Part shown: in pieces, positions 1-32,649 of the stretch | How positions within the stretch are numbered: position 1 is the stretch's first letter | How the letters are laid out: each line of letters starts with the position of its first letter | Origin: a virus | Length of the DNA stretch: 32,649 nucleotides | Reading direction: 5' to 3' (one strand) | Virus record (IMG/VR): IMGVR_UViG_3300042516_000971 | Span: 1-32,649 of that record | Made by a program: the position numbers and the translations under genes | Notes under the pieces: generated by a model | What the model saw: only the letters and a program-made list of their open reading frames with translations | Database searches by the model: none | What the model was told of the DNA's origin: nothing

Positions 1-189
1 ATGTGGACACTTCAAAACGCTGGAAGAGAATCTCAACTACCGGGCCGAAGCTCTGATGAAGCTGTGGCCCAAGCGATTTTCATTGCTTGAGATTGCAAAG
101 CAGTACGAACGCAACCCGCGCAAGATTGCCAACAAGGTCTACGCAGACCGCATGGGCAACCGGGACGAAGCGTCAGGGGATGGGTTCAG
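1..189. repeat. Terminal direct repeat, left copy (matches 32461-32649)
   Basis: Bases 1-189 repeat at 32461-32649 with a fixed offset of 32460 and two adjacent mismatches (TT at 79-80, CC at 32539-32540). The overlap lies inside the endolysin gene and restores its full reading frame. It is best read as assembly overlap of a circular or circularly permuted genome. A true terminal repeat is possible but less likely, since it falls in the middle of a gene. Confidence 0.9.
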
Positions 190-466
190 GTTCCGGGGCA
201 GAGGCTGCATCCAGCTGACCGGCCATAGCGGGTATTACCATGCAGGCCAGGCGCTCGGTGTTGACTTCGTAATGGAGCCAGACCTGGTGGCCACGCCGCA
301 GTATGCAGCCTTGACGGCTGGCTGGTTCTGGAACACGCACAAGCTGAATCAGTATGCTGATAACCAGGACTACAAAATGATGACCAAGAAGATCAATGGC
401 GGCTTCATCGGTCTTGAAGACCGAATTAAGCACATCAATCTTGCGCTCACCGTTTTGCAGACCTGA
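1..466 (+). CDS. GH19-type endolysin, 3' part (gene spans the contig ends)
   Basis: This is the C-terminal part of a glycoside hydrolase family 19 (chitinase-like) endolysin, which should cut the peptidoglycan glycan strand at lysis. The frame is open from base 2 and ends with TGA at 464-466. The 5' part is at 32327-32649. Joined across the circle the protein is about 199 aa, the usual size for a single-domain GH19 phage lysozyme. Visible signatures are the N-terminal HECGHF segment with the candidate catalytic Glu, ENLNYRAEAL, and the FRGRGCIQLTGHSGYY core typical of the family. It is the last gene of the lysis region and meets recT tail to tail, only 9 bases apart. This copy reads RFSLLE where the copy at the other end reads RFPLLE. 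Family assignment is by motif recognition. Confidence 0.9.
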   Translation, partial: CGHFKTLEENLNYRAEALMKLWPKRFSLLEIAKQYERNPRKIANKVYADRMGNRDEASGDGFRFRGRGCIQLTGHSGYYHAGQALGVDFVMEPDLVATPQYAALTAGWFWNTHKLNQYADNQDYKMMTKKINGGFIGLEDRIKHINLALTVLQT

Positions 467-475
467 TCATCTGTT

Positions 476-1480
476 TCACTGCGCAGCGCCCAAGGCGTTG
501 ATGCGCTTCTGGTAGTTGGCTGTGTGTCTGATCCGCTTCATGGTATCGATGCGGCCAATCGTTTCCTGGTTGCACTCTTTCAGCTCCTTCAGAATTGTCA
601 TGCGCTCGCGGGCTGGTCGCTTGCCTGCCTTCGCTGTCTTGTCGGCCAGCTCTTCGTAAGCATCGGCCCACTCTTCCAGGGTGTCATGCACGCTGTATGG
701 CTGCTCTTTGCCTGGCACGCGCACCGCATACCCGATGGCCACGTCTTCGCCCAGGTCGTCGTCTTCACCAGGCACTCGCTCGACCAGCGGCTGCAGCTCA
801 ACATGCTCGACCACCTCGACCAGCTCGGGCACTGCTGCGACCGGCTCTAAGACCTCTGGCTCAGCTGGCGCTGCCAACTCCACCGGCTTGGCCACCATGT
901 CAAGGGGGTTTGCTGGCGCTTTGCGGGGCGCTGGAGCGCTCTTCTCATCCTCTGGGTAGTCTTGTGCCTCCTCGGCTGAGATCATGCCCTTGAGGACATC
1001 GGGGAACGCATCGCGCAGCGCAAACCCACGGGCACGCATCTGCAGCATGCGCTTTGGGTAAGCTGTCCATGGGCCGCCCTTGCCCCACAGGCCAGCGCGC
1101 TTGGCATCTTCGACCGAGAACTTCATGACCACAGGCTTGCGGCCACGGCGCTTGGCCACGCAGACCGCGATGGGGTTGGTCGTGCCTTCGTTCTCAAAGT
1201 ATTCCTCAACGTCTTCGCACACGGGGCTCGCCTGCACCAAGGCCATCATGGCATCGCCGTACACGCTGGGCTTGCCATTGATCACGGCAATGTTCTGCAG
1301 CGCTTGCATGGGTGCCAGGCCCATCTCATAACCCCACTGCACACAGACCAGAATGTCTTGGGGTTTACCCTGGTATGCCTTGGGCACCATGCTGGAGCTG
1401 GCCAGCATCTCGCTGAATTGCACTGCCTCGCCCAATGTGGCTGGCGCGAATCCTCTTTGGTTAGTGGTTGTGAGTTGCAT
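476..1480 (-). CDS. recT: RecT-family single-strand annealing protein
   Basis: This is a phage RecT-type recombinase that anneals complementary single strands exposed by the partner exonuclease. The ATG at 1480 is chosen because AGAGGAAG lies just upstream, inside the end of the preceding gene; an in-frame TTG at 1498 is less likely. The protein is 334 aa. The conserved core runs over about residues 45-175, with the segments GLAPMQALQNIAVINGKPS and GDAMMALV followed by DAKRAGLWGKGGPWTAYPKR and MLQMRARGFALRDAFPD. Residues about 190-270 form an acidic Pro/Ala/Glu-rich linker, and the last 70 residues form a Lys/Arg-rich tail. It is the last gene of the minus-strand recombination operon, downstream of the YqaJ exonuclease, the usual pairing of a phage two-component recombination system. 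Confidence 0.93.
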   Translation of the reverse strand: MQLTTTNQRGFAPATLGEAVQFSEMLASSSMVPKAYQGKPQDILVCVQWGYEMGLAPMQALQNIAVINGKPSVYGDAMMALVQASPVCEDVEEYFENEGTTNPIAVCVAKRRGRKPVVMKFSVEDAKRAGLWGKGGPWTAYPKRMLQMRARGFALRDAFPDVLKGMISAEEAQDYPEDEKSAPAPRKAPANPLDMVAKPVELAAPAEPEVLEPVAAVPELVEVVEHVELQPLVERVPGEDDDLGEDVAIGYAVRVPGKEQPYSVHDTLEEWADAYEELADKTAKAGKRPARERMTILKELKECNQETIGRIDTMKRIRHTANYQKRINALGAAQ

Positions 1481-1646
1481 CTTGTTCTTCCTCTTCAATG
1501 TACTGTTTCATGGTTGTAAAAATGAGGTCAGCCATGGCGTCCACGAACGCCTCGGCTTCGTCCTCTGTTGCGTTTGTTGCGTTTAGCATGGCCACGACAG
1601 CGCGTTCGTATGCGTGCCGGATGGCTGGTCGGTCTGGTAGGTTCAT
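1461..1646 (-). CDS. Small acidic protein of unknown function (61 aa)
   Basis: A 61-aa protein starting at ATG 1646, preceded by AAGGGA, with one base between its start and the stop of the 31-aa gene upstream. It is predicted to be mostly helical and ends in an acidic stretch (YIEEEEQD). The last 20 bases overlap the start of recT and carry the recT ribosome binding site, so the two genes are probably translationally coupled. I do not recognise a family. The position between exonuclease and RecT suggests an accessory role in recombination, but that is only inference. Confidence 0.7.
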   Translation of the reverse strand: MNLPDRPAIRHAYERAVVAMLNATNATEDEAEAFVDAMADLIFTTMKQYIEEEEQDATHNH

Positions 1647-1647
1647 G

Positions 1648-1743
1648 TCAGTTATCCCTTGCAATGAAGCACAGCGATGCAACCAGCAAACCCATGGTGG
1701 CACCACCAATGACGCAGCCGATGGCAATCAGTGTGCAGATCAT
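1648..1743 (-). CDS. 31-aa single-span membrane protein
   Basis: A very short gene starting at ATG 1743 (ATGA overlap with the exonuclease stop) and ending at TGA 1648-1650. It is preceded by AAGGAG at about 8 bases. The product is almost entirely one hydrophobic helix (MICTLIAIGCVIGG at the start, a polar ARDN end), so it should sit in the inner membrane. The strong ribosome binding site, the 4-base overlap upstream and the immediate start of the next gene support translation. No family is recognised. It is one of three tiny membrane proteins in this operon. Confidence 0.65.
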   Translation of the reverse strand: MICTLIAIGCVIGGATMGLLVASLCFIARDN

Positions 1744-2699
1744 GGCTGCAGCTCCTTGATTGACAGTGTTGATTGGCGAACGCTGTATGCTTCCTTCGCT
1801 GGAATCAAACGCTCCGATTGGGCTTTGTAGTTGCGCATGGGCCAGCTGATGACGTACTGCCCTGCCCTGCCCTTCTCTGCCTGGCCAAGCGTCTGCTTGA
1901 TCAGCTTCTCTGCCTCTTCGATGCTGGCCTCGGCTGCCCTGATGGCGGCCTTGTTCTCCAGGATTGCCTTGGCCAGGTCGGTGATGTTGGCTGGCAGCTC
2001 GACCTCTTCCTTGCTGGCAGCTTGCGGGTAGATGCGATCCAGCTCTTTGCTGCTGGCCGGTGGATACCAGTCGATCTCGGCGCTGTTGCGGTACTTCTCC
2101 AGCTTGTGTTCAAACTCAAGCACCGCCTTGACGATCTCCTTTTGGGTGTCGTAGTGAGGCGCAAACAGGAACACGCGCAGCTCGATGCCCTGGTACAACA
2201 CACACACAGCGCCCCACTTGTGGCCGGTGACCAGCATCTGGCCTTGCAGCTGGATCGGGCCGCGTGCCAGGTGAGGCACGTCCTCCGGCATGGTCTTGGT
2301 CAGCTTGGCCTCAAGCACGCCTGGGCCGTCCAGGACAATGGACTCCTGGCCCACCACGAAGATGCCCTTGTCGGGGTCGGTGGTGATCTCCTGGCCAATG
2401 CCGTGGCCGACCCCATCCAGGCTGCAGCTGAGCGCAAAGCTGCGGTGGGTGTAAGCCTGGTTTATCTTGGTGTTGAACTCGGTGATGCCCAGGCGCTTGA
2501 CTGCCTCGGTCAGGATCACGGGCTCCAGGGTGTTGCCCCAGCCCATGGCTTCGTTGCCAATGTCGGGGCGCTCTTTGCCATCGATGGCGTTGATCGAGAA
2601 CTGCAGCTCATCATTGGGCGTGCTGTACTTGCTAAAGCCCATGAGGCCAGGCAAGCGGCTCGCGCTCATCTCTTTGTCGTCGGTTAATTTTCCAGCCAT
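1740..2699 (-). CDS. YqaJ-like viral exonuclease (lambda Exo superfamily)
   Basis: This is a 319-aa nuclease of the YqaJ/lambda-exonuclease group (PD-(D/E)XK fold), which resects one strand of a duplex end to give the substrate for RecT. Start ATG 2699 is preceded by AAGGAG at 8 bases; an in-frame GTG at 2708 overlaps that site and is rejected. The expected catalytic layout is visible: Glu in GNTLEP (about residue 59), Asp in SLDGVG (about 95), the ExK pair in LEAKLTK (about 130-132), and the following Gln-rich IQLQGQM (about 149-155). Residues about 245-290 form a Glu/Ala/Lys helix that may be coiled. It lies three genes upstream of recT in the same operon; together they form an end-processing and annealing module. 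Confidence 0.92.
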   Translation of the reverse strand: MAGKLTDDKEMSASRLPGLMGFSKYSTPNDELQFSINAIDGKERPDIGNEAMGWGNTLEPVILTEAVKRLGITEFNTKINQAYTHRSFALSCSLDGVGHGIGQEITTDPDKGIFVVGQESIVLDGPGVLEAKLTKTMPEDVPHLARGPIQLQGQMLVTGHKWGAVCVLYQGIELRVFLFAPHYDTQKEIVKAVLEFEHKLEKYRNSAEIDWYPPASSKELDRIYPQAASKEEVELPANITDLAKAILENKAAIRAAEASIEEAEKLIKQTLGQAEKGRAGQYVISWPMRNYKAQSERLIPAKEAYSVRQSTLSIKELQP

Positions 2700-2704
2700 T
2701 TTTT

Positions 2705-3004
2705 TCACTCCTTTGAAGTGGCAAGGGAATACACACGCACCACTCGGGCGTGAGCTTGGGGGTGGGCGGCCTCGATGAAGCCAACCCGCTTGAACTGCTT
2801 GGTGCGAAACACGGCACCCAACACAGATGGATGGACACCAGGCGGCACTTCGATGAACTGCCTGATGTCATTGATTGAGACCTGGCCGTGCTGCTTGCAC
2901 AGAACCACGGCTAGCGCCCGGCAGCGCTCCAAGAACTGGTGGTCGCGCTGCTCAAAGATGTCGAGCTGGCGCTCTTTGATGAGTCGGCCTTCAAGCGCCT
3001 GCAT
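2705..3004 (-). CDS. 99-aa protein with a winged-helix-like C-terminal part
   Basis: Start ATG 3004 is chosen because GGAGGG lies 8 bases upstream; the frame is open further upstream to 3088 but without a good site. The N-terminus is charged. Residues about 40-90 (SINDIRQFIEVPPGVHPS, then VGFIEAAHPQAHARVV) read like a small helix-turn-helix or winged-helix domain followed by a beta-hairpin. Similar short proteins accompany phage recombination genes, but I cannot name the family. It overlaps the neighbouring genes slightly (14 bases upstream) and its 3' end holds the exonuclease ribosome binding site. DNA binding is inferred only from the pattern. Confidence 0.7.
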   Translation of the reverse strand: MQALEGRLIKERQLDIFEQRDHQFLERCRALAVVLCKQHGQVSINDIRQFIEVPPGVHPSVLGAVFRTKQFKRVGFIEAAHPQAHARVVRVYSLATSKE

Positions 3005-3206
3005 ACCAGAGCCCTCCGCAGACGAAGACCACGCAGGCCAGGCACGCAATGGCCAGCAGCAGCTCGGCCTGGTAGGGGTCACGCTCACCCAGCAGCGCTC
3101 TCTGCAGCAGCTCCTGGTCGAGTGAGTATTCGATCTGCTGGCGGGGCTGATACAGCAGGCCGATCTTGACCTTGCCGGTGTCGTAAGGGGTCGTCTTTGC
3201 TTGCAT
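2991..3206 (-). CDS. Small protein with a C-terminal membrane span (71 aa)
   Basis: A 71-aa protein starting at ATG 3206, which overlaps the preceding stop as TGATG, the sign of coupled translation. Residues 1-48 are polar, with a charged segment (QQIEYSLDQELLQRALL). Residues about 50-67 are a hydrophobic helix (LLLAIACLACVVFVCGGLW), which predicts a tail-anchored inner-membrane protein with the body in the cytoplasm. The last 14 bases overlap the next gene. No family is recognised. Its pairing with the next tail-anchored gene upstream is notable. Confidence 0.72.
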   Translation of the reverse strand: MQAKTTPYDTGKVKIGLLYQPRQQIEYSLDQELLQRALLGERDPYQAELLLAIACLACVVFVCGGLWYAGA

Positions 3207-3385
3207 CAGAAAGCCCCCCAGATTAGGATCAAGGTGGCGATGCAAGACAGGAATGCTGCGGCTGCAGCAACTCTCTGAGCGAGAGTTTCCTCTTGATCAA
3301 CTGACCCCCAGATATAGTGTCTGTGCGGGTCATTGACGCTATACAAATTATACGCATTGACCTCGGTTTTAAAAAAAGCGCTCAT
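3206..3385 (-). CDS. Small protein with a C-terminal membrane span (59 aa)
   Basis: A 59-aa protein starting at ATG 3385 with AAGGAG about 8 bases upstream. The first 38 residues are polar (MSAFFKTEVNAYNLY, then HRHYIWGSVDQEETL). The last 20 residues form a hydrophobic helix ending in LIWGAF. The topology is the same as the next gene, to which it is joined by a TGATG overlap, so the two could act as a pair at the inner membrane. I do not recognise a family. Confidence 0.72.
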   Translation of the reverse strand: MSAFFKTEVNAYNLYSVNDPHRHYIWGSVDQEETLAQRVAAAAAFLSCIATLILIWGAF

Positions 3386-3402
3386 GATTTTCTCCTTTGT
3401 AA

Positions 3403-3876
3403 TCAATCAACATCCGGCCCTTTGCGGGCTCTGTCCAAATTCCCAACCTGTAGAGGCCAGGCTGCACTACGGGTAGTGCCCTTTTTTTGCTCAGCCAAGA
3501 ACTTCTTGGTGCGCAAATACTTCAAATTGATGCGTGCTTGTTGCATTGCACCACGCGCCAGGATCACCCGAAGAGCCTCATGCTTGTCGCTGGCGTAGGC
3601 CATGACCTGGAGCGTCTTGTTCAGCTCGCCGATCAGCACGGCAGCCTTCTTGAGTTCTTCCAGGCTGGTGATCCTGATGTCCAGGCGGCACACCGGGCGG
3701 TGGCCAATCTCCTGGAGGTACTCGCCCAGCTTATTGGCATCCTCTGGGAACAGCTGCTCCCAGTTGAACAACGGATCAGTCACTTCCAACTCCTGGCTGT
3801 GTGGCATTGTGGGAAGCACGCAACTGTCAGTCTGTAACAGGCGACCAGCGGCGGCGTGAACGGTGCAGCCGGTCAT
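3403..3876 (-). CDS. Hypothetical helical protein (157 aa)
   Basis: The start at 3876 is chosen for its ATGA overlap with the recombinase stop; an internal ATG at 3807 has no better ribosome binding site, so the first 23 residues are uncertain. The middle of the protein (about residues 65-105) contains DIRITSLEELKKAAVLIGEL, then basic helices rich in Lys and Arg toward the C-terminus (ARINLKYLRTKKFLAEQKKG). That basic end could bind nucleic acid. No family is recognised. It lies between the serine recombinase and the small membrane proteins in the minus operon. Confidence 0.7.
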   Translation of the reverse strand: MTGCTVHAAAGRLLQTDSCVLPTMPHSQELEVTDPLFNWEQLFPEDANKLGEYLQEIGHRPVCRLDIRITSLEELKKAAVLIGELNKTLQVMAYASDKHEALRVILARGAMQQARINLKYLRTKKFLAEQKKGTTRSAAWPLQVGNLDRARKGPDVD

Positions 3877-4547
3877 TTAATGCGCTTCAGTAGGTTGGAC
3901 ACCTGGCTGGCGTGCCACTCGGTGTTGCCGCGTGGAGTCTCGATGCCACGGTAGGCCAGCTCCTGGGCGATGTCGCGCATGGTCTTGGCACCCGTCTTGC
4001 GGATGATCTCGCGCACCACGGGGCCAACCCGGTCGGCGTAGGCGTCGGCCTTGTCCTGGATGCGCTTGACACCGGCTGCGCTGCCGATCTTAGGTGTTGG
4101 TGAGCCCAGCTTCTTGCCCTTCTTTTTCAGCTCGGCCAAGGCGGCCTTGGTGCGCTCGCCAATGCGGCGGGCTTCCCACTCGGCAAACACCATACGCATT
4201 TGCAGCATCTCGCGGCTGGCTTCTGGGAAGTCGGCGCAGACAAAGCGCACCTTGGTGTCGTTCAAAAGGGTCGCACCAAATGCCAGGTCACGGGTCAGGC
4301 GGTCGAGCGTCGCCACGACCAGGGTGGCCTTCTCGCGCTTGCACAGCTTGACCGCATCGGCCAGAGCTGGGCGCTCATTGATGCGACCGCTTTCCACTTC
4401 GGTGAACTCGCCGATCAAAGACCAGCTGCCGCCGTTCAAGTAGTTCATGACGCGCTCGCGCTGGGCGTCCAGGCCCAGGCCAGAGCGGCCCTGGCGGTCG
4501 GTAGAGACTCGGAAGTAGGCGACGAATTTGCCGGTGTGGGTAGTCAT
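3873..4547 (-). CDS. Serine recombinase (resolvase/invertase type)
   Basis: A 224-aa site-specific serine recombinase. The start ATG 4547 has AGGG upstream and overlaps the stop region of the 47-aa gene; a longer open frame to 4628 is a shadow of that gene. The N-terminal catalytic domain is clear: AYFRVSTDRQ holds the nucleophilic Ser (about residue 15), LGLDAQRERV follows, TLDRLTRD carries the conserved Arg residues, and EWEARRIGERTKAAL is the long helix. The C-terminal part (about 145-224) has a helix-turn-helix and the IETPRGNTEWHASQVSNLL end of the recombinase family. At 224 aa it is far shorter than large serine integrases. It may resolve genome multimers, invert DNA or integrate; I see no obvious att or inversion sites. 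Confidence 0.92.
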   Translation of the reverse strand: MTTHTGKFVAYFRVSTDRQGRSGLGLDAQRERVMNYLNGGSWSLIGEFTEVESGRINERPALADAVKLCKREKATLVVATLDRLTRDLAFGATLLNDTKVRFVCADFPEASREMLQMRMVFAEWEARRIGERTKAALAELKKKGKKLGSPTPKIGSAAGVKRIQDKADAYADRVGPVVREIIRKTGAKTMRDIAQELAYRGIETPRGNTEWHASQVSNLLKRIK

Positions 4548-4549
4548 GA

Positions 4550-4693
4550 TCAGCCCTGCACACGAACGGCCACAACGCGGCCAAAGATGTCGGTGACTTG
4601 AGCTTCGGGGCTGCAGCAGGCCAGCCACTCAAGGGCTTCGGTGCGGCTCCATGCGCGTTGACGGGTGCCGTAGCTGTCTGTGATGAGGTACAT
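4550..4693 (-). CDS. 47-aa leader-proximal protein upstream of the recombinase
   Basis: A short gene from ATG 4693 to TGA 4550-4552, with AGGAG 6 bases upstream of the start. Its stop lies two bases before the recombinase ATG, so recombinase translation is probably coupled to it. The product begins MYLITDSYGTRQRAWSRTEA and looks like a small mixed alpha/beta domain ending VTDIFGRVVAVRVQG. No family is recognised. It is the first gene of the minus-strand operon after its promoter at 4737-4767. Confidence 0.75.
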   Translation of the reverse strand: MYLITDSYGTRQRAWSRTEALEWLACCSPEAQVTDIFGRVVAVRVQG

Positions 4694-4736
4694 GTTGAAC
4701 TCCTGTGCGCTTTATCTGCGCGTTGAACATGGAAGG

Positions 4737-4768
4737 ATTATAGCCACAAAGCGATATCGGTGTACAAC
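4737..4768 (-). promoter_or_regulatory. Promoter of the minus-strand recombination operon, with internal operator
   Basis: On the minus strand a perfect TATAAT (plus 4737-4742) is preceded by TTGTAC with a 19-base gap (TGTACA with 18). The predicted start is near 4730, about 37 bases before the first ATG at 4693. The palindrome CGATATCG at 4752-4759 lies in the spacer between the two elements, where a bound repressor would block RNA polymerase. Confidence 0.65.
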
Positions 4769-4788
4769 CCCCAAAAGCATGCAAACCA

Positions 4789-4803
4789 TAGGGACTTACC
4801 CTA
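4789..4803. promoter_or_regulatory. Inverted repeat between the divergent promoters
   Basis: TAGGG-ACTTA-CCCTA is a perfect 5-bp-arm inverted repeat, flanked further out by GCATG (4778-4782) and CATGC (4805-4809). It sits midway between the divergent promoters and could be an operator or a small hairpin. Confidence 0.4.
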
Positions 4804-4840
4804 ACATGCCAAAAAATCAGTGACTTAGGTGTTCTGTCCA

Positions 4841-4858
4841 ATATCGGAGCGATATACT
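4841..4858 (+). promoter_or_regulatory. Rightward promoter -10 (TATACT) overlapped by an operator-like dyad
   Basis: ATATCG-GAG-CGATAT at 4841-4855 is a 15-bp dyad with 6-bp arms. It overlaps TATACT at 4853-4858, a good -10 element. No good -35 is visible 17 bases upstream (TGTTCT at 4830). Transcription would begin near 4865, only one or two bases before the ATG at 4867, giving a nearly leaderless message. The core AGCGATAT is shared with the site at 4750-4757 in the leftward promoter. Confidence 0.55.
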
Positions 4859-4866
4859 AATGCTCC

Positions 4867-5058
4867 ATGGACAACACACTCAAACCCTTCCTCACCAGGC
4901 TGCGCCCCGAGACTCGCCTGCTGCTCGACAAGGCAGCCGAAGACCAGCGCCGCTCTATTTCATCCCTGATCGACCAGTGCGTTCGTGACCAGCTGCAGCC
5001 CCGCTACGGCCAGCTGAGCCCTCGCCTGGAGCGCTTCCTGTCTGGGGTCAAGCAATGA
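4867..5058 (+). CDS. Ribbon-helix-helix (Arc/CopG-like) DNA-binding regulator
   Basis: A 63-aa protein whose residues 5-45 fit the ribbon-helix-helix fold: a short beta strand (KPFLTRLRPE), helix A (TRLLLDKAAEDQR) and helix B after the turn (SISSLIDQCVRDQL). Such proteins bind DNA as dimers, often next to their own genes. It is the first gene rightward of the divergent control region. No ribosome binding site is seen within 15 bases, which fits a leaderless message from the -10 at 4853-4858. The dyads at 4752-4759 and 4841-4855 are natural candidate operators, so it may govern both early operons. That link is inferred from position. Confidence 0.78.
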   Translation: MDNTLKPFLTRLRPETRLLLDKAAEDQRRSISSLIDQCVRDQLQPRYGQLSPRLERFLSGVKQ

Positions 5059-5231
5059 ACCACCAGGAAGCCACCAAGATTCTGGACATGGCCAAAGAAG
5101 GCCAGCCGATCCCCGAGGACGTGCTGACCGAGGCGCTCTTCATGACGGGTGACGCTGCCTGCTGGCGCGACATCCCCTGCCCTGACGTTCAAGCCTTCGT
5201 CAATGACATGCGAGAGGCAGGCTTGCTATGA
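5055..5231 (+). CDS. Small hypothetical protein (58 aa)
   Basis: A 58-aa acidic helical protein that starts as ATGA overlapping the regulator stop and ends with the same 4-base overlap with the next gene. The sequence begins MNHQEATKILDMAKEGQPIP and ends QAFVNDMREAGLL. No motif is recognised. The chained overlaps on both sides show it belongs to the early rightward operon. Confidence 0.72.
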   Translation: MNHQEATKILDMAKEGQPIPEDVLTEALFMTGDAACWRDIPCPDVQAFVNDMREAGLL

Positions 5232-5653
5232 GCGCCGCGATCTACTTCGTGGTGCCTGGTCAGCCAGTCGGCAAGGGCAGGCCCAGGGCGAGCAGCCGGG
5301 GCGGCTTTGTGCGCATGTATACGGACGCCAAGACGCTGTCGTATGAGGCAGCCATCGCCAACCAGGCGAGCTTTGCTATGTCGGTGTGGTCGGTGTTTGA
5401 AACGCCCATCGCCCTGCGCGTGGTGGCCTTCCACGGCATCCCGCCCAGCTGGTCAAAGCGCAAGCAGATGCAGGCGCTCAACGGCGAGCTGATACCCGGC
5501 AAGCCAGACCTGGACAACGTGGCCAAGGCAGTCCTGGACGCGCTCAACGGCGTGGTCTACCAAGACGACAAGCAAGTGATCAAGTTGGTCGCTGAAAAAA
5601 GATATTCGTATGACCCGAGGATCGAGGTCTATCTGCATGAGGTATGTGAATGA
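5228..5653 (+). CDS. rusA: RusA-family Holliday junction resolvase
   Basis: A 141-aa RusA-type endonuclease, which cuts four-way DNA junctions in pairs. Visible family features are the N-terminal beta strand with PGQPVGKGRPR (about residues 10-20), the acidic centre GKPDLDNVAKAVLDALNG (Asp 94 and 96) and YQDDKQVIKL (Asp 113/114), followed by Lys. Length is normal for the family (about 120-140 aa). It joins its neighbours by 4-base overlaps. With RecT and the exonuclease encoded on the other strand, it would process recombination or replication intermediates before packaging. Confidence 0.94.
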   Translation: MSAAIYFVVPGQPVGKGRPRASSRGGFVRMYTDAKTLSYEAAIANQASFAMSVWSVFETPIALRVVAFHGIPPSWSKRKQMQALNGELIPGKPDLDNVAKAVLDALNGVVYQDDKQVIKLVAEKRYSYDPRIEVYLHEVCE

Positions 5654-5823
5654 GTTTTGCAAAGCACCAGGTCAGCCTGACTGGCAGCCGAGTCAATGGC
5701 CAGCCCTTCAAGCTGTGCCACCGATGTGAAGAGAAGCGCCCACCCGAGGGCGGCGTGCAGACCAGCCCGCAGCGGTGGTACTGCGCAGTTTGCTGGGTGG
5801 ACAAGATGAAGGCCAAGCGATGA
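5650..5823 (+). CDS. Small zinc-ribbon-like protein (57 aa)
   Basis: A 57-aa protein with two Cys pairs, LCHRCEEKRP (about residues 23-32) and WYCAVCWVD (about 44-52), spaced as in a small zinc ribbon. The C-terminus is basic (KMKAKR). The start overlaps the rusA stop as ATGA. A nucleic-acid-binding or protein-binding role is likely from the pattern, but no family is named. Confidence 0.75.
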   Translation: MSFAKHQVSLTGSRVNGQPFKLCHRCEEKRPPEGGVQTSPQRWYCAVCWVDKMKAKR

Positions 5824-6296
5824 GAAAGCGCAGCAAGTACAGACCGCGCCAGGTTTTGCCCGACCCCGTGGCTTGGGTGATCAACGGGTTCAAGCCCATG
5901 AGTTCGCACAGCGAGGCCATTGGGCTGAAGATCAAGAACCACCAGGCGCTCTTTGACGTGACGCATGGCGATGGTGACCGGGCACAAGTTGACGTGCTGA
6001 TCGCTGCCATGAACATGTCCGAGGCGCTCTACCAGGTCAACGCCGACCTGGGCAAGCAGTACGCCGGCGAGATCAAAGCCGCCCAGGATGCGATCTACAC
6101 CATGGCCAAGCGTGGTGTGGCCAAGAATCGGTTTCTGTTTACAGGCCCAGAGCTGCAGGCCATCAACACCGGCATGGAAGTGCATGACGCGCAGCTCGAT
6201 GCCTGCACCGTCGCCGAGCTGGAGAACGCCATCAAGTTTGTGTATGAGGCCATCAAGCACCGCCGTGCCAGGCCGATTGTGGAGGCGGCAGCATGA
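5820..6296 (+). CDS. Conserved phage protein of unknown function (158 aa)
   Basis: The start at 5820 is chosen for its ATGA overlap with the previous stop; the frame is open 15 codons further but that part lies in the zinc-ribbon gene. The N-terminus is basic (MRKRSKYRPRQVLPDP), then comes a helical body with SHSEAIGLKIKNHQALFDVT and NTGMEVHDAQLDACTVAEL. I have seen similar proteins in replication regions of Burkholderiales phages and prophages annotated as hypothetical. Function is unknown. Confidence 0.8.
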   Translation: MRKRSKYRPRQVLPDPVAWVINGFKPMSSHSEAIGLKIKNHQALFDVTHGDGDRAQVDVLIAAMNMSEALYQVNADLGKQYAGEIKAAQDAIYTMAKRGVAKNRFLFTGPELQAINTGMEVHDAQLDACTVAELENAIKFVYEAIKHRRARPIVEAAA

Positions 6297-6412
6297 CCAG
6301 GACATGCCCACTGTGCCACCAGGTCAAAGCCCAGACCGGCGGCAAGCTCATGCGCGTGCTGGGCATGCGCCGCTGGGTGTGTGCCAAGTGCTACCAGCAG
6401 GCAAAGAAGTGA
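6293..6412 (+). CDS. 39-aa zinc-ribbon-like protein
   Basis: A tiny basic protein with CPLC near the N-terminus and CAKC near the C-terminus, separated by about 24 residues, a minimal four-Cys zinc ribbon. It starts by ATGA overlap and its stop overlaps the GTG start of the next gene. The chained overlaps and the Cys spacing are the evidence for translation. Confidence 0.68.
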   Translation: MTRTCPLCHQVKAQTGGKLMRVLGMRRWVCAKCYQQAKK

Positions 6413-6639
6413 AGCGGCCATGGAAGCCACACTACTACAAGCACTCAGGCCCACTGCCGGAGCGCGCAGTCCTGGAGCGTGCGGTGGCCAGAGAGCTGCT
6501 CACCACCTGGGAGCTGACCAAGGACAAAGCCCTGGTGGACAGGCACCTGGCAGCAACCGAGAAGCTGTACGGCAAGGGCGCAGAGCAGCGCATCAGGCAG
6601 CACATGCGAGAGGTGGCCAGAGATGAGCGACATGTCTGA
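6409..6639 (+). CDS. Small basic hypothetical protein (76 aa, GTG start)
   Basis: The GTG at 6409 overlaps the preceding stop as GTGA, and no ATG is available nearby. The protein begins VKRPWKPHYYKHSG and continues as charged helices (LERAVARELLTTWELTKDK, then EKLYGKGAEQRIRQHM). Its 3' end overlaps the initiator gene by 17 bases. Position directly before the replication initiator suggests a replication or regulatory accessory role, but nothing in the sequence proves it. Confidence 0.7.
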   Translation: MKRPWKPHYYKHSGPLPERAVLERAVARELLTTWELTKDKALVDRHLAATEKLYGKGAEQRIRQHMREVARDERHV

Positions 6640-7579
6640 GCCGATTGGCTTTGCGCTGCCCAAGAAGCCCAGGATCAAAGAGAAAGACCCGCTGCCAGAC
6701 CAGCGCAAGGTCTGCGTGCTGCCCATCAGAGCTGTGTTTGACAAGAAGATGAGCCACGGTGCCCTGCAAGCTCTGGCGGCCCTGTGCGCGTACTGCAACC
6801 GTGCCGGCATCACATGGGTCAGTCAGACCAGGTTAGCCCAAGAGCTGGGGATTAGCCAACAGGCAGTGGCCAAGCAGTTCAAGCAGCTTAGAGAACTGGG
6901 CTACCTGGAGACCGTTCGCAAAGGGTTCAAGGGCGAGCGCACAGACACTCTGCGCGTGATCTTCGATCCATCCATCACAGCAGAGGAGGCAATCACCATG
7001 ACATCAAACAAGGAGGACACACGGCCACCAGCCATCATCGACGAACAAAGGAGACAAGCCGAAGAGATCGACAAAGAGGGCCAAAGGCGCATCGCCCAGC
7101 TGATCAGCAAAGCGCTCAAGCAACCACTCAAACAGGAGAAACAAATGCCAGCATCAGGACAGACCAGGACGGTCAAAAAGATGAAGGAAGACATCCAAAA
7201 AGCAGCTTCCAAACGCTCACCAGGTACAACCAAATCTGTGGAAAACCATGTGGATAACAATGATCACATTCACAACCTGGAGGTTGTAACCAATCACAAC
7301 CCGGAGGTTGTAGATAACACAGAGAATACCTATAGAGATAAACCTAAGATAGATAAACCTAAGATTGAATCTAAGAATAAATTAAATACAAAGAGAGATA
7401 ACCTAAGGTTAGTTCTGAACAACCAATCGATTGATCAGCTGATCGACTTCGGCATGACTGAGGACGACATCCAGGACGGGCTGACCACGCTGCTGGCGAT
7501 CTACCAAGCCGAGGGATTGACGCCGAAGGAACAGCACCTGGTCGATGGCTTGATGCAGATGCACCGGGATGCGGCATGA
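6623..7579 (+). CDS. Winged-helix replication initiator (lambda O-like) carrying the origin
   Basis: A 318-aa protein. Residues about 30-115 form a helix-turn-helix/winged-helix domain (GALQALAALCAYCNRAGITW, TRLAQELGISQQAVAKQFKQL, RELGYLETVRKG), typical of phage initiators. Residues about 120-265 are a polar linker that turns Asn/Lys/Asp-rich and repetitive (HNLEVV, HNPEVV, DKPKI twice). Residues about 268-318 form a compact helical C-terminus (IDQLIDFGMTEDDIQDGL). The linker-coding DNA contains DnaA boxes, iterons and A+T-rich repeats, as in lambda O with its internal origin. No lambda P-like loader, helicase or polymerase is encoded, so the C-terminus may recruit host DnaB or its loader. 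Initiator function is inferred from domain plus embedded origin. Confidence 0.75.
   Translation: MSDMSEPIGFALPKKPRIKEKDPLPDQRKVCVLPIRAVFDKKMSHGALQALAALCAYCNRAGITWVSQTRLAQELGISQQAVAKQFKQLRELGYLETVRKGFKGERTDTLRVIFDPSITAEEAITMTSNKEDTRPPAIIDEQRRQAEEIDKEGQRRIAQLISKALKQPLKQEKQMPASGQTRTVKKMKEDIQKAASKRSPGTTKSVENHVDNNDHIHNLEVVTNHNPEVVDNTENTYRDKPKIDKPKIESKNKLNTKRDNLRLVLNNQSIDQLIDFGMTEDDIQDGLTTLLAIYQAEGLTPKEQHLVDGLMQMHRDAA
7237..7412. other. Probable replication origin inside the initiator gene
   Basis: Elements in order: DnaA-type box TTTTCCACA (minus strand, 7237-7245); a perfect DnaA consensus box TTATCCACA (minus, 7249-7257) 12 bases on; two 18-bp iterons, CACAACCTGGAGGTTGTA (7271-7288) and CACAACCCGGAGGTTGTA (7295-7312), which are inverted repeats spaced 24 bases apart; a near-match DnaA box with one mismatch (7309-7317); then an A+T-rich stretch with a perfect 15-bp tandem repeat AGATAAACCTAAGAT (7336-7350, 7351-7365) and a degenerate third copy at 7396-7407. 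The order iterons then A+T-rich unwinding region is that of lambdoid origins. Confidence 0.75.
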
Positions 7580-7691
7580 CCCAAGGCATCGGCAAGGCAC
7601 CTAGATCGATCCATACGGCGCGATCACAAGCTGGTTGGCACATGGGTAGCATCGCAGGTATTCAATCGCTTGTAGGCCGTTTAATCGGTTC

Positions 7692-7727
7692 TGTACATAT
7701 CGCATACGAACGTATGGGTTTTGTACA
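7692..7727. promoter_or_regulatory. Symmetric composite dyad TGTACA-N5-CATACG-AA-CGTATG-N5-TGTACA
   Basis: A perfect 14-bp inverted repeat (7703-7716) is flanked at exactly equal distance (5 bases) on both sides by the palindrome TGTACA (7692-7697 and 7722-7727). The left arm also contains ATATCGC (7697-7703), the reverse complement of the GCGATAT core in the early promoter region. It is a probable binding site for a dimer or tetramer, as an operator, partition or replication element. Confidence 0.55.
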
Positions 7728-7917
7728 CCCAGAGGGGATGCTGCGACGTGTGCCTGGGAAAGCGGGCTCAACCTATATGCGCCAGCGTGATGCGCGCAAT
7801 ACCGGGCGCGTTGACGGGCGCGTAGAAAAACGACCTTTCCCCCCTCCCCATCACCGTAGCGATGCGGGGGCCTCCCACAATTTTTCCCAGCCTTTTGCTG
7901 GCATGGGGAATTTTTCC

Positions 7918-7965
7918 TCAGAATTTTCTGAACTTTGTACACTCGCCATTAGAAAGGATTGATTT
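7918..7965 (+). promoter_or_regulatory. Putative promoter and leader of the packaging/head operon
   Basis: A perfect inverted repeat (7918-7931) is followed by TTTGTACACT containing a -10-like TACACT (7938-7943) and the leader CCATTAGAAAGGATTGA ending at ATG 7966. The leader and the upstream GTACA are closely repeated before the tail fibre gene (26999-27031). No good -35 is seen. Confidence 0.4.
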
Positions 7966-8217
7966 ATGGCATACGAACTTAAACCAGGACAGGGCTCTGC
8001 CTTTGTCAACAAGCACAAAACTGAGGACTGGCATGCGCCCTACAAGGGTGAGGTGATGCTGCCTGATGGCACGCTGTGCTACTTGGACATCAAGCCCGGC
8101 AAGACCCAGGCTGGTGAGCATTGGTTTGCTGTGAAGATCGGCAAGCCTAAGCCACCCAAGGAGCCTGCGCCTGTGGCTGCTCCGATGGCTGTTGAAGACT
8201 CTGACATCCCGTTCTGA
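7966..8217 (+). CDS. Small SSB-like phage protein with a DSDIPF tip (83 aa)
   Basis: An 83-aa protein with AAAGGA before its ATG. Residues about 20-58 read as beta strands (HAPYKGEVMLPDGTLCYLDI, HWFAVKIGKP) like a minimal OB-type sheet. A Pro/Ala/Lys linker follows, and the protein ends in DSDIPF, which matches the acidic tip of bacterial single-strand binding proteins used to dock partner enzymes. It belongs to a group of short phage proteins with this architecture. ssDNA binding or mimicry of the SSB tip is inferred. It is the first gene after the intergenic region and overlaps the terminase start by one base. Confidence 0.72.
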   Translation: MAYELKPGQGSAFVNKHKTEDWHAPYKGEVMLPDGTLCYLDIKPGKTQAGEHWFAVKIGKPKPPKEPAPVAAPMAVEDSDIPF

Positions 8218-8648
8218 TGGCAAGCCGTAAGCAGCCCACGCAGATACCCAGTGTGGCTGGCTGGGGTGGCACCAGGTCGATTGAGCGCAGGCTTGAGAGA
8301 TCGGCCACCTTGGCTGGGAACCGGGAGGCTGTGGCCTATGCGCTGCTGTGCATGGCCAACACGAAGATTAGCGACATCATGACTTGGGATGAGTCTGGGA
8401 ATGTGACGGTGAAAGCTGCGCACCAGATACCCGAGCATGCATTGACCGCGATCAAGTCCATCAAGCAGAAGGTTGACCGAGATGGCAACTCGACGCTTGA
8501 GATTGAGCTGTATGACAAGGTCGGGGTGCTGCGCATTCTGGCCAAGGCTTCTGGTCTGCTGGACAACCCTGAGGAATCGGACAAGCCCAGTGTGATTGGC
8601 ATCAACATCAAGTCGCCGGTGAGTGACATCGTGGATTTAAAGGACTGA
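8217..8648 (+). CDS. terS: Terminase small subunit
   Basis: A 143-aa protein placed directly upstream of the large terminase with one small gene between. The pattern of short helices around residues 35-125 (NREAVAYALLCMANTKISDI, the acidic WDESGNVTV, AHQIPEHALTAIKSIKQKV, LEIELYDKVGVLRILAKASGLL) is typical of phage small terminases, which recognise the packaging start site and feed DNA to the large subunit. The ATG overlaps the previous stop (TGATG). A site for initial DNA recognition is not visible but is often in or near this gene. Confidence 0.85.
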   Translation: MASRKQPTQIPSVAGWGGTRSIERRLERSATLAGNREAVAYALLCMANTKISDIMTWDESGNVTVKAAHQIPEHALTAIKSIKQKVDRDGNSTLEIELYDKVGVLRILAKASGLLDNPEESDKPSVIGINIKSPVSDIVDLKD

Positions 8649-8649
8649 C

Positions 8650-8856
8650 ATGACCCTAGAGAAGCAACTGGTTCAGAGGGTCATTGATGTGCTTGATCTG
8701 GAGCTGGATACCGACCTGGAAGACCCGCTGTGGGACGACATCATCGACAAGAAGCTGGCGCTGCAGCAAGAGCTGCGTCGGCTGATCGGTGATCTCACTT
8801 GTCCACCATGCCATGGAAACTGTTTTCAAGGGCGTAATTGCCCAGCAAGGAAGTAA
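8650..8856 (+). CDS. Small Cys-rich protein between terminase subunits (68 aa)
   Basis: A 68-aa protein with an acidic helical N-terminal half (VIDVLDLELDTDLEDPLWDD) and a Cys-rich tail, CPPCHGNCFQGRNCPARK. This tail pattern (CxxCxGNCxQGRxCPA) recurs at the end of many small phage proteins and may bind zinc. AAAGGA precedes the ATG and the TAA overlaps the terL ATG (TAATG). Role unknown. Confidence 0.8.
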   Translation: MTLEKQLVQRVIDVLDLELDTDLEDPLWDDIIDKKLALQQELRRLIGDLTCPPCHGNCFQGRNCPARK

Positions 8857-10409
8857 TGAGCCGTACCAAAGAACAAAGCGAAAAGCAGATGCCCTCAACG
8901 GGGCTAAACCTGGACTTCAGCAAGAGCCCCGAGGTCTGGGACTTTTTGCAAAGCAATGCCTTTGTGCGCGGGATGATGGGGCCGGTGGGGTCTGGAAAGT
9001 CCTACGCCTGTGCTGCCGAGATCATGATGCGTGCTGTCAAACAAAAGCCCTCTCCCATTGATGGCATCCGCTACTCGCGGTTTGCCATTGTGCGAAACAG
9101 CTACCCCATGCTGAAAACCACCACGATCAAGACGTGGCTGGACTTGTTTCCTGAGTCCACCTTCGGCCCGATGCTGTGGACGCCGCCGATTACCCACCAC
9201 ATCAAGCTGCCAAGCCGTGGCGATGCCGCCGGGATTGACTGTGAAGTCATCTTCCTGGCTCTTGACCAGCCCAAAGACGTGCGCAAGTTGCTGTCGCTTG
9301 AGCTGACGGGTGCCTGGGTGAACGAAGCCAGGGAGCTGCCAAAGGCCGTGATCGATGGATTGACCCACCGTGTTGGCCGCTACCCCACCAAACGCGATGG
9401 CGGGGCGACCTGGTCGGGCATTTGGATGGACACCAACCCGATGGATGACGACCACTGGTGGTTCAAGCTGGCTGAGAAGGAGAAACTCACCGGCCAGTTT
9501 GCCTGGAAGTTTTTCAAGCAGCCTGGTGGCGTGGTGCCGGTGGATTCAGAAGACTTGCCCGAGATGCCCGAGGCCAATGACCACATCTTTGCGGCCAACA
9601 AGTGGTGGAAGATCAACCCCAAGGCCGAGAATTTGAACAACTTGCCACCTGGTTACTACCTCCAGATGCTGGGCGGCAAGACCCTGGACTGGATTCGCTG
9701 CTATGCCGGTGGCGAATACGTCTATGTCCAGGAAGGCAGACCCGTCTGGCCAGAGTACGACGACTCGACCATGTCTGGCGACACTGAAGTTGACCCCAAT
9801 GTGCCCATCCAGGTGGGGCTTGACTTCGGTTTGACGCCTGCAGCCACCATTGGCCAGCGCCTACCCAATGGCCGGTGGGTGATTCACCAGGAAATTGTCA
9901 CGTTTGACATGGGCCTGGAGCGTTTTGGCACTCAGCTGCTGACCGAATTGAACGCCCGCTACCCACATCACCAAGTTTTGATCTGGGGTGACCCAGCCGG
10001 TATGGCCAGGGACGCCATTTATGAGGTCACAGCCTTCGATTTTCTGCGGACTCTGGGGCTCAAAGCCCAGCCGACAGCGTCCAATGACTTCAAAGTGCGC
10101 CGGGAAGCGTCAGCAGCCCCTATGCAGCGCCTGGTCATGGGCAAGCCTGGGCTCATTGTGAACAGGGAATGCAAGCTCCTCCGCAAAGCCCTGGGCGGCG
10201 GCTACCATTTTAAGCGTGTCGCAGTCGGTGCTGGCCACGAACGCTTCAAAGACGCGCCAAACAAGAACGAACACTCGCACATTGGCGACTCATTCGGCTA
10301 CCTGATGCTGGGTGGAGGTGAATACAACCGCATGACCCGCACTCACCAGCTGGGAGGCCGCGCTCCTGGCATGGCCACAGCTGTTTTGGACTTCGATATT
10401 TTCTCATGA
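8856..10409 (+). CDS. terL: Terminase large subunit (packaging ATPase/nuclease)
   Basis: A 517-aa motor that pumps DNA into the prohead and cuts the concatemer. The start at 8856 follows AAGGAAG; an in-frame ATG at 8838 lies inside the upstream gene. Walker A is MGPVGSGKS (about residues 41-49) and the Walker B region is GAWVNEARE (about 152-160), with Glu as the likely catalytic base. The RNase H-like nuclease has Asp in VGLDFGLTPAA (about 323), Asp in IWGDPAG (about 379) and Asp in HSHIGDSFGY (about 478). Length and domain order are normal. The family fits podophages of the BPP-1 group as well as T7-like phages. Confidence 0.96.
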   Translation: MSRTKEQSEKQMPSTGLNLDFSKSPEVWDFLQSNAFVRGMMGPVGSGKSYACAAEIMMRAVKQKPSPIDGIRYSRFAIVRNSYPMLKTTTIKTWLDLFPESTFGPMLWTPPITHHIKLPSRGDAAGIDCEVIFLALDQPKDVRKLLSLELTGAWVNEARELPKAVIDGLTHRVGRYPTKRDGGATWSGIWMDTNPMDDDHWWFKLAEKEKLTGQFAWKFFKQPGGVVPVDSEDLPEMPEANDHIFAANKWWKINPKAENLNNLPPGYYLQMLGGKTLDWIRCYAGGEYVYVQEGRPVWPEYDDSTMSGDTEVDPNVPIQVGLDFGLTPAATIGQRLPNGRWVIHQEIVTFDMGLERFGTQLLTELNARYPHHQVLIWGDPAGMARDAIYEVTAFDFLRTLGLKAQPTASNDFKVRREASAAPMQRLVMGKPGLIVNRECKLLRKALGGGYHFKRVAVGAGHERFKDAPNKNEHSHIGDSFGYLMLGGGEYNRMTRTHQLGGRAPGMATAVLDFDIFS

Positions 10410-10912
10410 CAGACCTGATCGACACCGTCAACGAAAAGCTGGCTTGCACCGGCATCTACTTTGAGCCCATCACTGATTGGCACATCCAGCGCCTGGCCGA
10501 ATACGTCAGAACGCCCTGGCCTATCGACCCGCTGGACACCATTCACTTCAACATGGAGCGCGGCCCAAGCGGTGCTTTGTACTACAACGGCAAACTGCTG
10601 GGGATCATCGGCATCGCAGTGCTGTGGAAGGGTGTCGGTGAGGTGTGGACGATCATCGATGACAGCGTAAAGCACCAGTTCAAGCGCCAGCTGGTAGTCG
10701 GTGTGAGAACTGCTCTTGATATCGCGCAGATATCTCTAAGTTTGACCCGTGTACAAGTAGCAATAGAATCTGATGCAGATTATTCGCAGAGCTGGCCGCT
10801 GGCGCTTGGCTTCACGCTTGAGGGTGTGATGCGCAACTTCGGAATGGACGGCTCAGATTACACACTCTACGGGAGGATCAGACCATGCCAGCACCAATCG
10901 TCGCAGCTTTGA
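10406..10912 (+). CDS. GNAT-like protein in the head module (168 aa)
   Basis: A 168-aa protein overlapping terL by ATGA. The fold pattern of GNAT acetyltransferases is visible: a beta strand with NGKLLGIIGIAVLWKGVGEVW (about residues 52-72), then a long helix, then the C-terminal PLALGFTLEGVMRNFGMDGSDY (about 131-152) typical of the family. T7 gp13 and several podophage proteins in this position have a similar fold. It could be a structural/assembly relic or an active acetyltransferase; the acetyl-CoA loop is not obvious. Its last 28 bases overlap the next gene. Confidence 0.75.
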   Translation: MTDLIDTVNEKLACTGIYFEPITDWHIQRLAEYVRTPWPIDPLDTIHFNMERGPSGALYYNGKLLGIIGIAVLWKGVGEVWTIIDDSVKHQFKRQLVVGVRTALDIAQISLSLTRVQVAIESDADYSQSWPLALGFTLEGVMRNFGMDGSDYTLYGRIRPCQHQSSQL

Positions 10913-11616
10913 TCGGAGCGGGTGCCACAGCCTACGCTGTGAACCGTTCTCAAAGCGCAGCCGAGAAGGCCAGAGCCCAGGCAGCCGAGGCGTCGGCTGC
11001 TGCCGTTGCAAACGCAACCAAAGCGCGTGAAGAAGCTGCTGCCCAGGCCGCTGCTTCGCGTGCCGCCGCTGCTGCAGAAGCAGAAAAGACCAGAGCAGCT
11101 GCCATGAGCGAGGCCGAAAAGAACCGTGCCTCTGCTGCCGCCGCAGCCGAAGCCTCAAGACTGAGCGCTGCCGAGCAAGCCAAGCTCACCCGTGATCAGC
11201 AAACGGCGATTGCCGCTCAGCAAGGTCAATTGACACTGGCACAGATTGCAGCTCAGAGAGAGGCTTCGGCATCTTCTATGGCGCAAGCTCAGCTCAGCGC
11301 TTCGCAGCAAGCTGAAATGATGAAGAACTTGACTGCTCAGCAAGCGGCCTCTGCCGAAGCTGCCAAAGCACAACTCTTCCAACAGCAAAAGCAGTACGAA
11401 GAGCAAAAAGCCACAATGGAGAAGCAGGCCAAAGACCAGGCTGCTGCGCTCGATGCTGAACGTCGCAAGATCGCTGAGCGTGAGTCTGCACAAATGACCG
11501 CACGCCGCCGCGCTGGCCGCCGCTCTTTGTTGTCCACAGCCAGGATGAATCCAGAGCTTGGCCTGGCACCAGCAGCCAATGACGAAAACCAGGTGAAGAC
11601 CCTGCTGGGAGCTTGA
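10885..11616 (+). CDS. Ala-rich coiled-coil virion-associated protein (243 aa)
   Basis: The start follows GGAGGA by 7 bases. Residues 4-19 are hydrophobic (IVAALIGAGATAYAV), a possible membrane-inserting segment. Residues about 25-205 are an Ala/Gln/Glu/Lys helix predicted to form one long coiled coil. The end carries a very basic motif, RRRAGRRSLLS, followed by a polar tail. The next gene has a similar architecture, so the two may form a hetero-oligomer. Position between terminase and portal suggests a virion or scaffold-related protein. No family function is certain. Confidence 0.78.
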   Translation: MPAPIVAALIGAGATAYAVNRSQSAAEKARAQAAEASAAAVANATKAREEAAAQAAASRAAAAAEAEKTRAAAMSEAEKNRASAAAAAEASRLSAAEQAKLTRDQQTAIAAQQGQLTLAQIAAQREASASSMAQAQLSASQQAEMMKNLTAQQAASAEAAKAQLFQQQKQYEEQKATMEKQAKDQAAALDAERRKIAERESAQMTARRRAGRRSLLSTARMNPELGLAPAANDENQVKTLLGA

Positions 11617-11617
11617 C

Positions 11618-12355
11618 ATGGCAGTCATTAAGCCTGTCAACAGTGTATTTGAAGAGATCGACGGCCAGTTGATCTCTCCGCTAAACGACGGCAACTCAAA
11701 CCCATTTGTCCCGACGGTTGGCGAGGAAGACAAAGCAGCGGGCTTTGAGGCAGAGCTGGCGCGACTTGCTGCCGAAAACGAGGCCAAGATTAAGGCCGAA
11801 GACGAAGCAGCTGCTGCCAAACTCAAAGCGGAGAATGATGCGGCGCTGGCCAAACTGTTGGCCGACGAAGAAGCATTCAAGAAGCAGCAAGCCGATCTTG
11901 ACGCTGCGACTAAGGCCCAGCTAGAAGCGCAGGCGAAAGCCGATGCAGACGCATTTGCAAAAGCGCAAGGTGAAATTGCCGCCATGGTTGCAGCTGAGCA
12001 GCAACGAATGGCAGAGTCTGCAGCCGCTTACCAGGCACAGCAAGTAGCAGCTCAAGCAGCCGCTGCGCAAGCAGCCAAAGAAGCAGAGATTGCCCAGGCA
12101 GAAATTGCCAAGCAGCTTGCTGAGACACAGCGCTTGTCTGCTGAGATGGCCGCAAAGTCCAAATCAGAGATGGAATCTATGCAGCGCACATCTGCTGCCA
12201 AGCTCGCTGGAAGCCTCAAAGCCGGCCGTTCAGCAACTGACAGATCGATGCTGTCTGGCTATGACGTGACAGGAAGCGCCCCCACACTTGGCGGTGGTGG
12301 CAGCCTGGGCGGTCGCGGTGGCAGTCTGGGCGTATCAGGAACACTAGGAGTTTGA
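11618..12355 (+). CDS. Second Ala-rich coiled-coil protein (245 aa)
   Basis: It begins one base after the preceding stop, with GGGAG upstream. Residues about 40-195 form an Ala/Glu/Lys/Gln-rich coiled coil (for example EAELARLAAENEAKIKAEDE). Then comes KLAGSLKAGRSATDRSMLSG, a motif resembling the RRAGRRSLLS of its neighbour, and a Gly-rich tail with repeats of GGGSLGG. It looks like a diverged partner of the gene upstream rather than a copy, and may be a minor structural protein. Function unknown. Confidence 0.78.
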   Translation: MAVIKPVNSVFEEIDGQLISPLNDGNSNPFVPTVGEEDKAAGFEAELARLAAENEAKIKAEDEAAAAKLKAENDAALAKLLADEEAFKKQQADLDAATKAQLEAQAKADADAFAKAQGEIAAMVAAEQQRMAESAAAYQAQQVAAQAAAAQAAKEAEIAQAEIAKQLAETQRLSAEMAAKSKSEMESMQRTSAAKLAGSLKAGRSATDRSMLSGYDVTGSAPTLGGGGSLGGRGGSLGVSGTLGV

Positions 12356-12357
12356 CG

Positions 12358-12540
12358 ATGAAAGCACAAGACAAGGTTCAAAAAGTGATGCACGAATACA
12401 AGACCGGCACGCTGCACAGCGGTGGTGACGGCAAGGTCGTGAAGAATCCCAAGCAAGCCATTGCCATTGCCATGTCTGAAGCAGGCATGAAGCGCAAGCC
12501 CCGTGGTGGCCTGATGGCCAACGCAACATTGAAAGGTTGA
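12358..12540 (+). CDS. Small conserved phage protein (60 aa)
   Basis: ATG 12358 is 7 bases after AGGAG; a TTG at 12352 is not needed. The protein is basic with KVQKVMHEYKTGTLHSG, then VVKNPKQAIAIAMSEAGM, a pattern I associate with a small family annotated as DUF6496 in bacteria and phages. The role is unknown. It lies among head genes before the portal. Confidence 0.8.
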   Translation: MKAQDKVQKVMHEYKTGTLHSGGDGKVVKNPKQAIAIAMSEAGMKRKPRGGLMANATLKG

Positions 12541-12542
12541 TC

Positions 12543-12713
12543 ATGATGAAGATTGAAATTTGCATTGAAAACGGCGAAGAAAAGATGGACGACGAAGAGT
12601 TGTCGCCAGAGCAAATTGCCGAAATGGCCAAGAAACTCAAGACAGCCACGCTAAGCCGCAAGGATCGCAAGCTGTTGGCTGACGCCCTGCTCAACGAAGA
12701 AATGGACGATTGA
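12543..12713 (+). CDS. Small acidic helical protein (56 aa)
   Basis: A short gene from ATG 12543 (or 12546) to TGA 12711-12713, one base before the portal ATG. The protein is acidic and helical: LSPEQIAEMAKKLKTATLSR, then LLADALLNEEMDD. It follows the small basic protein upstream by 2 bases and is embedded in a tightly packed operon, which supports translation. No family is recognised. Confidence 0.72.
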   Translation: MMKIEICIENGEEKMDDEELSPEQIAEMAKKLKTATLSRKDRKLLADALLNEEMDD

Positions 12714-12714
12714 A

Positions 12715-14325
12715 ATGGAATACGGCACAAATCAAAAAGGCGGCATGCGTCTGACGCCAGAAGAGATCGTCAAGCGCCAGGCATTGGCGCAAACGAAAAA
12801 GGACGAATTCCAGCAGCTGTACCAGGACGCCTACGAGTTCGCCCTGCCCCAGCGCCAGCTGTATGGCGTTTGGGAAGGTGGCTCGACCGGCTCAAAGAAG
12901 ATGCAGCGCGTCTTCGACAGTACAGCAATCAATAGCACCCAACGGTTTGCCAACAGACTGCAGTCGGTGGTGTTCCCACCGCAGCGCCGCTGGTGCCGCT
13001 TGGAGTCTGGCCTTGACATCCCAATGGATCGCAAGCCACAAGCCCAAGCCATCCTTGATCTGTACGGCGAGAAAATGTTTGCCATTCTGCGCCAGTCCAA
13101 CTTCGACATTGCCATGGGTGAGTTCTTGCTCGACCTGGCAGTGGGCACCGCCTGCATGATGGTGCAGCCTGGTGATGACGTGAGCCCGATCAACTTCATC
13201 CCCGTGCCACTGTTCCTGGTGAGCTACGAAGAAGGCGCGAATGGCCAGGTTGACAACGTCTACCGCCGCATGCGCTTGAAGGGTGAAAGCATTCAGCGCC
13301 AGTGGCCTGATGCCGAGATTCCACCAGACATGCAGCGCCGCATTGCTGACAAACCGACCGACGACATTGAGCTGCTTGAAGCCACGATCTATGACGCAAA
13401 CCGTGGCGACTACTGCTACCACGTCATCGACAAGGTCAGCAAAGCTGAGCTGGTTTACCGCCGCCGCAAAGTCTCGCCCTGGGTGATCTCGCGCTACATG
13501 AAGGTGGCCGGTGAAATCTACGGTCGCGGCCCGCTCATGACCGCCCTGCCCGACATCAAGACGCTGAACAAAACCATTGAGCTGCTGCTCAAGAACGCAT
13601 CGCTTGCGGTCTCTGGCGTGTACACGGCTGCAGACGACGGCGTACTGAACCCCAACACGGTCAAGATCGTGCCTGGCGGCATTATCCCAGTGGCCCGCAA
13701 CGGTGGCCCGCAAGGCCCGTCATTGATGGCCCTGCCCCGCTCTGGCGACTTCAACGTGTCGCAGCTGGTGATCAACGATCTGCGCAGCAACGTCAAGCGC
13801 ATTTTGCTGGACGAATCCCTGCCACCAGAGAACATGAGCGCCCGTTCTGCCACAGAGATTGTCGAGCGCATGAAAGAGCTGTCGCAGAACCTGGGTTCAG
13901 CGTTTGGCCGACTGATCAACGAGACCATGATTCCTGTGGTCACGAAGATTTTGGAAGTCATGGACGAGCGCGGCCTGATCGATCTGCCTTTGCGCGTCAA
14001 TGGCTTGGAGGTCAAGGTCTCTCCCACATCGCCACTGGCCAACGCCCAGGCAATGGACGAAGTCAACGCAGCGCTGCAGTTTGCACAGATCACCCAGCAG
14101 ATGGGTGCCGAGGGTCAAGTGGCCGTCAAGTTTGGCGACATGATCGACTACCTGGGCGACAAGCTGGGTGTGCCTTCCGCGCTTCGCAACAGTGCCGCTG
14201 AGCGTGCGTTTGCCATTGAGCAGCAGCAAGCCCAGCAGGCTCAAGCCATGGCAGCTCAGATGGCCATGCAGCAGCAGGGCATGGCACCGCCTGGCTTACC
14301 AGCACCGCAGGGAGCGCCAGCATGA
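12715..14325 (+). CDS. Portal (head-to-tail connector) protein
   Basis: A 536-aa portal of the T7 gp8/BPP-1 type, which forms the dodecameric ring at one capsid vertex and the channel for DNA. Typical features are the N-terminal EFQQLYQDAYEFALPQR, STAINSTQRFANRLQSVVFP, the central VYRRRKVSPWVISRYMKVAG and GPLMTALPDIKTLNKTIELL, and SARSATEIVERMKELSQNLG (about residues 380-400), which corresponds to the stem and channel region. The C-terminal 45 residues are Gln/Ala/Met-rich. Length is normal. Located between terminase and scaffold/capsid genes as in other podophages. Confidence 0.94.
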   Translation: MEYGTNQKGGMRLTPEEIVKRQALAQTKKDEFQQLYQDAYEFALPQRQLYGVWEGGSTGSKKMQRVFDSTAINSTQRFANRLQSVVFPPQRRWCRLESGLDIPMDRKPQAQAILDLYGEKMFAILRQSNFDIAMGEFLLDLAVGTACMMVQPGDDVSPINFIPVPLFLVSYEEGANGQVDNVYRRMRLKGESIQRQWPDAEIPPDMQRRIADKPTDDIELLEATIYDANRGDYCYHVIDKVSKAELVYRRRKVSPWVISRYMKVAGEIYGRGPLMTALPDIKTLNKTIELLLKNASLAVSGVYTAADDGVLNPNTVKIVPGGIIPVARNGGPQGPSLMALPRSGDFNVSQLVINDLRSNVKRILLDESLPPENMSARSATEIVERMKELSQNLGSAFGRLINETMIPVVTKILEVMDERGLIDLPLRVNGLEVKVSPTSPLANAQAMDEVNAALQFAQITQQMGAEGQVAVKFGDMIDYLGDKLGVPSALRNSAAERAFAIEQQQAQQAQAMAAQMAMQQQGMAPPGLPAPQGAPA

Positions 14326-14585
14326 GCTGGGATGAACTCGACGCCATTGGCCAGACGCCAGACATCCGCGAAGCCAACCAGCAGCGCGATGACCTGGCGC
14401 GCTTAGCCCTTCGCGTGTTTGCCACTGAGGACGGCCAAAAGCTCCTTCAGTGGATGCGCGACATGTATGTGAATGTGCCCATCGCCGTGCCGGGCACAGA
14501 CTCTTCCCATGCTTACTTTGCCGAAGGGCAAAGAAACGTGGTGAGGGACATCGAGGCACGGATCAATCAAGCAAGGAAATTATGA
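14322..14585 (+). CDS. Small conserved head-module protein (Bbp19-like, 87 aa)
   Basis: An 87-aa protein that overlaps the portal stop as ATGA. It contains RLALRVFATEDGQKLLQWMR and a C-terminal YFAEGQRNVVRDIEARI, a pattern I associate with a small podophage family named after Bordetella phage BPP-1 Bbp19. Its position between portal and scaffold is the usual one for this family. Function is unknown; a minor head role is plausible. Confidence 0.82.
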   Translation: MSWDELDAIGQTPDIREANQQRDDLARLALRVFATEDGQKLLQWMRDMYVNVPIAVPGTDSSHAYFAEGQRNVVRDIEARINQARKL

Positions 14586-15373
14586 CGACCGAAACCCAAA
14601 CCAATGTCGAGCCCAGCACTGGCCTACTCGACAGTGTTCAGGTGGCAGACGAAACCAAGACAGAGAACCCGCAAGCTGTTGAGATCGACCACAAAGCGAC
14701 GACAGCAACTGAGTTGGCTCCTGGTGCGATTCCAGGCACGCCAAAAGAGCGCCCAGAGTGGCTGCCAGAAAACTTCTGGAACCAGGATAAGGGCGAAGCC
14801 AACATGGAGGCCATGGCCAAGTCTTATGCTGACTTGCGCAAAGTGGTCAGCCAGGGCAAGCACAAAGCCCCAGAGGGCGGCAAATACGACACAGCAGCGC
14901 TTGGCGTGAAGGACATCGAGTCTGACCCGCTGGCCAAGCAATACGTCGGCTGGGCTCAGAAGTACGGCATCAGCCAGGTGGCCTTCGATGAGCTGGCGCA
15001 AAACGTCAATCAGATGGCTGCCGAGATGGCTGGCCCACCCATCGACACTCAAGCTGAGATGAAGTCTCTCGGCCCTAATGCCAACGCCGTGGTCAATGGC
15101 ATGGTGGACTGGGCTCGCGGCCTGGTCAACAAGGGTGTGTGGAGCAAAGACGACTTTGAAGAGTTCAAGATCATGGGCGGCACAGCTCGCGGCTTGAGCG
15201 CATTGATGAAGGTTCGCTCAGCCTATGAGGGCCGGGTGCCAATCGACGTGGCCCCAATGGAAGGCGCGCCAAGCAAAGAAGAGCTTTACCAAATGGTCAA
15301 TGACCCCAAGTACAAGACTGATGCAGCCTACCGCCAAAAGGTAGAGCGCATGTTCCAGCAGCATATCTCCTGA
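14582..15373 (+). CDS. Capsid scaffolding protein
   Basis: A 263-aa protein placed immediately before the major capsid gene, as scaffolds are. Start ATG 14582 follows AAGGAA; the frame is open upstream but that part lies in the previous gene. The N-terminal 60 residues are polar and disordered, then RPEWLPENFWNQDKGEANME (about residues 57-76), and helical segments with YADLRKVVSQ and LVNKGVWSKDDFEEFK. The end (KVERMFQQHI) is the basic helix that in T7 gp9-like scaffolds contacts the capsid protein. It should direct procapsid assembly and leave before maturation. Confidence 0.88.
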   Translation: MTTETQTNVEPSTGLLDSVQVADETKTENPQAVEIDHKATTATELAPGAIPGTPKERPEWLPENFWNQDKGEANMEAMAKSYADLRKVVSQGKHKAPEGGKYDTAALGVKDIESDPLAKQYVGWAQKYGISQVAFDELAQNVNQMAAEMAGPPIDTQAEMKSLGPNANAVVNGMVDWARGLVNKGVWSKDDFEEFKIMGGTARGLSALMKVRSAYEGRVPIDVAPMEGAPSKEELYQMVNDPKYKTDAAYRQKVERMFQQHIS

Positions 15374-15394
15374 TCTCCTGAGGTAGCCATTTTG

Positions 15395-15419
15395 ACCCAG
15401 CTTCCGCTGGGTTTTTTTT
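15395..15419 (+). terminator. Intrinsic terminator between scaffold and capsid genes
   Basis: A perfect 7-bp stem, ACCCAGC-TTCC-GCTGGGT (15395-15412), followed by a run of eight T. It lies 22 bases after the scaffold stop, separates scaffold and capsid transcription, and would allow the capsid gene to be driven by its own promoter. Confidence 0.85.
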
Positions 15420-15434
15420 ATTTGTCAAGTGCCA

Positions 15435-15463
15435 TTTGCATTTTGTACAAATGCTCATACAAT
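15435..15463 (+). promoter_or_regulatory. Candidate promoter of the major capsid gene
   Basis: TTTGCA (15435-15440) and TACAAT (15458-15463) are 17 bases apart. A TTTGTACA copy (15442-15449) lies in the spacer, nearly palindromic with its flanks (GCATTT and AATGC). The leader is about 140 bases long to ATG 15609. The position just after a strong terminator supports a separate capsid transcript. Confidence 0.5.
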
Positions 15464-15608
15464 CGCGCCCAAGGCATACCAGGCAACTGGCCCTGACCGC
15501 AGCGGATGCTGACGATTGGCTGACGTAAGCAGCAAGCATTCGGCCCAGGCAACTGGATAACCGGCGCGAGAACCAAACCGTTTTTTTTAAACAACCGAGG
15601 AAAATATC

Positions 15609-16451
15609 ATGAGCATTTCATTAAGCAATGCCTTTGTTACGCTCTTCGATGCTGAGGTAAAGCAAGCCTACCAAGGTAAGGCAATGCTGGTTCCTGCCGT
15701 ACGTCAGCGTCGTGGAGTCGAAGGCTCAACCGTCAAGTTCCCTAAAGTCGGTAAGGGTGTTGCAACCCCCCGCGTCGGTCAAACCGATGTCACCCCATTG
15801 AACGTGGGCTTCAGCTCTGTCACTTTGACATTGTCTGATTGGAATGCCGCTGAGTACAGCGACATCTTCAGCCAGGCAAAAGTCAACTTTGACGAGCGTC
15901 AAGAGTTGGTGCAAGTGGTTGCCGCCGCCATGGGCCGTCGTCAAGATCAATTGATCTTGGATGCCTTGGCTGCTTCTAGCACTTCATTGACCGTGGCCAA
16001 CAGCGTTGGTGGTTCCACTACCAACTTGAACGTGGCTAAGCTCCGCGCAGCTAAGCGTTTGCTCGACAAGAACAACGTGCCTGCTGACGGTCGTCACATC
16101 ATCATCCATGCAAATGGTCTGGACAGCCTCTTAGGCGAGACAGCCGTGACCAGCTCTGACTTCAACACAGTCAAGGCTTTGGTTCAGGGCGAGATCAACA
16201 CCTTCTTGGGCTTCCAGTTCCACACTTTGGGTGACCGCTCTGAAGGTGGCTTGGCCATCGACGGCAGCAATGACCGTACATGCTTTGCATTCCACAAGGA
16301 TGCAATCGGCTACGGCGAAGGTATCGGTATGCGTACCGAGATCAACTACATCCCTGAGAAGACCAGCTGGTTGGTTAACGAAGTGTTCAGCGCTGGCGCA
16401 ATCGCCATCGACGCTGAAGGCATCGTTCAACTCACTTGCCGCGAATCTTGA
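15609..16451 (+). CDS. Major capsid protein
   Basis: A 280-aa protein of the podophage HK97-fold capsid type seen in BPP-1/T7-like phages. Start ATG 15609 follows GAGG. Typical segments are the N-terminal helix (SLSNAFVTLFDAEVKQAY), STVKFPKVGKGVATPRVG (the E-loop-like beta region), QELVQVVAAAMGRRQDQLIL (spine helix) and the C-terminal TSWLVNEVFSAGAIAIDAEG strand. There is no visible N-terminal cleavage delta domain; scaffolding is supplied separately. It is preceded by a terminator and a promoter-like sequence, consistent with high independent expression. Confidence 0.93.
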   Translation: MSISLSNAFVTLFDAEVKQAYQGKAMLVPAVRQRRGVEGSTVKFPKVGKGVATPRVGQTDVTPLNVGFSSVTLTLSDWNAAEYSDIFSQAKVNFDERQELVQVVAAAMGRRQDQLILDALAASSTSLTVANSVGGSTTNLNVAKLRAAKRLLDKNNVPADGRHIIIHANGLDSLLGETAVTSSDFNTVKALVQGEINTFLGFQFHTLGDRSEGGLAIDGSNDRTCFAFHKDAIGYGEGIGMRTEINYIPEKTSWLVNEVFSAGAIAIDAEGIVQLTCRES

Positions 16452-16472
16452 TTCTTAAAAGGAGCATGAATC

Positions 16473-16754
16473 ATGGCATTTTCATCCACAGGCTTTAACG
16501 CCATTGGCGGCCAGTCAAAAGCTGGTAACGCACCTTCTATCTACACATACGCTTCTACTGACGCTCAGTCAGTGATTCGTGCGTCTGGATACTTCAACTC
16601 TATCGCGTCAATCCTCAAGGTCGGCGACATCATTTTCTGCTACTCCGCAACGGGTGGCACTCCTGTGATGTCAACAGCCTATGTGAATAGCAACACCGGC
16701 ACCGTTGTTGACATCACTGACGGCGTGACTGTGACATCAACTGACACCGATTAA
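16473..16754 (+). CDS. Putative capsid accessory or decoration protein (93 aa)
   Basis: A 93-aa all-beta-looking protein following the capsid gene by 21 bases (AAAGGAG upstream). It contains SGYFNSIASILKVGDIIFCY and VNSNTGTVVDITDGVTVTST. Small beta proteins with this GYFN...LKVGDIIF pattern follow capsid genes in many phages and are annotated as head or head-stabilisation proteins. The role is inferred from position and pattern. Confidence 0.75.
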   Translation: MAFSSTGFNAIGGQSKAGNAPSIYTYASTDAQSVIRASGYFNSIASILKVGDIIFCYSATGGTPVMSTAYVNSNTGTVVDITDGVTVTSTDTD

Positions 16755-16773
16755 TCGGATCAGGTAATACGAC

Positions 16774-16805
16774 GGGCCAACTTCTGATCATTCGGAGGTT
16801 GGCCC
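16774..16805 (+). terminator. Stem-loop terminator after the capsid cluster
   Basis: GGGCCAACTTC (16774-16784) pairs with GAGGTTGGCCC (16795-16805), 11 bp with one G-T pair, and is followed by TTCTC. The T tract is weak, so it may attenuate transcription or protect mRNA rather than terminate fully. Confidence 0.6.
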
Positions 16806-16826
16806 TTCTCACATTGAGAGGTTCAC

Positions 16827-17441
16827 ATGGCTGCTGGCGACACTGGCGTTTCAATCTGCTCTGATGCCCTGCTGATGCTGGGCGCGAAAGCCATCACATC
16901 GTTCAACGATGGCACTGACGCGGCCAGCGTATGCGACCGCCTCTACCCTGATATCCGCGATTCGGTATTGACTACCTACCCGTGGACATTCAACACAAAG
17001 AAGGTGCAGCTGGCTCGGCTGATCACCACCCCAAATTCTGTCTGGCGCTATGAGTATCAGCTGCCAGGCGACCGTCTTGGCACTGTGCGCGCAGCCTATG
17101 CCAGCGCAGCGCAAAACTCCTACGCAAACAAGGATTGGGAAATCCAGGGCGACAAGCTGCTGACCAATCTGCCTGCCGTCTACTTGGACTACCAATACAG
17201 CGTCGGCGAATTTGCGATGCCGCAATACTTCGTGCAGCTGCTCAAGTACATGATGGCCTGGCACTTGGCCATGCCGATCACAGAACAAAGCGACCGTGCC
17301 CAATACTGGCAAGGTGTTGCCGTTGGCAGTCCCGCCGAAAATGGCCGTGGTGGCTACATGCGCACAGCCATGAACATCGATGGCCAGGGCACACCCACCC
17401 GCGTCATTGAAGACTTCAGCCTTATCGCAGTGAGGGGCTGA
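16827..17441 (+). CDS. Tail tubular protein A (T7 gp11-like)
   Basis: A 204-aa protein of the podophage tail adaptor family that docks under the portal. The N-terminus (VSICSDALLMLGAKAITSFN, then CDRLYPDIRDSVLTTYPWTF) is highly typical, followed by RYEYQLPGDRLG and a beta-rich C-terminal half. Start ATG 16827 follows AGAGG. The stop overlaps the next start (TGATG). It precedes tail tubular B, the normal order. Confidence 0.93.
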   Translation: MAAGDTGVSICSDALLMLGAKAITSFNDGTDAASVCDRLYPDIRDSVLTTYPWTFNTKKVQLARLITTPNSVWRYEYQLPGDRLGTVRAAYASAAQNSYANKDWEIQGDKLLTNLPAVYLDYQYSVGEFAMPQYFVQLLKYMMAWHLAMPITEQSDRAQYWQGVAVGSPAENGRGGYMRTAMNIDGQGTPTRVIEDFSLIAVRG

Positions 17442-19417
17442 TGCCACGTTTTGTTGACATTCAAACCAACTTCAGCACGGGCGAGCTTGACCCCTTGCTG
17501 CGCTCGCGCATTGACCTGGCGCAGTACAACAACGCTCTGTCCAAGGCCACCAACGTCCTGGTGCAGCCACAGGGTGGCATTCGTCGTCGCCCAGGCTTAA
17601 AGCACATTGCCGAGCTGCCAAGCTCCGCAGGCAGTGGCGTGCGCCTGGTGCCGTTTGAGTTCAGCGTTGACGACAGCTACATGCTTTGCTTCGTTAACGA
17701 ACGCATGTATGTGTTCAAAGACGGTGTGCAGATCACAGCCATCAACGGTGGTGCCAATGCTTATCTGACCACCACAATCACAAGCGCAATGCTGGGGCAG
17801 CTGCAGTGGACACAGTCTGCAGACACCATGTTTATCGTTCACCCTGACCTGGCCCCCGTCAAGCTGGTGCGAGGCGGCACAGACGCGACCTGGACAATCA
17901 GCACATACAGTTTTTCCAGCATTCCCAAGTATGCGTTCACGCTCTCAGTGTCAACCCCAACGTCTGGCCACTTAACGCCCAGCGCGGTATCCGGCAACGT
18001 GACGTTGTCATCGCAGAACTCAGCATTCAGCGCGGGCAGTGTTGGTCAATACATCAACGCATACCCACAGGGCCGTGCGCGGATCATTCAATACATCTCA
18101 GCAACTTCTGTCAAGGCGGTCACTGAATACCCGTTCTTTGACACCAGCAACATTGCCCAGGGCAGCTGGGAGATCGAATCTGGTTATGAGGACGTGTGGA
18201 GCAGCGGCAAGGGCTGGCCACGCACCGTGACTTTCCATGAGGGCCGTCTGTACTTCGGTGGCTCTAAGTCTCGCCCATCCACAATCTGGGGCTCCAAGAT
18301 CGGCATCTTCGATGAGTTCATGCCGACCGAAGCATTTGACGACGACGCTGTTGAGGCCACGCTGGACACCAGCTCGCTCAACGTGATCGTTGACATGATC
18401 TCTGGCCGTGACTTGCAAGTGTTCACCACTGGTGCTGAGTTCTATGTGCCGCAGTCTGGCACTGAGCCGATCACCCCGTTGACCTTGACGTTCAAAGGTG
18501 TGAGCCGCAACGGCATCAAGCCAGGCACCCGCGTGCAGTCGCTTGAGTCGGGCACGGTCTACATTCAGCGCCAGGGCAAGTCGATCAACGAGTTCTTGTT
18601 CTCTGACACGCAGCTGACGTATGTGACGCAGCGCATCTCTTTGCTGTCTGGCCACTTGCTCAAAGCGCCAACCAGGATGTCTTTGCGCCGTGCGACCAGC
18701 ACAGACGAAGGCGATCTGCTGATGATGGTCAACGACACCGATGGCACCATTGCCGCGTTCAGCATCATGCGTTCGCAGCAGATCACAGCGCCATCCGAGT
18801 TCATCACTGACGGCTTGTTCAAAGATGTAAGCGTTGACGTGACCGACATCTATGCGGTGGTCAAGCGCACATTCAACAGCACCGACAAGTATTTTGTGGA
18901 GCTGTTCAGCTTTGATCGCTTCACTGATTGCGCGTTTGTTGGTGGCGCTGCCAGCGGTGCAACCAGCCTGCCACATGTTGGCAAGTCGCTCAACGTGATC
19001 TGTGACGGTGTGCCGCAGGGCAATGAGACCGTAAGTGGCGGCGGCGCTGTCACGTTTGATCGACCAAGCACTGCCAGCTACGAGGTCGGCCTGCCATTCA
19101 CTGTGTATGCCAAGACCATGCCGGTCGAGATCAAATTGCAAACCGGCACGCGCATTGGTTTCAAGAAGCGAATTGTTGAGATCAACGCGCTGGTGGACAA
19201 CACGCAGCACCTGGAGCTAAACGATAATCCTGTGCCATTCCGCACGTTTGACAACCCGCTGCTGGACGATCCAGAGCCCACATACACCGGCAGCAAGCGC
19301 GTCAATGGCGTGCTTGGATACAGCCGAGAGGCAAGCGTGGAAATTTCACAGAGCTTGCCACTCAAAATGACCTTGCTTGGTCTTGAGTACAAGATCGCGG
19401 TCACTGGAGGAACCTGA
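17441..19417 (+). CDS. Tail tubular protein B (T7 gp12-like nozzle)
   Basis: A 658-aa protein forming the short tail nozzle below the adaptor. It has the family N-terminus (NFSTGELDPLLRSRIDL, then PQGGIRRRPGLKHIAEL), FHEGRLYFGGSKSRPSTIW in the middle (about residues 265-285), and GRDLQVFTTGAEFYVP. Length is close to BPP-1-type relatives. The start overlaps the previous stop. It should hold the fibre and the channel through which ejection proteins and DNA leave. Confidence 0.93.
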   Translation: MPRFVDIQTNFSTGELDPLLRSRIDLAQYNNALSKATNVLVQPQGGIRRRPGLKHIAELPSSAGSGVRLVPFEFSVDDSYMLCFVNERMYVFKDGVQITAINGGANAYLTTTITSAMLGQLQWTQSADTMFIVHPDLAPVKLVRGGTDATWTISTYSFSSIPKYAFTLSVSTPTSGHLTPSAVSGNVTLSSQNSAFSAGSVGQYINAYPQGRARIIQYISATSVKAVTEYPFFDTSNIAQGSWEIESGYEDVWSSGKGWPRTVTFHEGRLYFGGSKSRPSTIWGSKIGIFDEFMPTEAFDDDAVEATLDTSSLNVIVDMISGRDLQVFTTGAEFYVPQSGTEPITPLTLTFKGVSRNGIKPGTRVQSLESGTVYIQRQGKSINEFLFSDTQLTYVTQRISLLSGHLLKAPTRMSLRRATSTDEGDLLMMVNDTDGTIAAFSIMRSQQITAPSEFITDGLFKDVSVDVTDIYAVVKRTFNSTDKYFVELFSFDRFTDCAFVGGAASGATSLPHVGKSLNVICDGVPQGNETVSGGGAVTFDRPSTASYEVGLPFTVYAKTMPVEIKLQTGTRIGFKKRIVEINALVDNTQHLELNDNPVPFRTFDNPLLDDPEPTYTGSKRVNGVLGYSREASVEISQSLPLKMTLLGLEYKIAVTGGT

Positions 19418-19419
19418 CC

Positions 19420-20370
19420 ATGTTTGAGGGACTTAACGCATCTGGAATTGACTTCAGCCTCAGTGGTGGCTGGTCTGCTCCATCTGGCCTGGGGATCAAC
19501 TCCAGCAACATCACCTATGACTTGAACAGCGGGTTTGGCTCGACAGCTTCGCTGTCTGGCATCGATGCGTCTGCCTACGCATTCACAGATGCAAGCGCCT
19601 ACAAGATCGGCAGCTTTGACTACAGCATCTTCTCTGGCCTGGACACATCGAGCGGCTTTGACTGGGCCAGCATTATCAACGCGGGCAGCAAATTCATCAC
19701 AGCTGCCGGAGATGTGGCAAGCACGGCTGGCAGCTACCTTGGCCCAGGCTTCAATGCTTTGCAGACTGGCATCAATTCTGCCGCGCCCTACTTGCAGCTG
19801 GCATCGGCCATCACAAGCGCTGGTGCCCAGAAGACGGCTGCGATTTACCAGCAGGGTTTGTACGAGGTGCAAGCCCTTGACACCTTGCGCCTGGCACAGA
19901 TTCGCACTGACCAAGATCAAAAGTATGCATCCATCCAGGCCGGTCGCAAGCTGCTGTCAGCTGAGCGCCAGGCACTGAACTACACAATCCAGGGCAACTC
20001 GCTGCTGCGTGGCATGGAGCGCACCAACGCAGCTGTGCGTGCCCGTGCTGCGGCCAATGGCATTGTGTACAACGAAGGGTCTGCTGCCGGTGTGCAGGCG
20101 GCCAATGTTGGCGCGATCTACCGCGACGTGGGCATGTCAGACCTTAACGCCTTGACCGCTCGCATCTTGGGCTTTGAGGACGCAGGCGCAATGATCCTGG
20201 CTGCCAAAGAGCAGGCCGATCTGACAATGGGCGCAGCCGAAGCGCAAGCCAACCAGCTTCGCCTGGCTGGTCAATTTGCCGTTGACAGCGGTGGTCTGCT
20301 GTCAGGTGCCACGTTGCTGCAGGGAGGTCTCAACTTCGCGCAGACTGTCAAAAACCCATTCACACCTTAA
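19420..20370 (+). CDS. Internal virion/ejection protein, gp14-like
   Basis: A 316-aa protein two bases after tail tubular B, with GGAGGA upstream. The first 85 residues are Ser/Gly/Asp-rich and repetitive (GIDASAYAFTDASAY). The rest is helical: SAITSAGAQKTAAIYQQGLY and AVRARAAANGIVYNEGSAAG, a segment seen in T7 gp14-type ejection proteins (ARAAANGI...GS). These leave the capsid first and enter the outer membrane or periplasm. Assignment rests on position and this pattern. Confidence 0.8.
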   Translation: MFEGLNASGIDFSLSGGWSAPSGLGINSSNITYDLNSGFGSTASLSGIDASAYAFTDASAYKIGSFDYSIFSGLDTSSGFDWASIINAGSKFITAAGDVASTAGSYLGPGFNALQTGINSAAPYLQLASAITSAGAQKTAAIYQQGLYEVQALDTLRLAQIRTDQDQKYASIQAGRKLLSAERQALNYTIQGNSLLRGMERTNAAVRARAAANGIVYNEGSAAGVQAANVGAIYRDVGMSDLNALTARILGFEDAGAMILAAKEQADLTMGAAEAQANQLRLAGQFAVDSGGLLSGATLLQGGLNFAQTVKNPFTP

Positions 20371-20373
20371 ACC

Positions 20374-22110
20374 ATGGCAGACCTTCCAATCCTCCAATCA
20401 GGCAGAGTTGAAGCAGCAGGCATTCCTGGTGCTGTGCTGCCAAACGTCACAGCGCCCCAGGTTGACTATGTCGGCTTGAAGGCTGGCGCTCAGTACCAAG
20501 GCACGGTGGCGCAGACGCTTGACCGGCTGAGCAATCAGCTCTTTGGCATTGCCAAGAACGCTGCGATTGAGTCTGGCTATCAGTACGCTGCCGACAATCC
20601 GCTGACCGATGAGCAGCTGCAGGCAGCCAAGATGGGCAACGTGCAGCAGCTGCAGCTGGGTGGCACGTTCAACATGTTTGACCAGGCGGTGCGCAAAGCT
20701 CGCTCGCTTGAGTTGTCCAGCACGTTTGAAGCAGAAGCCCGCAGCCAGATGACAACCATGCTGACTGCGGTCGAGCAAGGCAAAGCCACCACCGAGCAAG
20801 TGCAGAACAAGCTGACCACCATGATGGATGGTTTCAGCCGAAGCCTGTCCCAGGTTGATCCAGAGGCATCGCTCAAGTTCCGCGCAACCAGCGCCACCAT
20901 GGGCAACACTGTGCTGGCCAAGGCTGCCGAGTTTGAGATGAAGCGCGAGAAGGCGCAGCGCCTGGCCAAGTTCGACGCTGACTTTGACAACAGCACACGC
21001 CTGCTTGAGGCAGCTGTCTCTCAGGGTTTTTGGGTTGACCCCAAGACCCAGCAAAAGCGCAGCATCGAGGAGCTGGCTGACGTGTATCGCCAGACAATCA
21101 CCACCAGCGCCCTGCTGCTGGGTGATGCCACGGTGCAGAAGTCATACAGCGACAAGTTTGAAGCGGCTCTCAAGAGCGCCAAGATCAACGCGGTGACCAA
21201 GTTCCTGTTGACCGATGAGCAGGCAATGGCCGACCCAGAAGCCACGCTCAAGAACATCCAGGCTGGTAACGTCGGCAGAATGTCTGACCTGGTCAAAGGC
21301 ATGCTGATGACCGACTACGGCTCAGTCGAGAAGGTCTCTGCCAACTACATGGTGGCCGTCAATGCACGCAACACAGCCATCACTCAGAGGCTAGCCGCAG
21401 ACAAGCGCGCAGCTGTTGCTGAGTTTGTGCCGCTGTATGAGAAGGCTGTCGCAGCGCCAGAGGGCAGCGCAGCACGCAAGCAGTTTGCCAACGAGATAGC
21501 AGCTCTGGCCAGAAAGTCTCCAGACGCTGTGCCATTGGGTGTTCTCAAGGACTTGCTGGAGCCCAACAAAGAGGGCAGCCCGCTTGCTGAGTTCAATGTG
21601 CTGCGTGGCATTTATGAAGGCACGATCACCAACCCTGACCAAATCTTCAACAACAACACGTTGAATGGCAAACAAAAGGTGTCGGCGCTCAAGCTGTTGA
21701 CCAGCGAAGACCGACGCGACCAGCGCGACCTGGACACGGGCCTGGCCAAACTGGCTGGCATCCCAACCATGCCTGGCTCAGTGACCGTGCTTGACCCCAA
21801 GGGCACAGAGTTCCAGCGCCTGCAGCAGCTGCGCGCAGACGCTCTGGCCGTGCAATCTGCAGCCACTGCCAAGGGCGAGATTCTGCAGCCGCGCCAAGTG
21901 CTTGAGCAAGTGTCCAAGAATCTGCAGGCACGCCGCGACACCGAGCAGGCCAAGGCTGCGCGCAACTCGCTGACCACTGTCTGGGAGAAGAAGGCCGGCG
22001 GCCCGATCACCCGCGACACCCTGCCCGCTCTGGAAAACAGCAAGAAACTCAAACCCGCTGAGATCACACAAGTTAAACGCCTGCTCGACCAGGCAGAAGG
22101 GATTCAGTAA
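20374..22110 (+). CDS. Internal virion/ejection protein, gp15-like
   Basis: A 578-aa, almost wholly helical protein between the gp14-like and larger ejection genes. It starts LPILQSGRVEAAGIPGAVLP and has extended helices (AEFEMKREKAQRLAKF, ALDVQ-like segments) with a YQYAADNPLTDEQLQAAK region (about residues 69-86) typical of podophage internal virion protein C. No enzyme motif is seen. It likely forms part of the periplasmic conduit during DNA entry. Its last base overlaps the next ATG. Confidence 0.8.
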   Translation: MADLPILQSGRVEAAGIPGAVLPNVTAPQVDYVGLKAGAQYQGTVAQTLDRLSNQLFGIAKNAAIESGYQYAADNPLTDEQLQAAKMGNVQQLQLGGTFNMFDQAVRKARSLELSSTFEAEARSQMTTMLTAVEQGKATTEQVQNKLTTMMDGFSRSLSQVDPEASLKFRATSATMGNTVLAKAAEFEMKREKAQRLAKFDADFDNSTRLLEAAVSQGFWVDPKTQQKRSIEELADVYRQTITTSALLLGDATVQKSYSDKFEAALKSAKINAVTKFLLTDEQAMADPEATLKNIQAGNVGRMSDLVKGMLMTDYGSVEKVSANYMVAVNARNTAITQRLAADKRAAVAEFVPLYEKAVAAPEGSAARKQFANEIAALARKSPDAVPLGVLKDLLEPNKEGSPLAEFNVLRGIYEGTITNPDQIFNNNTLNGKQKVSALKLLTSEDRRDQRDLDTGLAKLAGIPTMPGSVTVLDPKGTEFQRLQQLRADALAVQSAATAKGEILQPRQVLEQVSKNLQARRDTEQAKAARNSLTTVWEKKAGGPITRDTLPALENSKKLKPAEITQVKRLLDQAEGIQ

Positions 22111-24125
22111 TGGCCTACAGTCCGGTCGAAAACAAATACTTGTCGGCTCTCACCGCAGTACAGTTCCCAACAGAACCGGTTGAGCCCGATCCCGTTGCGC
22201 AGCCTGAGAGAGCAATGGCTCCTGGCCAGCGACCTGGCGACATCCTGGTGGCTGAGGTTGGTTCTAGGGGTTTACCCTCAAGCGCCTACACGGGCCAGTA
22301 CCCCAGCGAGATCAAGCCCTATGACCCGACGGTGCGCGAGCGCCTGGCCGGGTTTCTGCAGGCTGGCTTTGAGGGTATGGGCGTGGATCGCTACAAAGCC
22401 CGCCAGAACGCTCAAACGCTTTTGGGCGGCCCCAGTAGCAACCTCCCTCTAAATCTTGGTTTTGCGGACATTGTGCCCTTTCTAGGCACCGGCTTGCAGA
22501 CACAGGAAGCCGTGCGCATGGGTGAAGATGCGGCCACGTCTGTCCAGCAAGGCAACTACGGTACAGCTGCTTTGCAGACGGGTGGTGCTGTCCTGGGTCT
22601 AATTCCAGGTGTTGCCGGTACGGTCAAGGCTGCCAAGCCTCTGGTTCCAAAGGCAGCCGAGATGACAATCAACGCGCTGGAAAAGACCGGCATGCCTGCG
22701 CGTGGGTTGGGCATTGTTCAGTCTGGGCCCAATGTCGTCAGCACTCGATTGCCCACAGCCGTCAAAGCCACAGAAGACCCACTGGCCAACAACCTGGTCA
22801 TCGACTTGCAGTCTGCAAAGACAGACCCAGAGGCGTTCAATTTCAACGTCGGGCTGATCAAGCAGTACCCCAACTTCGCATCGAAAGCCCGCAACCCTGA
22901 AAAGCAGGCCGAAGACTTCATCACAGAGGTCAAAGACAACTTGCTGTTCTTGCACGACCAGGTGCCAGACGCTACGCGCCAGCGCAGCAAACTTTGGTAC
23001 GACGGCGCACGCAACATCACCAGCAAGTGGTCGAATGAATACCAGGTTCCTGACCAGGCAGTCTCTGGCGTGTTGGCCGTACTGTCACCACAAAAAGACT
23101 GGTTCATGAACGTGTCACTGGGTCAGCGTGTGCTGGACATCATGACTGGCAAGCAGACCTCAAAGTGGGACGACGCAATGACAGAGACCGCAAAGGTCAT
23201 CTGGTCAAAGCCTCAGTACGCGCCGATGGTCGATGCCATCAAAGGAAAAACCCTAACCGAGATCACAGACCCAGGTCTGAAGGCAATGTGGCTGCGCACC
23301 TATGACCAGGCATATCTGCCGCGTGAGCATCAGATCGTGACACCAGAAGGTGACTTCGCTGGCTTGCGCATGAATGCTGACGGCAAGACGCCAACCAAGA
23401 CCGGCTGGGGTTCGCTCAATGAGATCGGCAAAGCCATCGTCATTCTGAATGACCCATCCAAGGCAAACATCAGCAACAACCTGGGCGACATGCACAAGGT
23501 GCGCAACTTCTACAACAACATCTACGCGCCCAATGACCCGTCAGGTGCTGTGACCATTGACACCCATGCGGTGGCTGCTGGCCTGCTACGCCCATTGTCT
23601 GGCAATAGCCGTGAGGTTTTGCACAACTTCGGCTCTGGCGTGGTTGGTGAAGGTGGCCCGAAGAACAGCTCGATCACTGGTGTGAAAGGCACATACGGCA
23701 TCTATGCCGAAGCCTATCGCCGGGCAGCGCAAGAGCGTGGAATTTTGCCGCGTGAGATGCAATCAATCACATGGGAAGCGGTGCGCGGATTGTTCCCAGA
23801 TACGTTTAAGACTGCAGCAAATGCTGACAAGATCGACAACATTTGGCTACAATATCGCAAAGGCAAACTCTCACTAGACGAGGCACGCAATGAAGTCTTC
23901 AATGCAGCAGGCGGAATCAACGCCCCAGAGTGGGAGCGGGCCGGACTACGTCCTGGAGCTGCTCCAGAAGTTCAACCTTCCACTAACCAGGGACAACTAC
24001 CTGGGACTGGCGTACCCGGAGGGACTGCCAGCGGAATGGGGAGCGGAGAACGAAGCGGAGCTACCACAGGAGATTCGTCAAGCGTAAAGCGTGGCCGTCA
24101 GGCTCGCAATTCTGGAGCTAACTGA
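22110..24125 (+). CDS. Ejection protein with a DNA-glycosylase-like helical enzyme domain
   Basis: A 671-aa protein in the ejection cluster. Residues about 150-172 form a Gly/Ala hydrophobic segment that may insert in membrane. Residues about 255-565 are a distinct domain: WYDGAR (296-301), AVLSPQKDWFMN (323-334), NNLGDMHKVRNFYNNI (456-471), VTIDTHAVAAGLL (481-493), GTYGIYAEAYRRAA (527-540) and QSITWEAVRGLF (551-562). The same set occurs as stand-alone phage proteins I associate with DUF7178. The V-D-T-H motif after helical repeats is reminiscent of HhH-GPD DNA glycosylases, but activity is only inferred. Residues about 600-671 are low-complexity Gly/Ser/Pro, overlying another frame (23890-24087). 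Confidence 0.75.
   Translation: MAYSPVENKYLSALTAVQFPTEPVEPDPVAQPERAMAPGQRPGDILVAEVGSRGLPSSAYTGQYPSEIKPYDPTVRERLAGFLQAGFEGMGVDRYKARQNAQTLLGGPSSNLPLNLGFADIVPFLGTGLQTQEAVRMGEDAATSVQQGNYGTAALQTGGAVLGLIPGVAGTVKAAKPLVPKAAEMTINALEKTGMPARGLGIVQSGPNVVSTRLPTAVKATEDPLANNLVIDLQSAKTDPEAFNFNVGLIKQYPNFASKARNPEKQAEDFITEVKDNLLFLHDQVPDATRQRSKLWYDGARNITSKWSNEYQVPDQAVSGVLAVLSPQKDWFMNVSLGQRVLDIMTGKQTSKWDDAMTETAKVIWSKPQYAPMVDAIKGKTLTEITDPGLKAMWLRTYDQAYLPREHQIVTPEGDFAGLRMNADGKTPTKTGWGSLNEIGKAIVILNDPSKANISNNLGDMHKVRNFYNNIYAPNDPSGAVTIDTHAVAAGLLRPLSGNSREVLHNFGSGVVGEGGPKNSSITGVKGTYGIYAEAYRRAAQERGILPREMQSITWEAVRGLFPDTFKTAANADKIDNIWLQYRKGKLSLDEARNEVFNAAGGINAPEWERAGLRPGAAPEVQPSTNQGQLPGTGVPGGTASGMGSGERSGATTGDSSSVKRGRQARNSGAN
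23890..24087 (+). CDS. Probable overprinted small phage protein (65 aa)
   Basis: A 65-aa frame inside the 3' end of the preceding gene, in the +1 phase. ATG 23890 follows GAGG by about 6 bases. From residue 18 it reads PDYVLELLQKFNLPLTRDNY, LGLAYPEGLPAEWG and ENEAELPQEI, closely matching a small protein pattern common in phages (PLTRENYLxLAY, then ExELP). The host frame is low complexity here, which suggests this frame is the selected one. It could be a separate gene or be joined to the large protein by frameshift in relatives. Confidence 0.65.
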   Translation: MKSSMQQAESTPQSGSGPDYVLELLQKFNLPLTRDNYLGLAYPEGLPAEWGAENEAELPQEIRQA

Positions 24126-26992
24126 TGGCCATTCAACCCCTTGATCAACGCCTCAACAGCATTCTGCCAACAGCTGCACCAGCTGCAGCGCCAGCAGACC
24201 CCACACAGTTAGAGCCCATGCCTGCCGAGCAGGCGCAAATGGGCACAGAGGCCACGCCTACCGATAAGCCTGGCACGCCCAGCATGTCGGAAGGCATTCA
24301 GATCGCTGGCCCTGTTGATGCCGCTCTTCGCAAACTGATCACCCGCCAGGGCACCAAGGCCGAGCGCAACCTGGTGCCAGACGCTGCCCGTGCAGCTGAA
24401 GGCACACTGCCAGATGCAGCCAAGGCCGGTCGCTACAAGCTGATCCCAGAAGCTGACCAAACCCTGACAGACACTGTTGGCACAGCTGTCAGCCGCCGCC
24501 AGGCGCAAGGCGCTTTGATTGGCAAACCAAACCCCAGCACAGAAGAGATCGCTGCCGGTGTCAAGACCGAGCCGTTTAACCTGGCCCAGTATCAGAACCA
24601 CGACGCTGCTGGCATTGTGGCCGGTGTGGCTGATGCACTGAACATCAGAACCAAAGCTGTAACCTTTGAAGAGATCAAAGCCAAGGCTGCAGAGTCTGGC
24701 ATTGGCGAGTCGTTCCTGACGCGCCTGATCGGCAGCGACGGCAGAATGATGGCCAACGCTGTCGAGACCTACAAAGCCCTGGAAGTTTTGGAATTCAGCG
24801 CCAATGAACTGGACAAGCTGTTCAAGCTGGTCAACTCTGGCATGGCCACCGATGCTGACAAGCTCATGCTGCGCCAGCAAGTGGCCTTCCATGGCTTGAT
24901 CCAGAAGGGTGTCAAGGGCATTCAGACTGAGACAGCCCGTGCCCTGGCAGTCTTTCGCATTCCACGCGACGGCAGCGCCGACGTAATTCGCCAGGTGTTG
25001 GAAGAGTACGGTGGCGATGCTGCTTTGCAAGACATGGCAAAAAGCTACCTGTCCTTGGAATCACGCGCAGCCCAGAACGCCATGATCGAGAAGTCGATGA
25101 TGTCTGGCGTCAAGGATGTCTGGTTCACCACCTACATCAACGGCCTGCTGTCTTCGCCTGTGTCGCATGCCAAGAACATTGTGTCGAACACACTGTTTGG
25201 CTTGTACCAAATCCCCGAGCGTATGGTTGCTGCCATGTACGGCAACGTGCTGCCAACCGGCGTGCGCAGCTGGAAGTCGCTGGTGCCAGGTTCTGAGGCC
25301 GAGAAGGTCGGCATGGACGAAGCGCTCACCATGGTGCAGTCGCTACGCAATGGCATTGTCGAGGGTATGCAGCTGGCCAGCACTGCCTGGAAGAACAACG
25401 CGCCCAGTGACTTGATGACCAAGATCGAGATGCAGCGTGGCGGTTATGAACCCACGATCAGCTCTGGTGCTTTTGGCATCGAGCAAGACAAGTGGCTGGC
25501 CAAGGCGCTCGACTTCTACGGCACAGCTGTAACCATTCCTGGCCGCGCACTGATGACCGAGGACGAGTTCTTCAAGGGTGTGCTGTACCGCATGGAGCTG
25601 AACACCCAGATCACACGCCGTGGCAAGACCGTCTACCGCGAAGGCGTCGATGCCGGTCTGTCTGAGACTGACGCGATGGCCAAAGCATCGCTGGAAATCG
25701 AGGGCTTGTTCCAGAACCCACCGCGTGACCTAGATGAAGCAGCCATGGCGTTCGCCCAAAAAGGCACGTTCACTGCCGAGCTGCCACCAGCTTTGAAAAA
25801 CTTGCAAGAGGTGTTCAATCACCCAGCGCTCAAGGTGGTGGTGCCGTTCTTCAAGACGCCTGCCAACATTGGCCTGCAAGTAATCGAGCGCACACCGTTC
25901 GCACCGCTGTCTTCTCAGTGGCGTGAAGAGCTGTCCAAGGGTGGCATCTACCGCGACATGGCTTTGGCCAAGGTAACACTGGGCTCAGCCTTACTGGCCA
26001 CGTTTGCTGCGCTCTCAGCTGAAGGCAACCTGACAGGCCGTGGCCCAGAGCGCAAGGCAGACCGAGAAGCTCTCATGCGCGACGGCTGGATGCCCTACTC
26101 CATTAAGGTGGGCGACAGCTACTACAGTTACCAGGGCATGGAGCCGGTCTCTGCCTTGATGGCCATCGCTGCTGACTATGCCGAATACGCCAAGCATGAA
26201 CCCGACGCCACCAAGGTGGAGGAGGTGTTCCTGGGCGCAACGTATGGCCTGTACGAATACCTCAAAGAGCAGCCCTATCTGCAGGGCGTGGCTGACGTGG
26301 CCAAGCTGATCGGCACTAACCAGCAGGGCGCTGTTGACGGCAAAAAGATCGTTGACGGTTTGATCAAGCAATTCGGTGGGTTTGTCATTGGCGGCTCACC
26401 AGCTGGCGCTTACAGCTCCCTGGTCGCTGGCATCTCTCGCCTGTCAGACCCAACCAGGAAAGACACACGCGCCGACCCCGAGTTGCCGATGGGCGTGCGC
26501 GGGTTTGTCGAGGCGTTCAACAAGTACAAGTCGCGTCTGCCCTACTTCAACTCTGATCTGCCCGAAGCGCTCAATCTCTGGGGTGACCCAGTGCTGCAAT
26601 CGCGTGGCAACCCCATGGAGTTGGTGCTGCCAACCCGTGTGAGCCCTGCCCAGTTCAGCCTGGTTGACGACGCCCTGGTGCGCATTGGCTCACCTGTCGG
26701 CATGCCCGACAAGAAGATCGATGGCGTTGAAATGACCGCTGAGCAGTACAACCGCCTGCTGACAATCTACGGCAAAGAGCTGCCATCCAAGCAGGGCATC
26801 ATGGATGTGATGCTGTCACCAGGGTTTACCCTGCTGTCACTGGATGACCAGCAGAAAACGGTGCAGTCGGTTCACAGTAAATACATGCAAGCAGCCCACA
26901 ATCAGCTCAAGCAAGAAGACCCTGCATTGCAGGCGCGGATCGCTGAGCTGCAAGAGTTGCGCAAGGCCAATGGCCTCTATTACAAACCTTGA
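24125..26992 (+). CDS. Large internal virion/ejection protein (955 aa)
   Basis: A 955-aa protein in the position of T7 gp16, the largest ejection protein. The start overlaps the previous stop (TGATG). The N-terminal 60 residues are Pro/Ala-rich. The middle contains TYINGLLSSPVSHAKNIVSN and PVSHAKNIVSNTLFGLYQIP (about residues 335-365), then FKTPANIGLQVIERTPFAPL (about 577-596) and LPYFNSDLPEALNLWGDPVL (about 807-826), a set seen in large phage polyvalent proteins (LPD38-like region). No transglycosylase motif is evident, unlike T7 gp16. It probably spans the inner membrane during DNA entry. Confidence 0.8.
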   Translation: MAIQPLDQRLNSILPTAAPAAAPADPTQLEPMPAEQAQMGTEATPTDKPGTPSMSEGIQIAGPVDAALRKLITRQGTKAERNLVPDAARAAEGTLPDAAKAGRYKLIPEADQTLTDTVGTAVSRRQAQGALIGKPNPSTEEIAAGVKTEPFNLAQYQNHDAAGIVAGVADALNIRTKAVTFEEIKAKAAESGIGESFLTRLIGSDGRMMANAVETYKALEVLEFSANELDKLFKLVNSGMATDADKLMLRQQVAFHGLIQKGVKGIQTETARALAVFRIPRDGSADVIRQVLEEYGGDAALQDMAKSYLSLESRAAQNAMIEKSMMSGVKDVWFTTYINGLLSSPVSHAKNIVSNTLFGLYQIPERMVAAMYGNVLPTGVRSWKSLVPGSEAEKVGMDEALTMVQSLRNGIVEGMQLASTAWKNNAPSDLMTKIEMQRGGYEPTISSGAFGIEQDKWLAKALDFYGTAVTIPGRALMTEDEFFKGVLYRMELNTQITRRGKTVYREGVDAGLSETDAMAKASLEIEGLFQNPPRDLDEAAMAFAQKGTFTAELPPALKNLQEVFNHPALKVVVPFFKTPANIGLQVIERTPFAPLSSQWREELSKGGIYRDMALAKVTLGSALLATFAALSAEGNLTGRGPERKADREALMRDGWMPYSIKVGDSYYSYQGMEPVSALMAIAADYAEYAKHEPDATKVEEVFLGATYGLYEYLKEQPYLQGVADVAKLIGTNQQGAVDGKKIVDGLIKQFGGFVIGGSPAGAYSSLVAGISRLSDPTRKDTRADPELPMGVRGFVEAFNKYKSRLPYFNSDLPEALNLWGDPVLQSRGNPMELVLPTRVSPAQFSLVDDALVRIGSPVGMPDKKIDGVEMTAEQYNRLLTIYGKELPSKQGIMDVMLSPGFTLLSLDDQQKTVQSVHSKYMQAAHNQLKQEDPALQARIAELQELRKANGLYYKP

Positions 26993-26998
26993 GAAAAA

Positions 26999-27028
26999 CG
27001 TACAATTTCCATTAGGAAGGATTGAATC
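26999..27028 (+). promoter_or_regulatory. Leader of the tail fibre gene, related to that at 7936-7965
   Basis: GTACAATTTCCATTAGGAAG then GATTGAATC precedes ATG 27029. TACAAT (27001-27006) is a good -10 hexamer but no -35 at normal spacing is seen. AGGAAGG is the ribosome binding site. The element is nearly identical to the leader before the gene at 7966. Confidence 0.45.
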
Positions 27029-29395
27029 ATGGGCGTCCCAATCTCCAACGTAACACGTCGAGTCGTATATGCAGCCAGTGGCACTGGCCCGTATGCGTTC
27101 ACCTTTGAAATTCTGGCGAACACTGACATCGCTGTCTACAAGGACGACGCGCTCCTGACGCTGACCACCGACTACACGGTGACCATTGCATCGAACGGCA
27201 CAGGCTCAATCACCCTGGTGGCTTCTCCCACTGGCGCAACGCAGATCGCCATTGTCGGCAACCGCACCATTCAGCGCACGACAGACTTCGTGACTGGTGG
27301 CGACTTCTTTGCCAACACGGTCAATGATGAGATGGATCAGCAGACCATCTTCGCACAGCAAAACGCCGAAGGTCTGCAGCGTGCATTGAGCGCACCGCAG
27401 ACCGATCCTACCTCGATCAACATGACGCTGCCACGCGCCAGCCTGCGCGCCAACAAAGCGCTGGGCTTTGATGCGGACGGCAACCCTGCCATTGCCGACA
27501 CGCTGGGCACCAACCGTGGCAATTGGGCTGCAGCCACGCTGTACTACGTCCGAGACATTGTCAAAGACACAACCAACAGCAACATCTGGCAGTGTATTAC
27601 CCAGCACACATCTACTGGCTCTCAGCCGATCAACACGAACACCGACTCAGCCAAATGGACTTTGTTGGTTGACGCGGCAGCGGCAGCCACAAGCGCATCC
27701 AATGCAGCCAGCTCTGCATCAGCTGCTTCTAGCAGTGCGTCTGCTGCATCGACCTCAGCGACAAACGCCGCCAGCTCAGCAAGCGCTGCGAGTACATCGG
27801 CCAGCAATGCTTCGACATCGGCCACGAATGCTGCTAGCTCAGCAAGTTCTGCATCGACATCAGCCAGCACTGCAAGCACAGCTGCAACCAACGCGGGCAC
27901 CAGCGCAACAGCTGCTGCAACAAGTGCAACAAACGCATCGAATAGCGCCAGCGCTGCCAGCACATCGGCAAGCAACGCAAGCAGCTCAGCATCTGCGGCT
28001 AGCACGTCCGCGTCTAACGCATCCACGTCGGCCACCAACGCGGCCAACTCTGCAAGCACTGCCACCACCCAAGCGACAAATGCTTCAAACAGTGCAAGCA
28101 CGGCCAGCACGCAAGCAACAAACGCTGCCAGCTCTGCTACTGCAGCAGCTGCGTCAGCAACATCTGCAGCGGCCAGCTACGACGCATTTGACGACCGCTA
28201 CCTGGGCGCGAAGTCCAGCAACCCAAGCGTTGACAACGACGGCAACGCACTGCTGACCGGCGCGATCTACTTCAACAGTGTGGCCAGCACAATGCGGGTT
28301 TACAACGGCAGCGCCTGGCAAGACCAGGCTGCCTCGCCAGACACCATTGCTGAGCGCTCATTCTCCGCGACTGCTGGCCAGACCAGCTACACGTTCACTG
28401 GCGGCTATCGTGTGGGCTACACCTATGTGTACGTCAACGGTGCGCTGCTGGCAGAGGCAGACATCACAGCAACTGACGGCACAACGATCACGTTCACATC
28501 TGCCCTGGCGCTCAATGATGAGGTTCGCATTCTGTCTTACAAGGCCATTGGTTCTGTCGCCATTGGCGACATCTCTGGGTTGCAGACTGCGCTCGACGCC
28601 AAGGCTCCGCTGGCAAATCCGGTCTTCACTGGCAATGCAGGTTTGGGAGTTACCCCGGCTGCTTGGAACACCATCACAGCATTGCAAGTAAAGAACGGCT
28701 CATTTGGTGGCTATTCATCAACTGCCTATATGGGCACAAACTGGTACTACGCCAGCGGTGACAAATACATCACAAGCACGGGTGCAGCCTTATATGCAGC
28801 AGATGGAAATTTAAGCTCGCATACATTTTACACAGCAGCTGGCGGCACGGCTGGAAACGCGATCACTTGGACGCAATCACTTCAGTTTGCAAAAGGTGCA
28901 ACCTTAGCTCTTGAGGGTGCGACATCTCAAACTGGTGTTGGCATCACATTCCCCGCAACTCAATCAGCATCATCAAACGCTAATACGCTAGATGATTATG
29001 AGGAGGGGACTTGGACACCATATTTAACTGGTAGCGGCACACCGGGAACTTGGACTCCAAGTTACAACACAGGAACGTATACAAAAATCGGTAATCAGGT
29101 TTTTGTTCAGGGCATTATTGGCGGCACACTTTCTGGTGCAACGGGAACTATCTATCTTGGTGGGTTTCCTTTTAACGCAAGCGGCTCATGGAATACCCTT
29201 TCAGTTACAGAGTACCGCTATATTGCTCAGGGTTCACGCACTGGCGTGACTGGAATTGAACTTAGTTCGGGCGCGGCATACGGCGCCATTTATTTGTCAG
29301 GGTCTTCTACTTCTGAAGTTGCTTTGGCTCCTGCCGACTGGAGTAGCGGCGGCACGTCAATCATGTGGTTTAGCGGATGCTATAAAACATCTTAA
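27029..29395 (+). CDS. Tail fibre protein
   Basis: A 788-aa fibre. The N-terminal about 150 residues match the T7 gp17 tail-attachment domain (VVYAASGTGPYAFTFEILAN, DDALLTLTTDYTVT, RTIQRTTDFVTGGDFFANTV, NDEMDQQTIFAQQNAEGLQR). Next comes a carbohydrate-binding-like strand set (AATLYYVRDIVKDTTNSNIW), then an Ala/Ser/Thr heptad rod (about residues 220-383), then FDDRYLGAKSSNPSVDNDG and a beta domain. The C-terminal 200 residues include YEEGTWTPYLTGSGTPGTW, typical of receptor-binding tips. The tip-coding DNA is more A+T-rich than the rest of the gene, which suggests exchange. Confidence 0.93.
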   Translation: MGVPISNVTRRVVYAASGTGPYAFTFEILANTDIAVYKDDALLTLTTDYTVTIASNGTGSITLVASPTGATQIAIVGNRTIQRTTDFVTGGDFFANTVNDEMDQQTIFAQQNAEGLQRALSAPQTDPTSINMTLPRASLRANKALGFDADGNPAIADTLGTNRGNWAAATLYYVRDIVKDTTNSNIWQCITQHTSTGSQPINTNTDSAKWTLLVDAAAAATSASNAASSASAASSSASAASTSATNAASSASAASTSASNASTSATNAASSASSASTSASTASTAATNAGTSATAAATSATNASNSASAASTSASNASSSASAASTSASNASTSATNAANSASTATTQATNASNSASTASTQATNAASSATAAAASATSAAASYDAFDDRYLGAKSSNPSVDNDGNALLTGAIYFNSVASTMRVYNGSAWQDQAASPDTIAERSFSATAGQTSYTFTGGYRVGYTYVYVNGALLAEADITATDGTTITFTSALALNDEVRILSYKAIGSVAIGDISGLQTALDAKAPLANPVFTGNAGLGVTPAAWNTITALQVKNGSFGGYSSTAYMGTNWYYASGDKYITSTGAALYAADGNLSSHTFYTAAGGTAGNAITWTQSLQFAKGATLALEGATSQTGVGITFPATQSASSNANTLDDYEEGTWTPYLTGSGTPGTWTPSYNTGTYTKIGNQVFVQGIIGGTLSGATGTIYLGGFPFNASGSWNTLSVTEYRYIAQGSRTGVTGIELSSGAAYGAIYLSGSSTSEVALAPADWSSGGTSIMWFSGCYKTS
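27690..28178 (+). repeat. Heptad repeats of the fibre rod (about 23 copies of 21 bp)
   Basis: About 23 consecutive seven-residue units close to S-A-T/S-N-A-A/S-S/T, each encoded by 21 bp with much codon variation. Units with Asn at position four often alternate with units lacking it. The regular period and small side chains suggest a trimeric helical rod. Such repeats change copy number easily. Confidence 0.85.
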
Positions 29396-29413
29396 TTTTC
29401 AAAGGAAAAAATC

Positions 29414-29725
29414 ATGTCACTTACCAAAACCACAACTGTTGACCAAATCACAGTAACCGAGAACGGCATCGTTCTTTATCGTGAAGCAACACGCATCATG
29501 GAGGATGGCAATCAACTGAGCCAAACCTACCATCGTTCAAGCCTCACACCCGCACAAGATTTAACAGGCGTTCCTGCTAATGTCGTGGCAATCTGTAACA
29601 CAGCTTGGACTGCTGAAATTGTTTCCGCTTATCAAGCTGAACAGGCCCGTATTGCGGCTGAAAAAGAAGCACAGCGTTTGGCTGCCGAAGCTGCCGCCGC
29701 CGCACAGGAGCAGCCAGCTCAGTAA
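29414..29725 (+). CDS. Tail-fibre-associated small protein (103 aa)
   Basis: A 103-aa protein 18 bases after the fibre stop with AAAGGAAA upstream. It contains TVDQITVTENGIVLYREATR and IMEDGNQLSQTYHRSSLTPA, a pattern found beside fibre genes in other phages, then AVWT-like ICNTAWTAEIVSAYQ and a Glu/Ala coiled tail. Possible fibre chaperone or minor tail protein. The gene shares the A+T-rich codon use of the fibre tip, so the two may move together. Confidence 0.72.
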   Translation: MSLTKTTTVDQITVTENGIVLYREATRIMEDGNQLSQTYHRSSLTPAQDLTGVPANVVAICNTAWTAEIVSAYQAEQARIAAEKEAQRLAAEAAAAAQEQPAQ

Positions 29726-29739
29726 GTACAGAAACCCGT

Positions 29740-29757
29740 AGGCCCGCTTGGGCCTTT
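29740..29757 (+). terminator. Small stem-loop after the fibre accessory gene
   Basis: AGGCCC-GCTT-GGGCCT (29740-29755) is a perfect 6-bp stem followed by TT and then CAG. The T run is short, so termination is probably partial. Confidence 0.55.
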
Positions 29758-29780
29758 CAGAACATCGAAAGGAGCCCAAG

Positions 29781-30215
29781 ATGGGACGTTCTACAAACCT
29801 AGCCCGAGTTGCCAGAGGCGGCATCTTGCAAGTGGTCTACCAGCAAGTGTCTGGTTCGACCGTATCACTGACAGCTGACGGCGATGTCCTCACGGCGTCA
29901 ATCACGCCAACGTCTACCAGCTCCAAGATTCTCATCATGGCGCAAGCCCATGGTGACCGCAGCACCGGCTCATCTGCTGACTATGTCAACCAGAACATCA
30001 GGCGCGGCACCACAGACCTGATCACGTTTGGCCAGGGCATCGGATACCTGATTGCCAATGCCCAGCGCTGGAGCGCGAGCGGCATATACCTGGACTCACC
30101 CAGCACAACCAGTGCGGTGACCTACAAGATTTACAACGACGTGTTGGCTGGCACTGCCACGTTCAACTACTACGTCGGAGGCACATCAATCACTTTAATG
30201 GAGATCGCAGCATGA
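29781..30215 (+). CDS. Putative tail fibre/receptor-binding accessory protein (144 aa)
   Basis: ATG 29781 follows AAAGGAG; the frame is open upstream to 29748 without a better start. The protein is beta-rich: GGILQVVYQQVSGSTVSL, LTASITPTSTSSKILIMAQA, IYLDSPSTTSAVTYKIYN and a C-terminal TSITLMEIAA. The SITPTSTSSKILIM and LDSP(S/A)TTSAVTYK motifs are common in short phage proteins encoded beside fibre genes, often annotated as tail proteins. A surface-exposed role is likely. Confidence 0.72.
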   Translation: MGRSTNLARVARGGILQVVYQQVSGSTVSLTADGDVLTASITPTSTSSKILIMAQAHGDRSTGSSADYVNQNIRRGTTDLITFGQGIGYLIANAQRWSASGIYLDSPSTTSAVTYKIYNDVLAGTATFNYYVGGTSITLMEIAA

Positions 30216-30406
30216 GCGACAAGAACATGCCATTGACAGATGCTCAGATTGAAATGATCGCAGAGAGAGCTGCCGAGGTTGCGCTCAACAAGGTCTACAC
30301 CGAGGTCGGCAAGAACGTGCTGAAGAAGCTGGCTTGGCTGACAGGCGCTGCTGTGATTGGCCTGGCCATGTGGCTGAGCAATCACAACTCATTGCCGAAG
30401 GGCTGA
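30212..30406 (+). CDS. Small protein with one membrane span (64 aa)
   Basis: It overlaps the previous gene by ATGA. Residues 1-38 are charged and helical (DAQIEMIAERAAEVALNKVY). Residues about 40-57 form a hydrophobic helix (LAWLTGAAVIGLAMWLS). This amphipathic-plus-TM layout is common at the start of phage lysis clusters and would fit a small holin or antiholin, but so would several neighbours. Confidence 0.72.
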   Translation: MSDKNMPLTDAQIEMIAERAAEVALNKVYTEVGKNVLKKLAWLTGAAVIGLAMWLSNHNSLPKG

Positions 30407-30408
30407 CC

Positions 30409-30540
30409 ATGCTGACCGCACTCACCATCGCTGCATTGCTGGGCGCTGTGGAGTACAGGTGTGTGCGATGGACATGGGCTGGCGATGTGTTCAACCGCAG
30501 AGTCCACTGTCTTGAGTGGAAGAAAGTGGAAAGAAAATGA
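30409..30540 (+). CDS. 43-aa conserved small phage protein
   Basis: ATG 30409 comes two bases after the previous stop. The product has a short hydrophobic N-terminus (MLTALTIAALLGAVEYR) then CVRWTWAGDVFNRRVHCLEW and a basic end. I recall this EYRCVRWT...RRVxCLEW pattern from short phage proteins near lysis genes. It overlaps the next gene by ATGA. Function unknown. Confidence 0.72.
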   Translation: MLTALTIAALLGAVEYRCVRWTWAGDVFNRRVHCLEWKKVERK

Positions 30541-31034
30541 TTGATCCAATGACAGCCCTAGCGGGCATACAGTCAGCAATCAGCATGGTCAAGAAGGCCA
30601 GCAAGGTGGCCAATGACCTGGGCTCTCTGGCCCCCATGATCGGCAAAATGTTTGATGCCAAGAGTGTGGCCACAAAAGCCATGCTCCAGGCAAAGCGCGA
30701 CAAGAAGGGCTCCAACATGGGAGCTGCTCTTCAGATTGAGATGGCGCTGGAGCAAGCCAGAGCATTTGAGGAAGAGCTGAAGATGCTCTTCATGCAGACT
30801 GGCAAGATCGACGTGTGGAACAAGATCAAGCAGCGCCAGGCTGAGATGGACAGGGATGATGCCAAAGAGATGGCAGCGTTGAAGGCCGAGGAAAAAAAAG
30901 CCAAACAAAAGGAACAAGAGCAGCTAGAGATGGCGGCTCTTATTGGCGGGATCGCGTTCGTCATCCTTCTAGTTGGTATCGGCATCAATGAACTGATGGA
31001 CTTTTGTGCAACCACTCGCCGCTGTGGCCGATGA
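30537..31034 (+). CDS. Coiled-coil protein with a C-terminal membrane span (165 aa)
   Basis: Start ATG 30537 by ATGA overlap. The N-terminus is GIQSAISMVKKASKVANDLG, then MIGKMFDAKSVATKAMLQAK, a long charged coiled coil (residues about 70-135, KAEEKKAKQKEQEQLEMA) and a membrane helix (about 136-152, GGIAFVILLVGIGI). Similar proteins occur in many podophages between tail and lysis genes, where they are annotated hypothetical. A membrane-linked role at assembly or lysis is plausible. Confidence 0.78.
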   Translation: MIDPMTALAGIQSAISMVKKASKVANDLGSLAPMIGKMFDAKSVATKAMLQAKRDKKGSNMGAALQIEMALEQARAFEEELKMLFMQTGKIDVWNKIKQRQAEMDRDDAKEMAALKAEEKKAKQKEQEQLEMAALIGGIAFVILLVGIGINELMDFCATTRRCGR

Positions 31035-31180
31035 ATGAGTACCAGAAACAATTCGACCTGGTCTGCAAAATCATCTGCTACGGCTGCGCTGCCTGGTGGT
31101 TTCTTGGCTTTCTCAAGTTTCTGCCTGATGAGCTGTCGAACAAGATTGTGAGCTTGCTGCTCGGAAAGATTGGTTTATGA
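31031..31180 (+). CDS. Small hydrophobic protein (49 aa)
   Basis: A 49-aa gene with ATGA overlaps at both ends (31031 and 31177). The product has a hydrophobic centre with aromatic residues (CYGCAAWWFLGFLKFLP) and a second hydrophobic end (IVSLLLGKIGL). It is a small membrane protein and a possible holin-like candidate. No family is recognised. Confidence 0.68.
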   Translation: MNEYQKQFDLVCKIICYGCAAWWFLGFLKFLPDELSNKIVSLLLGKIGL

Positions 31181-31383
31181 AATACCTGTTGTTGATATTG
31201 CTGCTGACCGGATGCAACGACACCTATCGATACAAGTGCCAAGACCCGGACAGATTCACTGAGCCTGAGTGCCAGAAGCCTCGCTGCCTGTTCACTCAAA
31301 CTTGCCCCGAATACCTGGTCGCACCAATCTTGGAAAAGAAAGTTAACGATGTCCAACAACCAGAAACCAAACCTAACAACTGA
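31177..31383 (+). CDS. Small Cys-rich lipoprotein (68 aa)
   Basis: A short signal peptide with lipobox LLTGC puts Cys 13 at the mature N-terminus, so it should be lipidated and face the periplasm. The mature part has CNDTYRYKCQDPDRF, PECQKPRC and QTCPEYL, a Cys/Pro pattern common in small phage lipoproteins of lysis regions. The starting overlap is ATGA. It is separate from the Rz1 encoded further on. Role unknown; a periplasmic lysis accessory is plausible. Confidence 0.8.
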   Translation: MKYLLLILLLTGCNDTYRYKCQDPDRFTEPECQKPRCLFTQTCPEYLVAPILEKKVNDVQQPETKPNN

Positions 31384-31870
31384 GGAATTTGAAGTCCGCG
31401 TGTGGGGCTTCGTCGTGGTTGTTGTGACGTTGATCTTGTGCTTCATCGTCATCGCTTTGCTCTACTCGGTGACCTTTGTGACTCAGCCGATCAAGAGCAT
31501 GGCACCCATTGACCAGGCATACACCAAGATGCTGAACGACATCGTGCTGCTGATTGTGGGCGGCATTGGTGGCGTGATGACCAAACGTGCTGCTGGCGCT
31601 ATGGCCAAAGCATTTACACCTCAGACACCACCGATGCAGCAGCCGTGCCCGCAGCCAATGTATGGCGGTGCATACAGCTCAAGCTACGCGCCACCACCTT
31701 CGGCCTACGGTGGCTTGCCAAGCCAGCCATTCGGTGCAATGCCGGTTTGGAAGAACCCAGAACTTGACGAATCCTGGACACCACCACCGCCGCCGACCAC
31801 ACCGCCAGATCACCTGGAAGATGACCATGAGCGCGAGCAGCTGGCGCTGGCAAGAACGGAGGCTGAGTGA
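31349..31870 (+). CDS. Putative holin-like membrane protein (173 aa)
   Basis: A 173-aa protein overlapping the lipoprotein gene by 35 bases. Residues about 19-45 are a strong membrane helix (WGFVVVVVTLILCFIVIALL), and residues about 64-77 a second hydrophobic stretch (IVLLIVGGIGGVMT). The C-terminal 90 residues are Pro/Gln/Tyr-rich and acidic at the end. The position just before Rz/Rz1 and the endolysin makes it the leading holin candidate, though the long Pro-rich tail is unusual for a holin. Confidence 0.6.
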   Translation: MSNNQKPNLTTEEFEVRVWGFVVVVVTLILCFIVIALLYSVTFVTQPIKSMAPIDQAYTKMLNDIVLLIVGGIGGVMTKRAAGAMAKAFTPQTPPMQQPCPQPMYGGAYSSSYAPPPSAYGGLPSQPFGAMPVWKNPELDESWTPPPPPTTPPDHLEDDHEREQLALARTEAE

Positions 31871-32337
31871 TGCTACCAATACCCCTGCCCTGGCTAATCG
31901 TCGGCGTGATCATCTCGCTGTTTGGCACCTATCGCGTTGGCCATCACTACGGCTGGCTGGAGCGCGACAACGACATGAAGCTGGCCATCGCCAAGAAGAA
32001 TGAAGAGGCCAGAAAGAAAGAGCAAGAGCTTGGCGAAAAGCTCCAGGATCAAGAAACCCAACTGAGAAAGGCTAAAGATGAAGTCGTTAAAAAGCAGACT
32101 GCTATGCATGAGCTTGCTCGCACTGGCCGGTTGCGCCTCCCAGCCCCAAGTTGTCCACAGGCCAGTGCAAGTGCCACCCCTGCCCCAGGAAATAGCAACA
32201 CCGATGCAACCGAACTTGAGCGACAGACTATTGAAACTCTTATCGACATCGTCGCCGAAGGAGACAAAGCCATCACCAAGCTCAACGCCTGCATCGGTGC
32301 CTACAACGAAGTGAGGAACATCATCAATGGTCAATAG
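31870..32337 (+). CDS. Rz: Rz-like inner-membrane spanin
   Basis: A 155-aa protein with an N-terminal membrane helix (about residues 6-22, LPWLIVGVIISLFGTY) followed by a long coiled coil (about 33-78, KKNEEARKKEQELGEKLQDQ) and a periplasmic tail. This is the i-spanin design; with Rz1 it fuses inner and outer membranes at the end of lysis. The ATG at 31870 overlaps the preceding stop (TGATG); a GTG lies one codon earlier. It sits between the holin candidate and the endolysin, whose ATG (32327) overlaps its 3' end. Confidence 0.88.
   Translation: MLPIPLPWLIVGVIISLFGTYRVGHHYGWLERDNDMKLAIAKKNEEARKKEQELGEKLQDQETQLRKAKDEVVKKQTAMHELARTGRLRLPAPSCPQASASATPAPGNSNTDATELERQTIETLIDIVAEGDKAITKLNACIGAYNEVRNIINGQ
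32078..32314 (+). CDS. Rz1: Rz1-like outer-membrane spanin, embedded in Rz
   Basis: A 78-aa lipoprotein encoded entirely within Rz in another frame. The signal peptide ends with the lipobox LALAGC (Cys 19). The mature part is Pro-rich (VVHRPVQVPPLPQEIATPM), as in lambda Rz1, and continues to a Lys/Ser/Pro tail. Complete embedding of Rz1 in Rz is a known arrangement and supports both calls. It should pair with Rz across the periplasm. Confidence 0.9.
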   Translation: MKSLKSRLLCMSLLALAGCASQPQVVHRPVQVPPLPQEIATPMQPNLSDRLLKLLSTSSPKETKPSPSSTPASVPTTK

Positions 32338-32649
32338 CGAACAACTGACAAGGCTACATATTGGCCCACAGTGGGTAGACCCTCTGAACCAAACCTTTGA
32401 GCGCTTTGGCATCATGAGCCCAACGCAGCAGGCCGCCTTCATCGGCCAGTGTGGCCATGAATGTGGACACTTCAAAACGCTGGAAGAGAATCTCAACTAC
32501 CGGGCCGAAGCTCTGATGAAGCTGTGGCCCAAGCGATTCCCATTGCTTGAGATTGCAAAGCAGTACGAACGCAACCCGCGCAAGATTGCCAACAAGGTCT
32601 ACGCAGACCGCATGGGCAACCGGGACGAAGCGTCAGGGGATGGGTTCAG
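32327..32649 (+). CDS. GH19-type endolysin, 5' part (continues at base 1)
   Basis: ATG 32327 overlaps the Rz stop region; the frame is open to the end of the window. The N-terminus has LTRLHIGPQWVDPLNQTFER then GIMSPTQQAAFIGQCGHECG, the GH19 segment that supplies the candidate catalytic Glu. From 32461 it repeats the sequence at base 1. The rest of the protein is at 1-466; joined length is about 199 aa. No signal peptide is seen, so a holin is required for release. Confidence 0.9.
   Translation, partial: MVNSEQLTRLHIGPQWVDPLNQTFERFGIMSPTQQAAFIGQCGHECGHFKTLEENLNYRAEALMKLWPKRFPLLEIAKQYERNPRKIANKVYADRMGNRDEASGDGF
32461..32649. repeat. Terminal direct repeat, right copy (matches 1-189)
   Basis: This is the second copy of the 189-base overlap. 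It differs from the left copy by CC in place of TT at 32539-32540, which changes Ser to Pro in the endolysin. See the left copy for interpretation. Confidence 0.9.

Follow-up and report, generated by a model that had tools for sequence, protein, structure and literature searches.

A gene for a 318-residue protein in the window, by which we mean the whole 32,649-base stretch of viral DNA analysed here, appears to hold the replication origin on which its own product would act. In the reading that we regard as quite probable, palindromic iterons of the ACAACC/GGTTGT type lying within the gene are read by the initiator that it encodes, an adjoining A+T-rich tract opens, host DnaA contributes through an arm that is optional in evolution, and the host replisome takes over. 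A lambda-like origin embedded in an initiator gene had been put forward in the original prediction, and the candidate sites do lie within the initiator coding sequence. Among several hundred relatives, of which 113 genes were compared, initiator and own-gene origin have switched specificity together at least nine times. The elements concerned are as follows; those that had been predicted were all found at, or a few bases from, the places originally given for them.

6623-7579, plus strand: initiator gene, 318 aa (winged-helix N-domain, probably disordered linker, helical C-domain)
6854-6877, plus strand: codons of recognition-helix residues 78-85 (SQQAVAKQ), of which 79 and 84 change in step with the half-site
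7237-7245, minus strand: DnaA box 1, TTTTCCACA, one mismatch
7249-7257, minus strand: DnaA box 2, TTATCCACA, perfect
7272-7287: iteron 1, ACAACCTGGAGGTTGT, palindrome ACAACC-TGGA-GGTTGT
7296-7311: iteron 2, ACAACCCGGAGGTTGT, palindrome ACAACC-CGGA-GGTTGT
7309-7317, minus strand: doubtful DnaA-like site, TTATCTACA, its one mismatch lying in the core; shares bases with iteron 2
7325-7410: A+T tract, presumed unwinding element, including a 15-bp tandem repeat at 7336-7365
7419-7424, plus strand: single ACAACC half-site past the A+T tract; in relatives its sequence tends to vary with the specificity class

The initiator protein

The 318-aa product contains an HTH_36 winged helix according to Pfam, and in PHROGs it shows weak and consistent similarity to replication initiation families, the O-like one among them (for the O-like match, E 1e-7 to 1e-6, with 5e-7 quoted as a single value); all 26 family members tested match O-like initiator families. 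It gave no match to the lambda O family in a Pfam search that admitted hits up to E 0.1, nor did that search return the RepA_N family. The protein had been described as a non-lambda initiator, a label which in view of the PHROGs matches is not clearly deserved, and weak evidence from these comparisons suggests an O-like winged-helix initiator. In the predicted structure a folded N-domain is followed by a linker (residues 198-256) with pLDDT below 50, which is probably disordered, and then by a C-domain that reaches a pLDDT of 94.8 when modelled alone. Iterons and DnaA boxes alike lie within the codons of this linker, as does the greater part of the A+T tract.

Sequence searches of the PDB with the initiator returned only short matches in the HTH region. 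Structure searches matched the N-terminal region to 4pt7 ('Structure of initiator') and 4pql ('N-Terminal domain of DNA binding protein') with Z 8.4-8.5, values that do not exceed those of unrelated winged-helix proteins. For the C-domain Foldseek gave no significant match, and a second structure comparison placed first 4pqk ('C-Terminal domain of DNA binding protein') with a Z of only 4.1, a weak lead as regards the DnaD-like C-terminal domain of RepA_N replicons. We take these three entries to be Rep proteins of pSK41-type RepA_N plasmids.

The same structure searches likened the winged helix to repressors of the MarR/SlyA type, a resemblance that would suit a regulator acting from within its own gene, with the repeats as operators, the downstream sites serving as a possible roadblock and replication starting elsewhere. 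We think this very improbable: all family members tested match O-like initiators, the sites come together with DnaA boxes and an A+T tract in the arrangement of known origins, and a promoter scan near the origin found nothing above shuffled sequences.

Relatives of the initiator

Scans of viral contigs for relatives of the initiator returned 67, 364 and 441 stretches, which places several hundred relatives in viral metagenomes; the compared set of 113 distinct genes, that of the window included, was drawn from the matches listed after removal of duplicates and short pieces. Genome contigs searched for relatives that might assign the family to a prophage or a host yielded none. The only cultured relative found was the Methylophilales phage MEP301, whose gp55 (L068 113-718) has an N-domain homologous to that of the initiator (40% identity). 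MEP301 likewise encodes RusA and SSB, together with resolvase-domain and YqaJ genes, and has neither DNA nor RNA polymerase (PMC8024684). Its gp55, however, comprises just 201 aa with no obvious long iteron-bearing linker, and therefore the origin of MEP301 probably lies outside this gene.

Iterons under selection at the DNA level

Two 18-bp inverted-repeat iterons had been proposed at a distance of 24 bases. Both are present at that distance, with a length of 16 bp, since the outer bases of the proposed 18 do not pair, and they are the only matches to ACAACC-N4-GGTTGT in the 32,649 nt. A lone half-site at 7419-7424 had been overlooked. The original prediction had also asked for a conserved iteron spacing among relatives. 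A fixed spacing can be discarded, as distances of 24, 48 and 72 bp and others occur, and the iterons are thus palindromes with variable spacing rather than phased direct repeats; the constant features are the half-site and its correspondence with the recognition helix.

As the repeats lie in frame and encode similar peptides, they could in principle reflect selection on a linker peptide (the HNxEVV repeat) and not on the DNA. When the protein of the window was held constant and its synonymous codons shuffled, two or more perfect iterons arose in 0.35% of trials. Across 39 genes 68 perfect iterons were observed against a mean of 3.8 and a maximum of 10 in such shuffles, a count which, as with those of boxes given below, treats related genes as separate and so overstates the number of independent events. 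This loss of the repeats in synonymous shuffles, which bears out the suggestion that selection acts here on the DNA, largely refutes an explanation by the peptide. Moreover, genes of other classes encode different peptides at these places and their half-sites still match the helix, and the linker has very low pLDDT. We give the peptide explanation almost no credence.

The far half-site points in the same direction. In relatives it reads ACAAC, GCAAC, or GGAAAC or GGCAAC, according to class, as a tendency only, and since it follows the class while the peptide there changes, it is the DNA and not the peptide that seems to be under selection.

Recognition helix and half-site change together

Residues 79 and 84 of the recognition helix agree with the iteron half-site in all 112 classifiable genes among the 113 compared, distributed as follows.

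Q79/K84: half-site ACAACC, 72 genes
R79/K84: half-site GCAACC, 21 genes
R79/N84: half-site GGACAC, 18 genes, with a narrow margin between site classes in three of them (L121, L128 and L130)
K79/K84: half-site TCAACC, 1 gene

The remaining gene (L229) was left out of the class assignment; it has R at both positions (helix SRQAITRQ) and divergent, unusual half-sites, e.g., GCAACA and GGTAGC, and is possibly a further specificity class. A perfect iteron of one class was never found in genes of another. Glutamine with adenine and arginine with guanine are textbook pairs of side chain and base.

When the helix and linker columns were excluded from tree building, residue 79 changed nine times between Q and another residue and the site likewise nine times, with at least nine co-switches of helix residue and half-site. 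Independent pairs on well-supported branches agree in seven cases out of seven (p 0.016), and an earlier, smaller tree had given six out of six. Some of the switches could have arisen by recombination that exchanged domain and origin together. Whether or not this was so, the comparison of sequences indicates that helix and half-site must match. The inverted-repeat iterons are in this way matched by coevolution to their cognate initiator, and judging from the sequences they are almost certainly its own binding sites.

Six R79/N84 relatives (L119, L121, L122, L126, L130 and L134) still contain GGCAACC half-sites, placed either in between their GGACAC-type sites or past them. The presence of two kinds of half-site in one origin means that the code is not absolute.

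DnaA boxes beside the iterons

Two DnaA boxes 12 bases apart, one of them perfect, had been predicted and are indeed present in tandem on the minus strand, starting at 7237 and 7249; the second is the only perfect box within the 32.6 kb. The third near-match box exists with one mismatch, but this mismatch falls in the core, the site overlaps iteron 2 and it is often altered in relatives; it is probably a by-product.

The 113 origin regions contain 33 exact boxes in comparison with a mean of 0.39 for anagrams of the box, and none of 500 anagrams reached 33; the highest of them scored 30, presumably because it is a conserved word of the initiator family. With up to one mismatch the figures are 156 and 5.6. 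In 35 box-bearing genes, 16 exact boxes were observed where synonymous shuffles would leave 1.3-2.6, and because these genes were picked among box carriers the result speaks for constraint at the codon level and not for frequency. In this line, T stands immediately before the motif's Val codon in 110 of 124 cases, even though the residue that precedes it is any of ten. The boxes are therefore far above chance and, as far as sequence comparison can tell, under constraint at the DNA level. Two relatives (L046 and L047) carry a perfect box that is inverted and lies at another place.

At least one box with up to one mismatch occurs in 83 of the 113 genes and a perfect one in 30. The proposed cluster of boxes beside the iterons, foreign to the classical ori-lambda, is thus found both in the window and in most of its family. 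In the other 30 genes the origin region is devoid of boxes even when one mismatch is allowed, and for three records whose gene lacks such a box no perfect one turned up anywhere in the sequence. Nine of the relatives (L052, L055, L057, L061, L065, L125, L139, L148 and L164) have iterons and no DnaA box in the origin region.

The suggested hybrid of phage initiator and host DnaA consequently fits the window and most relatives and leaves aside about a quarter of the family. One could argue from this quarter, from the frequency of the one-mismatch variant TTGTCCACA in relatives and from the plasmid precedent, where DnaA has a lesser role than at oriC (PMC5043065), that the origin is genuine, initiator sites included, and DnaA takes no part in it, the boxes being remnants or serving DnaA titration and the C-domain alone recruiting the host helicase. 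Against such an origin stand the strong excess of boxes and their DNA-level constraint in most lineages, as well as the constant 12-bp pairing and the one reversed perfect box, and we consider it unlikely, though the most serious of the alternatives. The absence of boxes in 30 of 113 relatives suggests instead that DnaA is a helper rather than a fixed part, and the pattern across sequences makes it likely that it assists in most members and is dispensable in some.

The A+T tract and nucleotide skew

An A+T-rich tract with 15-bp tandem repeats had been pointed out. Both exist in the window, with 78% A+T at 7351-7400 and a perfect repeat at 7336-7365. Richness in A+T is common to the relatives, in a comparable position with respect to the last iteron. 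Conservation of the 15-bp repeat was ruled out, as it was not seen in the relatives examined, and it is probably a by-product.

A GC-skew inflection near 7.3 kb had been expected. None is present there and the minimum along the window falls at 30.2 kb, so that the test either failed or was uninformative. The minimum of AT skew, at 4.7 kb, coincides with a change of gene direction, and neither skew is usable here as evidence on the origin.

Genome context and the search for a loader

The window has a podovirus-like gene set, with RecT, a RecE-like exonuclease and a serine recombinase on the minus strand and RusA, the initiator, an SSB-like protein and the terminase, head, tail and lysis genes on the plus strand. 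The claim that the phage has no lambda P-like loader agrees with our searches of 11 near-full-length records of 32.6-35.5 kb (the window and ten related records of 32.7-35.5 kb), in which Phage_lambda_P (PF06992), IstB/DnaC (PF01695) and DnaB_C (PF03796) gave no match; the E. coli control was detected for the first and the controls for the other two. An unrecognised loader may be present among the small genes of no recognised function.

The SSB-like product of 7966-8217 is small, has the acidic tip DSDIPF at its end and is 41% identical to the annotated ssDNA-binding protein of MEP301, with no match in PHROGs or Pfam.

A model for initiation

The combined evidence suggests the following course. 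The N-terminal winged helix of the initiator would read the palindromic half-site ACAACC/GGTTGT, with a dimer seated on each of the two iterons and perhaps a single subunit at the lone half-site of 7419-7424. We infer the steps after this recognition from lambda, the DnaA-using iteron plasmids and the pSK41 Rep (PMC5043065, PMC6022878, PMC5703833). The bound initiator would open the A+T tract at 7325-7410, and host DnaA on the tandem boxes may help this opening and/or bring host DnaB, as in P1, pSC101 and RK2. The small helical C-domain might contact the host helicase or primase machinery in replacement of lambda P, so that the helicase would be delivered by DnaA and/or the C-domain via host proteins. 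As the searches revealed neither a helicase nor a helicase loader encoded by the phage, synthesis would be carried out by the host replisome. The DnaA arm would be optional in evolution, given that roughly one family member in four seems to manage without it. The widespread helicase operator of bacteria is DciA rather than DnaC/DnaI (PMC5109545), and a phage that brings no loader would depend on that of its host.

A bolder version can be offered tentatively, as possible and still doubtful: a lambda-type origin where host DnaA, and not a phage loader, delivers the helicase, where residues 79 (Q/R/K) and 84 (K/N) set the origin sequence by a simple and often-switched code, and where dependence on DnaA has been lost in some lineages.

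Relation to known origins

The ori-lambda lies inside the O gene between the DNA-binding and C-terminal domains, with dimer-bound inverted-repeat iterons and an adjoining A+T tract (PMC5043065, PMC6022878). The candidate origin shares with it, by sequence, the location in the initiator gene, the inverted-repeat iterons and the adjoining tract, and differs in having two iterons instead of four, two DnaA boxes beside them, a lone half-site past the tract and no P-like loader found. A second parallel is provided by the RepA_N initiator of the staphylococcal plasmid pSK41, with 319 aa, an N-domain that binds boxes in the middle of the gene, an origin encoding the linker and a separate C-domain (PMC5703833). 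Initiator size is about the same here, and so are the mid-gene sites, the origin-encoded linker and the separate C-domain. In contrast, DnaA boxes have so far not been detected in the staphylococcal plasmids (PMC5703833), and the window has them and shows no sequence match to the RepA_N family.

Initiator iterons, DnaA sites and an A+T tract are combined in the origins of P1, pSC101, RK2 and R6K (PMC5043065), as they are here. Those iterons, however, are mostly direct repeats bound by monomers, whereas the candidate sites are palindromes inside the initiator gene. As for the joint change of initiator and origin, the DNA-binding domain of RepA in the PLE satellites of Vibrio cholerae phages covaries with the origin and is exchanged together with it while the C-domain stays (PMC8263062). 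The family described here resembles PLE in this covariation and departs from it in that the origin is in the gene, not intergenic, and in its at least nine switches tracking helix residues 79 and 84.

In-gene origins (lambda, pSK41), origins with iterons and DnaA sites (plasmids) and covariation of initiator and origin (PLE) were thus already known, and the present element probably works like a lambda origin with a plasmid-style DnaA arm. What is new lies in the detail, i.e., how the elements are combined, the half-site past the tract and how widely helix and half-site agree; no description of an O-type phage origin with DnaA boxes was found in the open-access literature. One small element joins the in-gene origin in the style of lambda to DnaA help in the style of plasmids, and the existence of relatives without boxes makes the role of DnaA testable by comparison. 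Moreover, with at least nine joint switches available in a natural set, the code by which residues of an initiator specify origin bases can be put to a direct test.

Other features of the window

A search of Rfam for an RNA element gave no match. A 63-bp tandem repeat of 2.1 copies is found at 27745-27874 in a tail-fibre-like gene, and two long plus-strand ORFs (5775-6296 and 6088-6639) overlap out of frame upstream of the initiator.
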